A stretch of 64,000 bases of DNA, from the NCBI GenBank assembly GCA_017407115.1, contig JAFQXD010000062.1, positions 1 to 64,000 on the forward strand, given 5' to 3'. Under the pieces are notes generated by a model. That model had not been told where the DNA came from. It did not search any database and worked only from the letters and a program-made list of their open reading frames with translations. Below are positions 1-64,000 of this stretch, piece by piece. This DNA comes from Methanobrevibacter sp. GTDB lineage: Archaea; Methanobacteriota; Methanobacteria; Methanobacteriales; Methanobacteriaceae. The position numbers and the translations under genes are program-made. How positions within the stretch are numbered: the first letter of the stretch is position 1; every line of letters begins with the position of its first letter.

Positions 1-1
1 T

Positions 2-1666
2 GCAGTTGCTGCAATTCCTGAAGGCCTTCCTGCAGTCCTTACGCTGACCTTGGCTTTGGGAATGAACGAAATGGCAAAATCAAATGCAATCGTGAGAAAG
101 CTCCTGTCGGTTGAAACACTAGGTTCATGCACAATAATCTGCAGTGACAAAACTGGAACCATGACCGAAAATAAAATGACTGTAGTCGAAAGCTTTTATC
201 TAAACAGAGACAAGACACACCTTATCGGCAAATTGTGCAACAATGCAGTCATAAACAATGGCAAAACTATAGGAGACCAGACAGATGGAGCAATACTGAA
301 ATATTGCAATGATTATGAAACCGCCCTTGAGAGGATTGACGAAATCCCCCTTGACAGTAATCGTAAAATGATGACCACTATACATAGACTGGACGGTGAA
401 AAAAATATTGTTTTGACAAAAGGTGCTCCAGAAATAGTTCTAGATAAATGCAAACACATAGATAATGGAGAAAGTATTGAAATTCTTGACGCTGAAACAA
501 AGGAAATGCTACTTGAAAAAGTTGGCGAAATGAGTGCAAAGGCATTGAGGGTGATAGGGTTTGCATACAAAATCGAAGATGACCTCGAAGCCGAAGAAGA
601 CCTGACCTTTACAGGAATTCTTGGACTGATAGACCCTCCTAAAAAGGATGTCAAAAACGCCGTTGATGAATGTGCGAATGCCGGAATCAAAGTCATAATG
701 ATTACCGGAGACCATGAAAAGACAGCCCAGGCAATAGCAAGGAAACTGGACATCCTCACAGACGGAAAAGTGATTACCGGACCTCAGCTTGAGGAGCTTT
801 CCGATGAGGAATATCTCAATATCGCAAATGAAATCCAGGTCTATGCAAGGGTGAAACCTGCACAAAAGATGAGAATTGTTGAAACCCTAAAGAAACTTGA
901 CAACATTGTTGCAATGACAGGTGACGGAGTAAACGATGCTCCTGCACTTAAAAAGGCTTCAATCGGAGTTGCAATGGGAAACGGAACAGACGTTGCAAAG
1001 GAAGCATCGGACATGATCGTTCAAAACAACGACTTTACAACAATCATAAAAGCCATCGAAGGCGGACGGAAAATATACGACAACATCAAGAGATTCGTCA
1101 AATACCAGGTTTCCACAAATGTCGGAGCAATACTTACAATCATCGGAACTTCCATTCTGAATTTGCCTCTGCCTTTCAATCCCGCACAGCTATTGTGGCT
1201 CAATATCGTGATGGACGGACCACCTGCACAGATGTTGGGTATTGAAGGAGCGGAAAGAGACATAATGAAAAGACAGCCTGAAAAAGGAGACATTCTCACA
1301 AAAAACATCCTGCTTCAGATACTGTTTTTGGGCATTGTAATGGCAATAGGAACAATAGCCGTATTCAGCTGGCAGATATATTCAGGAGTCGAAACCAGAA
1401 AGTCAATGACCGTTGCATTCACTCTGTTTGTAGTTTATCAGCTGCTCAATGCATTCAACGGAAGGGCAAACTCTGAAAAGTCAAGCAAATACCTTTATCT
1501 TGGAATAATCATTTCATTCCTGCTTCAGCTGCTGATTCTATACATCCCACAGCTGCAGGCGATATTCAGAACAACAGCGATAGGGCCTGTCGATTGGATT
1601 GTAATCCTGGTTGTAGCTTCAACAATACTGATAGCCCAGAAAATCTTAAATAAAGTGATATCATGA
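2..1666 (+). CDS. P-type cation-transporting ATPase, C-terminal part (5' end outside window)
   Basis: The frame is open from the first bases of the window, so the gene starts upstream; 554 residues are present and roughly the first third is missing. The fragment opens with the membrane-4 cation-site motif IPEGLPA. It continues with the phosphorylation motif DKTGT (146-160), the hinge motif TGDGVNDAP (about 917-943), and at least four hydrophobic segments at the C-terminus. This is the type II (P2A, calcium/cation) arrangement, so the protein pumps a cation across the cytoplasmic membrane at the cost of ATP. The PEGLP motif argues against a heavy-metal (CPx) pump. The ion is uncertain: Ca2+, or Na+/H+ as in related archaeal proteins. 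Its stop overlaps the ATG of cbiJ by four bases, which suggests co-transcription. Confidence 0.93.
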   Translation, partial: AVAAIPEGLPAVLTLTLALGMNEMAKSNAIVRKLLSVETLGSCTIICSDKTGTMTENKMTVVESFYLNRDKTHLIGKLCNNAVINNGKTIGDQTDGAILKYCNDYETALERIDEIPLDSNRKMMTTIHRLDGEKNIVLTKGAPEIVLDKCKHIDNGESIEILDAETKEMLLEKVGEMSAKALRVIGFAYKIEDDLEAEEDLTFTGILGLIDPPKKDVKNAVDECANAGIKVIMITGDHEKTAQAIARKLDILTDGKVITGPQLEELSDEEYLNIANEIQVYARVKPAQKMRIVETLKKLDNIVAMTGDGVNDAPALKKASIGVAMGNGTDVAKEASDMIVQNNDFTTIIKAIEGGRKIYDNIKRFVKYQVSTNVGAILTIIGTSILNLPLPFNPAQLLWLNIVMDGPPAQMLGIEGAERDIMKRQPEKGDILTKNILLQILFLGIVMAIGTIAVFSWQIYSGVETRKSMTVAFTLFVVYQLLNAFNGRANSEKSSKYLYLGIIISFLLQLLILYIPQLQAIFRTTAIGPVDWIVILVVASTILIAQKILNKVIS

Positions 1667-2454
1667 AAATCTTAATACTAGGCGGAACAAAGGATGCGAC
1701 AAACATCACAAAACACATTAAGGAAAACTATGACGCATACATTCTGACAACAACCACAACAGAATACGGATCAAAACTGGCGGTGGAAGCCGGAAGCGAC
1801 GACACTATAGCCCGCCCTCTTCCAAAGGACGAAATCATTGAAATAATCGAAAATGACAACTTTGACATTTTAATTGATGCCACACACCCTTTCGCATCAC
1901 ATATCACACAAACCTCAGCAGAGATAGCAAGTGAGCTGAAGATGCCATATATCCGCTTCGAGAGACCCGCCACCAACCTTGAAGGCATAGATACATCACA
2001 CATCATTTATTCAGAATCATTTGAGGATGCAGGAAAACTGATAGCCAATGAATTCAGCGAAGGAAATGTACTGCACCTTGCAGGAGCAAACACCATGGCC
2101 GACATCGTGAAATACGTTTCGGCAGATAGATTCTACCCAAGAATCCTGAAAGTTCCAAGCTCAATTGAAAAATGCGATGAACTGAATATAAACCCAGACC
2201 ACATCATTCCAATGACAGGGGCTGCCACAAAGCAGGAAAACATTGATTTGATTGAAAAATACGATGCAAAAGTAATGATTACAAAGGAAAGCGGCGAAAT
2301 AGGCGGAGTCATTGAAAAAATCGAGGCCGCAAGCGAAAAAAACGTCACCGTAATAATGATAAAACGACCAAAAATAGATATTTTAAATGAAAAAGATATC
2401 GTTCGCAATATAAACGAACTAAATACAAAAATAAAAAGTTTTTTAAAAAAATAG
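1663..2454 (+). CDS. cbiJ: Precorrin-6A / cobalt-precorrin-6A reductase
   Basis: The 263-residue protein has the CbiJ/CobK signature: an N-terminal nucleotide-binding strand ILGGTKDA, a conserved DATHPFA segment near residue 75, and YIRFERP around residue 100. It reduces the macrocycle of (cobalt-)precorrin-6A with NADPH during cobamide (vitamin B12-type) synthesis in the cytoplasm. The ATG overlaps the stop of the upstream cation ATPase gene, so translation is probably coupled although the two functions are not obviously related. Cobamides are needed by the methyl-transfer enzyme of methanogens. Other cobamide genes (cobS, a cobZ-like gene) lie about 34 kb away in this window. Confidence 0.93.
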   Translation: MKILILGGTKDATNITKHIKENYDAYILTTTTTEYGSKLAVEAGSDDTIARPLPKDEIIEIIENDNFDILIDATHPFASHITQTSAEIASELKMPYIRFERPATNLEGIDTSHIIYSESFEDAGKLIANEFSEGNVLHLAGANTMADIVKYVSADRFYPRILKVPSSIEKCDELNINPDHIIPMTGAATKQENIDLIEKYDAKVMITKESGEIGGVIEKIEAASEKNVTVIMIKRPKIDILNEKDIVRNINELNTKIKSFLKK

Positions 2455-2466
2455 ATTAGAATAAAA

Positions 2467-2550
2467 CGCCGAGACTGGGATTTGAACCCAGGCGAGGATG
2501 ACCTCACAGGATTTCAAGTCCTGCGCCTTACCAGACTAGACTATCTCGGC
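2467..2550 (-). tRNA. tRNA-Ser (anticodon UGA)
   Basis: The minus strand folds into a cloverleaf with a long variable arm. The acceptor stem is GCCGAGA/TCTCGGC with discriminator G, the anticodon loop is CTTGAAA (anticodon TGA), and the T loop is TTCAAAT. No intron and no encoded CCA are seen. It lies just downstream of rpsJ. Confidence 0.96.
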
Positions 2551-2585
2551 ATGTGAAAAGGAATATTTAGAAGGATTCTAAATAT

Positions 2586-2894
2586 TTATCCTTTAAGTTC
2601 AATTTCGATACTTACATTATCAGGAACGTTGACTTTCATTACTTGTCTCATTGCACGTTCATCAGCTCCAATACCGATTAAACGTTTGTGAATCCTGAGT
2701 TCCCATTTTTCCCAAGAAGCTTTACCTTCTCCATCTGGAGATTTTCTTGTAGGCACTACTAATTTTTTAGTAGGTAATGGAATAGGACCGGACAAGTCAA
2801 CACCAGTTCTTTCAGCAATTTTTTTGAGTTGATCACAAACATATGCTAATTTTTCTGGGTCTGTTCCAGTAAGCTTGATTCTTGCTTGATTCAT
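2586..2894 (-). CDS. rpsJ: 30S ribosomal protein S10 (uS10)
   Basis: The 102-residue protein matches archaeal S10 in length and sequence (LTGTDPEKL near the start, GPIPLPTKK, then [11 protein letters not shown]). S10 sits in the head of the small ribosomal subunit. It is the last gene of the rpsL-rpsG-fusA-tuf-rpsJ series, which is the usual archaeal order. The start has a GGAGG site a few bases upstream. tRNA-Ser lies 35 bases downstream. Confidence 0.97.
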
Positions 2895-2962
2895 TTATTA
2901 TCCTCCAAAAAAAACAAAAAGAAAAGAAAGTAAAAATTACTTTCTAATTATTGTTTACAAAC

Positions 2963-4204
2963 TTATTTTGCTGGGGTAACGTTAAGACATAAACCTGCAG
3001 CAACAGTTTGACCCATATCTCTGATAGCAAATCTACCCATTTGTGGGATTTCTTTTGCGTTTTCGAGACACATTGGTTTAGTAGGTTGGATTTTAACAAT
3101 AGCTGCATTACCAGTTTTTAAGAAGTCAGGGTTTTCTTCGTCAACAGCACCGGTAGCAGGGTTTAATTTTTTAGATAATTCTAAGAAAGTACATGCTACT
3201 TGGGAAGTGTGACAGTGGAATACAGGAGTGTATCCAACGGTGATTACACCAGGGTGTTGTAAAACAACAATTTGTGCGTCGAATTGTTTAGCTACAGTAG
3301 GAGCGTTGTCAACGTGACCTGCTACGTCTCCTCTTCTGATATCGTTTTTACCTACACCTCTTACGTTGAATCCGATGTTGTCACCAGGTTCAGCAACGTC
3401 AAATTGTTCGTGGTGCATTTCGATAGATTTAACTTCTCCGGAAGCTCCAGCAGGTTCAAAGATAACGTTTTCACCTTTTTTCATGATACCGGTTTCAACT
3501 CTTCCTACAGGAACAGTACCTACACCAGTAATGGAGTAGACGTCTTGAATAGGAATTCTTAAAGGTAATCCGGTTGGTTTGTCAGGAGCGGATAAAGCGT
3601 CTAATGCTTCGATTAATGTAGGTCCTTTGTACCAGGAGGTGTTACCTGATGCTTCAACAATGTTGTCCCCTTCAAATGCAGATAATGGGATGAAAGGTAC
3701 GTCAGCAGGGTTGAAACCTACAGTTTTGATTAAGTTTGATACTTCTTCTTTTAATTCGTTGTATTTGTCTTCGGAGTAATCAACTAAATCCATTTTGTTG
3801 ATACCGATGATTAATTGGTTAATACCTAAAGTTTTGGATAAGAACACGTGTTCTTTGGTTTGAGGCATTACACCGTCGTCAGCTGCTACTACTAATACAC
3901 CTGCATCTGCTTGGGAAGCACCAGTGATCATGTTTTTAACGAAGTCTCTGTGTCCTGGGCAGTCTACTACAGTGTAGTCGTATTTTTTAGTGGAGAATTT
4001 TTGGTGAGCTAAGTCAATGGTTACTCCTCTTTCTTGTTCTTCTTTGGTAGTATCCATAATAAATCTGAATTTGTCTTCTCCAGATGCTAATTGTTGTTCA
4101 TTGATAGTACCAGCTTTTACTAATAAGTTTCCAACTAAAGTGGATTTTCCGTGGTCAACGTGTCCAATAAATGCTAAGTTAAGATGTTCTTTTTCTTTTG
4201 CCAT
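2963..4204 (-). CDS. tuf: Translation elongation factor EF-1alpha
   Basis: The protein is 413 residues when started at the ATG at 4204, which has GAGGT spaced correctly upstream; the frame stays open for 11 more codons, but these are not needed. The G domain shows [16 protein letters not shown] and NKMD, followed by two beta-barrel domains. It carries aminoacyl-tRNA to the ribosomal A site using GTP. It lies between fusA and rpsJ. The codon choice is strongly biased and uniform, as expected for a very highly expressed gene. Confidence 0.97.
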
Positions 4205-4360
4205 TATATAACCTCTTTTGTAATTATTAACAAACATATATTATAAGCTTAAATGTTAGCTTAATAAAATATTTTATATTTTAACATATAAAAAGATATG
4301 TTTTTTTCATGAATTTTTAATAAAAATATAAAAAAAATTAAAAATTAAAAAATTTTAATT

Positions 4361-6562
4361 TTATAAATCACCTAAGTAGTGGCTTGCAGGGAATGGTTCT
4401 GCGGATAAGCCTTTTCTTTGTCTGATTTCTCTTACGATTTGATTTTGCATTTCACGAGGAAGTGGTTCAAATCCAGCGATTTCAGTAGACCATAAACATC
4501 TACCTTCAGCAGCGGATCTGATATCTCCAGCGAAACCAAACATTTCAGCTACAGGTACTTTGGATTCGATTCTAGCCATATCTCCAGTCTCTTGACCCAT
4601 ATTTACGATTTGACCTCTTCTGTTTTGAATCTCACGAGTACATGCACCCATATAATCGTTAGGAGTATCGATAACTACTTTTTGCATAGGTTCGAGTAAT
4701 GAAGGTTCTGCAAGCATCATGGAACCTAAGATTGCGTTTCTGATAGCAGGCAATACTTGAGCAGGTCCTCTGTGAACTGCGTCTTCGTGAAGTTTTGCGT
4801 CGTGGAGTTTGAATTTTAATCCCATGGAGATTTCGTTTCCTAAAGGACCGTTTTCTAAAGCGGATTCAAATCCTTCAAGTAAAAGTTCTTTTACTTCATC
4901 CAAGTATTGGATACCACGAGTCATGTTGAGGAAGATGCTTCTGTTGTGAACAGACCATACTCTTCTAGCTTCTTCTTTGTCTAAGCCAGCTTCCATGAAG
5001 TCGTTAGCTGATTCTTTACCTTTAACTCTACCTTCTTTGATGTCCCCTTCTTGAATAGCTTCAAAGAGACTGTCTTCAATAGGTTCAACAGTAATGTAGA
5101 ATCTGTTGTGTTTGTTAGGGGATTTACCTTCAACTTGTGGAGAGAGTTTTCTTACGGTTTCTCTGTATACAACAATAGGTTCGGAAGTAGTGATGTCCAC
5201 ACCTTTGTCTTTGATTCTGTAACCGATAACTTCTAAGTGAAGTTCTCCCATACCTGATACTAAGTGTTCACCGGTTTCTTCGTTAATATCGATTTTAACG
5301 GTAGGGTCTTCTTTACCGGTTTGTCTTAATACTTCAATCAATTTTGGTAAGTCTTTGGTATTTTTAGCTTCAACAGCAACGGTAACTACAGGCTCGGAGA
5401 TGTGTTCTAATCCTTCGAACTCTTTGATTTTGTCTTCAGGAGAACATAATGTTTCCCCAGCGATAGCACCTTTTGCACCTGCAATGTATACAATGTTACC
5501 AGCAGGAACTTTGTCGGTGTTAACTCTTTCAGGTCCGAAGTACACACCTACTTGTTGTACTCTGGATTTACCGTGAGAACCAACGAGATATACTTCTGTA
5601 CCTTTTTCAATGGATCCACCGTATACCCTACCGGTTGCGATTTCACCAGCGTGCTTGTCTACGGATACATTGGTAACCATTACAGCTAAAGGTCCGTCAG
5701 GAGAGGTAGATACCATACATTCACCAGCAGGAGATTCAATGTCTCCGTCCCAGATGTTAGGTACTCTGTAAACTTGAGCTTCTTTAGGGGAAGGCAAGTG
5801 TTCTACTACCATACCTAATAATACATCAGATAAAGGTACTTTTTGAGCTAATTCTTTTTCATTGTCAGCATTACAGTAATCAATAATGTCTTTAAAGTTA
5901 ATTCCAGTTTCTTGCATGGTTGGAACGTTGATCGCCCAGTTGTGGTATGCTGAACCGAATGCTACACTACCATTGGTGAAGTCCAATTTCCATTCATCTT
6001 TTTTCTCTTCAGGAGCCATGTTTTTAATCAATTTGTTAGCTTCCATGAAGATTTTCAAGAATCTGTTTTGTAATTCTTCAGGTTCTAATTTTAACTCGTT
6101 GATTAATCTGTCAACTTTGTTAATGAATAAAACTGGTTTTACGTTTTCTTTTAAAGCTTGTCTGAATACGGTTTCAGTTTGAGGCATGATACCTTCTACA
6201 GCACAAACAACAACTACTGCACCGTCTACAGCTCTCATTGCACGAGTTACGTCCCCACCGAAGTCAACGTGACCTGGAGTATCAATTAAATTAATCAAGT
6301 ATTCACTGTCTTTGTAATCGTGAACCATGGATACGTTAGCTGCATCAATGGTAATACCACGTGCTTGTTCCTGTTCATCGAAATCCAAGAATCTTTGATC
6401 TCCAGCAAGATCTTCGGAAATCATACCTGCACCTGCTAAGAGGTTATCAGATAAAGTGGTTTTACCGTGATCGATGTGAGCACAGATACCAATATTTCTG
6501 ATTTGTTCAGGTTCGTACATTAACTCTTTGATTTTTGCAATCATTTTGTCTCTTCTACTCAA
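4361..6562 (-). CDS. fusA: Translation elongation factor EF-2
   Basis: This GTPase moves tRNAs and mRNA through the ribosome. The G domain shows [17 protein letters not shown] and NKVD, and the C-terminal domain includes the diphthamide region around DVxLHxDAxHRG. I place the start at the TTG at 6562. An AGGTGG site ends five bases before it, whereas the upstream GTG at 6571 overlaps that site and cannot be served by it. This gives 733 residues, close to the family's usual length. It lies between rpsG and tuf in the translation operon. Confidence 0.95.
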
Positions 6563-6593
6563 AATAACCACCTATAATATAAACATTATATGA

Positions 6594-7154
6594 TTAGTGT
6601 GCTGCTTTAGCAACTCTTTCTTTCTCTTCAGCTTTTTGTAAAGCGAAACTTCTTGAATCTTCTTCAGAAGCAAGAATTAATTCATCAGCTAAACATTCTG
6701 CAACAGATTTTCTGTTTTTGAATGAAGATTGTAAAGTACCTCTGGTTAAGAATCCTAATGAAAGGTCAACTCTTCTTTGTGGAGAAATGTCCACAGCAAC
6801 TTGGTAACCGATACCACCGTATTTGATACGGGTAGTTTCTTCACGAGGTGCAGTGTTTTCAACTGCGGTAACTAAAACTTGAACAGGGTTCTTTTTAGTT
6901 CTTTTGTTGATGATTTCTAAAGCTTCTTTAACAATGTTGTAAGCCATATTTTTCTTACCAGAGTTGAGATGGGTTCTCATAACTTTATTCATTAATCTTT
7001 CAACAATGGATACTTTAGATTTTGCGAATTGTCTTTTTACATGTCTACCAGAAGTATGTGGAACTAAAGTTTCATCCAAGCAGATATATTTGACTAAACC
7101 TAAGTCCTCAACTTTTACTTCATCGAGATCCCATTTACCGAATAATTTACTCAT
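6594..7154 (-). CDS. rpsG: 30S ribosomal protein S7 (uS7)
   Basis: The 186-residue archaeal S7 begins MSKLFGKWDLDEV. It organises the 3' major domain of 16S rRNA in the head of the small subunit. Another ATG lies two codons upstream (7160), but it is almost in contact with the AGGTGG site. The ATG at 7154 has the normal spacing and gives the family N-terminus. The gene follows rpsL by 13 bases and precedes fusA by 31 bases. Confidence 0.96.
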   Translation of the reverse strand: MSKLFGKWDLDEVKVEDLGLVKYICLDETLVPHTSGRHVKRQFAKSKVSIVERLMNKVMRTHLNSGKKNMAYNIVKEALEIINKRTKKNPVQVLVTAVENTAPREETTRIKYGGIGYQVAVDISPQRRVDLSLGFLTRGTLQSSFKNRKSVAECLADELILASEEDSRSFALQKAEEKERVAKAAH

Positions 7155-7167
7155 AAACATAACCACC

Positions 7168-7593
7168 TTATCTTACAGGTTTTTCTATTTTTCCACTTAC
7201 CATTTCTGATAAAGCTACGTTATTAACTTTGGAAACTTTCCAACGAACCCCAGGAATATCCCCCATGGATCTTCCGGATGGTCCACCGATTCCTTCAATC
7301 ATTACTTCATCGTGTTCATCGATAAATCCGATAGCTCCGTCACCTGGTGCGAAAGCAGTTAATTGTTTACCGTTTTTGATTAATTGAACACGTACACATT
7401 TACGAATAGCAGAGTTAGGTTGTTTTGCTTCTATCCCTACTTTCTCGATTACAATACCTCTAGCTTGAGGAGCTCCTTCGAGAGGATCAGCTTTAACGTC
7501 TAACCTTAAAGCTCTTCTTTTGTAATCTACATCTTTCCACTTAAAATTTTGTCTATTCTTTTTAAGTTTTTTTGCAGCAAAAAGTCCTGGCAT
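7168..7593 (-). CDS. rpsL: 30S ribosomal protein S12 (uS12)
   Basis: The 141-residue protein has the decoding-centre sequence [15 protein letters not shown] and the [16 protein letters not shown] segment typical of archaeal and eukaryotic S12. It is the first gene of the rpsL-rpsG-fusA-tuf-rpsJ group and has GAGG just upstream of its ATG. A long AT-rich gap and a hairpin terminator separate it from nusA, so it probably has its own promoter rather than depending only on rpo read-through. Confidence 0.97.
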
Positions 7594-7904
7594 AATTTAT
7601 TCCTCTAATCTTTTTGTTAAAATACATATCTAAGAATCCACCGCTGCGATTTATACTATACACTATAGTACAATCTAAATTCAAAGATATTAATCAGTAA
7701 TAATAATTAATTAGATAAACTGAATTATCTAAAAGAAGATATCTTGAAATGAAATTCAAAACATTGACAAAAAGCACACATAGTCAAGTTATAAAAAAGT
7801 ACAGATATCTTATGATAAAATATATTCTTTCACCTTTATAAAGGTATTCATTTTTAGGTATAAAATAAAATAAAAATAAGTTTTATTGAAAAAATAAAAT
7901 TTAT
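7594..7904. promoter_or_regulatory. Intergenic region upstream of rpsL, probable promoter of the translation operon
   Basis: This AT-rich stretch separates the end of nusA from rpsL. On the minus strand a TATA-like sequence (AGTATAAAT, near 7650-7660) lies about 60 bases before the rpsL ATG and a GAGG site precedes the start. I see no open reading frame or RNA gene in it. Several short copies of AGATATCTT or close variants occur around 7736-7815; their meaning is unknown. Confidence 0.5.
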
Positions 7905-7927
7905 AAAATAGCTGATACAGCTATTTT
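7905..7927 (-). terminator. Hairpin terminator overlapping the nusA stop codon
   Basis: This is a perfect 9-bp inverted repeat, AAAATAGCT / AGCTATTTT, with a 5-base loop. On the minus strand it is followed by T-rich runs. The nusA stop codon lies inside one arm. It would end or attenuate the rpo-nusA transcript before rpsL. Confidence 0.65.
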
Positions 7928-8352
7928 AAAATAATATTGTCAATATTATGTTGTCTATTTGCTAATAATTTAGCTCTTTCAATATTGATTCCATTTTTAC
8001 CGATAGCAATACGTTTGTTGGTATTGTCTGCTGTGACAGTAGCTATTTTTTCGCCTGACTGTTTTTGACTAATCTTAACAGTTTGCAATTTTGCAGGGGA
8101 TAAAACATTTTTAATAAACTGTATCGGATCATCATCCAATTCGATAATCTCGACACCTTTATCTACTGCTCTTTGAACTTTAGATACGGAACTTCCCTTT
8201 TTACCTATAGCAAGTCCCATGTCACCATTCTTAACAACGAAAGTAACTTTTCCATGTTCATCATCGATAATGCAATCTTTAACCATTGCTCCAGTCATAT
8301 TTTCGAAAAGAGCTATGTATCTAATTTCATTTGCACTAAATTTAATAGACAC
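7921..8352 (-). CDS. nusA: Archaeal NusA-like KH-domain transcription factor
   Basis: The 143-residue protein consists of two KH RNA-binding domains, marked by the loops GKKG (near residue 50) and GKNG (near residue 118). It lacks the N-terminal RNA-polymerase-binding and S1 domains of bacterial NusA, which is normal for archaea. It is probably involved in elongation or termination, or in RNA binding; the archaeal role is less well defined than the bacterial one. It lies between rpl30e and rpsL in the conserved rpo-ribosomal order. Confidence 0.93.
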   Translation of the reverse strand: MSIKFSANEIRYIALFENMTGAMVKDCIIDDEHGKVTFVVKNGDMGLAIGKKGSSVSKVQRAVDKGVEIIELDDDPIQFIKNVLSPAKLQTVKISQKQSGEKIATVTADNTNKRIAIGKNGINIERAKLLANRQHNIDNIILK

Positions 8353-8358
8353 TTAAAT

Positions 8359-8658
8359 CTACCTCAAATCGTCTAATATAGTAGAATCTCCTGGATCGTT
8401 TACGATTAATGTAGCAACAGTGAAAGGTTTACCACAAACAGAACCCAAATCTACACTAGTTCCATCATATACTAAGGATGGAATTTCGGAAAGATTTGCA
8501 TAATATTCAACATCTTCAAGAATATCTTTAGGAGCGTTAGCAGCGACAACTACGAGTTGTCCTTTTCCTAATTTTAAAGATTGAATTGATTTTTCAGAGC
8601 CTAAAGTTACATCACCAGTATCTACAGCTACTCTGATTCCTCTATCTACGTCCATCAT
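8359..8658 (-). CDS. rpl30e: 50S ribosomal protein L30e
   Basis: The 99-residue protein of the L7Ae/L30e/S12e RNA-binding superfamily carries GKGQLVVVAANAPKD and a C-terminal GKPFTVATLIV. It belongs to the large ribosomal subunit. Two adjacent ATG codons (8658 and 8655) follow an AGGAGG site, and either could start translation. It lies 8 bases after rpoA2 and 6 before nusA, so it is part of the RNA polymerase operon. Confidence 0.95.
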   Translation of the reverse strand: MMDVDRGIRVAVDTGDVTLGSEKSIQSLKLGKGQLVVVAANAPKDILEDVEYYANLSEIPSLVYDGTSVDLGSVCGKPFTVATLIVNDPGDSTILDDLR

Positions 8659-8666
8659 CTAGCCTC

Positions 8667-9860
8667 CTATTCATTTTTATAATCCATTTTGACACCGACA
8701 GAACCGGTACCAAGAGGTATTGGTTGTCCAATAATAATATTTTCGATGATACCTGTTAAATCATCCACTTCACCGCGAATACTTGCGTTAAGTAAATGTT
8801 TACCAGTTTCTTCAAAAGCTGCACGAGCTAATACACTTGATTTTTCACCACTAATACCATGTCTACCGATGGATTTGACTACACCTTCTGAAGTCATGAT
8901 ATCAGCAACTAACATGATGTGTCTTACATCAACACTAAGACCTTGTTCGGAAAGAGTATTTTGAGCTTCGTTAATAATAGATTGACGAGCCGCTTCAATA
9001 CCCAGAACTTCACCGATTTCGTGAATGTTGTTGGTAGTGGTTCTCACATGGTCAATACCGTCCATGTCAAGAATTTCCTTAAGGTTGGATCCTTCTGTGT
9101 GAATAATCCATTCTACGTCATCCTTACGGATAATAACTTTACCTATACCTTTTATACCACTAATTTGCAAATCACGAACCTTATCTGCTAAAAGACGAAG
9201 TTCACGAATTTCGAACTTGGAGTCAGACTTGTCTGATTTTTGAGAAGGAATTACAATGTGATTATTGGTGATTGTAGCCTTTTTGAAAGTCTTTTCAATA
9301 ATGCTGTTGATTTCTTCCCTGTCAAGTCTTTTCTCTTCAATTTTCTTGTTATCCAAATCAGCTTCCACTTCCATGGTACCATAGTTCAAGTTGATTGAAT
9401 CTGAAAGAATATCGTTGATTGTGCTTTTACCGATTTGGTTAGCTAAAGTTCTGACGAATTCTTCATCATTACGTCTTTCTTCATCAAAGTAAATGTCCAT
9501 GGTTGGAGTGGCAATCTCTTTTCTAGCGTCAACAATCTCAATAAGCCTTGGAAGACCTAATGTTACGTTTAACTCAGTTACCCCTGCATAGTGAAAAGTA
9601 CGCATAGTCATCTGAGTACCTGGTTCACCAACAGATTGTGCAGCTACTGTTCCAACAGCCTCGCCAGCTTCAACGTGAGCTCGGTCATAGGCAGCCTTGA
9701 GTCTACGAATGAGTTCGCGTAATTCATCATCAGATAAATCTCTTTTGACGAATGATTTAGCTAAATCTTCGATATAACTATCTGGAAAATCTATATCAAG
9801 ATTTTCTTCTTCATTAAGTTGAGCAATGATTTCTTCTACTTTAATTATAACATCTTCCAT
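8667..9860 (-). CDS. rpoA2: DNA-directed RNA polymerase subunit A''
   Basis: The 397-residue C-terminal half of the archaeal largest subunit corresponds to the end of bacterial beta'. It contains the bridge-helix/trigger-loop region [24 protein letters not shown] near residues 62-85 and the [10 protein letters not shown] and [13 protein letters not shown] motifs near the end. The split from A' is normal in archaea and is not a frameshift. It follows rpoA1 by eight bases. Confidence 0.97.
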
Positions 9861-9868
9861 AGTTACAC

Positions 9869-12628
9869 CTACTTACCTTCCATTTCCATTTCAAGTTTGA
9901 TCTCGTCAATGAGTTTGTTTAAATCTGCAGGTTTACCGAAGTCAGATTTTGCAGGATCCACACCATCCTCACCGAACATGGTTTGAATAACGTTACCTTG
10001 ATTGTCTGTAACAAGTCCTGAAGATTTAACTTGCAAGTCCTGAAGCGCATTTACAAGTCTTCTTTGCATGTAACCGGATTGAGCTGTACGAATCGCAGTA
10101 TCTACAAGACCTTCTCTTCCACCCATTGCGTGGAAGAAGAACTCGATTGGGTCAAGACCTGATTTGTAACTTGAGTGTACAAATCCTTTCGCTTTAGCCC
10201 CTAACTCACCTTTCTTGAAGTGAGGTAAAGTTCTGTTAAGGTAACCCCTTTCGATACGTCCACCCCTAACCGCTTGTTGTCCTACACAAGCAGTAATCTG
10301 AGTAAGGTTCAACATGGATGCCCTTGCACCGGTACGTGCCATTACTACAGAGTGGTTTTCTACAGCCATCACATGGTCATATGGGTCATCTTCAGACTGT
10401 TTACCCATGGTAAGGTAGTTTTCTGCAATACTACCGGACATGTCCCTAGCTTCCCCGAGAACTTGCATGATTTTCATCTCTAAAGTCTCTTCAAGGCTTC
10501 TACCAGGTAAAGCTTGGAGATATCCTTCTTCATAAGATTGAACAAGCATGTCTACTTCTTCCATCTTTTTGTCCAAGTGCTCGTTAATACGGGCTTGAGC
10601 TTCCTCAGGAATTTCCTCATCGTTTAGGGATGTGGTAATTCCGGTTTTCATGATTCCACAGATAGCAAGGTCAGTAGACCTGTCTAAGAATTCTTTAGCT
10701 CTTCCAGGACCATATTCCTTAACGATTTTATCCAAGATTTTACCTGAGAATGAACCGTAAGCGGATTCATCGATTACACCTTGCTCAAGGATACCGTTTT
10801 TGATAACAACGGTAGCATCTTCAGCAGGATATACAACAGGACATTTGGATATTTCCGCACTGTAGGACAGGTTTAAGTCATTAGGTAATAATAATGAGAA
10901 TAACTCTTTACCGGTCCATTTATCTCCTTTGTCCTTGTAGATAAATGATTCTTCACTGGCTTCCGGATCATATTTTAAAACCCATTGGTTGGATTTGAAT
11001 GGTGGAATTGCCAAGTGGGATTTACGGATAATTTGTAAAGCTTCCTCTTCTGTGAATTCAACACCGTCCCTTGTTAAAAGGTAAGCTCCGGAAATGTGGT
11101 CGTGAATAGCACCGATAATAGGTCCACCGAACCTTGGAGATAGGATGTGTTCCTGAACACGCATTAATGATTTTGCTTCAGCACGTGATTCGTCAGTCTG
11201 GAAAACGTGCATGTTCATTTCGTCCCCATCAAAGTCCGCATTGTACGGAGGACATACACATAAGTTTAATCTGAAAGTCTTGTAAGGCAATACTCTTACT
11301 TCGTGAGCCATCATACTCATTCTGTGAAGGGAAGGTTGCCTGTTGAACAATACCATGTCCCCATCTTTCAAGTGTCTTTCGACAATGAAACCAGGTTCGA
11401 GCTGTTCTAAAATGAACTCTTTAGTTTCTTCAGTGACTCTTCTTTTGGTATTGCCGTTTTTAACATAATTTGCACCAGGGTGAACATCAGGACCGTTTTC
11501 AATGTAGGTTCTGATTTCATCAATGTTCCATTCATTAACATATACAGGTACGGTAACTTCTTTTGCAATCATTTCAGGTACACCGACCTCGTTGATAGAG
11601 ATGTTTGGGTCTGGTGAGATTACTGTACGTGCTGAGAAGTTTACACGTTTACCGGAAAGGTTGGATCTGAATCTTCCTTCTTTTCCTTTTAACCTTTGGG
11701 TTAATGTTTTGAGAGGTCTTCCGGACCTGTGTCTTGCAGGTGGAACACCTGATGCTTCATTATCAAAGTAAGTAGTAACGTGATATTGCAGTAACTCCCA
11801 TAAGTCCTCAACGATTAATTGTGGAGCTCCTGCTTCCATGTTTTCAAGCAAACGTTGATTGATTCTTAAGATATCTACAAGCTTGTGAGTCAAGTCGTCT
11901 TCTGACCTTTCACCGGTATCCAAAGTAATTGAAGGTCTTACGGTTACAGGAGGAACCGGAAGTACGGTCAAGACTAACCATTCAGGTCTTGCAACTTCAG
12001 AGTTTACTCCTAAAATATAAGCGTCTTCATCAGTGATTCTTTCAAGTCTTTCCCTTACTTCGGAAGGAGTTAACTTGTAGTCTCCCTGACGGATGGTGAC
12101 TGGTTTGTCCAAGCTGATTACTTCCTGAGGCGCACCACAGTGAGGGCAGCAGTGTTTCATGTCCACTTCCTCGTCGTCTTCAGGCATGGTTTTCAATTCC
12201 CTTTTAGCAGCTTTGTAAACCTCTTTCAAGATTGCACTGATGCTTTCCTTGTTGTCCATTGCTTCATGGATTTTTTCTTCAAAGTATTCAATTTGTTCAT
12301 CGTTTAAGAGAATACGACCGCAGTCATTACATGTGGAACGTAAGATTTTGTGAATCACATCACCAAAACCTACATGAATGACAGGTCTTGCAAGTTCAAT
12401 ACTACCAAAGTGACCTTGACAATCCCCACCTTTAAAACCACAAGTTCTGCATACTAAACTAGGATCAATAATACCTAAACGAGGGTCCATTAAACCTTTT
12501 TCAATAGGAAAACCATCATCCCCATAAGTATCAGGATATTCGACAGTGACAACTGACATCTTACGAATATCCTCAGGAGACATTAAACCAAAGTTAATTT
12601 GTTCAATTTTTTTAATATAATGTGTCAT
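9869..12628 (-). CDS. rpoA1: DNA-directed RNA polymerase subunit A'
   Basis: The 919-residue N-terminal half of the largest subunit carries the catalytic magnesium motif NADFDGDEM (about residue 465). It also has an N-terminal zinc site ([16 protein letters not shown], then a CNDCG pair) and a second cysteine cluster CCPHCGAP. The rudder/clamp region includes [20 protein letters not shown]. It forms the active site with B'. It is slightly longer than the roughly 870-890 residues I recall for other archaea. It lies between rpoB1 and rpoA2. Confidence 0.97.
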
Positions 12629-12653
12629 GTATTGGCTCCTTTAATAAATATAA

Positions 12654-14897
12654 TTATGCTTTGTCTCCTAAAACTAATTTAGGGAAAATACATAAACTCT
12701 TAAGTTCGTCTAATAATAATTTAAATGCGTATGATATTTCAACAGGATAAGTTTCTACATCTCCACAGATAGGACAGTACTTTTTGTTTTTGTTTCTGTC
12801 ATATATCGCCAACATACCGCAGTTTTCACAAACGATAGCTTCGTACTTGTCAGACTCATCCAACAGTCTTTCTTTTAATGTTAAAGCTGCACCGTGTGCA
12901 ATAAGACAGTCTCTTTCCATTTCTCCGAATCTTAAACCACCTTCACGTGCTCTACCTTCTGTAGGCTGACGTGTAAGTACTTGTACCGGACCTCTGGAAC
13001 GAGCATAAACCTTATCTGTAGTCATGTGATGTAATTTCTGATAATATGCTACCCCTACGAAGATTTCAGCATCAATTCTCTCACCGGTTACACCGCTGTA
13101 TAGGGATTCGCATCCTGCAGATTCAAATCCGTGATTGAGCAATTGCTGTTTGATTTCATCTTCAAGAGCTTGGTTGAATGGAGTTGCGTCAACACGTTCC
13201 CCTTCAAGACAACCTGCTTTACCTGCAACCATTTCCAATACCTGTCCGATGGACATCCTGGATGGAATCGCGTGAGGGTTAACTATTAAATCAGGCACAA
13301 CACCGAATTCTGTGAAAGGAACATCTTCAGGAGATAATATTAAACCAACAACCCCTTTCTGACCGTGTCTTGATGCGAATTTATCACCAAATTCAGGTTG
13401 TCTGGTATCTCTTACTCTGATTTTAGCTAATCTTGAACCTTCAACAGTTTCGGATAAAAGCACTGCATCAACAATACCTTTTTCACCGTGTCTTACAGTA
13501 ACGGAAGTTTCCCTTCTTCTGTCTGCAACTGTACCGAAGTCCTCTTCTAAAAATCTTGGAGGTGAAGTCTTACCGATTAATACATCACCGGATTCAACAT
13601 ATGATTCAGGGTTTACAACACCGTCTTCATCAAGGTTTCTGTAAGCCTCTTCGGATCTGTATCCTTTGATGTTTTTATCAGGCACTTCGAATTTGTCCAC
13701 CTGACCACCGGCATATCTTTTCTCTGAAGTGTCGTAAGCTCTAAAGAAGGAAGACCTTGCCAAACCTCTTTCAAGGGATCCTTTGTTGATGACCATTGCA
13801 TCTTCCATGTTATATCCTTCATAGGACATTAAAGCTACAACGAAGTTTTGACCGGAAGGTCTTAAATCATAATTGGTTGAATCGATAATACGTGTTTTTA
13901 CGATTGGAGTTTGAGGATGATGCAATAAGTGAGCTCTTGTATCAGTACGTAATGCATAATTGGAAACATATAAACCTAAAGCCTGTTTTGTCATACCCGC
14001 TTCCATAGTGTTCCTTGGAGAGGAGTTGTGGTCTGAAAATGGAATAATACCTGCACAGATACCGAGCATGGTTGCAGGGTCAATTTCCAAATGAGTGTGT
14101 TCCTCATTAAGGTCAGCCAAAGTCATAGCAATGTATGAGTTTTCTTCCTCTTCAGCGTCAAGGTATTCAATAAGGCCTTTTTCTATCAAATCATCCCATT
14201 TTAATTTTCCGTTAGCCACTTTGTTCATGTGGTCTTCTTTTAAAAGAGGATTTCCATCTTTAACAATGATTAATGGTCTTCTAGCCCTACCTGGGTCATT
14301 GAATATGTAAATCTCATTGTTGTCTTCATAGTAAGTAATGTTCATCTCATGAGAGATTTCACCGTTTCTTCTTTTTTCTCTCATTTCATTAGTGAATTCA
14401 ACAGGATTTTCACAAGCTCCTAAAAGTTCACCGTTGATGTAAATTTTAGTGGACTCATCATTGTCATGTTTACTTACATAACTTGGTGGAGTGTAAATGA
14501 AGTCATATGAACTGTCGAAAACATCTTCTTTTTTGGATGCTTTTTTAGGTTCTTCTTCAGGCTCTTGAGGAGCTTCCACGATTGAGACATTTGCATCTAT
14601 GCCGAATTTTTCAAAGTCGATGTCGGCAAAATCAATGATTAATTTTTCATCAGCTTCAGCGGAATCATCCTTAATGAAATCTTTGACTGTGATTTCATCA
14701 TCTTTAGAAAGACCGTTTTCTTGATAATATTCATCTATTTCAGAATAGTGATTGTTGAACCTTTTGAGAAGTTCATCTTTATTTTCAACATCAGCTTTAT
14801 TTACTAATTTTTTAATTTCATCACATACTTCAAGGGTAAAGTAATCATTAAATCCGAAGTATGAAATTGCTTTTATAAACTTATCATTCTTAGCCAA
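12654..14897 (-). CDS. rpoB1: DNA-directed RNA polymerase subunit B' with a long N-terminal extension
   Basis: The 747-residue protein is the C-terminal half of the archaeal second-largest subunit. Core motifs include [11 protein letters not shown] (near residue 365), the hybrid-binding [22 protein letters not shown] segment, and a C-terminal zinc ribbon (CENCG...CPICG). The normal B' sequence seems to begin near residue 145, at [12 protein letters not shown]' proteins of related methanogens are about 600 residues. The first 144 residues are extra and acidic, with a hydrophobic-helical part and then an [14 protein letters not shown] linker. The frame is continuous from an ATG 12 bases after rpoB2, and the codon use looks like the rest, so it is probably a real extension. 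Its function is unknown. Confidence 0.95.
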
Positions 14898-14908
14898 ACT
14901 TTCACCCC

Positions 14909-16453
14909 CTACTCTAATTCAACACCCATGCTTTCAATAACAGTTTTAATTTCATCATCATCAGAACCTTCAGAAATGTTACACATTAAAGCCAAGTTCT
15001 TTACCAAACCACAGTTAGGTCCTTCCGGAGTTTCGTTAGGACATATTTTACCAAATTGAGTTGGGTGCAAATCTCTTGCTTCAAAGTGAGGTTGACTTCT
15101 TGTCAATGGAGATACGACACGTCTTAAGTGAGAAAGGGTTCCCATGTAACTGGTCCTGTCTAAAAGCTGACTTACACCAGCTCTTCCACCTACCCAGTTA
15201 CCTGTAGCGATAGCGTGCTTAATGTTTTCAGTTAAAACATCACTACGAACAGCCTGTTTAATGGAAAGCTCTTTTCCACGTGAAAGACTTCTTTCAAGTT
15301 GATAACTCATATCTCTAGTTAAATTAGTGAAAGCTACTCTGAATAAATCTTCCATCAAGTCACCAGAAACTCTGAGCCTTTTATTAGTATAGTGGTCCTT
15401 GTCGTGAGGTTCTCTTTTTCCTTCAATAACTTCAAGTAACATTTCAGTCATTTCAGCTAAGTAAATAGCTTTATCACGACATTTTTCTTGCTCAGTTCCC
15501 ATGTGTGGCAATAAGTAACGGTTCACTACGTCAACAGCACGTCTTAAACGGTAATCTTTAGGCATGTTTTTAGCTACTCTATTACCTATGTATTTAATAG
15601 CAGCAATTTGCAGGTATCTTCTTCTTTCATCAAGAGTCATTCCATCCATTTCGTTTTGGTCTAATTTCAATGCTTCACGGGAAACTTGAATATCGTCCGC
15701 TATCATCATTTGGAAATTATTATCATCAGAAATTGCGGTAATAATCTCTTCATCTGTAGCCAAACCGAGTGCTCTTAATAAAATAACTAATGGAATTTCT
15801 CCAGGAAGATATGGGAATGAAATTCTTAAAAATACACCATTTTTACGTGGTTTTTTATATTCTAAAGTAATTCTAGCTCTGAAACCGCTTTTAATTGAAG
15901 TGACAACAGCTTTGGCATGCCTTTCTTCAAGTTCACCCAAACGTTCAAGGATAATTTTGTTTGGAGCGATTTCTTCCATAGTAACAACAGCTCTTTCGGA
16001 ACCGTTCACAATGAAGTAACCTCCTAAATCTTGAGGGTCTTCATGCTTTTCAACCAATTCTTCAGGAGTGAGACCGTTAAGATGGCAAATGTCGGATTTG
16101 AGCATTACCGGCAACTCACCGATATATACTTCTTCTAAAGGATTTTCTTCCCCATCTTCATTTAACGCCATTTCAAGGTACATGTCTGCAGAATAATTTA
16201 AGTTCCTAAGCCTTGCTTCAGTTGGGTCAATTTCACTGCTTGATCCATCTGCTTCTTTGTTAGATGGTTTTTCAATACGAACTTTACCAGTTTTTAAAGT
16301 GTATTTTCCGTCATCTAAAGTAATAGGTTCAGTAATATCAATGATATTTTGAATCCTATTATTTACAAAATCGTTGTATGACTTTATATGGTGGTCAACC
16401 AAATCATACTTATCAAAAAATGCATCAACTAATTTCCAGTTATTCTCTGTCAT
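14909..16453 (-). CDS. rpoB2: DNA-directed RNA polymerase subunit B''
   Basis: The 514-residue N-terminal half of the second-largest subunit covers the protrusion, lobe and fork regions. Visible motifs are [14 protein letters not shown] near residue 145 and the fork-loop sequence [16 protein letters not shown] followed by [25 protein letters not shown] near the end. The ATG at 16453 has GGAGG six bases upstream; the ATG at 16459 touches that site directly and is unlikely. It is followed by rpoB1 after 11 bases. Confidence 0.97.
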
Positions 16454-16703
16454 GGACATCCTCCAGCATTACGTAACGCAATAAAAATAATAAATAAATA
16501 AAAAATAACAGATACGTTAGGATAAACCTAACAACTAATTCATTTAATCATTATTCTTAATTTACTCATAACTATCTCCAATTTAAGATAATTCCTCTCA
16601 AACTAAGTTCAAATTTATTATAATGAATTTCTAAAAAACAAAAAAATACAGAAATTATACTATATTAAATTTACTACTCTAAAATTATATTAAAAACTTA
16701 TGA

Positions 16704-16937
16704 TTACCCTTCTACTATCCTATAAGTAACAAATACTCCAGCAGTTTGACTTTCACGGGTAATTCTTAAAACATTCCCAGGCTCAGCACCAATTGCTTCC
16801 ACAACAGGATCATTAGCCCTTATCTTAGGAAGGTCTTTGAATTCATAATCTACATCACTAAATTCTTCAGAAATTTCTTCTTCAGTCATGATTTCATGCT
16901 TTGGTACGAGCATATGGTCTTGAATATCAATTTTCAA
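16704..16937 (-). CDS. rpoH: DNA-directed RNA polymerase subunit H
   Basis: This 77-residue subunit is the archaeal homologue of the C-terminal domain of eukaryotic Rpb5. It shows HMLVPKHEIM near the start and GAEPGNVLRITRESQTAG near the end, and binds the jaw region of the polymerase. It is the first gene of the rpoH-B''-B'-A'-A'' series. About 250 AT-rich bases with no visible gene separate it from rpoB2, so rpoB2 may have an additional promoter. Confidence 0.96.
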   Translation of the reverse strand: MKIDIQDHMLVPKHEIMTEEEISEEFSDVDYEFKDLPKIRANDPVVEAIGAEPGNVLRITRESQTAGVFVTYRIVEG

Positions 16938-16980
16938 ATTTTTTCCTCCAAATAGAAAAGTTAAAATATAAAATTAGAAA

Positions 16981-17054
<74 letters not shown>

Positions 17055-17084
17055 ATGAGACATACATACTATTATAACTTGAAG

Positions 17085-17156
17085 CGCCCTGGCCGGGATT
17101 TGAACCCGAGTCGCGGGCTCGACAGGCCCACATGATAGCCCCTACACCACCAGGGC
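17085..17156 (-). tRNA. tRNA-Asp (anticodon GUC)
   Basis: Cloverleaf on the minus strand: acceptor GCCCTGG/CCAGGGC with discriminator G, anticodon loop CTGTCGA (anticodon GTC), T loop TTCAAAT. No intron and no encoded CCA. Confidence 0.95.
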
Positions 17157-17271
17157 AACTCACATCTAAATAGTACACTATCAATACTATTATCTTAATC
17201 ATATATAAAGGTTTCGGAAAAATCAAATATTTTTCAAAAATTACATACAATTTCAAATAAATAGATTGAAA

Positions 17272-17345
<74 letters not shown>

Positions 17346-17351
17346 TAAAGA

Positions 17352-17426
<75 letters not shown>

Positions 17427-17541
17427 ACATACAAAATGCATGTAGATAACATACTAATGATAATATAATTATAATAATATATAAATCTTACTATAATTAC
17501 AATAAATTTATGAAAATTACAAAATTTAAATATAAATTAAA

Positions 17542-17617
<76 letters not shown>

Positions 17618-17700
17618 TATATAAAAATTTGTAGAACACTATAAATTATATTTATAGTTATTTAAATACTTTACGATAAAATGGGAAAAATTCATAAAAA

Positions 17701-17709
17701 TTTAAATAT
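17701..17709 (+). promoter_or_regulatory. TATA box of thiM-thiE
   Basis: The sequence TTTAAATAT lies 24 bases before the thiM ATG and is preceded by an A-rich factor-B-type element. The normal 25-base spacing puts the transcription start at or just before the ATG, so the transcript is probably leaderless. There is no room for a thiamine riboswitch. Confidence 0.55.
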
Positions 17710-17732
17710 CATATAATTTATAATTAATAATC

Positions 17733-18599
17733 ATGATAAATAATGAAAAAGAACTACTGGAAAAGATTGATGAAACCTTAAAAAATATAAAAGAAAAAAA
17801 TCCATTAACCCATTGCATAACCAATTCCGTCACCATCAACGACTGTGCAAACGCAGTCCTTGCAATTGGAGGATCACCATTTATGGCAGAAGATGTTGAA
17901 GAATTGGAAGAGGTAGTAACCATAGCAGATGCATTAGTGATAAATATTGGAAAATTAAGTAAAGACCAAGTTGAAGCTATGAAAGTAAGTGCAAAAACAG
18001 CAAACAAAACAAACACCCCAATTGTTTTAGATCCGGTAGGAGTCGGAGTAACCGAACTTAGAAACAAAACCACCATGGACCTAATTGAAAATTATCAGAT
18101 GGCAGCAATCCGTGGAAATATCAGTGAAATAAAAGCAATAGCCAAATTAACAGGAGTTATTGATGAAAGTAATGCTGCAAAAGGTGTAGACGTTAATATT
18201 GATGATATAATCACTGAAGAAAACTTAGTCGCAAATGGTGAAATCATTAAAGAACTTGCAGTCAAACTGAACACAACAATATTGGCAAGTGGCCCAATAG
18301 ACATATTAAGTGACGGTGAAACAGTAATAGTCATCGATAACGGAGACGACATGATGCCTCTGATTACAGGAAGCGGCTGCATGTTATCATCCATCGTTGG
18401 AAGTTGTGTTGGAGGTTCAACTCCTCTTGAAGGAAGTCTTGTTGCAATTCTGGCCATGAATATTGCTGGTGAAAAAGCAAGAGCAAAAGTTGAAGCCAAC
18501 GATGAAGGAACCGGATCATTTAGAGCATATCTAATTGACTATTTATACAAAACCAACAGTGAAAGTTTAGTGAACGAATCAAACATCAAGATATTATGA
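17733..18599 (+). CDS. thiM: Hydroxyethylthiazole kinase
   Basis: The 288-residue ribokinase-like enzyme phosphorylates 4-methyl-5-(2-hydroxyethyl)thiazole for thiamine salvage. Conserved parts are THCITNSVTINDCANA (residues 26-41), GGSPFMAE, VLDPVGVG (substrate side) and ITGSGCML near residue 210, with the conserved cysteine in the anion-hole loop. It overlaps thiE by four bases (ATGA). A TATA box directly upstream indicates a leaderless transcript. ThiM and ThiE together join salvaged thiazole to the pyrimidine. Confidence 0.96.
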   Translation: MINNEKELLEKIDETLKNIKEKNPLTHCITNSVTINDCANAVLAIGGSPFMAEDVEELEEVVTIADALVINIGKLSKDQVEAMKVSAKTANKTNTPIVLDPVGVGVTELRNKTTMDLIENYQMAAIRGNISEIKAIAKLTGVIDESNAAKGVDVNIDDIITEENLVANGEIIKELAVKLNTTILASGPIDILSDGETVIVIDNGDDMMPLITGSGCMLSSIVGSCVGGSTPLEGSLVAILAMNIAGEKARAKVEANDEGTGSFRAYLIDYLYKTNSESLVNESNIKIL

Positions 18600-19216
18600 A
18601 CAGCATAGACCTATCCCTCTATCTTGTCACAGACAACAGTGACGATGTGGAGAAATTTTTAAAAACAATTGAAGACGCAATAAAAGGCGGGACAACCGTA
18701 GTGCAAATAAGGGAAAAAACCGCCGATACCCTTGACTTTTATAATTTGGCATTGAAAGTTAAAGAGATAACAACAAAATACAATGTTCCGCTAATTATCA
18801 ACGACAGAGTTGATGTGGCACTGGCAATTGATGCGGATGGAGTCCATGTAGGACAGTCCGACATGCCCTGCGACGTAACAAGACAGCTTGTGGGAGACGA
18901 TAAGATAGTAGGCGTCTCAGCAGCTACGATTGAAGAAGCCAAAAAAGCGCAAAATGATGGTGCAGATTATATTGGAACAGGAGCTGTATTTCCAACACAA
19001 ACAAAAGATGATGCACCTTCAGTTACAAAAGAGGAACTAAAAGAAATTGTTGAATCAATTGACATTCCAGTAGTGGCAATCGGAGGCATCACTTTAGAAA
19101 ATGCTCATGAATTAGTTGATACTGGAATTAGCGGATTATCTGTAGTCAGTGCAATAATGAGTTCTGATAATCCTAAAAAATCATCCGAAGAGCTATTAAA
19201 AATATTTAATAGCTAA
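18596..19216 (+). CDS. thiE: Thiamine-phosphate synthase
   Basis: The 206-residue TIM-barrel enzyme joins HMP-pyrophosphate and thiazole phosphate to give thiamine phosphate. The motifs TTVVQIREK, LIINDRVDVALAIDADGVHVGQSDMP and IGTGAVFPTQTK match the family. The ATG overlaps the stop of thiM, so expression is coupled. Confidence 0.96.
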   Translation: MNSIDLSLYLVTDNSDDVEKFLKTIEDAIKGGTTVVQIREKTADTLDFYNLALKVKEITTKYNVPLIINDRVDVALAIDADGVHVGQSDMPCDVTRQLVGDDKIVGVSAATIEEAKKAQNDGADYIGTGAVFPTQTKDDAPSVTKEELKEIVESIDIPVVAIGGITLENAHELVDTGISGLSVVSAIMSSDNPKKSSEELLKIFNS

Positions 19217-19253
19217 TTTATTTTTTAAAAAAAGTAATAAAAAAGTAAAAAAG

Positions 19254-20468
19254 TTATTTTTTACTCTCTTTTAGAGCTTCTACAGCAGCAAGCTTTTTAC
19301 CTGCAAGCATACTAATACAAGCACCGCCACCACTGCTTAAGTGACTCATTTGATTTTCTAAACCAAGACCGGCTGTAGCTGCTGCAATATGGCCTCCTCC
19401 AATCAAGGAGAAACCGTTTGAATTTGCCATTGCATTAATCAGGTCTTCGGTACCCATTGCAAATTTAGGATCTTCAAATACTCCTGCGGGACCGTTTGCA
19501 AAAATATACTTGGCCTCCCTAATTTCTTTTGCATAAAATGCAATGGTTTTAATACCTATATCAAAAATGGCTTCATTTGGGATTTCATTACTGTCAATGT
19601 CAACCCTTTCACCATCAATTTCACAGGCCACATCAATAGGATATTTGACCTTATCGCCGAATCTTTCAATTAAATCTTTTGATTTTTCAACCATATCCTC
19701 ATATCCTCTGCCTACAATGAAATCACGATTTACCTGACCTATATCAAAGCCTGCAGCCCACAAAACAATGTTTCCAACAATACCTGTTGTTAGAATTGTA
19801 TCTGCTGTTCCATTGCTCAATACATTCTCCATAACATCAATGGAATCTTCAGGCTTCATACCTCCAAGCAAAAATACGCAAGGATGTTCAACATTATCCA
19901 AAGCACTTTGAATAACAGTCAATTCCTCTTCCATTACCCTTCCGGCAGCAGAAGGAGTGTTGACTGTAAATCCGACAAGTGATGCTTGGGACCTGTGTGC
20001 CGCTGCGAATGCATCATTGATGAAATAGTCAATGTATGGGGACAAATGCCTTACAAGCAATGTTTTGGATTGCTCAAGTGGAGTCCTTGAGAGAGATTCT
20101 TCAGAAAAGAAACGTGCATTTTCAAGCAATAATATTTCATGTGGTTTGAGATTATGGATAGCTTCTTTTGCAGCGTTTGAAAAAAGAGAATCTACATATT
20201 TTACTCTTAAGTTTAAAATATCTGACAGCGCATCGGCATGTTGGGATAAAGTTGTGAAATCTTTTTTACCTGGACGGCTTTGATGTGCAAGAATTACGAC
20301 TTTAGCGCCCTTATTGGATAATTCCTTAATTGTTCTTGCATGTAATTTCAATCTTGTATCATCTAAAATAATTCCTGAACTTGGATCAACCGGAGCATTG
20401 ATGTCAACTCTTACAAGTACTGTTTTATTTTCAATGTCAAAATCATCAATTGTATTAAATTCGACCAT
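19254..20468 (-). CDS. pgk: Phosphoglycerate kinase
   Basis: The 404-residue enzyme interconverts 1,3-bisphosphoglycerate and 3-phosphoglycerate with ADP/ATP. It shows the N-domain substrate motif VRVDINAPVD, the catalytic-arginine region, the hinge, and the glycine-rich nucleotide loop GGGHIAAATAGLG near residue 360. Methanogens run it mainly in the gluconeogenic direction. It is followed upstream on the same strand by tpiA (17-base gap), a natural pairing of neighbouring glycolytic steps. Confidence 0.96.
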   Translation of the reverse strand: MVEFNTIDDFDIENKTVLVRVDINAPVDPSSGIILDDTRLKLHARTIKELSNKGAKVVILAHQSRPGKKDFTTLSQHADALSDILNLRVKYVDSLFSNAAKEAIHNLKPHEILLLENARFFSEESLSRTPLEQSKTLLVRHLSPYIDYFINDAFAAAHRSQASLVGFTVNTPSAAGRVMEEELTVIQSALDNVEHPCVFLLGGMKPEDSIDVMENVLSNGTADTILTTGIVGNIVLWAAGFDIGQVNRDFIVGRGYEDMVEKSKDLIERFGDKVKYPIDVACEIDGERVDIDSNEIPNEAIFDIGIKTIAFYAKEIREAKYIFANGPAGVFEDPKFAMGTEDLINAMANSNGFSLIGGGHIAAATAGLGLENQMSHLSSGGGACISMLAGKKLAAVEALKESKK

Positions 20469-20485
20469 TTTCCCACTCTAAATAA

Positions 20486-21154
20486 TTATAATTTGCTTAC
20501 CAAATCAAGTAAAGCATCTTTTGGGCTTTCTGCCTTAATAATTCCTGATGCAAGCAATACTCCATCAGCACCTAAATCCATTGCAGCTTTCATATCATCA
20601 CCAGTGGTGATTCCTGCACCACATAATACCTTTACGTTTTTGTTGATGGCTTTAACCTCTTTTACTGTATCTTCAACGACTTCAGGTTGCGCTTGAGATA
20701 CTGGAATTCCTGTACCGATCAGTTCAGGAGGTTCTACAGCAACTGCAGTAGGTGCAAGTGTGGCCACTGCCTTTGAAGTTTCAATATTGTTTGTGCATAC
20801 GCAAGACTCAATCTCATTTTGCTTGCATAACTTTACAACCTCATCAATGTCAGCCAGTTTCATTCTCTGTTCTGAATGATTAATCAATGAACCGCTTACA
20901 CCAGCATCAATTAAAGTGTTAATCAAATTAGAACCAGTGTGTCCTCCAGGAGAAATCGCATCAATGTGCTGTGCAAAAATAGGAAGTGAAGCTTCCTGGG
21001 ATATCCTATAAATATCTGCTGCCTGAGGAGCTGCAACCATAGTAATTCCAGATTCGCTGGCAGCACTTTCCAAGTCATGTGCAAGTTCTAAAGCATTTAT
21101 ACCGCTTGATTCCAGATAGGTTTTATAATTCAATATCACAATTGGTGTATCCAT
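20486..21154 (-). CDS. tpiA: Triosephosphate isomerase (archaeal type)
   Basis: The 222-residue protein matches the short archaeal TIM, about 25-30 residues smaller than bacterial enzymes. Active-site elements are NYKTY (lysine), NHSEQR (histidine near residue 93), EPPELIGTG (catalytic glutamate) and the phosphate loop GADGVLLASG. It interconverts dihydroxyacetone phosphate and glyceraldehyde 3-phosphate. It is co-oriented with and 17 bases from pgk. Confidence 0.96.
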   Translation of the reverse strand: MDTPIVILNYKTYLESSGINALELAHDLESAASESGITMVAAPQAADIYRISQEASLPIFAQHIDAISPGGHTGSNLINTLIDAGVSGSLINHSEQRMKLADIDEVVKLCKQNEIESCVCTNNIETSKAVATLAPTAVAVEPPELIGTGIPVSQAQPEVVEDTVKEVKAINKNVKVLCGAGITTGDDMKAAMDLGADGVLLASGIIKAESPKDALLDLVSKL

Positions 21155-21201
21155 AATAATCCCACAATAACTTTATTATTATAATATTTGGAAAACATCA
21201 G

Positions 21202-22080
21202 TTAAATAAATTTATGATTGGATATTCTCTTTTGGGACAATTTGATATAATCCTCATTAATATCATATGCAATATAATTTCTTTTGTTTTGAAGTGCGGC
21301 AATGCAAGTTGTTCCACTTCCGCAAAACGGATCAAGAACAACATCCCCCTCATAGCTATACAGATTAATCAGCCTGTGGGGAAGCTCTATTGGAAACGGT
21401 GCGGGATGGCCTATTCTTTTTGCATTCACCGCAGGAAATGTCCAGATGCTTTTTGTCCATTGGATAAAATCATCCTTTTCAATCGTGTCCATTTTGGGTT
21501 GGACCTTGTTTTTTGAGTAGGATTCCTTTGAAAAAATCAGTATGTATTCATGATAATCCCTTAAGACAGGATTTGAAGCGGACATCCAACTTCCCCATGC
21601 ACATGAACCTCCTGCACTGGCAGACTTGTCCCAAATTATTTCGCCCCTCATTAAAAATCCCAAATCCAGCATTATTTCAATTACCATTGCATGAAGAGGG
21701 ACATATGGTTTTCTGCCGATGTTTGCGATATTTATACAAGCTCTGCCGCCTGTAACCAGCTTTTTATAGGTTTGAGAAAAAACTGAAGTCAAAAACTCCA
21801 GATATTCATCCAATGTCAAATCATCGTCATATTCCTTTCCGACATTATATGGAGGAGATGTAATCATCAGATGAATGCTGTTGTCGGGTATCTCATCCAT
21901 GTTTTCACTGGATTTGCAGTACAGCCTATTCAAATCCCCTTCAGGAATTTTTGATTCCTTGAACTCGACATTTTTTGGAATTTCAAATTCTTCAAACAGT
22001 TTTGAACTGTAAAACTTTTTTGAACTGTGAGATTCCCTTAAAACAGAACCGAATGACGATGTTTGAGTTTTTCTAACCAA
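21202..22080 (-). CDS. DNA methyltransferase of a type II restriction-modification system (beta class)
   Basis: The 292-residue SAM-dependent enzyme has motif IV TSPPYN at residues 74-79 and motif I DPFCGSGT near residue 250. This order (IV before I) is the beta class. The TSPPY form favours N4-cytosine methylation, though N6-adenine is possible. The start is a TTG at 22080, with GAGGTC a few bases upstream; that site overlaps the end of the preceding gene, whose stop is one base away, so translation is coupled. The neighbour is a PD-(D/E)xK protein, its likely cognate nuclease. The recognition sequence cannot be deduced here. Confidence 0.88.
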   Translation of the reverse strand: MVRKTQTSSFGSVLRESHSSKKFYSSKLFEEFEIPKNVEFKESKIPEGDLNRLYCKSSENMDEIPDNSIHLMITSPPYNVGKEYDDDLTLDEYLEFLTSVFSQTYKKLVTGGRACINIANIGRKPYVPLHAMVIEIMLDLGFLMRGEIIWDKSASAGGSCAWGSWMSASNPVLRDYHEYILIFSKESYSKNKVQPKMDTIEKDDFIQWTKSIWTFPAVNAKRIGHPAPFPIELPHRLINLYSYEGDVVLDPFCGSGTTCIAALQNKRNYIAYDINEDYIKLSQKRISNHKFI

Positions 22081-22081
22081 A

Positions 22082-22951
22082 TTAAGACCTCTTTAAAAGA
22101 TTTATAAATTTCAATCCCTTATTTTCATAGTTTTCTTCCCTGTTAGCTATCTCTATTAGTTTTCCCAAATTTTTCGGACTTTCCATTCCTGAAAAGAAAT
22201 TCAAATCCTCATCAAACAACTGATTCAGATGCATCTTCAGCTCAGAGGTATTGTCAAATCTGTAAAATCCCCTTTTCGGCGTTGTTTTTCTTGTATTTCC
22301 ATGATTTAGAGGAAAGGGATTTAGTGACCAGAATCCCTGAATCAGTCCGGAATGTTTTAGATAATCTGCCTTTTTGGAAAATCCGTTTGAAAGTGGAGCA
22401 TTACCTACAACGATAATGGGAATTTTTGTTGATTCAAAATTTGAAACTCTGATATCGATGCATTTGCCGATAGCCTTTAGGATTGAGTCCGAGCGTGTGA
22501 AACTGGGTTTTCCCTGATGGGTTCTAAAGTCCCCCGCTTCAGTGACCCTGTCCAACTCAGGGTCATACTGCCAGTTCCACACCAAAGACATTTTGACTTC
22601 ACATATTAGTTTGACTTCCGATGCTTTTAAAATTTTTTTATCGGCGGTTGCAATGGCAATGTCTGCGGGGGATTTTGACGTGATTCCGACAGACGGAATT
22701 CTAGCCTGCTGGACAATATGGAGGTTTTCATCTTCAATCAGCATGGCGAACAGGTCGCTTACCCATTTTTCTGTAAAGTTGCCAATCAGTGAATTTCTTG
22801 CCTGAAGAGTTGTTTTTCTGCCTTTATATCGTTTGGGCCAATATGCCAGATATCTTCCGTCATCCGTCCTGTAGAAAAGCTGCTCTGGTGAGGCAAAACT
22901 TTTGGAGTTACTAAAAAATAATTTTTCTTGTTGTTTATTCCATAATCTCAT
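22082..22951 (-). CDS. Probable type II restriction endonuclease (PD-(D/E)xK fold)
   Basis: With the ATG at 22951 the protein is 289 residues. The frame remains open to a TTG at 23014, but that would add a hydrophobic stretch unlike a nuclease N-terminus. A plausible PD-(D/E)xK site is SPADIAI (Asp97), followed after 21 residues by CEVK (Glu118 and Lys120). It is paired with the methyltransferase gene, whose start lies one base after its stop. I do not recognise the specificity subfamily. Assignment as a nuclease rests on the motif and the neighbour. Confidence 0.7.
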   Translation of the reverse strand: MRLWNKQQEKLFFSNSKSFASPEQLFYRTDDGRYLAYWPKRYKGRKTTLQARNSLIGNFTEKWVSDLFAMLIEDENLHIVQQARIPSVGITSKSPADIAIATADKKILKASEVKLICEVKMSLVWNWQYDPELDRVTEAGDFRTHQGKPSFTRSDSILKAIGKCIDIRVSNFESTKIPIIVVGNAPLSNGFSKKADYLKHSGLIQGFWSLNPFPLNHGNTRKTTPKRGFYRFDNTSELKMHLNQLFDEDLNFFSGMESPKNLGKLIEIANREENYENKGLKFINLLKRS

Positions 22952-23047
22952 AATGGAAAATATTATTCCTAAACATATAAAAGCATTTAATAGATAAAAA
23001 TAAATATTGTTCAATATTCATTGAATTATATCCAACTTGTAAAAATG

Positions 23048-23055
23048 TATATATT
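23048..23055 (+). promoter_or_regulatory. TATA box of taw1
   Basis: TATATATT lies about 28 bases before the taw1 ATG and is preceded by A-rich sequence. The spacing predicts a leader of only a few bases, and no ribosome binding site is visible, consistent with leaderless translation. Confidence 0.5.
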
Positions 23056-23082
23056 AGCAAAACTAAAAATAACTTTGATTTT

Positions 23083-24000
23083 ATGTCATTCAATGAAAGC
23101 CAAATAGAAAAACTGGAAAAAAGCGGATATAGGTTCGTTGGAACTCACGGCCATGCAGCAGTCAAAGTCTGCCACTGGACCCGTCAAAGTATTGTGGACA
23201 AGGGAGTTTGTTATAAAGAGAAATTCTATGGAATCGAATCCCACAGATGCCTGCAGATGTCACCTGCAGTTCCAAACTGCCAGCAAGAGTGTGAATTCTG
23301 TTGGAGAGATTTGACATACACCCAAACCAGCTGGGAAGACGAAGACTATGACGAGCCAAAAACAATTATCGACGAAGCCATTGCCGCTCAAAACAACCTG
23401 CTATGCGGATTTTTCGGAAATGACAAGGCAAACAAAAAGAAACTGGAAGAGCTTAAAAATCCAACCAACGCCGCAATATCACTTGCCGGCGAACCGACAC
23501 TCTATCCGAAAATTGATGAGTTGATTGGCGAATTTAACCGCCGTGACTTTACGACATTTGTGGTAAGTAACGGCCAGTGCGTTGACAGATTGCGTAACCT
23601 TGACAACGACCCATATCAACTATACCTTTCCTTGGACGCACCTAACGAGAAAATATTTAATGATGTGTGCAGACCAAGAATAAATGATGCTTGGGGCAAT
23701 TTAAATGAATCGCTTGAAACTTTAGCAAGTTTTGACTCACGTACATGTATAAGAAATACATGCGTTCGTGGAAAGAATATGGAACAGCCTGAAGAATATG
23801 CAAAACTGATAAAAAAAGCAGACCCTGATTTTGTAGAAATAAAGGCATACATGTGTGTCGGATCCTCACGTGAACGCCTGACCTTAGACAATATGCCGAC
23901 ATTCAGTGAAGTCAAAGAATTTGCAAAAAAAATAGGTGAAGAGTGCGGTAAAGAATTGGTAAACGAATCAGAAATCAGTCGTGTTGTTTTGCTCGAATAG
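23083..24000 (+). CDS. taw1: tRNA 4-demethylwyosine synthase (Taw1/TYW1)
   Basis: The 305-residue radical-SAM enzyme converts N1-methylguanosine-37 of tRNA-Phe and pyruvate to 4-demethylwyosine. The radical-SAM cysteines are C66, C70 and C73 (CxxxCxxC). A second set, C30, C43 and C56 with C-x12-C-x12-C spacing, fits the extra iron-sulfur cluster known in the archaeal enzyme. Like other archaeal forms it lacks the N-terminal flavodoxin domain of eukaryotic TYW1. Its last 26 bases overlap the 3' end of a convergent flavodoxin-family gene. Confidence 0.94.
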   Translation: MSFNESQIEKLEKSGYRFVGTHGHAAVKVCHWTRQSIVDKGVCYKEKFYGIESHRCLQMSPAVPNCQQECEFCWRDLTYTQTSWEDEDYDEPKTIIDEAIAAQNNLLCGFFGNDKANKKKLEELKNPTNAAISLAGEPTLYPKIDELIGEFNRRDFTTFVVSNGQCVDRLRNLDNDPYQLYLSLDAPNEKIFNDVCRPRINDAWGNLNESLETLASFDSRTCIRNTCVRGKNMEQPEEYAKLIKKADPDFVEIKAYMCVGSSRERLTLDNMPTFSEVKEFAKKIGEECGKELVNESEISRVVLLE

Positions 24001-24637
24001 CAACTTTTTTACCAATTTCAAATGCACTTTCCAAATCTTTAGGAAATTGAGTTTTTCGAATTTCCATTCTCTCTTTTTCATCGAAAGCATCACTGACGTA
24101 TTTAGAGTAATCCTTGAATTGATAAGTTTCATAAACGTAGAGATGCTCAGGTTTGGTGAATATCATGCTCATGCCCATTTCAAAATGATCATGCAATCCA
24201 TGATATCCAATCTGATATGAAAGCTCTTCTGAAGCATTCATGGTATAAATACAAGCTAATGGCATCTTTTTATGGTCAACCGTTTCTATTTTGCTGTAAG
24301 CAGTGAATGGAAACATGAATCGCTCCAAAAAGCATCTCATATTTCCTGTAACGTCACTGAAGTATATCGGCGAGCCCAATATGACTCCATCGGCTTGTGA
24401 AATTTCATCCAGAATAGGTTTTAAATCATCTTTTTGAACACATCTGCCATAATGTCTCCCATTGATTACTTTACATGCAAAACAGCTTTTACATCCGTGA
24501 AACGGAAAATCATATAGGTTTATTCTTTCCACGCTGGCGTCGGGAAAAACATCCTTTATGCCTTCAAGCGCTTTATCCAAAAGCTGAGCAGTATTGCAAT
24601 TTGGTCTTGGAGAACCATTAACGGCAAAAAATTTCAT
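23975..24637 (-). CDS. Flavodoxin-family / iron-sulfur-flavoprotein-like NAD(P)H reductase
   Basis: The 220-residue protein begins with the FMN phosphate-binding loop NGSPRPNCNT of the flavodoxin-like fold. A cysteine set, C49, C52, C55 and C66 (CxxCxxC-x10-C), resembles the 4Fe-4S site of methanogen iron-sulfur flavoproteins, although the last gap is longer than usual. A central ILGSPIYFSDVTG segment completes the flavin site. It probably transfers electrons from ferredoxin or a nicotinamide. It follows sucC by one base on the same strand and overlaps taw1 convergently. The true partner is unknown. Confidence 0.82.
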   Translation of the reverse strand: MKFFAVNGSPRPNCNTAQLLDKALEGIKDVFPDASVERINLYDFPFHGCKSCFACKVINGRHYGRCVQKDDLKPILDEISQADGVILGSPIYFSDVTGNMRCFLERFMFPFTAYSKIETVDHKKMPLACIYTMNASEELSYQIGYHGLHDHFEMGMSMIFTKPEHLYVYETYQFKDYSKYVSDAFDEKERMEIRKTQFPKDLESAFEIGKKVAIRAKQHD

Positions 24638-24638
24638 T

Positions 24639-25757
24639 TTATTTACCTTGTGCTTTTAGCTCTTCACAGATTTCAACAGCCTTTCTAGCTGCCTTTTCCA
24701 TTGAAGTTTCATATGGAATTCCAGCTTCCTCTAAAAGTCTTTGACCTTCTTCTTCGTTTGTACCTGTTAATCGGATAACGATATTCACTTTGCGGTCAGC
24801 TTGCTCCAATGCTTTGATAACACCGCGAGCAACATCATCTGCCTTGGTAATTCCTCCCAAAACATTTAAGAATACAACTTTAACAGGGTCGTAGTTTAAA
24901 ACAATACTTAAAGCTTGATTGATGATTTGTTCTGAAGCTCCACCACCAATATCCAGGAAAGTTGCCGGTTCTCCACCGTTAAGCTTAATCATGTCCATAG
25001 CGGTCAATGTCAAACCTGCACCGTTACCGATTACTGCAATATCTCCATCCAATTGGACGAAATCCACAGCTTTTTTCTTATAGTGCATTCTTTCAACTAA
25101 ATCCTGATGTCTGAATAATGAATCGTTTTCAACAACCAGTTTTGCATCAGCGGCAATTAAACCGTCCGGTGTTAAAACCAGCGGGTTGATTTCCGCAGTG
25201 TCAGCATCGTATTTTGTGAATACATGGTATAGTTTCCAAATAATGTCTCCCATAGAAGAGATTAATTCAGATGGAACTTCCATTTTACGTGCGACTTCAC
25301 GTGCTTCGTATGGCAAGAAATCAAGTAAAGGATTTGGATAATATCTGATAATTTTTTCAGGGTTTGTTTTTGCCAAGTTTTCAATTTCAACCCCACCTTC
25401 TTTACTTGCTAAAATTACAGGCTTTCTAGCGCCCCTATCAACAGAAACAGTTACGAAAAATTCGTTTAAGATTTCAGCTTTTTCTTCAATCAATAAATGG
25501 TTTACTTTTTCGCCTTTAATTTCCATTCCTAAAATTTGATCAGCAACTTTTAAAGCTTCCCCAGGGTTGTCTGCAAATTTAACACCACCTGCTTTACCTC
25601 TACCTCCAGTTAAAACTTGCGCTTTAACCACTACAGGAACATTCATCTCTGAAGAAATAGCCATAGCCTCTTCAGGATAATTTGCAACATGCCCTTCTAA
25701 AATTGGAATGCCTTCCTTGTGAAAAATTTGTTTTGCTACACTTTCAAAAAATCTCAT
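24639..25757 (-). CDS. sucC: Succinate-CoA ligase (ADP-forming) beta subunit
   Basis: The 372-residue protein has an ATP-grasp domain (VPVVVKAQVLTGGRGKAGGV near residues 35-55) and the CoA-ligase domain LNVLGGITKADDVA. It makes succinyl-CoA from succinate in the incomplete reductive TCA pathway. It lies nine bases after korC on the same strand, so substrate supply and the ferredoxin-dependent carboxylation are made together. The alpha subunit (sucD) is not in this window and must be elsewhere. Confidence 0.95.
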   Translation of the reverse strand: MRFFESVAKQIFHKEGIPILEGHVANYPEEAMAISSEMNVPVVVKAQVLTGGRGKAGGVKFADNPGEALKVADQILGMEIKGEKVNHLLIEEKAEILNEFFVTVSVDRGARKPVILASKEGGVEIENLAKTNPEKIIRYYPNPLLDFLPYEAREVARKMEVPSELISSMGDIIWKLYHVFTKYDADTAEINPLVLTPDGLIAADAKLVVENDSLFRHQDLVERMHYKKKAVDFVQLDGDIAVIGNGAGLTLTAMDMIKLNGGEPATFLDIGGGASEQIINQALSIVLNYDPVKVVFLNVLGGITKADDVARGVIKALEQADRKVNIVIRLTGTNEEEGQRLLEEAGIPYETSMEKAARKAVEICEELKAQGK

Positions 25758-25765
25758 TTTAACAC

Positions 25766-26314
25766 CTATTCCACTAAAGCGTATCCTGCTTCAAAAGCCT
25801 TGATGTTTTTCTCTTCAGTTCCTTTAGGAACACTGTCTTCAATAGCTTTGATAGCGGCCTCTTTGGATATTACTTTAGTAATTTTTGTAATAGCCCCAAC
25901 CATTACAATGTTAGCTACGATTTTAAGACCAATTTCATCGGTAGCTGTTTTAGTGGCAGGAGCCTCATAAACATCAATATTATGTTCATCTATAAATTCT
26001 CTAACATCTTCAACATCAGTTGTTGTCGGATCAACAATCAATGTTCCATTATCTTTTAAATCGCCAATATATTTAATCAATGCTTCATTGGACATTGCTA
26101 TGAAAATATCAGGATTTAAAACTTTAGGATAATCAATTTCTGAATCGCTGATAACAACTTCACATTTGGAAGCTCCACCACGAGCTTCAGGACCGTAAGA
26201 TTGTGTTTGAACAGCTTCTTTACCGTCAAAAAGACAAGCAGATTTACCTAAGATAATACCTGCAAGAATTACTCCTTGACCTCCAAATCCACCAATTCTA
26301 ATTTCAGTTCTCAT
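25766..26314 (-). CDS. korC: 2-oxoglutarate:ferredoxin oxidoreductase, gamma subunit
   Basis: The 182-residue protein (MRTEIRIGGFGGQGV start) is the gamma domain of the 2-oxoacid:ferredoxin oxidoreductase family. It shows GFGGQGVILAG and QSYGPEARGGASKCEV, and helps bind coenzyme A. The GTG at 26323 overlaps the AGGTGG site, so the ATG at 26314 is chosen. It is the last kor gene, before sucC. Confidence 0.93.
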   Translation of the reverse strand: MRTEIRIGGFGGQGVILAGIILGKSACLFDGKEAVQTQSYGPEARGGASKCEVVISDSEIDYPKVLNPDIFIAMSNEALIKYIGDLKDNGTLIVDPTTTDVEDVREFIDEHNIDVYEAPATKTATDEIGLKIVANIVMVGAITKITKVISKEAAIKAIEDSVPKGTEEKNIKAFEAGYALVE

Positions 26315-26323
26315 ATTATCCAC

Positions 26324-27187
26324 CTATAACTCTGTTTCAAATGCAGAATTGATAACAGTTTTTTTACCTGATTTTTCTACACTGATTTTATCAATATTTT
26401 CTGTGAATTCGTCTTTTGTTGTATTTGCAAATTCACCAACAACTATTTTACCTTCCAGCTCTTTAGCACTCATCCTGTCTGCTGCAGATTTGTATACTGT
26501 ATTTGCTTTCATCACTGCAGCCATTGCAGTAGGAGTCCTGAGCTTATTTTTACGACCGAAGTAAGTTGGACATTGTGTTGCAACTTCAATGAATGAAAAT
26601 CCTGGATTTTCGAGTCCTGCCTTTATTGCAAGAACCAGATTTTCAATTTGAACTGTAGTCCATCTTGCAGAATATGTTGCACCTGCTGCTGCAACAAGTT
26701 CGGCCAATTTGAATGGAGCATCTTGATTACCATATGGAGCTGTAGTTCCGAAACTGCCTTTAGGAGATGTAGGGCTGATTTGACCCCCTGTCATACCATA
26801 AATGTTATTGTTTATGCAAATTACTGTTAAGTTAATGTTTCTTCTGGCAGCGTGAATCAAGTGATTTCCACCAATGGAAGCGGCATCACCATCACCGGTA
26901 AATACGACAACGTCCAAATCCTTGTTAGCGGTTTTAAGACCGGTTGCAAAACTTAATGCTCTTCCGTGAGTAGTGTGCAGTGAATCGCATTTAAGATATC
27001 CCGGAATTCTTGAAGAACATCCAATTCCAGACACCATTGCTATATTATCAAAATCCATGCCTGCTTTTTCCATAGCTGCAAGGAATGCATTGATGATTGC
27101 ACCGTTTCCACAACCAGGACAAAAGATATGAGGCAATCTGTCTTCTCTCATGTATGGGAGAAATCTATTTTGTTTTGGCTCGGACAT
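26324..27187 (-). CDS. korB: 2-oxoglutarate:ferredoxin oxidoreductase, beta subunit
   Basis: The 287-residue subunit binds thiamine diphosphate: CPGCGNG near residue 23, then FTGDGDAASIGGNHLIHAARRN and NNNIYGMTGGQ. With KorA, KorC and KorD it reductively carboxylates succinyl-CoA to 2-oxoglutarate using reduced ferredoxin, which feeds glutamate synthesis in methanogens. It is tightly spaced between korA and korC. Confidence 0.95.
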   Translation of the reverse strand: MSEPKQNRFLPYMREDRLPHIFCPGCGNGAIINAFLAAMEKAGMDFDNIAMVSGIGCSSRIPGYLKCDSLHTTHGRALSFATGLKTANKDLDVVVFTGDGDAASIGGNHLIHAARRNINLTVICINNNIYGMTGGQISPTSPKGSFGTTAPYGNQDAPFKLAELVAAAGATYSARWTTVQIENLVLAIKAGLENPGFSFIEVATQCPTYFGRKNKLRTPTAMAAVMKANTVYKSAADRMSAKELEGKIVVGEFANTTKDEFTENIDKISVEKSGKKTVINSAFETEL

Positions 27188-27188
27188 T

Positions 27189-28319
27189 TTAGTTTCCTCC
27201 TATTTTATCAATTTGCTCTAGGATTTCATCAGGAGTTGGCAATAATCCTCCAATTTTGCCCATCAAATGAACATTTGCATCCCGTTTACATACACGGTCA
27301 ACTTCATAATACATTTGGCCCAAATTCATTTCAACAACAAGAACATCTTTTGCACTTGCAGTCAATTCTTCCAATTGTTCATCAGGGAACGGCCATGGAG
27401 TGTCTATTTTGACATAACCAACTTTTTTGCCATCTGCTCTAGCTTGGGCTGCTGCTTCAATGACTGATCTTACAGGACCTCCGTAAGAAACAATGACAAT
27501 ATCTGCATCTTCACAGCCTTTTGATTTGACAGAACAGATTTTATCTCTATTGTTCAATACCTTATCACAGATTCTTTGGATAAGTTTATCGTGAGTTTCA
27601 GGATTGTTTGTATCAGGATATCCCCTTTCATCGTGAGTTAGTCCGGTTACGTGGACATTGAACCCATCGCCAAATGCAGGCATTGGTGTTGTTCCATTTT
27701 CAATATTTTCAAACGGCAAGTAATCATCTGTTTTCTCAGGCCTTTTTCTTGCGACGATTTCGATGTCGTCTTCAACGACAATTTTTTCTCTCATATGTCC
27801 GATAACTTCATCGGCCATGACGAAAACAGGACATCTGTATTCTTCGGCAAGGTTAAATGCTTTTATTGTAAAATCAAAGAATTCCTGTACGCTTGATGGA
27901 GATAATGCAATAGGCTCATAATCTCCGTGAGAACCCCAACGGGCCTGCATCATATCACCCTGTGCAGCCATTGTTGGCTGGGCTGTTGAAGGAGAACCCC
28001 TTTGAACATCCACAATGACGATTGGAGTTTCACTGATAAACGCATAACCTATGTTTTCCTGCATTAATGAAATACCAGGACCTGATGTTGCGGTCATTGA
28101 TTTAGCTCCACCCCAGGAACCTCCGATGATAGCTCCTGCAGATGCAATTTCATCCTCCATCTGAACAAATGAACCTCCTACTTTAGGCAGTTCACGAGCT
28201 AAAGTTTCTGCAACTTCAGTAGACGGAGTAATCGGATAACCAGCAAAGAATCTGCAACCTGCAGCTATTGCTCCTTTTGCACATGCTTCGTTTCCTTGAA
28301 TAAAAAATTCTTCAGCCAT
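27189..28319 (-). CDS. korA: 2-oxoglutarate:ferredoxin oxidoreductase, alpha subunit
   Basis: The 376-residue pyrimidine-binding and core subunit begins with FFIQGNEACAKGAIAAGCRFFAGYPITPSTE. It continues with ATSGPGISLMQENIGYA, which is characteristic of the KorA branch rather than the pyruvate oxidoreductase. It follows korD by eight bases. An AGGTG site precedes the ATG. Confidence 0.95.
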   Translation of the reverse strand: MAEEFFIQGNEACAKGAIAAGCRFFAGYPITPSTEVAETLARELPKVGGSFVQMEDEIASAGAIIGGSWGGAKSMTATSGPGISLMQENIGYAFISETPIVIVDVQRGSPSTAQPTMAAQGDMMQARWGSHGDYEPIALSPSSVQEFFDFTIKAFNLAEEYRCPVFVMADEVIGHMREKIVVEDDIEIVARKRPEKTDDYLPFENIENGTTPMPAFGDGFNVHVTGLTHDERGYPDTNNPETHDKLIQRICDKVLNNRDKICSVKSKGCEDADIVIVSYGGPVRSVIEAAAQARADGKKVGYVKIDTPWPFPDEQLEELTASAKDVLVVEMNLGQMYYEVDRVCKRDANVHLMGKIGGLLPTPDEILEQIDKIGGN

Positions 28320-28327
28320 TTTAACAC

Positions 28328-28594
28328 CTACTTTCTCCCCTTTGTGAAATTAGGATTGAAGTTAACATCATTACCCTCTTCCATCCACCAGTTTTCCGGC
28401 AAATCCACAGTAATCGCTTGGTCTGGACATGCTACTTCACAAGTACCACATTTAGTGCACCTTTCTTCAAATTTAGTGAAAGGCAATTGAACTCCTTTTT
28501 TATTGGTTTCAGGAGATATTGCATAAACATTCTTGTAGCACATGAATAAGCAAAGATGACATCCTTTACACAAATCTTCATCAATTATAATCAA
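28328..28594 (-). CDS. korD: 2-oxoglutarate:ferredoxin oxidoreductase, delta (ferredoxin) subunit
   Basis: The 88-residue protein has two 4Fe-4S motifs, CKGCHLCLFMC and CTKCGTCEVAC. It passes electrons between free ferredoxin and the catalytic subunits. The start codon is TTG (28594), with GGAG eight bases upstream; no ATG is available. It is the first gene of korD-korA-korB-korC-sucC. Confidence 0.94.
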   Translation of the reverse strand: MIIIDEDLCKGCHLCLFMCYKNVYAISPETNKKGVQLPFTKFEERCTKCGTCEVACPDQAITVDLPENWWMEEGNDVNFNPNFTKGRK

Positions 28595-28747
28595 TTTTTA
28601 ATCTCCTTAATAATTCTATGACAAATAAATATAGAATGTTATATATTTATGTTAATAAACATTTAAATATCTTATGAAAAACAATGATAAATTAAAAATT
28701 TATAAAAAAATAAAAAAATTAAATGAAAACTAAAACCAGGTTATATT

Positions 28748-29248
28748 ATGAAATACTTGACAACACCGATTAGCGAGGATGATTTGGGCGAACTCAATGT
28801 TGGCGACCAGATTTCAATTTCAGGAACCATTTACACCGGCCGTGACGCTGCACTACCACAGCTTGTCGAACTGATTGAAAATGATGAAGTTCCATTTGAC
28901 CTGAACGGATCAGTCATAATGCATACCGCATTCAGCGATGCAGGAATCGCACCGACAACAAGCAGCAAAGTTGAAATTGAATCCACAATACCAAAATTAA
29001 GTGAAGCGGGAGTTAAAATCCATATCGGAAAAGGAATGTTAAGCGATGAAACCGTTTTGGAGCTGAACAAAAACAATTCCATCTTTGTAATAACACCACC
29101 TGTTGCGGCATTGCTTACAAATAAGGTTGTGGAAAAGAGATGTGTCCTGTTTGAAAATGAAGGCATGGAAGCCATGTTCGAGTTAAAAGTTGAAGACATA
29201 CCTGGAATTGTTGCAATTCACAAATCAAAAAAAATAGAAAAAGTATAA
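28748..29248 (+). CDS. Fumarate hydratase (class I), beta subunit
   Basis: The 166-residue protein corresponds to the C-terminal swivelling domain of iron-sulfur fumarase/tartrate dehydratase: LNVGDQISISGTIYTGRDAA near the start, then GRD and MHTAFSDAGIAPTTSSK. It catalyses malate/fumarate interconversion together with an alpha subunit that is not in the window. It is divergent from the kor operon, which uses a later step of the same reductive TCA branch. Confidence 0.92.
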   Translation: MKYLTTPISEDDLGELNVGDQISISGTIYTGRDAALPQLVELIENDEVPFDLNGSVIMHTAFSDAGIAPTTSSKVEIESTIPKLSEAGVKIHIGKGMLSDETVLELNKNNSIFVITPPVAALLTNKVVEKRCVLFENEGMEAMFELKVEDIPGIVAIHKSKKIEKV

Positions 29249-29253
29249 TATTA

Positions 29254-30564
29254 TCATATTATACTTAAATCATCCAATAGGACCTTATCGTCCTTATCCA
29301 TCTCTTTTTTACCATTGAACACGTCAACATCAAGAGATTTGTTTTTGAATGATACAATCAAAGTACAGATTGCATCACCAGTAACGTTTACAGCAGTTCT
29401 AAACATGTCCAGGATATGGTCTATTCCGAAAATAATACCAATAGCCTGTACAGGCAATCCTACGGAATTAAATACCATAGTCAAGGTAATGAGACCTACT
29501 GATGGAACACCAGCAGTTCCTATTGATGCCATAACTGCAGTGAAAATTACTGTTATGAGTGCAGACAGTCCCAAATCTATACCATATGCCTGAGCTGCAA
29601 ACATTACTGCAACCCCCTGCATAATAGCAGTTCCATCCATATTGATGGTTGCTCCCAGAGGAATTGTAAATGAAGACACCTCCAGAGAAACACCCATTTC
29701 AGACAGTTTATCCAAGTTCAAAGGAATTGTAGCATTTGATGTGGATGAAGAAAATGCGAAAAACATGACTGAAATGAACTTTCTAAAGAATCTGATAGGA
29801 TTCAATCTTGTGAAGACAACCAGCATCGATGGATAAACAATGAATGCCTGGATAGCCAGACCGATTAAAACACAAATAATATATTTGCCCAAAGGAAGCA
29901 AACCTTCAATTCCTAAACCTGCAAAGGTTCTTGCCATTAAACAGAAAACGCCAATTGGAGCAAATTTCATTACAATGGAGGTCATTTCCATCATGATTCT
30001 GTTTCCTTGAGCAAAAAAGTTGCCGACAATTTCTGTTTCTTCCTTTAATTTGGCCAATATTACTCCAATAAGCAATGCAAATATGATTACAGGTATCATA
30101 TCCCCACTTGCCAAAGAGTTAATCGGATTTTCAGGAACCATGTTCAAAATTGTATCAGTCATTGTCTGATTGAGAGTGACATTTGATGACTGAGCCACTG
30201 CAGACAAATTTAAACCTGCTCCCGGCTGGATTAGAATACCGATTATAAGAGCAATGGAAACCGCCAATGCAGTAGTTATAAGGTATATTCCAATAGTCCT
30301 ACCTCCAATCGTACCGATTTTTCTGATATCTGAAATCGATGCGGCACCCACCACAATCGAACAGAAAACAAGAGGTACAACCAACATTCTCATCAGTTTA
30401 ATAAATAAACTTCCGCCCAAATAAAAAATATTATCCACTAGAATAATATTTTTAAAAAATGAATCGGGCACGAAAAAGTTCAATATTATACCGGTGAGCA
30501 AACCTAAAATCATCCCAATTAATATCCAATTACTGAGACTAATGTTCTTTAGTTTGCCTAACAT
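29254..30564 (-). CDS. Dicarboxylate/amino-acid:cation symporter (DAACS family)
   Basis: The 436-residue membrane protein has about eight transmembrane segments and two re-entrant loops. The substrate-site sequence AFSSSTSNATIPLNLD (serine-rich hairpin HP1) and PLGATINMDGTA (TM7 NMDGT) identify the GltP/DctA family. It imports glutamate, aspartate or C4-dicarboxylates with Na+ or H+. It lies next to fumarase and the kor operon, so uptake of a TCA intermediate is plausible; the substrate is inferred only. A GGGGATG site precedes the start. Confidence 0.93.
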   Translation of the reverse strand: MLGKLKNISLSNWILIGMILGLLTGIILNFFVPDSFFKNIILVDNIFYLGGSLFIKLMRMLVVPLVFCSIVVGAASISDIRKIGTIGGRTIGIYLITTALAVSIALIIGILIQPGAGLNLSAVAQSSNVTLNQTMTDTILNMVPENPINSLASGDMIPVIIFALLIGVILAKLKEETEIVGNFFAQGNRIMMEMTSIVMKFAPIGVFCLMARTFAGLGIEGLLPLGKYIICVLIGLAIQAFIVYPSMLVVFTRLNPIRFFRKFISVMFFAFSSSTSNATIPLNLDKLSEMGVSLEVSSFTIPLGATINMDGTAIMQGVAVMFAAQAYGIDLGLSALITVIFTAVMASIGTAGVPSVGLITLTMVFNSVGLPVQAIGIIFGIDHILDMFRTAVNVTGDAICTLIVSFKNKSLDVDVFNGKKEMDKDDKVLLDDLSII

Positions 30565-30645
30565 ATTTCATCCCCTATTTTTTTAATATTGTTATAAATT
30601 ATGTTTAAAATAGTAAATAAGAATTGCCAATATTAAAAAAAATAG

Positions 30646-30663
30646 AACTTGTCGGGGCAAGTT
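30646..30663 (-). terminator. Second hairpin terminator downstream of the FKBP gene
   Basis: The arms AACTTG and CAAGTT flank a six-base loop. Read on the minus strand, the hairpin is followed by a run of eight T. It lies 17 bases beyond another terminator hairpin and could act as a back-up. Confidence 0.55.
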
Positions 30664-30679
30664 AAAAAAAATAAGAAAC

Positions 30680-30698
30680 GAGTTATTGAAAATAACTC
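30680..30698 (-). terminator. Hairpin terminator downstream of the FKBP gene
   Basis: This is a perfect 8-bp inverted repeat, GAGTTATT / AATAACTC, with a three-base loop. On the minus strand it is followed by a T-rich tract. It lies about 20 bases after the FKBP stop codon. Confidence 0.65.
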
Positions 30699-30718
30699 TA
30701 AATTAAATTGAAGAATGA

Positions 30719-31453
30719 TTATTCTTCGTCTTCTTCATCTGCAGATTCTTCTCTTTTTTCGAATTCATCTACGAAATTGACTTTGGTAATTTCTTCGATG
30801 TTATCCCAAATGTCTTTAGCTATTCTGAATCTTGCAAAGGTAACATCCATATAGGATTGTTGATCGAATTTAGCCATTTCATCTAATTTGATGTTTGCAA
30901 CACCGTCGACAATGTCAATTTCAGTTTTATCAATGTCCACATTAGGGTTGGAGTAGTGTAACTCGATCATACTTTTAATTTTTTCATTATCGTCATCAAT
31001 GATTTCAGTTACTTCAACATCATAAATTAAGTCTTTTCCTGCTAATTCGTGGTTGAAGTCAACTTTTACTCTTCCGCCGTTTACGGTTAAGATTTTACCG
31101 GTAGTTCCTTCGGATTGGATTCTCATACCTGGAACAGGAGTCATGCCTTGTCTTTTGAATTCTTTCATAGGGACTAATTGAATCATTTTAGGATCTCTTG
31201 GTCCGAATGCATTGTCGGAATCGACTTCAACATGTTTGGTTTCTCCTTCTTCTAAACCAATAATTGCTTCTTCGATTGCAGGTAATAAGTGGTTTCCTCC
31301 AACAACAATAGGGATTGCTTTGTAGGTTTTGTTTTCATCGAAAATACCTGCTTCTTGAGCAATTTCATCATAAGTAGTATCAAATACGTCATCAGTTTCT
31401 TTAATTTTACCAGTAAAGTTTACTCTAACAAAATCTCCGTTATCTATAGCCAT
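30719..31453 (-). CDS. FKBP-type peptidyl-prolyl isomerase, long archaeal form
   Basis: The 244-residue protein starts with the FKBP core ([12 protein letters not shown], then [21 protein letters not shown]). It carries an inserted flap domain as in SlyD and archaeal long FKBPs, and has an acidic C-terminal region ending [10 protein letters not shown]. It speeds proline isomerisation and acts as a folding chaperone in the cytoplasm. A GGAG site precedes the ATG, and two hairpin terminators follow the gene, so it is probably a single-gene transcript. Confidence 0.93.
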
Positions 31454-31596
31454 AATATTAGCTCCTTATAATAATTTTGATTAAATAATTTGTTAATAAA
31501 TATAACATTTTATAGTTTTAGTAACCATCATTTATTAAAGTTTTGTTTATGGCCAAGGTTTGATGTAAAAAAAGAAGATATCAAAAAAAAATAAAA

Positions 31597-33915
31597 TTAA
31601 AATGGAAGACTCAAATATCTGCTCTTCAATTTATAGGTATTGGTATTCCAATTGTTTATTTTTCCCAAAGCATTCTTATGATTAATCGGATCTCCAACAA
31701 CCCATGTATTGTCTATTAAAACTTGAGTCCAAACATGTCCAAACCTTCCATCACTGAATGCGCAGTTTCCATGAACATATCTTGCCTTAAGGCCTGCCGC
31801 CCTGTACATAGCAATCAACAGGTGCGCCTGGTCAACACAGTTACCGCTTCCGGCATTCAATGTACCCACAGCACCATGTTTGGAATTGTAATAATAATCA
31901 TAGACAATGTTGTCCCTTACATAATTGAATATGGCTTTTGCCTTGTCAATCTTGCTGGTCAATCCCTTGGTTAATGATTTTACCAATGATTTGATTTTAG
32001 CGTTGTTTACTTGGCAGTGCTTGGTTGACTTAAGATATGCGCTTGAATAATGTCCGCTGTCTTTCACATTAAGGCCGCTTCCAAATTTGGAAAGTACAAC
32101 AGTTATGGACTTGGATGTGGAGCCCGGAAGGTAATAATTATTGCCTAAAAATTCAACTGAAACATTATAGTCTCCTAATGCCACACTTGTCCTTACGGTT
32201 GCATAGCCGTTTGAAGATGTAGTAGCAATATAGACCTCCCCATCAATTGTCAGCTCAATTTTCCCTCCGGAAATAGGTTCACCATTAGAATTGGTCACCA
32301 ACACTTTAAAAGTCTGTGAAGAATCTTTATATTTGGTTGCACATTTCCATATGATTTTAGAAGGACTTCTTTCAAAAACGTTTATTTTGCATGACCCGGA
32401 GGTTCCCTTTACATCCCAATCGGAAGGAGCCTTATAACTAATCGTATAATTGCCTATATTTTGAGTAATAGTTAGTGACGCGATTCCATTCTCATCAGTA
32501 GTGTCAGTATAGGTTTTGCCGTCGATATTGAAAGTGACTGTTCTTTGAGCTAATGGAACATTACCTGCAGTAAAGGCCACTTTGAATAATGTGTCTGCAC
32601 CATAACCGAACGATTTTGTGCTTTTAACTGTTAATGTGGTATCGTTAGTTTTAAAAATTGTGACTTTTCTTGTCACTTTTGACGGCTTGAAAAATTTATC
32701 TCCAGCATAGCTATATTCAATATTGAAAATGCCATCAGTTACAGGTATCTTGAAATTTACAGCCCCATTGCTGTCAGTTTTTCTGTAATAGCTTTGCCCA
32801 TTGATATTTATTTTGATTTTTTTCCCGACTTTTGTCTCTTCGCCAATACTGGTTGAAAGTTTGATTTCAACATCACGGGAATCATTTGGAAGAATAGTGT
32901 AAGCGTAAGGCGTATTGACTGTCAATTTAGTGTATGCAATGCCTAGAATTTGAACAGTATATGTCTTTGACAATCCGTCATTATTGTAACAGGTTGCTTT
33001 GTATGTGCCTTTTTTAAGATTGTTTAGGGATAAGCTTACCTGACCGTTGGAATTTGTTTTATATTTAGTGGTTTTGCCATTAATTTTGATTTTGACATAT
33101 TTATTGGCCAATGGTTTTCCGTCGTTCTTTAAAAACTTAACTGTAAACTTTCTGCTGTCGCCTTTAACCTTCTTGAAGTTTGATGCGTAGATTGTTGGTG
33201 AAATCTTTAAGGTGGTGTTTAGCATGTATCCTGTTATCGGATCTTTTGCAGTTACAATATAATTTCCCGGCTTGAAATCAACTGGAAAGCTTGCAAAACC
33301 ATTATTATCAGTTTTTTTAGTGTATGATTTTCCGCTGACGGTTATTGTAACCTGCCTATTTTTTAAGGGATTGCCATAGCTGTCAACAAATGTTGCGCCA
33401 TATTTTTGACTGCCCTTATAATATTTTGTTATATTTTTCGCTTTGATGGTCGGCAATACATCGATTTGGCAAGTCAGTTTTCCTGTTGCCTCGTGTGCAG
33501 CATCACCCTCAAAATATGCGGTTGCAGTGTATTTTCCAGGGTTTAAATCCAAATTTATGCCTGCTATACCATTATCGTCAGTCATGTTTGAATATTCAAT
33601 ATTATCTATAATGAAATTGATTTTCTTATTTGGCAATGGAGCATTTGTATTTGAATCAGTCAGATTCACACAATAGCTCCCTTTGTAATATATGCTTGTT
33701 GATGTTGGAGTTAACTGAGTTTGATTTTTATTGCTTTCACCTAAAAGGGAATCTATGTTATCTGATTGAGTGGAATCCTCAAATTGAATAGGAACTTCAT
33801 TGCTAGAGTCCAATGCTATAAAATCAGTCCCATTGACATCAGCTGCATGAATTGAACCTGCTGAAAATAGAGCAATCAAAATTAAAAACATTATTAGTGA
33901 TATCTTTTTAATCAA
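31597..33915 (-). CDS. Secreted adhesin-like protein with Ig-like repeats and a transglutaminase-like domain
   Basis: The 772-residue protein has a signal peptide (about residues 1-24, ending SIHAA). About six Ig-like repeats of roughly 90 residues follow, each with a tDsnG...pGxY core. The C-terminal transglutaminase-like cysteine-peptidase domain (about 620-772) has a likely triad Cys in GNCVDQAH, His in FGHVWTQV and Asp in VVGDP. It is probably exported and acts on or binds the pseudomurein wall or host surfaces; the substrate is unknown. The start is a TTG at 33915 nine bases after GGAGG. An ATG at 33922 is out of frame and encodes only four codons that overlap this start. Confidence 0.88.
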   Translation of the reverse strand: MIKKISLIMFLILIALFSAGSIHAADVNGTDFIALDSSNEVPIQFEDSTQSDNIDSLLGESNKNQTQLTPTSTSIYYKGSYCVNLTDSNTNAPLPNKKINFIIDNIEYSNMTDDNGIAGINLDLNPGKYTATAYFEGDAAHEATGKLTCQIDVLPTIKAKNITKYYKGSQKYGATFVDSYGNPLKNRQVTITVSGKSYTKKTDNNGFASFPVDFKPGNYIVTAKDPITGYMLNTTLKISPTIYASNFKKVKGDSRKFTVKFLKNDGKPLANKYVKIKINGKTTKYKTNSNGQVSLSLNNLKKGTYKATCYNNDGLSKTYTVQILGIAYTKLTVNTPYAYTILPNDSRDVEIKLSTSIGEETKVGKKIKININGQSYYRKTDSNGAVNFKIPVTDGIFNIEYSYAGDKFFKPSKVTRKVTIFKTNDTTLTVKSTKSFGYGADTLFKVAFTAGNVPLAQRTVTFNIDGKTYTDTTDENGIASLTITQNIGNYTISYKAPSDWDVKGTSGSCKINVFERSPSKIIWKCATKYKDSSQTFKVLVTNSNGEPISGGKIELTIDGEVYIATTSSNGYATVRTSVALGDYNVSVEFLGNNYYLPGSTSKSITVVLSKFGSGLNVKDSGHYSSAYLKSTKHCQVNNAKIKSLVKSLTKGLTSKIDKAKAIFNYVRDNIVYDYYYNSKHGAVGTLNAGSGNCVDQAHLLIAMYRAAGLKARYVHGNCAFSDGRFGHVWTQVLIDNTWVVGDPINHKNALGKINNWNTNTYKLKSRYLSLPF

Positions 33916-34067
33916 AACTCATTGCCTCCGTTTAAAAACTTTATGAAATCCACTTCAATTCAAGGATATTTTTTTATAACAAATAATATAAATTTTTTGA
34001 AAGTGAAAAATACTCCTCAAATGCTCTCGCTAAAAAACTATTATTTATAAGAAACAGATTATAATTC

Positions 34068-35162
34068 ATGCAACGAAGAGGTGCGGTTAACTTGCCCCTT
34101 CATGGAGGCCATCCCCCAAAATGGTTGTTTACAAGAATGGTGGACCTGTCGGGAGCGTTGGCTTCAGTCATTATTGAAGAGTACAGTATAGCCGAGTTTT
34201 TAAATAGAGTTTCAAATCCCTACTGGTTTCAGGCATTCTCCTGCGTTTTAGGTTTTGATTGGCACTCTTCAGGAACCACAACCACAACATTGGGTGCGCT
34301 TAAAGCATCACTGGATCCTGAAGAGCATGGAATCTATCTGACCGGAGGCAAAGGTGCAAAATCAAGGAAAACACCACAAGGGATTGAACATGCGGGAGAA
34401 GTGTTTAATCTAAAGACAAAAACAACAGAAAAACTGGTTGAGACAAGCAAATTATCCGCTAAAATAGACAATTCCTGCATTCAGGACGGCTACACATTAT
34501 ACCAGCATAACTTCTTCGTGACAGAAAAAGGAGATTGGGCCGTTGTTCAACAGGGGCTCAACACTGAAAACAAATATGCAAGAAGATACCACTGGCTGGG
34601 CAGTGAAGTTGAAAAGCTTCTAAATGACCCTCACAGTGGAATATCATGCGACAGGCAAACACCGAACACACTCAACATGTCTTCAAAGGACAGCGAGGAA
34701 GCCCAAAAAATAAGTGTTGACCTGATAAATGATAATCCCAACCATTTAAGACAATATTTTAAAAGAAAAGATAATCAGTTGCTTTTAGAAGACTTTACAA
34801 TGCCGGCGCATCACCCTGTTTTGGATATGGACATTTCAGATAAGGAATTTGAAATTCTGACAAAGGCATGGGAAATACAGCCTGAAAATTATGAGGAGCT
34901 AATTTTGCTTCAGGGAATAGGGCCTAAAAAAATAAGGGCATTGGCATTGATTTCAGATTTGGTGTATGGAGAACCTGCAAGCTGGAAAGATCCTGTGAAA
35001 TATAGCTTTACACATGGAGGAAAAGACGGTTTTCCATATCCTGTTGACAGGGAAGTCTATGACAATTCAATTCAAACAATAAGAGACGCACTAGACCAGG
35101 CACGTATAAAAAAAGAAGAAAAGCTAAAAGCCATCAAAAGACTGGATGACTTCATATCCTAA
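34068..35162 (+). CDS. DUF763 domain-containing protein
   Basis: The 364-residue protein matches the DUF763 family, starting RRGAVNLPLHGGHPPKWLFTRM. It has the characteristic GFDWHSSGTTTTTLGALK and LTGGKGAKSRKTP segments and a helix-hairpin-helix-like LLQGIGPKKIRALALI near residue 285. The biochemical role of DUF763 is not established. The HhH-like motif hints at nucleic-acid binding. No ribosome binding site is evident, so the mRNA may be leaderless. Its 3' end overlaps the convergent trm56 gene by four bases. Confidence 0.9.
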   Translation: MQRRGAVNLPLHGGHPPKWLFTRMVDLSGALASVIIEEYSIAEFLNRVSNPYWFQAFSCVLGFDWHSSGTTTTTLGALKASLDPEEHGIYLTGGKGAKSRKTPQGIEHAGEVFNLKTKTTEKLVETSKLSAKIDNSCIQDGYTLYQHNFFVTEKGDWAVVQQGLNTENKYARRYHWLGSEVEKLLNDPHSGISCDRQTPNTLNMSSKDSEEAQKISVDLINDNPNHLRQYFKRKDNQLLLEDFTMPAHHPVLDMDISDKEFEILTKAWEIQPENYEELILLQGIGPKKIRALALISDLVYGEPASWKDPVKYSFTHGGKDGFPYPVDREVYDNSIQTIRDALDQARIKKEEKLKAIKRLDDFIS

Positions 35163-35698
35163 CGGTTTTCGTCATGAATATTAACTGTTTTTCCGTGAGC
35201 TGTTGGAATGACCTCCAAAACGGGATTTTCAAATTCCAAATCGAATTCCTTTCCGTCCATCAGCAAATGTTGAAATACAGCAAGAGAAGACACTTCGGAG
35301 TGAGGTTGAGTGGTGACTGATACGTTCCAATCAGCAGCCTTATAAACTTTTCCAGGGACTTTAGCTCCTCCGACAACAATTAAAATATCAGAACCGTCCT
35401 GGCGAATTTCAGGAGCCACTTCATGAGCCTGTGAACCATACATTGTCAAGTGCACAACTTTCCCGCCGTCGGCTTTCCATTTATTGATAACGCCCATGTA
35501 GCTTTCTGTGTGTTCTATTTCAAAGTTCCCTCCAAATCTTGAAGAGGTATCTCTGACATTTTCCATGAGCTTATTGTCCCTTTCACCTGCAAGATAAATT
35601 TTACTGGCCCCAAATGCACGGGCAGTAAGGCAAACGTGAGTTGTAATACGAGTATCTCTTTTTAATCTGTGATCCAATCTTAAAACATTAACATTCAT
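35159..35698 (-). CDS. trm56: tRNA (cytidine(56)-2'-O)-methyltransferase
   Basis: The 179-residue SPOUT-class methyltransferase of the archaeal Trm56 family starts NVLRLDHRLKRDTRITTHVCLTARAFGA. It has the knot region ILIVVGGAKVPGKVY and the NVSVTTQPHSEVSSLAVF segment. It methylates C56 in the T loop of tRNAs, an archaea-specific modification. It ends by overlapping DUF763 tail to tail. Confidence 0.94.
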   Translation of the reverse strand: MNVNVLRLDHRLKRDTRITTHVCLTARAFGASKIYLAGERDNKLMENVRDTSSRFGGNFEIEHTESYMGVINKWKADGGKVVHLTMYGSQAHEVAPEIRQDGSDILIVVGGAKVPGKVYKAADWNVSVTTQPHSEVSSLAVFQHLLMDGKEFDLEFENPVLEVIPTAHGKTVNIHDENR

Positions 35699-35745
35699 AC
35701 TATCAATTATAAATTAATTCTAAAAATATATAATAATTTCTAAAA

Positions 35746-35878
35746 ATTAGGATGAGACAACCACGGAAAACAAATTGGGAGGTAATATTAACTTCAAAAA
35801 AATCAAATGCAAATTAAAAAAAATATTAATGAAGAGGACGTGGTTAATCTCACCAATAATTCATATGATTGTCCTAAT
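35746..35878. other. Intergenic element with nested inverted repeats
   Basis: Between trm56 and cobS an outer pair ATTAGGA (35746-35752) / TCCTAAT (35872-35878) encloses two further elements. The first is the pair GAGA-CA-ACCACG (35754-35765) / CGTGGT-TAA-TCTC (35839-35851). The second is a small palindrome TCATATGA near 35861. The pairs are too long and nested to look accidental in AT-rich spacer. It could be a small structured RNA or a worn-down miniature mobile element. No open reading frame is present. Confidence 0.35.
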
Positions 35879-35933
35879 ATATAAAATAATGCTTTTTTAA
35901 ACTTCAATATTGATTTTAACTTGTAAAATTTAG

Positions 35934-36716
35934 TTATAAATAGAATAAAGCTATTGACATGAACAGCAATGAAAATAGACGACCAACTTCATTACTCATT
36001 CCCAGCACATCACCGTTAGCAAGAACGAAATTGCGTTTTGCAATAACCGCTATCAATAAACCTGAAACTATGGCTCCAATGACGCCCATCAATCCGACGA
36101 AATTACCCAGCAACAATGCAATGACCGCAACTATCAATGTTGAAGCCAAATAATTATATATATTGGTTTCATTTATGAAATAGCTTCCAATTCCTGGAGT
36201 TATCGGTTTGGACAACAATGCTGTAGTCAGCAAAGATGTTTTAGCAGTCATTTCGCAAATTATAATACCAAAAATAAAATTATAATCCAAAATATTATAA
36301 AGACCACCAATTGTTAAGCTGGCCACTAAAAATAGGGTTGCAACACCGCCTGCACCGACAGATGAATCCTTCATTACCCTGATTTTCTTTTCTGGAGTAC
36401 CGTGGACCATAACACCGTCCGCCATGTCCATTACACCATCAAGATGATTATAGCCTGTGATAAGCATCAGGAATGCATAAACGATAGCTGCTGTGAAAAA
36501 TGAATTCAAATGCAAAAATTCTATTGAAACATAACCGCAAACTGCAGCTAAAACACCAATTAAAACATGCAGAAACGGCCAACACCAAGTAAGCTTGGTC
36601 ATGTACTCGATTGATGTGAAAACATTAATCGGAAGTATTGTTGAGAATGTCAAAAGCCCTAAAATGGACCTAACTGGTGAGAATTCCTCATCTTCAAAGT
36701 AATCGTCATTTTCCAT
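35934..36716 (-). CDS. cobS: Adenosylcobinamide-GDP ribazoletransferase (cobalamin-5-phosphate synthase)
   Basis: The 260-residue integral membrane protein has about six hydrophobic segments and the family motif GYNHLDGVMDMADGVM near residues 90-105. It joins adenosylcobinamide-GDP to alpha-ribazole (phosphate), the last assembly step of cobamide. It is followed downstream of, and two bases from, a CobZ-like phosphatase gene, which fits a nucleotide-loop-assembly operon. Confidence 0.94.
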   Translation of the reverse strand: MENDDYFEDEEFSPVRSILGLLTFSTILPINVFTSIEYMTKLTWCWPFLHVLIGVLAAVCGYVSIEFLHLNSFFTAAIVYAFLMLITGYNHLDGVMDMADGVMVHGTPEKKIRVMKDSSVGAGGVATLFLVASLTIGGLYNILDYNFIFGIIICEMTAKTSLLTTALLSKPITPGIGSYFINETNIYNYLASTLIVAVIALLLGNFVGLMGVIGAIVSGLLIAVIAKRNFVLANGDVLGMSNEVGRLFSLLFMSIALFYL

Positions 36717-36718
36717 AG

Positions 36719-37795
36719 TTATTCCTCAAAAATTTTAGATACGCATCCTGCGATTAAACCTGCAAAAACATCATTAAGCATAGGAGGCAGGCCATAAATG
36801 ATTCCAGGCTTTGCTTCATCATACTCTTTAAACTTAAGAGTTGCCTTTGTTCCTGCAATCTGATTTGAAACGGCAAGACCCAATACATCATCAGAATATA
36901 AACCCTGAGCATTCACATCAAGTTCCCTTATACGGTTTGCAGCCATGTCCTGTTCTGTTCTCAATGCCGCCACTATAAGAGCAATCACATTAATGTCAGC
37001 TAAGGACTTTAAGATTTGCGCTTCCATCTTGCTTTTTAACTCATCAGTCACTTCCACATCGCTGACAAGTTCCAGACCCGCTTCGACCAGATCTCCTATC
37101 AGGATTCCTTCAGCCACAAGATAGTCAAGAATTCCAAATGTCAATCCCAATTTTTCAAACGCATCCTCCAAGGTTATTTCGATTGCCTCTTCGATTTGTA
37201 TTTTCAACTCTTCAAAATCAAACTCGTCAAATTCGGCATTGTTGATGTCCAAACTTTCTCCTGAGACATCCACATTTGACAAAACCGCCAAAAAGTCATC
37301 AGCGTTTAAAATATTTTGAATATGAAACGGCAAGGCCATGTTTGCCAACACCTTCGCTTTGATGTTAGTTATGATTTTGAATATCTTAAGCAAATCCCTT
37401 GGAGACAATAGCTTATCTATATAAACCACATGACTTAAATTGATTCTAGCATCCGCAAAACCCTTTTGGGAATTGGCTACTTTCAGCTGGTCTGTGAAAT
37501 CTTGTAAAACAATATCATTTGAAAGAAAAGTGAAAATTGTCAAGTTTCCATATGAATTTTCAAAATAGTCGAAACCGTCTGCCGCCTGGGCAATGTATGA
37601 ACCTTGGGACTGGTTAAAAGCTTCAGCCCTTTTTGCAGTAGCGTCAAAATCATCTTTTGCATTTACAATATTGACATTTTCAACAATGTCGATGCCATCA
37701 CCTACAGTAAAGTCACTGAAAGCCAAAAAATGATTGGGATTGCTAATGCAGATTCCATAATCTTTCTTGATAATGTTAATGTTATTGTTTATCAT
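36719..37795 (-). CDS. cobZ: CobZ-like (PgpA-family) alpha-ribazole phosphatase with an unassigned N-terminal domain
   Basis: With the ATG at 37795 the protein is 358 residues. The frame is open up to 37840, but a TATA-like sequence lies there, so the longer form is unlikely. The C-terminal part (from about residue 200) resembles the PgpA/CobZ fold: [18 protein letters not shown], the acidic YDEAKPGI and [13 protein letters not shown]. Archaeal CobZ removes the phosphate from alpha-ribazole phosphate in cobamide assembly, which suits its position next to cobS. The first 190 residues ([16 protein letters not shown] and onward) I do not recognise. Alternative: a phosphatidylglycerophosphatase. 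Confidence 0.7.
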
Positions 37796-37821
37796 ATGAT
37801 AACCAAACCTGTTAATAATAA

Positions 37822-37833
37822 CATATAATATAT
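37822..37833 (-). promoter_or_regulatory. TATA box of the cobZ-cobS operon
   Basis: On the minus strand the sequence ATATATTATATG is centred about 32 bases before the ATG at 37795. That spacing argues for that ATG and against the longer open frame, which would run through the promoter. Confidence 0.45.
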
Positions 37834-37884
37834 TAATCATTTAATTTAAACTTATATTAAGAGAAAATAAAATGGAATTATATT

Positions 37885-39054
37885 ATGACAATTATTATTG
37901 ACCCACAATCCAGCGGAATAGCTGGAAATATGATTATTGGAGCTTTAGTTGATTTAGGTGCTGATTCCAGTAAATTGAAAGAAATTATGGAACAGTCCGC
38001 ACAGGAATTCGGAAAAGTTGAGGTTACATTTGAAAAGACTGTAAAACATGGAATATCTTCAACATTCTGCCATGTTGAAATGCTTGAAAACAGGCCTCCA
38101 GTCAAATACCCTGAATTTATTGGAAAAATTGAAAGCCTGAATCTGGATGAAAATGTTAAAAAAACCTCAATCAATGTTTTTAAAAGAATAGGTGAAGCTG
38201 AAGCAAAGGTACATGGAAAGCCATTGGACGAAATTCATTTTCATGAAGTTGGAGCAAGTGACGCTGTGGCAGATGTAATCGGGTCAATATATGCATACTA
38301 CTCACTTAATCTCGACAAGCAAAAAATCATAGGCCTTCCAATAGCCGTCGGAGGCGGAAGAGTAAAAACCTCCCACGGAACAATACCTGTTCCCGTGCCT
38401 GCAGTTGTGGAAATCCTAAAAGATGCAAAAATTATCGGAGGACCTGTAACATCAGAGCTTGCAACACCTACAGGATGTGCGATATACTGTGAGATATGCG
38501 ATGAGATTGCTGATTTCATCCCCCTTGTAAAAGTTGAAAAAACAGGTTATGGGGCTGGAAAAAAAGATTTTGACCATCCGAACGTCTTGAGAATAATTGA
38601 AACCTCAGAAATTACACAAACAGATGAAATTGACGTTATCGAAACAAATATTGACCATCTCACCGGGGAAGAAATCGGATATCTATTTGACAAACTTCTC
38701 AGCGAAGGTGCGAGAGATGTTTCAATAACCCCAATAATAATGAAGAAAAACAGACAGGGAAGCCTTTTAAAAGTCATTTCCACTAGAGAAAATAGAGAAC
38801 ATATGCTTGACATCATATTCAAAGAGACAGGAAGTTTAGGCATAAGAATAGCTCCGAATATGCACAGAGGAATTGCCAAAAGAGAATTCATAAAAAAGGA
38901 ATATGATATTGAAGGCAAAACATATGAAGTAACGTTTAAAATAGGTTATATCAATGGAGAAATCATTTCCTCAAGACCGGAATATGAGGACTTAAGAAAA
39001 ATAGCGAAAGACAGCGGATTGGCCATGAGAAAAGTCAAGGAGTTGATAAGATGA
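37885..39054 (+). CDS. larC: LarC-type nickel-pincer cofactor protein (DUF111 family)
   Basis: The 389-residue protein has the LarC hallmarks DPQSSGIAGNMIIGALVDLG at the N-terminus, DEIHFHEVGASDAVADVIG near residue 112, the SHGTIPVPVPA motif, and ELATPTGCA. In lactate racemase systems LarC inserts nickel into the pincer cofactor using CTP. Whether the archaeal protein does the same is not shown by this sequence; no larA, larB or larE is next to it. It overlaps queC by four bases, an unexpected partner. Confidence 0.88.
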   Translation: MTIIIDPQSSGIAGNMIIGALVDLGADSSKLKEIMEQSAQEFGKVEVTFEKTVKHGISSTFCHVEMLENRPPVKYPEFIGKIESLNLDENVKKTSINVFKRIGEAEAKVHGKPLDEIHFHEVGASDAVADVIGSIYAYYSLNLDKQKIIGLPIAVGGGRVKTSHGTIPVPVPAVVEILKDAKIIGGPVTSELATPTGCAIYCEICDEIADFIPLVKVEKTGYGAGKKDFDHPNVLRIIETSEITQTDEIDVIETNIDHLTGEEIGYLFDKLLSEGARDVSITPIIMKKNRQGSLLKVISTRENREHMLDIIFKETGSLGIRIAPNMHRGIAKREFIKKEYDIEGKTYEVTFKIGYINGEIISSRPEYEDLRKIAKDSGLAMRKVKELIR

Positions 39055-39728
39055 GAAAAGCCATTTCTGTTTTTTCAGGCGGCCTTGACTGCTGCGTTGC
39101 AACAAGTGCATTTGCAAAAGATTGCCAAATCCATGCAATAACATTCAACTATGGTCAGAAAGCTTTCAAAAGGGAACTTCAATCTGCAAAAGAAATATGT
39201 GAGAAAATGGGCTGGACTCATGAAGTCATTGACCTGCCCTGGCTTGCAGAAATCAGCACATCAAGCCTGAATACCACTGAAGAAATTCCTGACGTCGAAG
39301 CTGAGGATTTGGATGATATTAAAAAAAGCAGCGAAACTGCAAGCAGCGTTTGGGTTCCTGCACGAAACATGGTTTTCACATCAATTGCCGTGTCATATGC
39401 TGAAAGCATTGGCGCTGATGCAATAATTGTTGGATGGGATAAAGAGGAAGCTGCTACATTTCCAGACAATTCCAAAGAGTTTTTAAATACATTCAATGAA
39501 TTGATTAGTGTTGGATCACCTGAAAATATAAGAATTGAAGCACCAGCTATTGACTTGACTAAAGAGGAAATAGTGAAATTAGGAATTGAAGTTGGTGCTC
39601 CAATGGAATTAAGTTACTCCTGTTACAAAGGAGGCAGTAAACATTGTGGCGTTTGTGAAAGTTGTATGAGGCGTAAAAGAGCCTTCAAGCAACTTGGAGT
39701 GGATGATTTAACAGAATATGAAGTTTAA
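39051..39728 (+). CDS. queC: 7-cyano-7-deazaguanine synthase
   Basis: The 225-residue N-type ATP pyrophosphatase makes preQ0, the precursor of archaeosine in archaeal tRNA. It has a PP-loop FSGGLDCC near the N-terminus, the VPARNMVF segment, and a C-terminal zinc site of four cysteines (SCYKGG...CGVCESC). The PP-loop has Cys where most family members have Ser (SGGxDS). Its start overlaps larC. Its last bases overlap the convergent VWA gene. Confidence 0.93.
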   Translation: MRKAISVFSGGLDCCVATSAFAKDCQIHAITFNYGQKAFKRELQSAKEICEKMGWTHEVIDLPWLAEISTSSLNTTEEIPDVEAEDLDDIKKSSETASSVWVPARNMVFTSIAVSYAESIGADAIIVGWDKEEAATFPDNSKEFLNTFNELISVGSPENIRIEAPAIDLTKEEIVKLGIEVGAPMELSYSCYKGGSKHCGVCESCMRRKRAFKQLGVDDLTEYEV

Positions 39729-40339
39729 TCAAATTCTTCCAAATCTTTTTTCCAATCAATATCAGCTACATTCATTTCACATCTCAGCCCATCGGAAACT
39801 CTCGCAACTGAAGAGTATAATTTTTCAACACCTCTTGCAGATTTTCTATAATTGGCAGTGTGAGTTCTTTTAATGCCTATGCCACTTGCTTCTGAATAGG
39901 AATCAATGTCAGCGCCGATGAATATGAATTCCCAATTGAGATTGCCGATCATGTTTTTAATTTGGGATTTTGAAAATTCAACTGAAGAGTTTTCCATACC
40001 ATCAGTCATGATGACAAATAATACTTTATTGTCAATTTCCTTATCAAGAGCGGTTATTGTTCTTCCAATCGCATCCAAAAGGGCAGTTGAACCTCTAACA
40101 TAATATTCATTTCTTGTAAGCTTACTGACATCATGGATTGATTTTCTTTTGTATAAAACTTCATATCCGTGGTCAAAAAGAATTGTTGTCACGTTTGTAT
40201 TGCCTTCTTTTTGTTTTTCTTTTTCTATAAAAGCATTGAATCCTCCGATTGTATCTTCTTCAGAGCCGTACATGGATCCGCTTCTATCAATCAAGAAAAT
40301 CAAATCCAAATCTTTCAGTTGCGGTACTACTTTAACCAT
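39725..40339 (-). CDS. VWA-domain protein
   Basis: The 204-residue protein is essentially one von Willebrand A domain with a complete metal-ion adhesion site: DRSGSM near residue 17, the conserved Thr/Ser in GSTALLDAIG, and VIMTDGMENS. No signal peptide is seen, so it is probably cytosolic. Such single-domain VWA proteins act in complex assembly or stress and metal responses; the partner is unknown. Its promoter shares a 10-base palindromic half-site with that of the nearby M48 protease gene. Confidence 0.85.
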   Translation of the reverse strand: MVKVVPQLKDLDLIFLIDRSGSMYGSEEDTIGGFNAFIEKEKQKEGNTNVTTILFDHGYEVLYKRKSIHDVSKLTRNEYYVRGSTALLDAIGRTITALDKEIDNKVLFVIMTDGMENSSVEFSKSQIKNMIGNLNWEFIFIGADIDSYSEASGIGIKRTHTANYRKSARGVEKLYSSVARVSDGLRCEMNVADIDWKKDLEEFD

Positions 40340-40384
40340 TTATATCACTTCCCAATATTTTTTTCAAGGTTTTAATATGGCTTT

Positions 40385-40404
40385 GTTAATAAAGTGTTAT
40401 TAAC
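40385..40404. promoter_or_regulatory. Palindromic operator in the VWA gene promoter
   Basis: GTTAATAA and TTATTAAC form a perfect 8-bp inverted repeat with a four-base spacer. On the minus strand it follows a TATA-like ATATATT, so a bound protein would block transcription start. The 10-mer TGTTATTAAC (40395-40404) recurs at 41808-41817 upstream of the M48-regulator pair. Confidence 0.5.
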
Positions 40405-40477
40405 TTACACACAATATATTAACCATAGGAAGTATATAAACATTTCGCAAAAACAAAAAAATAAAAGTAAAAAAAAG

Positions 40478-40771
40478 TTATTTCAGGTCTTTGATAATGT
40501 TTTTTCCATCATCAGAAAGCCTATAAAGACGGCCTTTCTTATATTCCGGATTAATACACTCCAAAAGACCTAATTTTCTCAATTGAGTCAAAACATTTGA
40601 AATATGATTAGGCAATATGTGACAATCGATTGCAATGTCTCTTGGCATTTTAACATCACCATCGGACAAATCCTTTAAAACATTTACCCTATAACTGGAC
40701 CTGTTAATGAAACGAACAAGGTCATCATATTCCATTACATCATCTTTATTAGCATCATCTTTTTTAGTCAT
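40478..40771 (-). CDS. Winged-helix transcriptional regulator
   Basis: The 97-residue protein is a single winged helix-turn-helix of the ArsR/MarR-like archaeal type. The recognition-helix region is LPNHISNVLTQLRKLGLLECI and a basic wing GRLYRLSDDG follows. It has no ligand domain. It lies 11 bases after the M48 protease gene and is probably co-transcribed with it. A shared palindrome in the protease and VWA promoters makes it a candidate local regulator; that link is inference. Confidence 0.85.
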   Translation of the reverse strand: MTKKDDANKDDVMEYDDLVRFINRSSYRVNVLKDLSDGDVKMPRDIAIDCHILPNHISNVLTQLRKLGLLECINPEYKKGRLYRLSDDGKNIIKDLK

Positions 40772-40782
40772 ATTTTCCCCCT

Positions 40783-41796
40783 TTAAAGTTTATTTCCACA
40801 GTTAGTGCAAAATTTATCTTCAGATGAAACAGGAGAGCCACATTTAGAACATTTTAGTTCCGCCACAATTTTGGCACCGCAATTTGTGCAAAATTTGGAA
40901 TCCTCTTCAACCCTAGCACCGCAACTTTGACAGTACATGACATTTCCATTTTCCAAGTGAGAGTCTTTGAATTCTTCCTTTGGCTTAGGCACATCACTTA
41001 AAATAGGTTGGGAGTAAAAATCCTTTTGGTTTTCGATTTCTGAAATCAGTTCATTCATTACTGCAATTCTTTTTGAATCTGAAGGATGTGTTGAAAAAAA
41101 GTCGTGGTTGTTTGGATTTCCTCCAGCCATGGATTGCCAAAATGCAGGAATTGAAGAGATGTCATAACCTGCCCAATGAATTATCATCATTCCAAGCTTG
41201 TCAGCTTCAAGTTCCTGATCCCTTCCCCATGGATTCATTAAGAAAAATTGGGACCCTACGCTTGCTATATTGGTTGCTGCTCGGGTGAGGTCACCCACAC
41301 CGCCCAAACCTACAAGGTCAAGGGCAAAACTTCCAATCCAAGCTGCAGAAGTGATTGTATTTTGAGCATTTTGTGCACTGATTCTAGTTCTTGCATGGTC
41401 AAGAAGCGCATGCGCCATTTCATGGCCTAAAATAAATGCCACCTTTTCTTCCGTATTTGCTACAGAAAGAATTCCTGAAAACATTACGATTTTGCCTCCT
41501 GGCATGCAGAATGCATTGATGGTATCATCTGCAACCAGATGAAAGTCCCAATCGTAATAATCTTCTGTATAGTCACTGCGCCCAATTTGAGCCAGATAAT
41601 TCTCCACAGCCTGAATTAGCCTAATGGCCACATTCCTAACAATCTGACCATTTGGAGTATCATCCAAAAGCTGTGCTCGACTAACCATCCCATAATATTC
41701 ATTATAAGACTCCTGAAGAAACTTATCATCATTTACAATATCAAAATGTGATTTTCCGGTGAACGGATTGATACTGCTCCTATCATCTTTTGCCAT
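40783..41796 (-). CDS. M48-family metalloprotease with C-terminal zinc ribbons
   Basis: The 337-residue protein has the zinc-protease motif HEMAH at residues 125-129 and the downstream ELEADKLG that supplies the third zinc ligand. The C-terminus (about 290-337) carries two zinc ribbons (CQSCGARVEEDSKFCTNCG, then CSKCGSPVSSEDKFCTNCG). Unlike HtpX it lacks clear membrane segments, so it is probably cytosolic or peripheral. It is the first gene of a pair with the winged-helix regulator. No ribosome binding site is obvious and a TATA-like run is close, suggesting a leaderless mRNA. Confidence 0.88.
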   Translation of the reverse strand: MAKDDRSSINPFTGKSHFDIVNDDKFLQESYNEYYGMVSRAQLLDDTPNGQIVRNVAIRLIQAVENYLAQIGRSDYTEDYYDWDFHLVADDTINAFCMPGGKIVMFSGILSVANTEEKVAFILGHEMAHALLDHARTRISAQNAQNTITSAAWIGSFALDLVGLGGVGDLTRAATNIASVGSQFFLMNPWGRDQELEADKLGMMIIHWAGYDISSIPAFWQSMAGGNPNNHDFFSTHPSDSKRIAVMNELISEIENQKDFYSQPILSDVPKPKEEFKDSHLENGNVMYCQSCGARVEEDSKFCTNCGAKIVAELKCSKCGSPVSSEDKFCTNCGNKL

Positions 41797-41807
41797 AGTT
41801 ATTACTA

Positions 41808-41817
41808 TGTTATTAAC
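41808..41817. promoter_or_regulatory. Operator-like 10-mer in the M48 protease promoter
   Basis: TGTTATTAAC lies between a TATA-like sequence (41819-41830) and the protease ATG. The identical 10-mer lies in the same relative place in the VWA promoter. Confidence 0.4.
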
Positions 41818-41950
41818 AATATATTTAATTTTGCATATAGACTTTAAATTTTTCCTGAAGATATCACTTTAGCACAATCAGATGCAAAATTAATTTAAAT
41901 AAAAAATAGATATATAAATGTTAAGAATGCATATTTGATAGAGGTGTGTT

Positions 41951-42175
41951 ATGGATTTAGACAAATTAGCTCGAGCGGCTTGTTCTTTTTTTGTACCAGG
42001 ACTTGGACAATTGATTAAAGGAGAAATTGGAAGAGGTTTAAAATTTTTAATTGGATTTATAATCATATGGCTTGCTCTCTTATTTATCAAAGTAATTATT
42101 GTCCAAACTATTGTTGGAATAATCTTAAGAGTATTCTCCGCATACGATGCATATACCCATATTGTAACAGATTAA
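41951..42175 (+). CDS. Small membrane protein (TM2-like)
   Basis: The 74-residue protein starts with an amphipathic segment carrying FFVPGLGQLIKGEIGRGL, the PGxGQ motif seen in small TM2-like and related membrane proteins. Two adjacent hydrophobic segments fill about residues 31-62. A GAGGTG site precedes the ATG. Function unknown. Confidence 0.75.
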   Translation: MDLDKLARAACSFFVPGLGQLIKGEIGRGLKFLIGFIIIWLALLFIKVIIVQTIVGIILRVFSAYDAYTHIVTD

Positions 42176-42223
42176 CACAATATTTATTATTTATTTGAAA
42201 ATAGAAAAAAAAATAAAAGTGTA

Positions 42224-42245
42224 AAGTAGATTGAAAAATCTACTT
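42224..42245 (-). terminator. Terminator of the first beta-helix adhesin gene
   Basis: The perfect 9-bp arms AAGTAGATT / AATCTACTT with a four-base loop overlap the stop codon. A T-rich tract follows on the minus strand. The same hairpin ends the neighbouring broken adhesin gene (44979-45000). Confidence 0.7.
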
Positions 42246-44585
42246 AACAGTAATTTTAACGCTTGCAGATTTCGCATTGTAGTAACTTGTAGCTGCAAAT
42301 TTAACTTTGGCTGTGTACTTACCTGATTTAGTTAATTTTGCAAGTTTAAATGTGGCAACACCTTTACTGTCAGTTCTTGCAGTGTATGTTTTTTTGCCCA
42401 CCGTTATTGTAACTTTAGCATTTTTCATAACCTTATTCTGGTTAGTTTTTAAAGTTACTGTGTATTTTTTAGTTTTATCTGTTCGTTTGAATGTTTTTGC
42501 ACCAGCAGTTAATTTTGGAGTCGCCTTTTTAACAGTAATTTTAGCAGAGGCTGAAGAATCTGTGTAGTTTTCATCACCTTCAACAGTTATTTCTGCAGCA
42601 TAAGAAGTTTTAGGGGCTAAATTGTCTGTTGTAAATTTAACCTGACCATTCTCATCTGTTTTCTGGGTTTTCACCCCATTGAGATTGACTGATACATTTT
42701 TTCCAACAATCGGATCACCATTGACATCAGTTAAAGTTACTACCAAGTATTTTCCACCATTATACACAGTACTTACAGAATTTGCCGAAATTTTTGGAGT
42801 TGCCTTTTTAATTACGACATTTACAGAAGCTGTAGAATTGAAATAATTGCTGCTACCTGCAAATGTAACTGTCGCAGTATAATCATTTGGAGATAAACCC
42901 TTAGTGGACAATTTAATCTGACCGTCTTTATCAGTTTTAACTGTGAATGTGGTTCCTCCCAAACTAACAGCTACGTTTTCATTTGAAATTGGAGCATTGC
43001 TGTCTTTAATCAGTTTTAGGATCAATTCATTATTGCTTCCATAATAGTTTTCAAAATTAACAACAATGTTAGTTCTTCTTGATTGGAAATCATCAAGCTT
43101 TAATGTTTGATTATTTATTCTTGCATAAACTGCCCTAATTCCATTTTGCGGATAAAAATCAAAAGTCGCAACACCATTGACTAATTTCTTTGTAGCCAAA
43201 GTGCCGGCATCTGTGAAAAAAGTCACATCAAGCGGAAGGTCAAATTCTCCATCGTATTCATAAATTTCTTTTGTATCATTGTCAAAATAATGCTTTAGGC
43301 TAACGGTTAACTGATTAATTTCATCTTTATAAATTGCACCATTATTTGAGGTGAATGTCATGACTAACCATCTGGAAGCATTTATTTTATCCGGACGTAT
43401 ATCTCCGCTGTGAGGTGAATAATAATAAGAGCTTATTTCATTCTGCCCCCACCAACAGTACTGTATGGTTGCATTATCATCTAGGGAAATATCCCCATAT
43501 GCTTCATATAATTTTATGTAATTGTCCACAATTGCACAGTTTTCCATATAAAGCTCTGTGTTTTTGAAATTATTGGATACTGCTGCATGATTTCCCGCAT
43601 GATTTTTTTCAAAAATAGTATTATATACTATTGTTGTAACATGCTGTCCACTAGGAGGTGCAAGAATTGCTGCCGCATAATATTGAACCTCATTATATCC
43701 AAAATAACTGTTGTTGATTATCATATACTTATGATTGCTTATAGCACCGGCCGTATAATTTGTAGTTAATCTCTCAAATCTGCAATTGTTTATTGTTGCA
43801 TTTCCAAGGTTCAATAATGCTGCTGCAGAATATGTGGTATAACATTTATAAAATAAACATCCATCCAAGTCTATTTTTCCTCCAGCTGCAATACATGCGC
43901 CAACACCCTCATATGAAATTAAGACATTTTCTGTAAAATTGGAGTTTTTAACGGATGTTGTTCCCAAAGTATACAAAACTCCACCATAATAGCGTGCACT
44001 GTTGTTTATAAAAAATGAATTTTCAATATTTAAAGTTCCTAGATTATTGTATATAACTCCACCATTTCCATATGCACTGGAATTTTTAAAAATACAATTT
44101 TTAATATTTATTTCCCCACCATCATTGTAGATTACTCCACCGTTTCCAATTAAGTAACCATTTATCAAGGTGATGTTAATTAAAGTTAATCTGCCTGCTG
44201 AATTTAGATTAAACAGCCTTCCAGCAGACTCCCCATTGATTAATGTGGTCTGTTTAGACTTTCCAATGATTGTTACTGATTTATCGATTTGAATATTTCT
44301 ATTGTTCTCGCCAACATACTCCCCGTCATTTAAATAGATTGTTGAGCCATCTTCACTATTGTTTATAGCGAATCCTAAACTTTTAAATGGATTTTGTGAA
44401 CTTCCATCACCACTTTCATCACTTGCATCAGGAGACACATAGATTTCAGACATCTCTCCAGGTGCAGAATCGCTTATAATATCGCTGCTGTTTGAATCAT
44501 CAATTGCACTAACACAGGATATTGTGCTTATTATTGATAAGATGATTAAAAACAGTAGAAAACGTTTAATATTATTTTTAATTAT
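42240..44585 (-). CDS. Adhesin-like surface protein: beta-helix plus Ig-like repeats; no canonical start codon
   Basis: The protein has a parallel beta-helix region (repeats such as GGVIYNDGGEINIKNC, about residues 100-370) and then four Ig-like repeats ending KSASVKITVK. It is probably exported and surface bound. The first ATG in frame (44453) falls after a clear signal peptide (IKRFLLFLIILSIISTISCVSA) that is encoded upstream in the same frame. That upstream frame has no ATG, GTG or TTG. A strong AGGGGG site (44594-44599) sits eight bases before an ATA codon at 44585. I take ATA as the start (781 residues); a mutated, weakly or non-expressed gene is the alternative. Confidence 0.75.
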   Translation of the reverse strand: MIKNNIKRFLLFLIILSIISTISCVSAIDDSNSSDIISDSAPGEMSEIYVSPDASDESGDGSSQNPFKSLGFAINNSEDGSTIYLNDGEYVGENNRNIQIDKSVTIIGKSKQTTLINGESAGRLFNLNSAGRLTLINITLINGYLIGNGGVIYNDGGEINIKNCIFKNSSAYGNGGVIYNNLGTLNIENSFFINNSARYYGGVLYTLGTTSVKNSNFTENVLISYEGVGACIAAGGKIDLDGCLFYKCYTTYSAAALLNLGNATINNCRFERLTTNYTAGAISNHKYMIINNSYFGYNEVQYYAAAILAPPSGQHVTTIVYNTIFEKNHAGNHAAVSNNFKNTELYMENCAIVDNYIKLYEAYGDISLDDNATIQYCWWGQNEISSYYYSPHSGDIRPDKINASRWLVMTFTSNNGAIYKDEINQLTVSLKHYFDNDTKEIYEYDGEFDLPLDVTFFTDAGTLATKKLVNGVATFDFYPQNGIRAVYARINNQTLKLDDFQSRRTNIVVNFENYYGSNNELILKLIKDSNAPISNENVAVSLGGTTFTVKTDKDGQIKLSTKGLSPNDYTATVTFAGSSNYFNSTASVNVVIKKATPKISANSVSTVYNGGKYLVVTLTDVNGDPIVGKNVSVNLNGVKTQKTDENGQVKFTTDNLAPKTSYAAEITVEGDENYTDSSASAKITVKKATPKLTAGAKTFKRTDKTKKYTVTLKTNQNKVMKNAKVTITVGKKTYTARTDSKGVATFKLAKLTKSGKYTAKVKFAATSYYNAKSASVKITVK

Positions 44586-44978
44586 ATGCTTTTCCCCCTA
44601 TATCGTTATGAAATATATTTTTATCGTTTTCAATAATATTTATTCTGATGAATATTAAATAAATATTTTTATTTGAAATTGAAAAAAGCATATACAATTC
44701 ATTTTGATATTTTGACTATATTGTTTTAAATGTAAATTAAGTGTTAATTTTTGGTTTTATAAGTTTTCATTGAAAATATATTTTTACAATTTGCCAAGTG
44801 AAATTACAAGAAACTAATTTATAACTAATGAATCCATATGTATTAAAACAATGTAATCCGTTAATGCAAAATGTCGTCGGATAATGAATTCCTGATGATT
44901 TAAAATGAAGAGTCTTCACTCAAAATGGTGAATTATGATGCCAAATGCAAAGCATATTAATAAAAAAAATAGAAGTGT
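44586..44978. other. AT-rich spacer between two adhesin genes
   Basis: It holds the ribosome binding site (AGGGGG, 44594-44599) and presumably the promoter of the upstream end of the beta-helix adhesin gene. A short palindrome GAAGAGTCTTC lies at 44907-44917. No open frame with coding character and no RNA gene is seen. Confidence 0.4.
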
Positions 44979-45000
44979 AAGTAGATTGGAAAATCTACTT
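44979..45000 (-). terminator. Terminator of the broken adhesin gene
   Basis: The arms AAGTAGATT / AATCTACTT with loop GGAA overlap the stop codon, and T-rich sequence follows on the minus strand. The stem is identical to that at 42224-42245. Confidence 0.7.
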
Positions 45001-45778
45001 AACAGTAATTTTTGCTTTTACATATTTTACATTGTAGTACTTGCTACCGCCATACTTAACCACAGCAGTGAAAGTACCTTTCCCCATCAAGTTGGTTATT
45101 TTAAATGTGGCCTGACCTTTACTGTTGGTTTTGACTTTGTAGTAAATCTTGTTAACATTCAAAATAACCCATTTGTTTTTCATTACTTTGTTCTGATTGG
45201 TTTTCAAAGTAACTGTGTAGGTCTTGGTTTTTAGAGACCTTTTGAAAGCCTTATTAGGTACGATCAGTTTTGGGTAGGCTTTATTGACTTTAACACTGAC
45301 AGTTTTAGCGGATTTGGTATAGTTGGCATTTCCTGCAAAGGACAATGTAGCAGAGTATGTCTTTATAGGCACCAATCCATTTGTAGAAAATTTGACTTGG
45401 CCGTTTTTATCCGTGGTTTTAACATCAGCCCTGCCATTTGAAAATTTAACTGTTATTTTAACTCCACTCAATGGATTTCCATTACTGTCCTTTAAAGTAG
45501 CAACAATGTATTTACCGCCATTGTAAAAAGTAGTTACTGAAGATGCATTTAGCTTCTGCCCCCATTTTCAAAGCATCTTCACTTTTTAGATTGTTTCCAT
45601 CACTAATTGAATTTTCAGTTACATTATTCTCAACTGCACTTAACTGAGGTGTAATTACATCATCCGCCGAATCAGCCCCTAATGCAGTCACATTACTGTC
45701 GCTTGTCGCACAAACTGCACCAATCATCAAGAAAAACAGTAAGAATAATATTATAAATATTATTTTTTTATAACCTAT
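44995..45778 (-). pseudogene. Frameshifted adhesin-like gene (signal peptide plus two Ig-like repeats)
   Basis: Two consecutive frames make one protein. The upstream part (to 45512) encodes a signal peptide (IIFIILFLLFFLMIGAVCA) and a linker. The downstream part (from 45555 or so) encodes two Ig-like repeats closely related to the end of the neighbouring adhesin, including the shared stretch VTLKTNQNKVMKN. The frames differ by one base. Removing one G from the run of five at 45559-45563 gives a continuous frame through KMGQKLNASSVTTFYNGGKY. The start is also abnormal: GGTG-TTAAT is followed by ATA (45778), and no ATG, GTG or TTG precedes the signal peptide. It is either a pseudogene or switched off by slippage. 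Confidence 0.78.
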
Positions 45779-45886
45779 ATTAACACCAGCTAAGATGTAT
45801 TATTCTAATTTTAAAAACCATTATCATTTTTATTCAACTATATATATTAAATATACCGTTGAGTTTATACGATTTAAAAAAAAAAT

Positions 45887-45908
45887 ATTTGAAGAGTTCG
45901 TCCAATAA
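45887..45908 (+). repeat. Left terminal inverted repeat of the IS1182-like element
   Basis: This starts ATTTGAAGAGTTC and ends GTCCAATAA. It pairs with 47832-47853 at 19 of 22 positions. Confidence 0.8.
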
Positions 45909-46152
45909 TTCAATTTTTTGATTGAATTTTTATTAAAAGGTTTTACTCTTAGAAGGAGGTTAGTGGAGTTTCAGGAGTTATTTTACACTTGAAATTTCAC
46001 TCCGTTACATTTTTTTGAATTTTTAGGTTATTTAATGTTTGATTTTAGTTAATTGGGAGCTTGTTTATTTTGTGTTTGTTGTTTGGAAGTGGATTTTTAT
46101 TTATTTGTTTTTTTGTTTAAATGAGTGTTGCGTTTAGTTTTTCGTGTATTTT

Positions 46153-47613
46153 TTATATGTTATGTGCTATTGAACGTATTGTTAGTTCTTTTTCTGCATT
46201 TTTCATGCCTATTCTGTTTAGTTTTTGGAAATTGCGTGCGTTTCTTAGTAGTCCGAAGTGTGCTTCGTTTAGATTTGCTCTTTTTTTGTAGTAGATTTTT
46301 CCTTCAGGAGATTGGAAATCTGCTTTCATTTTCCATCTTAAATCATTGACAGGTTCGAAAATTTCTTTTACTCGGCTTTGGGTGCATTGATTTTTTACTG
46401 GGCAAGTTTTACATTTGTTTGTTGAGTATACTCTCATCCATTCGCCGTTTAGTTTTCTATCGTTTTTGTAATGTAGGTGTTCGCCCATTGGGCAGATGAA
46501 TGAGTCTGTTTTCCATTCATAAATGAAATTTGCTTTGGCGAATGGTTTTTCCTTATTTTTAGGTTTGGATTTGCTGCTTTCTGCTCGATCCGGTATTAAT
46601 AATCTTATGTTGTTTTCATAAGCGTAGTTTATTACATTATCGTTCATATATCCGTTGTCTGCTACTAATACTTTGGGATTGATTCCCATTTGTATTTTTA
46701 TTTCATGTAACATTTCAAATAGTTCATGAGCGTCCGTAGCATTCTGCGTTATATATTGACCAACAACCATTCCATTTTTACTGTCCACTGCAACTTGATA
46801 ATTATAATTCAAACCCATATTTCCTTTTTTATCCATCATCCACCTAGATTCCGGGTCTGTTAAACTAATAGTATGTTTTCCATCATAATTTGCTTTTAAA
46901 ACATCCAATAAATCAAGAACATAACACATATTGTCCATACTAATTAAAGCCGTTTTAAGAAGAATTAAAGCATTTTTATTCAAATTATCATTTATTTCAT
47001 TGATTAAATATTTAATTTCATCTTGTTTTTTGTTTTCATTGTAATATTGGTGGATTTTGTACCAAATACTGTTTTTACTCCAGTTTCCACCATAATCGAA
47101 AATCAAATTTTGTAAAAATTCGATTTCTTCAATTTTGATCAAACGAAAATTATTGGAATGTGCTTTTACAATGCTGCCATCAACTGCAACGCACTCACCA
47201 TCAATCAAACCTAAATTAATCCCCAAAATCACAGTGTAATGGAAAAATGCATTGATTAACAATGTATGTTCCTGTAAAAACAAATGAATAATGGATTTCT
47301 TAGGTTTCTTATCATTCAAGATATAATTAACTGATTCATCATTATTATTTATCCAATCAGCCAATTTTCTACAACTAAATCGACTATTATAAACTCCATA
47401 AACAACAAATCCTAATAATTCATCCAAATAATATTTTTTTGGCCTTCCCTGATTCTTAAAATCATCTTTAAATAGTAATGGAAAATCACGTTTAAAATTA
47501 CTTACTAACTTTTTAACGGTGAAAACAATGTTGTCCTTATTCAAATTCTGTCCAGAAAATGCATATGTAAAAATAGCCTGTTCACAAGTAGTATTATCAT
47601 AAACTAAAGTCAT
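46153..47613 (-). CDS. Transposase, IS1182-like DDE family
   Basis: The 486-residue protein has an N-terminal DUF772-type region (YYLDELLGFVVYGVYNSRFSCRKL). The first catalytic Asp is in ECVAVDGSIVKAHS and the second in VLVADNGYMND. The TDPESRWM...GLNYNYQVAVD block is typical of this family, the cysteine pair CKTCPVKNQC follows, and the final Glu region is MKNAEKELTIRSIAHN. It looks full length and uninterrupted, so the element may be active. The ATG at 47613 follows an AGGTG site at slightly long spacing; a TTG at 47622 is too close to it. Confidence 0.92.
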   Translation of the reverse strand: MTLVYDNTTCEQAIFTYAFSGQNLNKDNIVFTVKKLVSNFKRDFPLLFKDDFKNQGRPKKYYLDELLGFVVYGVYNSRFSCRKLADWINNNDESVNYILNDKKPKKSIIHLFLQEHTLLINAFFHYTVILGINLGLIDGECVAVDGSIVKAHSNNFRLIKIEEIEFLQNLIFDYGGNWSKNSIWYKIHQYYNENKKQDEIKYLINEINDNLNKNALILLKTALISMDNMCYVLDLLDVLKANYDGKHTISLTDPESRWMMDKKGNMGLNYNYQVAVDSKNGMVVGQYITQNATDAHELFEMLHEIKIQMGINPKVLVADNGYMNDNVINYAYENNIRLLIPDRAESSKSKPKNKEKPFAKANFIYEWKTDSFICPMGEHLHYKNDRKLNGEWMRVYSTNKCKTCPVKNQCTQSRVKEIFEPVNDLRWKMKADFQSPEGKIYYKKRANLNEAHFGLLRNARNFQKLNRIGMKNAEKELTIRSIAHNI

Positions 47614-47831
47614 AAATATCAAAACACCTAAACATTTTCACAAAACCAAAACATTTAAGTGTCACAAAATACATAAAAATAAATTGTGAGGAGGTTTTGG
47701 TTTTTGTTGTCCTAAATAACTATTTATCTTCTCACATATTTATAATTAACTACTTTTTAGAAATTAATATTCAAAATAAGTAAATTTACAAGAAAAAATT
47801 AATAAAAAAATAAAAAATTAGAAAAAATTAT

Positions 47832-47853
47832 TTATTGGACAGACTCTTGAAAT
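47832..47853 (-). repeat. Right terminal inverted repeat of the IS1182-like element
   Basis: On the minus strand it reads ATTTCAAGAGTCT to GTCCAATAA. It is the partner of 45887-45908. Confidence 0.8.
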
Positions 47854-47929
47854 TGGATTATGAAATAAATTAAAGAAATATTCTAATACTTAAAACAAAC
47901 ACTTTTTAGAACTGACCACTATTTGATTC

Positions 47930-47965
47930 AAATGTAATACTTAGTAACTAAACTGTATTACATTT
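47930..47965. repeat. 11-bp inverted repeat upstream of the ATPase gene
   Basis: AAATGTAATAC (47930-47940) and GTATTACATTT (47955-47965) are perfect complements around a 14-base centre. It stands just before the 28-bp palindrome array and may be a separate protein site or hairpin. Confidence 0.6.
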
Positions 47966-47973
47966 AAATAATA

Positions 47974-48047
47974 AGTATATAAATTTATACTAAAATAATT
48001 AAGTATAATTTATTATACTAAACCTATTAAGTATATTTTTTTATACT
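47974..48047. promoter_or_regulatory. Three AGTATA-N6-TATACT palindromes at exact 28-bp spacing
   Basis: Identical arms AGTATA and TATACT separated by six bases occur at 47974-47991, 48002-48019 and 48030-48047. Starts are exactly 28 bases apart, and the spacers before copies two and three both end in ATTA. The third copy overlaps a TATA-like AAGTATAT about 45 bases before the ATPase ATG. The arrangement fits an operator array for an autoregulated gene, or origin-type iterons. Confidence 0.7.
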
Positions 48048-48076
48048 AGTAAAACAAATATAATTATGTGATTTGC

Positions 48077-49258
48077 ATGAATTCAAAACCTTTATTTTTA
48101 CATGACGATTTAGATGAATATTTCTACAACAGAAAAAATGACATAAAAAAATTAAAATACCAAATAAATTCATTAAACTACTCTTTACCCCAGCAAATAC
48201 TACTAACAGGATATAGAGGCGTGGGAAAAACATATCTTCTAAAAAAAATAATGACCGAAATAGAATCCAATATCATATGCACATATATTGACATAGCACA
48301 AATCTATGCACAAGAAGAAAATGAATTAACAAAAGAAACAGCCCTTATTGAACTTCTAAAAGAAATGAACAAAAGTATACAAGCAAATAACTATAAAAAT
48401 AAATACAAAGCAAAAATAACAGAATTAATAGATAATCTAAAACTTAAAAAATATGATTTTCACGACATAACAGAAATACTTAACATTCCAATCCCAAAAA
48501 CTGAAACAAATTATAGGAAATTAAGTCAATTTGTAATGGAATTTCCACAAAAAATAGTTGATGAAATAGATGAAATAAACGGATTTGTGATAATCATAGA
48601 TGAATTCCAAATGCTAAAAAAAATAAATGATTTAGAGAAATTATTTTGGCTAATACGAAGCTACAGTCAAACACAACATAATGTTTCTTATATATTCACA
48701 GGGTCCATATCACGAAGCTCTGAAATCCTAAATGAAATAAACGGTGAAAGTGGACCCTTTGGAGGTAGACTACAACAAATAACAATCAACCCATTCACTA
48801 AAGAAGAGACAAAATCTTATTTCAAAGACAAAATGAGTGAAATAAACTTCACAGAAGACGGATTTGAAAGATTCTACAAATGTACTCGAGGAATACCTCT
48901 ATACATAAATAGTTTCTACAATGTAATGGATAGTAATCAATTATATACTCCAGAAATTGTAAAAGAAACATTTTTCACAAATATGGAACAAATTTTAATA
49001 ATGTGGATAAAAGTTTGGAGTAGTTTAAACGATAATGAAAAAAATATAGTCAAACAATTAGTTGATGAAGACTCATTAACATGGAGTGAATTACTTGAAA
49101 AAACAAGCATATCTAGAGGGACATTCAACAAATACTTGACAAACCTAAAATATAAAGGAATATTGAACTACACAAAGAAAAAATACTCCATTGAAGACGA
49201 AATGCTAAAAACTTGGTTAAAACATGAAAAAGAGGTTTATGGAATTTATCCATTATAA
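48077..49258 (+). CDS. Archaeal AAA+ ATPase (COG1672-like) with C-terminal winged helix
   Basis: With the ATG at 48077 the protein is 393 residues; a GTG three codons upstream is possible. It has Walker A GYRGVGKT (45-52), Walker B VIIIDEF (171-177) and a sensor-1-like FTGSISRS. The C-terminal winged helix (WSELLEKTSISRGTFNKYLTNLKYKGIL) has a DNA-binding appearance. The family includes Orc1/Cdc6-related ATPases of uncertain function, often linked to mobile or defence regions. Codon use is much more AT-rich than the neighbours (many ATA and AAA codons), and an IS element lies beside it, both suggesting recent acquisition. Three upstream palindromes cover its promoter. No ribosome binding site is evident. 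Confidence 0.85.
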   Translation: MNSKPLFLHDDLDEYFYNRKNDIKKLKYQINSLNYSLPQQILLTGYRGVGKTYLLKKIMTEIESNIICTYIDIAQIYAQEENELTKETALIELLKEMNKSIQANNYKNKYKAKITELIDNLKLKKYDFHDITEILNIPIPKTETNYRKLSQFVMEFPQKIVDEIDEINGFVIIIDEFQMLKKINDLEKLFWLIRSYSQTQHNVSYIFTGSISRSSEILNEINGESGPFGGRLQQITINPFTKEETKSYFKDKMSEINFTEDGFERFYKCTRGIPLYINSFYNVMDSNQLYTPEIVKETFFTNMEQILIMWIKVWSSLNDNEKNIVKQLVDEDSLTWSELLEKTSISRGTFNKYLTNLKYKGILNYTKKKYSIEDEMLKTWLKHEKEVYGIYPL

Positions 49259-49264
49259 CCCCAA

Positions 49265-50263
49265 CTAATATTTAAAACAAGTACTAGTTTTTTTAGAATA
49301 ACAATTATTGCAGCTTTGACAAATCGCCACCCCTTCACCATTTGCCTTCCAATCTGCCAAAAAGTCCGGTTGTGCTACAAATGGCTTTGACATTGAAACG
49401 AATTCCACATTGGAATTATTCAACACATCATTAATTTTAGCCATTTCCCTTAAAGATCCGCCCAGAACTACAGGAATATCAACTGCATCTATCAACTCAT
49501 CAACATAAACTAAAAACGGATGTTTAACACCCTTATCATAAATTTGAGATATTGTTCTTGCAGTCAATTGTATGCTGTCCGCACCTGCCTTTTCAAGTTC
49601 GCATGCAATGGCAATGCTTTCATCTGATGTGATTCCACCTTTTCTCACATCCCACGGGTTGATTCTGCAGCCCACATGCATATCCATTGTCTTTTTAATG
49701 ACTTTAATTATTTCAGAAGAAATCCTTACGCGGTTTTCTGTATTTCCCCCATATTTGTCATTTCTTTGGTTGAAATACGGATTCATGAAACGAGCCAGAT
49801 AGAAATTGTTTCCCATATTGATTTGGATTCCATCAAAGCCTGCAAATGAGAACTTTTTGGCGGCCATTATGACTTCAGCCTGCAACTTTCTAATTCCCTC
49901 TTCGGAAATGTCGTTTGCCTCAACCTTTTGGTTTACACCATCATCATAGTAGAAAAATGCCAACTGGCCTAAAATAGGCACATCATAGTTATGAACAATG
50001 TCGCTGACCATCTTATAATCTTTAATGAATCCCCTATAGTTCAAATTTGTCGAATACGGGAAAAACCTGTCTTTATGGTCAAGCGCAAAAATTTCAGATA
50101 CTATCAAACCTGTACCGCTGCTTGCAATCTTTTCGTATCTCTCAAAAATCTCAGGAGTTAAAAATCCCCCTTCAGCAGTTTCGGTTTCCCAAGTACCAGT
50201 CCTTACAATTCTGCTTTTAAGATTAAAATCACCAAATTTACATTCATCAAAAATATCTTTCAT
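49265..50263 (-). CDS. Old-yellow-enzyme-family NADH:flavin oxidoreductase
   Basis: The 332-residue FMN TIM-barrel protein has the family segments LKSRIVRTGTWE, a central GFDGIQINMGNNFYLARFMNPYFNQRNDKYGG (substrate/FMN loop) and a C-terminal phosphate site. It ends with a cysteine cluster CQSCNNC...C, as in forms that extend to an iron-sulfur site, but it lacks the extra NAD-binding domains of 2,4-dienoyl-CoA reductase. The substrate is unknown. The ATG at 50263 is preferred over an upstream frame extension. It ends six bases from the convergent ATPase gene. Confidence 0.87.
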   Translation of the reverse strand: MKDIFDECKFGDFNLKSRIVRTGTWETETAEGGFLTPEIFERYEKIASSGTGLIVSEIFALDHKDRFFPYSTNLNYRGFIKDYKMVSDIVHNYDVPILGQLAFFYYDDGVNQKVEANDISEEGIRKLQAEVIMAAKKFSFAGFDGIQINMGNNFYLARFMNPYFNQRNDKYGGNTENRVRISSEIIKVIKKTMDMHVGCRINPWDVRKGGITSDESIAIACELEKAGADSIQLTARTISQIYDKGVKHPFLVYVDELIDAVDIPVVLGGSLREMAKINDVLNNSNVEFVSMSKPFVAQPDFLADWKANGEGVAICQSCNNCYSKKTSTCFKY

Positions 50264-50306
50264 AAAAATCACAACAAAACTGTTAAAAAAAAAGAAATGA
50301 AAATGG

Positions 50307-52016
50307 TTATTCCTCTTTAATAACCATTAAACCTTGACCTATGGATACTGCATCACCAGGTTCTACAAGGATTTCAGTGACAACACCGTCTTTTTCAGCT
50401 TCGATGTTGTTTTCCATTTTCATAGCTTCGATAACACATATCGGAGTTCCAACAGTAACTTTATCTCCAACTTCTACAGATAACTTAATTACCATACCTT
50501 GCATTGCAGACAATACTGTATCATCGTCATATTCAACATCCTCTTCCTCTTCGATGCTGACCAATCCAGTAGGCATGATTGTAACGTCAAATATATCCCC
50601 ATCAACTTCAACGCTGTATTCGGTAGGAATGACTTCAGTAACATCAGGATCAGTGACTGGTGGACATAGGGTTTCTTCTTCAGCTTCACCTTTAAGGAAT
50701 TTTGGAGCTATTGGAGGATATAATGCATAGGTCAATGCATCTTCGTCAGATTTGACAAAACCTTTTTCTTCTCCTTCTTTTTTGAATTTTTCAAATTCCC
50801 CTTCAAGCAAATCTGCAGGTCTGCAGGTAATTACCTCTTCATCTCCAATGATTTTTTTAGAAATTTCAGGATCAACTGGAGCTGGTGATTTACCATACAT
50901 TCCTTTCATATATTCCTTAACTTCGTTGGATACTGTTTTATATCTTTCTCCACCTAAAACGTTCATTACAGATTGAATACCTACAATTTGACTTGTCGGA
51001 GTTACAAGAGGAGGATATCCCATATCTTTTCTAACCCTTGGCATTTCATCCAAAACATCGTTGTATCTGTCGATGGCACCTTGTTCCTTGAGTTGTGAAA
51101 TGAGGTTTGAAAGCATTCCACCAGGAATTTGATATAGCAATACGTCAGTATCTACACTTTCAGAGATTGGATCAAGAATGCAGTGATATTTGTCTTTGAT
51201 ATCCTCAAAGTATTTTTTAATATGAGTCAATAAGTTTAAATCAAGTTCAGGGTCAAATTCAGTTCCTTGAAGAGCTGCTACAATACTTTCGGTAGGAGGC
51301 TGACTTGTTCCCCAAGCAAGAGGTGAAATTGCTGTATCCAAAATGTCAACGCCAGCTTGACATGCCGCATAGTAACTGATTGGAGTCATACCACTGGTAC
51401 AGTGACAGTGCAAATCAACAAGCAAGCCTGTTTCTTCTTTTAATTTTGAAACCAAATCATAAGCAGCAGTAGGAGTTATTAAACCAGCCATATCCTTAAT
51501 AGCTACTGAATCACAATCAAGCGCTTCCAATTCTTTTGCAAGGTCTACGAAATCATCTAAAGTATGTACCGGACTTATAGTATAACTTATAGTACCCTGT
51601 ACATGTGCACCCTGGTCTTTTGCTACTTTGATTGCTTTTTCCATGTTTCTTATATCGTTTAAAGCATCAAAAATCCTGAAAATATCCACACCGTTCTCAT
51701 AAGACTTTTCGACAAATTTGGTTACCACATCATCAGGATAGTGTTTGTAACCTACTAAATTTTGTCCCCTCAAAAGCATTTGAATTGGAGTTTTGTTAAA
51801 TTCAGATTTTAATTGCCTTAATCTTTCCCATGGATCTTCATTTAAATATCTAATACAAGTATCAAAAGTAGCTCCACCCCAAGCTTCAACAGAGAAATAT
51901 CCCACATTGTCCATCTCTTCAGCAATAGGAATCATATCCCTAGTTCTCATCCTAGTTGCAAGCAAAGATTGGTGAGCATCACGAAGTGCTGTTTCTGTAA
52001 ATCTTACTTTTGCCAT
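50307..52016 (-). CDS. pycB: Pyruvate carboxylase subunit B (carboxyltransferase plus biotin carrier)
   Basis: The 569-residue protein has an N-terminal carboxyltransferase TIM barrel (FTETALRDAHQSL; metal site DLHCHCTSGM) and a C-terminal biotinyl domain with the biotin lysine in EAMKMEN near residue 535. With the PycA biotin carboxylase, not in this window, it makes oxaloacetate from pyruvate, feeding the reductive TCA branch and aspartate. The domain order also fits oxaloacetate decarboxylase alpha, but a methanogen needs the anabolic enzyme. An AGAGGTG site precedes the ATG. Confidence 0.93.
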   Translation of the reverse strand: MAKVRFTETALRDAHQSLLATRMRTRDMIPIAEEMDNVGYFSVEAWGGATFDTCIRYLNEDPWERLRQLKSEFNKTPIQMLLRGQNLVGYKHYPDDVVTKFVEKSYENGVDIFRIFDALNDIRNMEKAIKVAKDQGAHVQGTISYTISPVHTLDDFVDLAKELEALDCDSVAIKDMAGLITPTAAYDLVSKLKEETGLLVDLHCHCTSGMTPISYYAACQAGVDILDTAISPLAWGTSQPPTESIVAALQGTEFDPELDLNLLTHIKKYFEDIKDKYHCILDPISESVDTDVLLYQIPGGMLSNLISQLKEQGAIDRYNDVLDEMPRVRKDMGYPPLVTPTSQIVGIQSVMNVLGGERYKTVSNEVKEYMKGMYGKSPAPVDPEISKKIIGDEEVITCRPADLLEGEFEKFKKEGEEKGFVKSDEDALTYALYPPIAPKFLKGEAEEETLCPPVTDPDVTEVIPTEYSVEVDGDIFDVTIMPTGLVSIEEEEDVEYDDDTVLSAMQGMVIKLSVEVGDKVTVGTPICVIEAMKMENNIEAEKDGVVTEILVEPGDAVSIGQGLMVIKEE

Positions 52017-52174
52017 TCTTTTACACCTCTTTTAAATTTTATTTAAATAGTAATCATAAAATATTCAACTATAATATATGTTTTTGATATTATATAAATT
52101 AAATATAAAAAAGAGAGCAATAATTCAAAAAAAATGAAATATGTAAAAAAAGTAAAAAAAGAAGGATTGAAAAA

Positions 52175-53269
52175 TTATCTTTCTAATTCACCAGAAATGA
52201 ATTTTTCAACATTTTCGTATGCTACATCATCATCATACTGAACAGGAGGATGTTTCATGGTATATGAAGATATTGAAGTCAATTGACCGCCGATACCTCT
52301 TTCTAAACCAAGTTTGCAACATCTTACTGCATCAATGACACATCCTGCAGAGTTTGGAGAGTCTTCAACGCTTAATCTGAGTTCAATGTTCATTGGAACA
52401 TCACCGAATGTGCGGCCTTCCATTCTGAGGAAACATAACTTGTTATCGTTTTGCCATGGAACGTAATCACTTGGTCCAATGTGAATGTCCCTATCATCCA
52501 TTCTTTCATCTAAGACTGATTGAACAGCTTCAGTTTTGGATTCTTTTTTGGAATCAAGTCTTTCACGATTGAGCATATTTAAGAAATCAGTATTTCCACC
52601 TGTGTTGATTTGATAAGTTTTATCTAATTTTACTCCTCTATCCATAAATAAACTAGCCAGTGTTCTGTGAGTAATAGTAGCTCCGATTTGAGCCTTAATA
52701 TCATCCCCAACCATTGGAATTCCTTTTTCTCTGAATTTTGCATCCCATTCGTCATCACTTACGATAAATACGGGCATACAATTTACATATGCAATTCCTG
52801 CATCAAGTGCGCATTGAGCATAATATCTTGCAGCTTCTTCAGATCCTACAGGCAAATAATTCACCAATATTTCAGCGCCGCTTTCCTTTAAAACAGAAAC
52901 GACATCTACAGGTTCAGCATCACTAACTACAAAAGTATATTCATCGTCATAATTTGACATGTGCTCAGCAACACCATCTAAAACATGACCCATACTTACT
53001 TTAACATCATATTTTGGAATGTCTTTTTGGAAAACTGTTGTACAGTTAGGTTTTGCAAAAATTGCTTCATCAATAGTTTTTCCGACTTTCCTTGCATCTA
53101 CATCAAAAGCTGCAACAACATCAATGTCACTAGGCTCGTATCCGCCGATTTCCCAGTGCATAAGTCCTATTGCATCTTCTGGCTTTTTACCATCATAATA
53201 ATGAATTCCTTGAATAAGTGAACTTGCACAGTTACCCATTCCCACAATAGCTATTTTAATCTTATCCAA
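52175..53269 (-). CDS. ino1: Inositol-3-phosphate synthase
   Basis: The 364-residue protein has the NAD-binding start IAIVGMGNCASSLIQG, the GYEPSDIDVVAAFDVD segment, and the NTGGNTDFLNM signature of archaeal/actinobacterial-type myo-inositol-phosphate synthases. It converts glucose 6-phosphate to inositol 3-phosphate for archaetidylinositol. The start is the TTG at 53269, six bases after GGTG; the frame upstream has no ATG. It is divergent from the ether-lipid gene at 53417, sharing a short AT-rich intergenic region. Confidence 0.93.
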   Translation of the reverse strand: MDKIKIAIVGMGNCASSLIQGIHYYDGKKPEDAIGLMHWEIGGYEPSDIDVVAAFDVDARKVGKTIDEAIFAKPNCTTVFQKDIPKYDVKVSMGHVLDGVAEHMSNYDDEYTFVVSDAEPVDVVSVLKESGAEILVNYLPVGSEEAARYYAQCALDAGIAYVNCMPVFIVSDDEWDAKFREKGIPMVGDDIKAQIGATITHRTLASLFMDRGVKLDKTYQINTGGNTDFLNMLNRERLDSKKESKTEAVQSVLDERMDDRDIHIGPSDYVPWQNDNKLCFLRMEGRTFGDVPMNIELRLSVEDSPNSAGCVIDAVRCCKLGLERGIGGQLTSISSYTMKHPPVQYDDDVAYENVEKFISGELER

Positions 53270-53416
53270 ATTTAACACCAGCTAATATGTTTATAAAAAT
53301 AAATTATATAGATATGTTATACTGTATACTTTATAAAATTATGGTTTAATCACTAAATCTTATTAACAATATTAAACATAATAATTTTATAATATTATTT
53401 TAAAAAGGAGAAAAAA

Positions 53417-54259
53417 ATGAACCCCTATATTGAAATATTGAGACCCGGAAATGCATTGATGGGAGCAATTGCCATAATTTTAGTGGCAATAATCGATAAA
53501 AGTTTAACAATTCCCATAATACTTGCAATGCTTGCAGTATTTTTTGAAACCGCAGCAGGAAATGTCATAAATGACTATTTTGATTATAATATAGATTTGA
53601 TTAACAAACCAGAAAGACCCATTCCCTCCGGAAGAATTTCACCAAAAGCCGGTCGAAACTACGGTTACCTGCAATTTTTACTTGGAACTATATGTGGATT
53701 TTTAATTAGTTATCTAACCAGCAATTGGATTCCATTTGTTATCGTGTTAATTTCTGATGTCGTGCTTTATTTGTATGCATACAAATTAAAAACAACACCA
53801 TTGCTTGGAAATATTACCGTAGGATTTATGACTGGACTGGGATTTGTTTTTGGAGGATTTACAATAAATAATCCTACAATAATTACAACTTCACTTTATT
53901 TGGGATTTTTTGCATTTGTAATGACCACTGCACGTGAACTTGTAAAAGACATAGAGGATATGGAGGGAGACAAATCCGAAGGTGCCAAAACACTTCCAAT
54001 ATTATACGGTGAAAAAATAACAGCTATTTTGGCATTCGTTTTGATCATCATAGATTGTGCATTATGCCCTCTATTATATTACAATCAAATTTTCAGTTTT
54101 TATTATCTAATAGTTATAGCCCTTGCTGTAATACTGTTCATTTACTCAGCAATCCTAATCATTAGAAATCAGGACAGACAAACAGCAGGCAAAGTCTCAA
54201 AATATCTGAAAATAGGAATGCTTATTGCATTTGTCTCATTCATATTTGGATCATTATAA
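53417..54259 (+). CDS. Digeranylgeranylglyceryl phosphate synthase (UbiA family)
   Basis: The 280-residue membrane prenyltransferase has the aspartate motifs NDYFDYNIDLINKPERPIPSGRIS (near residues 53-76) and DIEDMEGDKSEGAKTLP (near 176-192), and about eight hydrophobic segments. It adds the second geranylgeranyl chain to geranylgeranylglyceryl phosphate, a core step in archaeal ether lipids. A strong GGAG site precedes the ATG. It is followed after 11 bases by a GT39-like gene. Confidence 0.94.
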   Translation: MNPYIEILRPGNALMGAIAIILVAIIDKSLTIPIILAMLAVFFETAAGNVINDYFDYNIDLINKPERPIPSGRISPKAGRNYGYLQFLLGTICGFLISYLTSNWIPFVIVLISDVVLYLYAYKLKTTPLLGNITVGFMTGLGFVFGGFTINNPTIITTSLYLGFFAFVMTTARELVKDIEDMEGDKSEGAKTLPILYGEKITAILAFVLIIIDCALCPLLYYNQIFSFYYLIVIALAVILFIYSAILIIRNQDRQTAGKVSKYLKIGMLIAFVSFIFGSL

Positions 54260-54270
54260 GGAGAGTGCAC

Positions 54271-55980
54271 ATGAACTTTAAAGAACATAAAAAAGATATA
54301 GTCGCAATATCCTCCCTATTACTCATCATAACAATAATTACATTATTATTGTTGAATATTGATGGAAAAGTAGGAGTCTACTACGTTAGGGACGTTTTCT
54401 TCTATTTGAATAATGCTCTTTTTTATGCAGGCTATGACATAGGCCTTACAAACACAAGAGGGCTGTCCCCATTAATACCAATGATAACCTCTATCTTTTT
54501 CAGAATGGGATTCGTGTCTGACTTTACAATCATTGCAGTGAGCAGTGCATTCTATATATTTGCAGCCCTTGGAATGTATTTCCTGTTAAGGTTAAGATTT
54601 GATGAAATTTTAAGTTTCACAGGCTCAATGGTCTTATCAACATTTCCATTGGTTATTGTATGGGTAACCAAAGGAATGCTGGACATTCCGGGAGTATGCC
54701 TGTCAATCTGGGCAGTTTATTTCATGATACTGTCCTTTAGACGAGACATTAAGTTTTTATATATTGCATTTCCGCTGATAATATTGGGCTTTTTTACAAG
54801 ATATACTGTATTGTTGATGGTGCCTGTATTATTGATTCAATTTTTATTGGTAGATGACCCTATAACCTACATTAAAAATAATATAAAAAGCATTTTTGGA
54901 GGAATTGGGCTTGGAGCTTTGGTTTTTGCAATATTTATCGGAATTTATTATTATTTAAATATTGGACTGTTCTTCATGTCCCAGGGAAGCGACATTACAA
55001 ACTCCACACACAATGCTATAATGGCTCCAAATAATGTGCTTTATTATATCAAAAACTTTTTAATCTATATTGGAACACAAAACTTCATCCCATATTCATT
55101 AAAACCTGGTGCATTCATAATAGATAAAATGCAGTGGGTTGGAGGTTTCCCATCAATAATATCATATATTCTGATCGTGATTTTATTGGCTGGATTAATC
55201 TTATACTTGAAAAAATTATTCAGTGGCGAAAATAAGGAAATTTTGAAAAAAGAAAATAAAACACTTAAATTGGCAATATTTGCCATTGCATTACTCTTAT
55301 TTTTAATTACATTTTTAAAGGTGTCTGTAGTCGTTTCAGTAGTTCTTATCTCAATATCACTATTGGCGCTTTATAGATTATTGAAAAAGACAAATATGGA
55401 AGATATAAACTTTGATTTTATCATGTTCTATTGGTTTGCCGTGAATTTTACTTTCATTACATACTATCACATAAAGGTGGATCGATATTTCATGCCAATA
55501 CTCCCTGTAGTCGCATATTTTGTGATACTGTCCCTCACATTGATATTTGATAAATTCAAAACCAGAAAATATATGGACAAAATTAAAATAATCGCACCAA
55601 TAGGATTGGTTTGCTTAATACTGTTATGTTCCGGAGTATTTGCCCTTTCAAATTCACCACACACATTTGATAACCAGATGCATCCTAATTTCTTTACTGC
55701 AGCTGCAGAAGAAAAAGCCGTCGGAGAATGGCTAATGGCAAATGACCCAAACTATGCGAATGAAACCATTTGGGCAGACCGGGGAGGAGACATGTCATTT
55801 ATACTGAGAATGCAAATTCCGTCATGCGAGCAGATATCAAATGACGCCAATTTTACCAGCGAAATGGTAAAACAAAACGTAACCTACTTTATTTCAAAAG
55901 ACAACAAGACTATCGGAGAACCGTATGTTAAAGTATATCAAAATGGAGAAGTGTGTTTATACTATTATAAACATGAATAA
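54271..55980 (+). CDS. GT39-like membrane glycosyltransferase
   Basis: The 569-residue protein has about 11-12 hydrophobic segments and a family-like N-terminal acidic loop (VRDVFFYLNNALFYAGYDIG). A soluble-looking C-terminal end contains WADRGGDMSFIL. It resembles the PMT/GT39 (dolichyl-phosphate sugar) group, which moves sugars from polyprenyl phosphates to surface acceptors; donor and acceptor are unknown. The ATG at 54271 follows AAGGAGAG; the GTG at 54265 lies inside that site. It is co-oriented with the DGGGP synthase gene. Confidence 0.8.
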   Translation: MNFKEHKKDIVAISSLLLIITIITLLLLNIDGKVGVYYVRDVFFYLNNALFYAGYDIGLTNTRGLSPLIPMITSIFFRMGFVSDFTIIAVSSAFYIFAALGMYFLLRLRFDEILSFTGSMVLSTFPLVIVWVTKGMLDIPGVCLSIWAVYFMILSFRRDIKFLYIAFPLIILGFFTRYTVLLMVPVLLIQFLLVDDPITYIKNNIKSIFGGIGLGALVFAIFIGIYYYLNIGLFFMSQGSDITNSTHNAIMAPNNVLYYIKNFLIYIGTQNFIPYSLKPGAFIIDKMQWVGGFPSIISYILIVILLAGLILYLKKLFSGENKEILKKENKTLKLAIFAIALLLFLITFLKVSVVVSVVLISISLLALYRLLKKTNMEDINFDFIMFYWFAVNFTFITYYHIKVDRYFMPILPVVAYFVILSLTLIFDKFKTRKYMDKIKIIAPIGLVCLILLCSGVFALSNSPHTFDNQMHPNFFTAAAEEKAVGEWLMANDPNYANETIWADRGGDMSFILRMQIPSCEQISNDANFTSEMVKQNVTYFISKDNKTIGEPYVKVYQNGEVCLYYYKHE

Positions 55981-56142
55981 CAATGAGTCCTTAAAATATT
56001 TAAACAATTCATCAGAACTCAGTATAATGAAAAAAAATAATGTAAACAAATTCCATTTTTAAGTCAAAAATGTGAAAAATTAGAAACATATATAATAAAA
56101 AAAATAAAAAAATAATATCATAAGCAATTTAAAGAGGATAAT

Positions 56143-57663
56143 ATGAAAGTTGTATGCTGTAAGAACTGTGGTGCAAAATACCAACTCGATGATGATGACG
56201 ATATCACAACATTTGAGTGTTCTTCATGCGCAGGTGACCTAGAATACTTGGAAGAATATTCTGATGAGAAAACTACTTCTCGTTCCTCATTTATTGATTC
56301 ATTTAAGTATGATAACTCACACATTGTCCAATGTGAGGACTGCGGATTAAAATTTAAAATCAGAAGCAGTGACAGTCTACTTGATTATGAATGCGATAGC
56401 TGTGGAGGTTCCTTAAGATATTTGGATGATGAATTGAATAAGGAATTGGATAATTATATTAAGGAAAGACAAAAAGAAATCAGTACCATCAAAAAAGAAT
56501 CAAAAGCCCAAGAACCTGAACCTGAAGAAGAACAGACAGAAGATAACGCTCGCTCCTTAAAGTCAATTACAGGCAAAATAGAAAACTTCTTCTCTGAAGA
56601 GCATATGCTCGAAATCGCAAAAACCGAAAAAGAAGAGCAGGAACTTGAAGAAGCAGAAGAAACTTCTAAAACTGCAAGAACAACTATTCCTCAAGCTGTT
56701 TTATCAAAATTTGGAAAAGAATTCGCTCTACCTAAAACTAATGATTATGATATATTGAAAAATTTCCTCAAAGATGAATTTTTCAAAGGAATGAACGAAT
56801 ATTATCCAGAAAATCCTCAAAAAACCAATGAGCGATCATTTGGAAGTTTCATTGATAAGCTTAGTGTCCCTGAACCTGAAACTGGAATCGGATATACTGG
56901 TTCTGATGAGTTCGACATTAAAAGCATGGACACAAATACCACCGTCCTTCTTGTCGGAGCAGTTATTTTTGTTCTAAGTATCATTGAAATATTATTAATA
57001 AATAGCGGTGTTGGAATCGTTGCTTTATTTATTGGAGTAATCATCTTATGTTATGGAATTTATAAGACTAGAGACGTGAAAGAAACCGAAAAAAGAACAA
57101 GAATTATCAGAGAACACTTGTTAACTTTACCTGAAGAATTCTATGTATTCTACAATGTAAAGACTCCAACTTCAAACTCTAGCATTAACCATTTAGTTGT
57201 AGGTCCAACAGGAATTTATGCACTTCTCTCACAGAAATACACACCAAAACTAAGATTAGAATCTGAGAATGAAAATTTAAATTTAATAGGATCTAGCGAA
57301 TTGGATGAAGATAAAATTGAAGCAGTTCCATCTACTGGAAACATGAGCAAATTTAGATACACAACCAAACAAGCTAAATTTTCTCAAGACAATAAAATCA
57401 AACAAAAAGCTTTAAGTTTAGGTGAAGATTTAATTAACTTCCTTAATGACAACAATATCAGAAATTGTTTCGTAGAACCTCTCGTAGGATTCATAAACAA
57501 TGAAGTGGTCGTCATAAATATGCCTTTAACCGATGAGGACTTGTTCATTGAAGAATTGTTAAATCAAATCCAAACAAGCACTATTAAATTAGATTCTGAA
57601 ACAATTGACAAATGCGCTGTTTTAATTAACAACTATTCTGCAGATTGTTCTTCAGAAATTTAA
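56143..57663 (+). CDS. Zinc-ribbon, membrane-anchored NERD-like protein
   Basis: The 506-residue protein starts with two zinc ribbons (CKNCGAKYQ...CSSCAG; CEDCGLKFK...CDSCGG). A long acidic, glutamate-rich linker follows (about 105-190), then two adjacent transmembrane segments (about 266-306). The C-terminal NERD-like domain begins with EHLLTLPEEFYVFYNVKTP and carries the hallmark NHLVVGPTGIYAL. NERD domains are nuclease-related, but the catalytic residues are not clear here. It may sense or process nucleic acid near the membrane; that is a guess. A GAGG site precedes the ATG. It is probably monocistronic. Confidence 0.75.
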   Translation: MKVVCCKNCGAKYQLDDDDDITTFECSSCAGDLEYLEEYSDEKTTSRSSFIDSFKYDNSHIVQCEDCGLKFKIRSSDSLLDYECDSCGGSLRYLDDELNKELDNYIKERQKEISTIKKESKAQEPEPEEEQTEDNARSLKSITGKIENFFSEEHMLEIAKTEKEEQELEEAEETSKTARTTIPQAVLSKFGKEFALPKTNDYDILKNFLKDEFFKGMNEYYPENPQKTNERSFGSFIDKLSVPEPETGIGYTGSDEFDIKSMDTNTTVLLVGAVIFVLSIIEILLINSGVGIVALFIGVIILCYGIYKTRDVKETEKRTRIIREHLLTLPEEFYVFYNVKTPTSNSSINHLVVGPTGIYALLSQKYTPKLRLESENENLNLIGSSELDEDKIEAVPSTGNMSKFRYTTKQAKFSQDNKIKQKALSLGEDLINFLNDNNIRNCFVEPLVGFINNEVVVINMPLTDEDLFIEELLNQIQTSTIKLDSETIDKCAVLINNYSADCSSEI

Positions 57664-57676
57664 TTTTTTTCTTTTT

Positions 57677-58732
57677 TTAAAACATTTCAAAATTAATTAA
57701 AGTATCTTTAGATATATCAACAACTGCCACTTTTCCGATTATCTCATCGACTTGTGACGGAGAAATGCCCGTGCCTGGCCTTTTGAATGTAATGTCAGAT
57801 TCTTTAATAATATCTCCTTTTTTGATATCCGTTTTGGCAACGATTGACTTTCTAACTTCTTTTCTGGTTAAGGATTCACAAATCAAAGGCTGTTTATTTT
57901 TTCGGCCACTTATTTTGGATAAAAATAAAATATTTCTTTTAAAAGCGATCACATCATCAGCATCCATTGCATATTCTGAGTCTATTCCTTTCAAATTCTT
58001 ATCAAAAGTAAAATGCTTTTCTATTACAGTAGCACCATAATTAAAAGCAGTGGTTAGAACCATCATACTCTTATCAGGCCTTGTATGATCAGAATATCCT
58101 ATTTCATAATCAGGAAAATTCTGTTCCAAATCTTTAATCATCAGCAGATTTGCATCCTCATATTCTGTTGGAAAAGATAAAATTGAATGCATCACAACAA
58201 TATCGCATGTGGAAACCTCTTCAATAGTTCTGACTGCATTTTTTATTTCAACCAAGGTAGCCCCTCCAGTTGAAAGTATTATCGGCTTGTTTTTACTTGC
58301 AACATGCTTAATAAATGGAATATTTGTTAAATCAGAAGATGAAACCTTAAAAATATCCATAAACTCATCCAAATAGTCTACAGATTCCATATCATGAGGA
58401 GTAGATAAAAAAACCATACCTATTTCTTTACAGTAGGTAGCCAATTCTCTAAATTCACCAACACCGAATTTATCATATGGCCTTAATGAATCAAAGTAAA
58501 AATTTGCAGAATCAACAAGCAAATCCCCATAGGCATTTGTATCTCTTGAAATGATATTTTCCACATCATATGATTGAAACATCACCGCATCAATCCCACA
58601 GGATTGCGCCTCATCTATCAGAAACTTTGCCGCATCCATAGCAGATATCTTTTCCTGGTTGGCGAATTCAAATAGGTTAATACTTATATCTGCTATCAAA
58701 AATGGTGTTTTATTAAAAACTTTCATCATCAT
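57677..58732 (-). CDS. neuB: Sialic-acid-type synthase (NeuB family)
   Basis: The 351-residue protein has a TIM-barrel synthase domain (FLIADISINLFEFANQEKISAMDAAKFLIDEA; FLSTPHDMESVDYL; IILSTGGATL; EKHFTFDKNLKGIDSEYA). The C-terminal antifreeze-like SAF domain covers residues 285-351 (SIVAKTDIKKGDII). It condenses phosphoenolpyruvate with an N-acetyl-hexosamine to make a nonulosonic acid. The exact sugar (neuraminic, legionaminic or pseudaminic type) is not settled. The ATG (58732, 58729 or 58726) overlaps the end of the cytidylyltransferase fusion gene by 20 bases. Confidence 0.92.
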   Translation of the reverse strand: MMMKVFNKTPFLIADISINLFEFANQEKISAMDAAKFLIDEAQSCGIDAVMFQSYDVENIISRDTNAYGDLLVDSANFYFDSLRPYDKFGVGEFRELATYCKEIGMVFLSTPHDMESVDYLDEFMDIFKVSSSDLTNIPFIKHVASKNKPIILSTGGATLVEIKNAVRTIEEVSTCDIVVMHSILSFPTEYEDANLLMIKDLEQNFPDYEIGYSDHTRPDKSMMVLTTAFNYGATVIEKHFTFDKNLKGIDSEYAMDADDVIAFKRNILFLSKISGRKNKQPLICESLTRKEVRKSIVAKTDIKKGDIIKESDITFKRPGTGISPSQVDEIIGKVAVVDISKDTLINFEMF

Positions 58733-60407
58733 GCCTTTTTAAACGTTTATTAAATTCAAATTTTCTGTATTCCTCTTCAACAACAGAAGTGATATTTTCA
58801 AAACCATATCTCAAATCGATGGACAGCATCTTTTCATGCAAATCCAGTCTCAACTCATAATCATTGACAAGAGCTATGAACTGGTCGGTTATCTCCTGTT
58901 TTTCCACGGCTTCACCCAAGCCCAAATTAATAAATCCGTTGTTGCGGGTTACAAAAGCATGGGATTCTTCCCTGTTATCCTGGCACAGACATATTGTTGG
59001 AACTCCCAGTGAACAAATCTCATATATTGATTTGTTTGCAGAAGAAAATATTATATCTGCTTTAAACATGAATTCACTTATATTTGAGACATCCCTATAA
59101 ATTTGAATCAGTGGATTGGATTCATATTTAGAAATCAGTTCCTCCAATCTTTCATAACCTAAACCAACAATCACATCAATTCTTCCTTCATAATTAGTGG
59201 AGAGAATTGAATCTATTGCTTTTTCTGTCAAATTATTTGAATCTATTTCTCCAAATGCAATTAAAACCTGTTTAACCTCATTAGTAATGATTTTTGCAGG
59301 TTGATAATAAAATTCATCCCTCAAAATGAAAAATTTATGGTCTGTGAAGACATTGCTTTCCGAGAGGTCATGTTCATACAAATCATCAAATACCACATTA
59401 GCAATACCGCTACCCATGCCCAAATCTTCAAAATTAACGACAAAATAACCTTTTTCATTTAGGGCGGAAACATATTCCTCAGAGGTATCCTGAATATCAT
59501 TGACAACAATATGAGGACCATATTGGCTTAAAATATCAAATAAATCATTGGAGTCCTCATAAGTTTTATGAGAATAATTAAATTTACTTAGAATATCCAC
59601 ACCCAACTGATACCGTTCATTAGTTAAAAATAAAACATCATGAAATACCAATTTTGAAGCGATAGCCAAACATCTTTCAATATAACTGGTACCTATTTCA
59701 TTATACGCATTAACAACTATGGCTATTCTTTTTTTACGCAAGTAATTTTCAGCCATCCACCAATCCTGGAAAGTTTCGATATTGACACTCTCTTCATGGG
59801 ACACTTCAACTATACCAATATTAGCACCCAATCTGGAATCCTCATGAACAAAAGAACGTCTGGTTGCTAAAATAGCTCCGGTTTCCCTAAATGACTTTGG
59901 CAAATCATCACGGTTAACCCTTTCAATATAATTTGGGAAATACCTTTGATTGTTCTCATCATATCCCCAACTCAAATGCCTGTCATCAACAACAGAAATC
60001 ACACTGTCCAGCCCAAAATCATCAAATTTTTCAATAGCCTCATCCAATGTCTGGGTTTTTATCAATGGAGAGGTAGGTTGAAGAGTTATTACAATATCAT
60101 ATTCATCAAACGCCATTTTTTCTTTTTGAATCATAGCATCATGGATAACCGGATCAAGAAGCGCCTCATCAGTAGACAATTCTTCAGAACGCCTGACAAC
60201 ACTAGCACCGAATTTTTCAGCTATTAATGCTATTTGAGAATCATCAGTAGTGACCACAACATCATCAACATATTGAGATGCCTTAGCTACTCCTATGGAA
60301 TAAGAAATAAGAGGCTTGTTATCAAGAAGCCTTAAGTTTTTGCGAGGAATTCCTTTTGAACCTCCTCTTGCAGGAATAACTACTAAAATCATATTATTCT
60401 TAAACAT
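58713..60407 (-). CDS. neuA: CMP-nonulosonate cytidylyltransferase fused to a PseG-like domain
   Basis: The 564-residue protein begins with a NeuA-type cytidylyltransferase (residues 6-230: VVIPARGGSKGIPRKNL, then TLQPTSPL). After a short linker a second domain (about 231-564) resembles the PseG/SpsG UDP-sugar hydrolase fold: ERCLAIASKL, VVNDIQDTSEEY, VLIAFGEID, and the closing ADIIFSSANKSIYEICSLGVPTICLCQ. So one chain may release the sugar precursor from UDP and later activate the finished nonulosonic acid with CMP, with NeuB acting in between. The ATG at 60407 has a GTGG site. It overlaps neuB. Confidence 0.87.
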   Translation of the reverse strand: MFKNNMILVVIPARGGSKGIPRKNLRLLDNKPLISYSIGVAKASQYVDDVVVTTDDSQIALIAEKFGASVVRRSEELSTDEALLDPVIHDAMIQKEKMAFDEYDIVITLQPTSPLIKTQTLDEAIEKFDDFGLDSVISVVDDRHLSWGYDENNQRYFPNYIERVNRDDLPKSFRETGAILATRRSFVHEDSRLGANIGIVEVSHEESVNIETFQDWWMAENYLRKKRIAIVVNAYNEIGTSYIERCLAIASKLVFHDVLFLTNERYQLGVDILSKFNYSHKTYEDSNDLFDILSQYGPHIVVNDIQDTSEEYVSALNEKGYFVVNFEDLGMGSGIANVVFDDLYEHDLSESNVFTDHKFFILRDEFYYQPAKIITNEVKQVLIAFGEIDSNNLTEKAIDSILSTNYEGRIDVIVGLGYERLEELISKYESNPLIQIYRDVSNISEFMFKADIIFSSANKSIYEICSLGVPTICLCQDNREESHAFVTRNNGFINLGLGEAVEKQEITDQFIALVNDYELRLDLHEKMLSIDLRYGFENITSVVEEEYRKFEFNKRLKRHDDESF

Positions 60408-60495
60408 GTAAACCACTTAAAATAAATATAATAAACTATTAATTAATCTAATACTAAATATATTTATAGTATAATATTAAATCTTCGGTGTTAAT

Positions 60496-61548
60496 ATGAA
60501 TATGAAAAATATGTCTGAAAAGTTAATTGGAAAAATAAATGATTTAGCTACACCCGTTAAAATAATGCACGTGTGTGGTTCACATGAACATACAATTATG
60601 GAAAATGGAATAAGAAGTTTGCTTCCTGACGATGTGGAAATCATTGCAGGTCCTGGATGTCCTGTTTGTGTTGTACCATCACGTGAAATTGATGAAGCAT
60701 TGGAACTTATTGACAAGGGAGTTACAATAACTACTTTCGGAGACATGTTAAGAGTCCCGGGATCTGAAAGGTCTCTTGCAGATGCAAAAGCTGAAGGAGG
60801 AGATGTCAGAGTTGTTTATGGAATCAACAGAGCTATTGAAATAGCCCAAAAGGAAGACAATGATGTTGCATTCATATCTGCAGGGTTTGAAACCACTGCA
60901 CCAACAACCGCAGCGGAACTGTTGAATACTCCTCCGGAAAACTTTTCAGTCCTATCCTGCCACAGACTAATTCCACCAGCTATTGATTTTTTAATCAATT
61001 CTGGAGAAACAAGTTTGAATGCATTAATTCAACCTGGACATGTTTGTACAATCATAGGAACAAAACCTTTCGAATACTTCTCAACAGACTTTGGAATACC
61101 ACAGGCAGTAGCCGGATTTAACCCATTAGACATATTAATGTCAGTATACATGATTTTAAGACAAATTCATAATGAAACACCGAAAATAGAAAATGAATAC
61201 AAAAGAGCAGTCAGAGAAGAAGGAAACGTTGTAGCTCAAGAAATGATTGATCAAGTATTTGACGTGACTTCCAGAGAATGGAGAGGATTTCCTAAAATAC
61301 CTAATTCCATTCTGGAAATCAAAGACGAGTTTTCAGAATTTAATGCACGTGAAAAATATGACATTGAAGTGAAAGACGTTAATGAAGCGCCGAAAGGATG
61401 CATTTGCGGACCAATCTTAAGAGGGCTTGCAAGACCTGAAGACTGTAAATTATTTAGAAAAGCATGTAACCCTCTACACCCAATTGGAGCATGCATGGTA
61501 AGTAAAGAAGGAACATGCAACATTGCTCACAGATATTCAAGAGGATAA
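60496..61548 (+). CDS. hypD: Hydrogenase maturation protein HypD
   Basis: The 350-residue iron-sulfur protein works with HypC to assemble the Fe(CN)2CO group of NiFe hydrogenases. Conserved parts are VCGSHEHTI (residue ~30), GPGCPVCVVP, AGFETTAP, the PGHVCTIIG segment, and a C-terminal cysteine set GCICGPILRGLARPEDCKLF...C. The start shows GGTG-TTAAT-ATG, the same leader as in the broken adhesin but with a normal ATG. The next gene starts one base after its stop. Confidence 0.95.
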   Translation: MNMKNMSEKLIGKINDLATPVKIMHVCGSHEHTIMENGIRSLLPDDVEIIAGPGCPVCVVPSREIDEALELIDKGVTITTFGDMLRVPGSERSLADAKAEGGDVRVVYGINRAIEIAQKEDNDVAFISAGFETTAPTTAAELLNTPPENFSVLSCHRLIPPAIDFLINSGETSLNALIQPGHVCTIIGTKPFEYFSTDFGIPQAVAGFNPLDILMSVYMILRQIHNETPKIENEYKRAVREEGNVVAQEMIDQVFDVTSREWRGFPKIPNSILEIKDEFSEFNAREKYDIEVKDVNEAPKGCICGPILRGLARPEDCKLFRKACNPLHPIGACMVSKEGTCNIAHRYSRG

Positions 61549-61549
61549 C

Positions 61550-62254
61550 ATGACAATAGAAGCAATAGCCGTAGATATAGATGGAACAATTACAGATGAT
61601 ACCAGAAAAATCTGCATCTCAGCAATTGAAGCCCTGCGAAAAGCAGAAAAAGCAGGAATTCCGACAATAATCGTTACAGGCAATGTTGTAAACTATGCCT
61701 ATGCTGCCGAGGTTCTTATTGGATGCAGCGGAGGAATTGTCTGTGAAAATGGAGGAGTCGTTTTCAAGGAAGGTGAAAACAACAATGCAGTTGAAACATT
61801 GGTCGAAAAGGACTTTGTTACTTCTGCTGAAAATCACTTAAAAGAAAAATTAGGTGAAAAATTTGACATTCATGCTTCCCACGACAACATGTACAGATTA
61901 ACAGAAACCGTATTTTATAAGACCCTTAAACGGGAAGAGCTGGAAGAGGCTTTGAAAGATTTTAAATACCTGGACGAACTTGAAATCTATGACAGCGGTT
62001 TTGCACTCCATGTAACAGACAGACGTGTCAACAAAGGAACTTCACTTAAATATCTCTGTGAGAGAAATGGAATAAATATGGAAAATGTAATGGCAATCGG
62101 AGACAGCCAAAACGATGAAGATTTCCTTAAACAGGTCGGTTACAAAATAGCCGTTGGAAATGCGGAAGACAAACTAAAAGAAATCAGCACATACGCCTGC
62201 AAGAAGAAATACGGAGACGGTGTGGCTGAAGCTATCGAAAAATTTGCATTGTAG
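61550..62254 (+). CDS. Phosphoglycolate phosphatase (archaeal HAD type)
   Basis: The 234-residue HAD enzyme starts IEAIAVDIDGTITDD (nucleophile Asp in motif I) and has TGN (motif II), the lysine motif NKGTSLKYL and AIGDSQNDEDFL (motif IV). It matches the TA0175-type archaeal phosphoglycolate phosphatases. The ATG at 61550 follows GAGG and lies one base from the hypD stop, so it is co-transcribed with hypD. Confidence 0.9.
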   Translation: MTIEAIAVDIDGTITDDTRKICISAIEALRKAEKAGIPTIIVTGNVVNYAYAAEVLIGCSGGIVCENGGVVFKEGENNNAVETLVEKDFVTSAENHLKEKLGEKFDIHASHDNMYRLTETVFYKTLKREELEEALKDFKYLDELEIYDSGFALHVTDRRVNKGTSLKYLCERNGINMENVMAIGDSQNDEDFLKQVGYKIAVGNAEDKLKEISTYACKKKYGDGVAEAIEKFAL

Positions 62255-62261
62255 TGATAAT

Positions 62262-63572
62262 ATGATATATGAACTGGCTAAAAAAGCAAAGGAATCTGTA
62301 GAGAACAACTGTGACGCTTACGAAATTTATATTGATAAAACAAAACTCATAGAACTCGATTCAAAAAAAGACGAATTGAACTTTGCAAAAGAAGAAATAG
62401 AACAGGGCATCGGAATCAGAGTTATTAAAGATAATAAAATCGGTTTTGCGTTTACATCAAATTTGGAAAAAATTGCTGAAACTGCAAATCAGGCTGTTGA
62501 AAATACAAAGTTAAATAAGCAGGATGAAAATTATGAATTTTCCAAAACAGCAAAAGTGAATGATGTCAAAAAAGTTTATGACAAGAAATTTAATGACCTT
62601 GATTTAGACGAATCCGTTGAATTTCTAAAAGAGATCATATCAACCGCAACAGATAGCGGATGTGAAGTAACCGGAGCAGGATTCAGTGCAAGTGAAGGCG
62701 AATCATTAATTATCAACTCAAACGGAGTTTCAATAGAAAATAAAGGAACGGGGTTTGGAATAGGCCTATCAGTCACTATCCAAAAAGACGGCGAAATTGC
62801 TACAGCATACAATTCACAGTCTTCAAGGTTTTTTGACTTGGATGGTGTGAAATTGGCAAATGAGGTATGCAGCCTGGCAAAAAGTTCACTTGACACAAAA
62901 CCTATTGAAACCGGAGACTATGATGTTGTACTTGACTATTATGCTGCAACTGGACTTTTAAGCACATTTATGGGAGCATTTGATGGTGAAAATGTAAGAA
63001 GAGGCAGGTCAATTCTAAAAGATAAAATCGGCACTGAAATTGCAAACCCTACATTGAGCATAATCGACAATCCCCTTTTGGAAAAGGGAATGTATACTAC
63101 AAAATGTGACGGAGAGGGAAGCGTTTCTCAAAAAACAGATTTAATCAAAGACGGTATTTTAAACTCATTTATTTATGATATCTATACTGCAAATAAAGAA
63201 AATGTTGAAACAACATCAAACGGATTTAGAGGGTCTTTTTTAACAACACCTGCAATAAGTCCAAGCAATTTAGAGTTTAAATTCAGCGAAATGAGAGATT
63301 TGTCAGAAATTGACAATGGAGTGCTTACAACAAGTGTCCTTGGAGCCCATACTGCAAATCCTATTTCAGGAGACTTTTCAGTTGAAGCGAGCAATGCATT
63401 TAAAATTAAAAATGGCGAGCTGACAGAACCTATCAATAAGGCCATGATTTCCGGAAATATTTTTGAAATCATGAAAAAAGTGGAAGGTTTAAACTCACAA
63501 ATCAAACAATACGGATCATACATCATCCCTAAACTATTGGTGCATGATTTAAGAGTGGTCGGTCAAAATTAA
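62262..63572 (+). CDS. TldD/PmbA-family metalloprotease-like protein
   Basis: The 436-residue protein has the family features VENNCDAYEIYIDKT at the start and a C-terminal beta-rich domain with GVLTTSVLGAHTANPISGDFSVEASNAF. It is the PmbA (TldE) partner type, which lacks the zinc-binding HExxxH of TldD. Pairs of these proteins process small peptides. No tldD gene is present in this window. The ATG at 62262 follows a GTGAT site seven bases after the phosphatase stop. Confidence 0.88.
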   Translation: MIYELAKKAKESVENNCDAYEIYIDKTKLIELDSKKDELNFAKEEIEQGIGIRVIKDNKIGFAFTSNLEKIAETANQAVENTKLNKQDENYEFSKTAKVNDVKKVYDKKFNDLDLDESVEFLKEIISTATDSGCEVTGAGFSASEGESLIINSNGVSIENKGTGFGIGLSVTIQKDGEIATAYNSQSSRFFDLDGVKLANEVCSLAKSSLDTKPIETGDYDVVLDYYAATGLLSTFMGAFDGENVRRGRSILKDKIGTEIANPTLSIIDNPLLEKGMYTTKCDGEGSVSQKTDLIKDGILNSFIYDIYTANKENVETTSNGFRGSFLTTPAISPSNLEFKFSEMRDLSEIDNGVLTTSVLGAHTANPISGDFSVEASNAFKIKNGELTEPINKAMISGNIFEIMKKVEGLNSQIKQYGSYIIPKLLVHDLRVVGQN

Positions 63573-63586
63573 AAAAAGAAGAAAAA

Positions 63587-63838
63587 TTAAATCTTTTTTA
63601 ATTTTTCTCTATACCTATCAATTGTATCTTGTCTGTAGTCAATGGATAAATATTTGCTTGTCAATTCCTTGTTTTTATCAAAGTCTCTGATTTTCTGTTG
63701 TGCAATCTTATCAATATCTTCGTCTAACTTTTTTATTTGATTTTCAAAAGAATATTCTGAGTTCCTCACATTCATATTAGTTTTGCGCGCAATCTTTTCC
63801 AATTCTTTATCATAATCAATTTTTTCTTTATCAGACAT
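63587..63838 (-). CDS. Small coiled-coil hypothetical protein
   Basis: The 83-residue, highly charged protein is predicted by eye to be almost all helix, with heptad-like spacing from about residue 10 to 50. I do not recognise a family. The ATG at 63838 follows AGGTG, which overlaps the stop codon of the next gene upstream (ends 63847), so the two are translationally coupled. Function unknown. Confidence 0.65.
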   Translation of the reverse strand: MSDKEKIDYDKELEKIARKTNMNVRNSEYSFENQIKKLDEDIDKIAQQKIRDFDKNKELTSKYLSIDYRQDTIDRYREKLKKI

Positions 63839-63846
63839 CAAAACAC

Positions 63847-64000
63847 CTACATTTCAATAATCGGCAATTGAATTTCAGTGACATAGTCATTTTCATTATC
63901 ACAGTTATGAACGCCTTTAATTAGAACTTCTTTAGGAGATCCGATTATGTCATAATGATTTTCCTGAGCCACACTGACAAGTTCTGCATAAGTATCAAGA
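63847..64000 (-). CDS. GyrI-like / AraC-type effector-binding-domain protein, C-terminal end
   Basis: Only the last 50 or so residues are in the window. They end with DIIGSPKEVLIKG...DYVTEIQLPIIEM, the usual final strand of the GyrI-like small-molecule-binding fold. The 5' end lies beyond position 64000, so a DNA-binding part cannot be judged. Confidence 0.65.
   Translation of the reverse strand, partial: LDTYAELVSVAQENHYDIIGSPKEVLIKGVHNCDNENDYVTEIQLPIIEM

Follow-up and report, generated by a model that had tools for sequence, protein, structure and literature searches.

The window, i.e. the whole 64,000-nucleotide stretch of Methanobrevibacter sp. DNA that was analysed, carries on its forward strand the gene of a 393-residue ATPase, P0001 (48077–49258), preceded by three palindromes of the form AGTATA-N6-TATACT. 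These are located, with no strand assigned, at 47974–47991 (AGTATA-TAAATT-TATACT), 48002–48019 (AGTATA-ATTTAT-TATACT) and 48030–48047 (AGTATA-TTTTTT-TATACT), their centres lying 94, 66 and 38 bp before the ATG. The start-to-start steps are exactly 28 bp, so that the strict period and the positions given in a preliminary description of this DNA are confirmed. The identity of the copies claimed there holds for the arms but not for the N6 centres, which differ from copy to copy. The third copy was also said to lie on a TATA-like sequence; its left half does overlap the best TATA-like stretch, GTATATTT, at about −46 to −39, and the promoter at this place is a prediction from sequence only. A single half-site AGTAAA at 48048–48053 is a weak candidate for the remnant of a fourth site in an 18-bp register. 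In two close relatives, L034 and L006, this position is occupied by a degenerate site with one or two mismatches, centred at −22/−23.

The ATG at 48077 is the start codon indicated by the homologues, whereas the ORF caller chose the GTG at 48068; the close homologues begin with MNSKPLF. The sequence GTGAT (48068–48072, forward strand) is a probable ribosome-binding site, and GGTGA or a similar G-rich motif occupies this position in most homologues. With 27.2% G+C the gene is the lowest among the 43 ORFs of at least 200 residues in the window (35.7% overall), which bears out that it is far more AT-rich than its surroundings. The neighbouring insertion sequence is also present, as a DDE transposase gene at 46153–47622, upstream. 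Between this element and an intact adhesin-like ORF (42240–44453) there is an apparently broken adhesin-like gene (44995–45730), with its C-terminal piece at 44995–45471 and its N-terminal piece at 45512–45730. In genomes G076 and G094 the sequence that matches 41.0–41.8 kb of the window lies close beside an FMN oxidoreductase gene, whereas in the window about 7.4 kb, comprising adhesin-like genes, the insertion sequence and the ATPase cassette, is found between the two, which marks the locus as variable.

The three-palindrome array is not due to chance. None of 4000 dinucleotide shuffles attained the array score of the 200-bp upstream region, and the three sites are the only exact matches to AGTATA-N6-TATACT in the whole genome of 2,958,583 bases. 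One mismatch brings in 18 further matches, scattered across the genome; the total of 21 including the array compares with 39 for a reversed control pattern, so that the AGTATA form is the rarer one. In the complete genome G039 all three exact palindromes are at its own ATPase gene, and the same applies to G079 (3/3), G071, G098 and G051 (each 2/2). Within exact matching there is thus no sign of a regulon.

The protein was described as a P-loop ATPase with a C-terminal winged helix, and both parts are found. P0001 matches PF01637, a STAND/AAA+-type ATPase family, with 59.5 bits against a curated cut-off of 33.2, as well as NACHT, AAA_14 and related models, and PF01637 is matched by all 39 aligned family members at E ≤ 0.001. 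The Walker A (about residues 45–52), Walker B/DEFQ (about 172–178) and GxP-type (RGIP, about 271–274) motifs are conserved in the family, and G45, R47, G48, G50, K51, D175, E176, G272 and P274 are invariant in alignment A1. An AlphaFold2 model of P0001 built from 39 homologues (pLDDT 85.8, pTM 0.84) places the recognition helix of the winged helix at residues 347–359, starting with Arg347. The top two Foldseek matches, PABY2304 (2qen) and SSO1545 (2fna), each have an E-value of about 7e-15 and cover nearly the whole chain; next come Cdc6/Orc1–DNA structures (2qby, E 1.8e-10). The family profile over the winged helix matches structures of the MarR-type regulators AdcR/ZitR and of Lrs14. Pfam models gave no sensor domain in P0001, the 393 residues being filled by the ATPase core and the winged helix. 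The match to the Orc1/Cdc6 model TIGR02928 (40.7 bits, cut-off 181.3) is below threshold, and defence-system libraries returned weak domain-level matches to P0001 and nothing stronger.

Homologues occur in 83 of 139 genomes of Methanobacteriaceae (single-sequence search); of the 152 genomes covered for the phylum, 75 have one in a profile search at E ≤ 1e-20, and all of these belong to this family. Genomes with any match have between 1 and 13, many close relatives have none, and a full-length gene of more than 60% identity is limited to 7 genomes, the window's own included. This patchy distribution would fit horizontal movement combined with loss. Most of the genomes compared are draft assemblies, and two arrays (L183, L191) lie at contig ends. 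The window's own genome holds five paralogues. Paralogues a few kb apart, two or three together, are seen on contigs C88 and C144 of G125, and others some tens of kb apart on contig C4 of G110, which suggests that the cassettes can form clusters.

The limits of the conserved unit follow the array and the ORF closely. For the pairs L092/L096, L089/L097 and L089/L090 the DNA is 88–93% identical from the first palindrome to the stop codon or shortly past it, and nothing else is shared across the 10–18 kb fetched. In L082/L083 the shared region likewise consists of array and ORF, with repetitive adhesin-like neighbours in addition. A conserved partner gene, of the toxin–antitoxin or operon type, was not found, and each neighbour family is limited to at most 3 of the 91 loci. 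Array and ORF thus appear to make up a self-contained cassette that is placed in unrelated genomic contexts and inherited patchily. Carriage by viruses or plasmids was considered and rejected: phage and IMG/VR collections gave no matches to the gene, and the three plasmid matches are weak, each below 31% identity and two of them partial.

According to the preliminary description the array would be incidental should homologues lack it. In close relatives the opposite was found, with AGTATA palindromes upstream of all seven genes of more than 60% identity, the window gene counted. A strong array (z ≥ 3.5, 60 shuffles per gene, the relatives being non-independent) occurs before 57 of the 103 related ATPase genes of Methanobacteriaceae whose upstream regions were scored, located at the promoter region of the gene itself. 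The downstream regions gave 2 in 101, and the regions upstream of other window ORFs 0 in 45. Weak statistics, with 60 shuffles and AT-rich sequence, explain part of the 46 upstream regions that fall below the cut, and some relatives, such as L031, L047 and L053, may truly be without arrays. The median position of the last site's centre is −50 relative to the start codon; in most genes this site lies at about −22 to −50, over or beside a TATA-like region, while the arrays extend upstream to about −190.

The arms differ among subfamilies. Genes of about 50% identity keep the architecture but use different arms, for example ACTTCA-N6-TGAAGT and ACTTTA-N6-TAAAGT. Odd-centred palindromes predominate in a second clade (34–41% identity), with arms such as ATAATG, ATACTA and TATTCA. 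Even palindromes are found in 24 of the 28 array-bearing clade-1 genes and odd ones in 21 of 29 in clade 2. Each paralogue thus has a private motif. In the window's genome the motifs of the five paralogues differ where they are readable (AGTATA, TTATTC-type, TACTAT and GTAACA-type), with the array of the 44% paralogue being weak and the GTAACA-type array below the cut.

The spacing of the sites follows a simple pattern. The 192 distances between neighbouring centres fall mainly into classes of 18–19 bp (77) and 26–29 bp (80); two smaller classes, 44–48 bp (23) and 65–66 bp (4), are sums of these steps, and 8 distances lie elsewhere. Many arrays alternate strictly, giving a double period of 45–48 bp, as in L138 (29,19,29,19,29), L015 (27,18,27,18,27,18) and L078 (28,19,28,19). 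The array of the window gene may be regarded as the 28/28 version of this family spacing, possibly with the half-site relic at the 18-bp position. Since the short and the long step are about one helical turn apart, neighbouring sites keep nearly equal relative rotation, which hints at contact between bound dimers. Regular spacing could also be in part a by-product of tandem duplication, with no selection on spacing itself. In L034 and L006, counted on their sequences, the arms differ at 0 of 36 positions and the spacers at 6 of 19, which speaks against duplication as the sole source of the arrays.

A connection between the arms and the encoded protein emerges from the recognition helix. When its first residue, 347, is Arg or Lys the second base of the arm is G, and when it is Thr, Pro or Gln this base is C. 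The relation was examined in clade-1 genes that have strong even arrays, 24 in all, and holds in each of the 11 clusters into which they fall at 70% identity (Fisher p = 0.002). The tree requires three changes of state, at least two of which are forced by well-supported branches, and only 5 of the 393 columns separate the R/K from the T/P/Q group. Another 15 clade-1 genes have arrays that are weaker or odd; most of those bearing Lys again show G in the arm. Among them L060, which combines Pro with AGTTAA, is the one exception, and L025 is ambiguous. The overall correlation between motif similarity and recognition-helix identity (0.68–0.69) drops to 0.12 after overall identity is accounted for and was not relied on. 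The co-variation argument therefore rests on a single residue and about three changes, spotted post hoc, and gives good but not conclusive backing for the encoded protein as the binder.

In view of these observations the palindromes are probably the operator array of their own STAND/AAA+ winged-helix ATPase, positioned over its promoter and serving autoregulation. An autoregulatory operator set was one of two possibilities raised in the preliminary description, and it is well supported by the recurrence of the array at homologues, the retention of the spacing grammar and the co-variation of the arms with the protein's own recognition helix. That the encoded protein binds the array is the part for which a strong case can be made from these comparisons. 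A winged-helix dimer would bind each 18-bp palindrome, with one subunit per 6-bp arm, and adjacent dimers on the 18/28-bp lattice would touch or be bridged via their ATPase domains. P0001 would in this way assemble cooperatively on its own promoter, a step to which we attach moderate confidence. With the last sites covering the core promoter, the bound form would most probably repress its own transcription, occlusion being the simplest outcome; the preference for repression over activation is weak to moderate. A ligand or the ATP/ADP state might then release or convert the bound protein, a proposal taken from family knowledge only, in that a STAND-type core would suggest switching of assembly by nucleotide state or ligand. 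With an arm sequence of its own for each paralogue, paralogues should ignore each other.

A more far-reaching version of the autoregulatory reading is speculative. Here the lineage-specific one-gene cassettes would have essentially a single DNA target for the ATPase, its own palindrome lattice, which would be its functional assembly partner, either in a sensor or conflict switch or in a selfish element that governs how it spreads. Helix and lattice would co-evolve, so that paralogues coexist with no cross-talk.

The array could alternatively mediate activation. ATP-bound multimers would bind it cooperatively and recruit the transcription machinery, producing a positive-feedback switch, in line with the resemblance of a STAND fold and a multi-site array to MalT and the MalT boxes (PMC4381067). 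The upstream reach of the arrays, to about −190, also exceeds what simple occlusion needs. However, the location of the last sites over or next to the TATA-like region in most genes is a position typical of repression in archaea, and a separate sensor domain is missing; we regard activation as unlikely.

Lower still is the probability that another, host-encoded regulator binds the array and that the ATPase gene is a mere target. The product of a downstream gene need not read the operator in front of it, but the arms follow the recognition helix of precisely this product, and paralogues in the same genome have different arms. Furthermore, exact sites are restricted to the ATPase locus in the close relatives checked, and array and gene travel together, which makes an outside regulator rather improbable.

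The other possibility in the preliminary description, an initiator–iteron module in which an Orc1/Cdc6-like initiator of an acquired replicon uses the palindromes as origin repeats, does not stand up well. The fold similarity to Cdc6/Orc1–DNA structures, the sub-threshold TIGR02928 match and a gene adjoining repeats would agree with it. Against it are the presence of up to 13 copies per genome with differing motifs, and thus several different arrays on one chromosome, and the weak plasmid and absent phage and viral matches. Beyond the array there is no conserved DNA where strands could open. In the complete genomes checked (G039 and G114) the ATPase cassettes are not adjacent to orc1/cdc6 genes, which in G039 lie at 52 and 407,954, against 368,381 for the ATPase. 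An origin function is therefore very unlikely, and score, copy number and location led to the rejection of Orc1/Cdc6 family membership.

Formation of small RNA hairpins in the leader is a still fainter prospect. Each 18-mer folds at about −3 kcal/mol, but the six-pair A/U-rich stems are weak, and a transcript starting at any plausible position would not contain most of the sites. Even and odd palindromes with very different arms keep the same spacing, and the co-variation is with the recognition helix of a protein; the hairpin explanation was rejected as weak. That the palindromes are end or resolution repeats of the insertion sequence at 46153–47622 has a negligible probability and was rejected, since the array recurs before homologues with unrelated flanks and the homology starts at the array and not at the insertion sequence.

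Arrays are also found with no adjoining ATPase gene (L190, L193, L194, L197, L199 and L200), something that a purely autoregulatory role does not require. The L190 array (1909–2137, genome G019) has about eight AGTATA-type palindromes, one per 28–29 bp, with AAACCCTATTT and AAACACTAGTT spacers flanking, and no ATPase gene occurs near it within the 4.1 kb read. In L191 (1–173, contig C275 of G026) a 46-bp doublet (18+18+10) is present three times; the contig starts at this array, and the gene that begins some 50 bp after its end encodes a Methyltransf_30 (PF05430) protein rather than an ATPase. Arrays in L200, L197, L194, L193 and L199 are of the ACTTCA type. L200 has coding fragments ending in ...VKEVNEPSYI on both sides of the array, and this fragment is also found after the intact cassette of L095. 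An interpretation of the L200 array as the scar of a deleted ATPase gene was rejected, because the L095-like flank aligns on the opposite side of the array. Truncated ATPase genes with AGTATA palindromes still adjoining are seen in L187 (193–402, residues 1–70) and L192 (1648–2181, residues 216–393); these are either decaying or broken copies or assembly breaks.

With the proposed assignment there is a concrete, testable candidate DNA target for a large archaeal ATPase family that is so far uncharacterised. Some twelve protein/operator pairs that have co-evolved, and whose grammar of arm sequence, parity and 18/28 spacing is simple, would become available as a natural series in which the assembly of STAND-type ATPases on DNA and the insulation of paralogous regulators can be tested. 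Attention is also drawn to a small cassette that gut and rumen methanogens inherit patchily.

No account of palindrome arrays at ATPases of the PF01637/SSO1545/PABY2304 type was found in the open-licence literature. The PF01637 ATPases, including SSO1545 (2fna) and PABY2304 (2qen), share the ATPase core and the domain order with P0001. Regulators of the MarR/AdcR/ZitR and Lrs14 type have a winged helix that matches that of the P0001 family. Dimers of the MarR/Lrs14 type recognise palindromes of similar length, which often lie in the regulators' own promoters. These regulators differ in that they are small, lack an ATPase domain and usually have few operator sites. With Orc1/Cdc6 and its ORB repeats P0001 has in common the AAA+ plus winged-helix fold and a gene that adjoins repeated sites, but it scores far under the family cut-off, is multi-copy and is encoded away from orc1/cdc6 loci, and its sites, unlike ORB repeats, are fully palindromic, follow an 18/28 lattice and cover the gene's own promoter. 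MalT and other SWACOS proteins and IniR, whose ATPase domain was modelled on SSO1545 (PMC5760070), likewise join an ATP-switch fold to a DNA-binding domain. MalT shares in addition a multi-box operator; in MalT, binding to several boxes is cooperative and coupled to multimerisation, which precedes it (PMC4381067). In these proteins, however, large sensor domains are present, the DNA-binding domains are of other types and the targets are other operons, whereas P0001 has no sensor domain and its genome contains just the one cluster of exact sites. DNA-binding ATPases that regulate themselves through operators of several sites are known as a kind, to which the array described here would add a variant.
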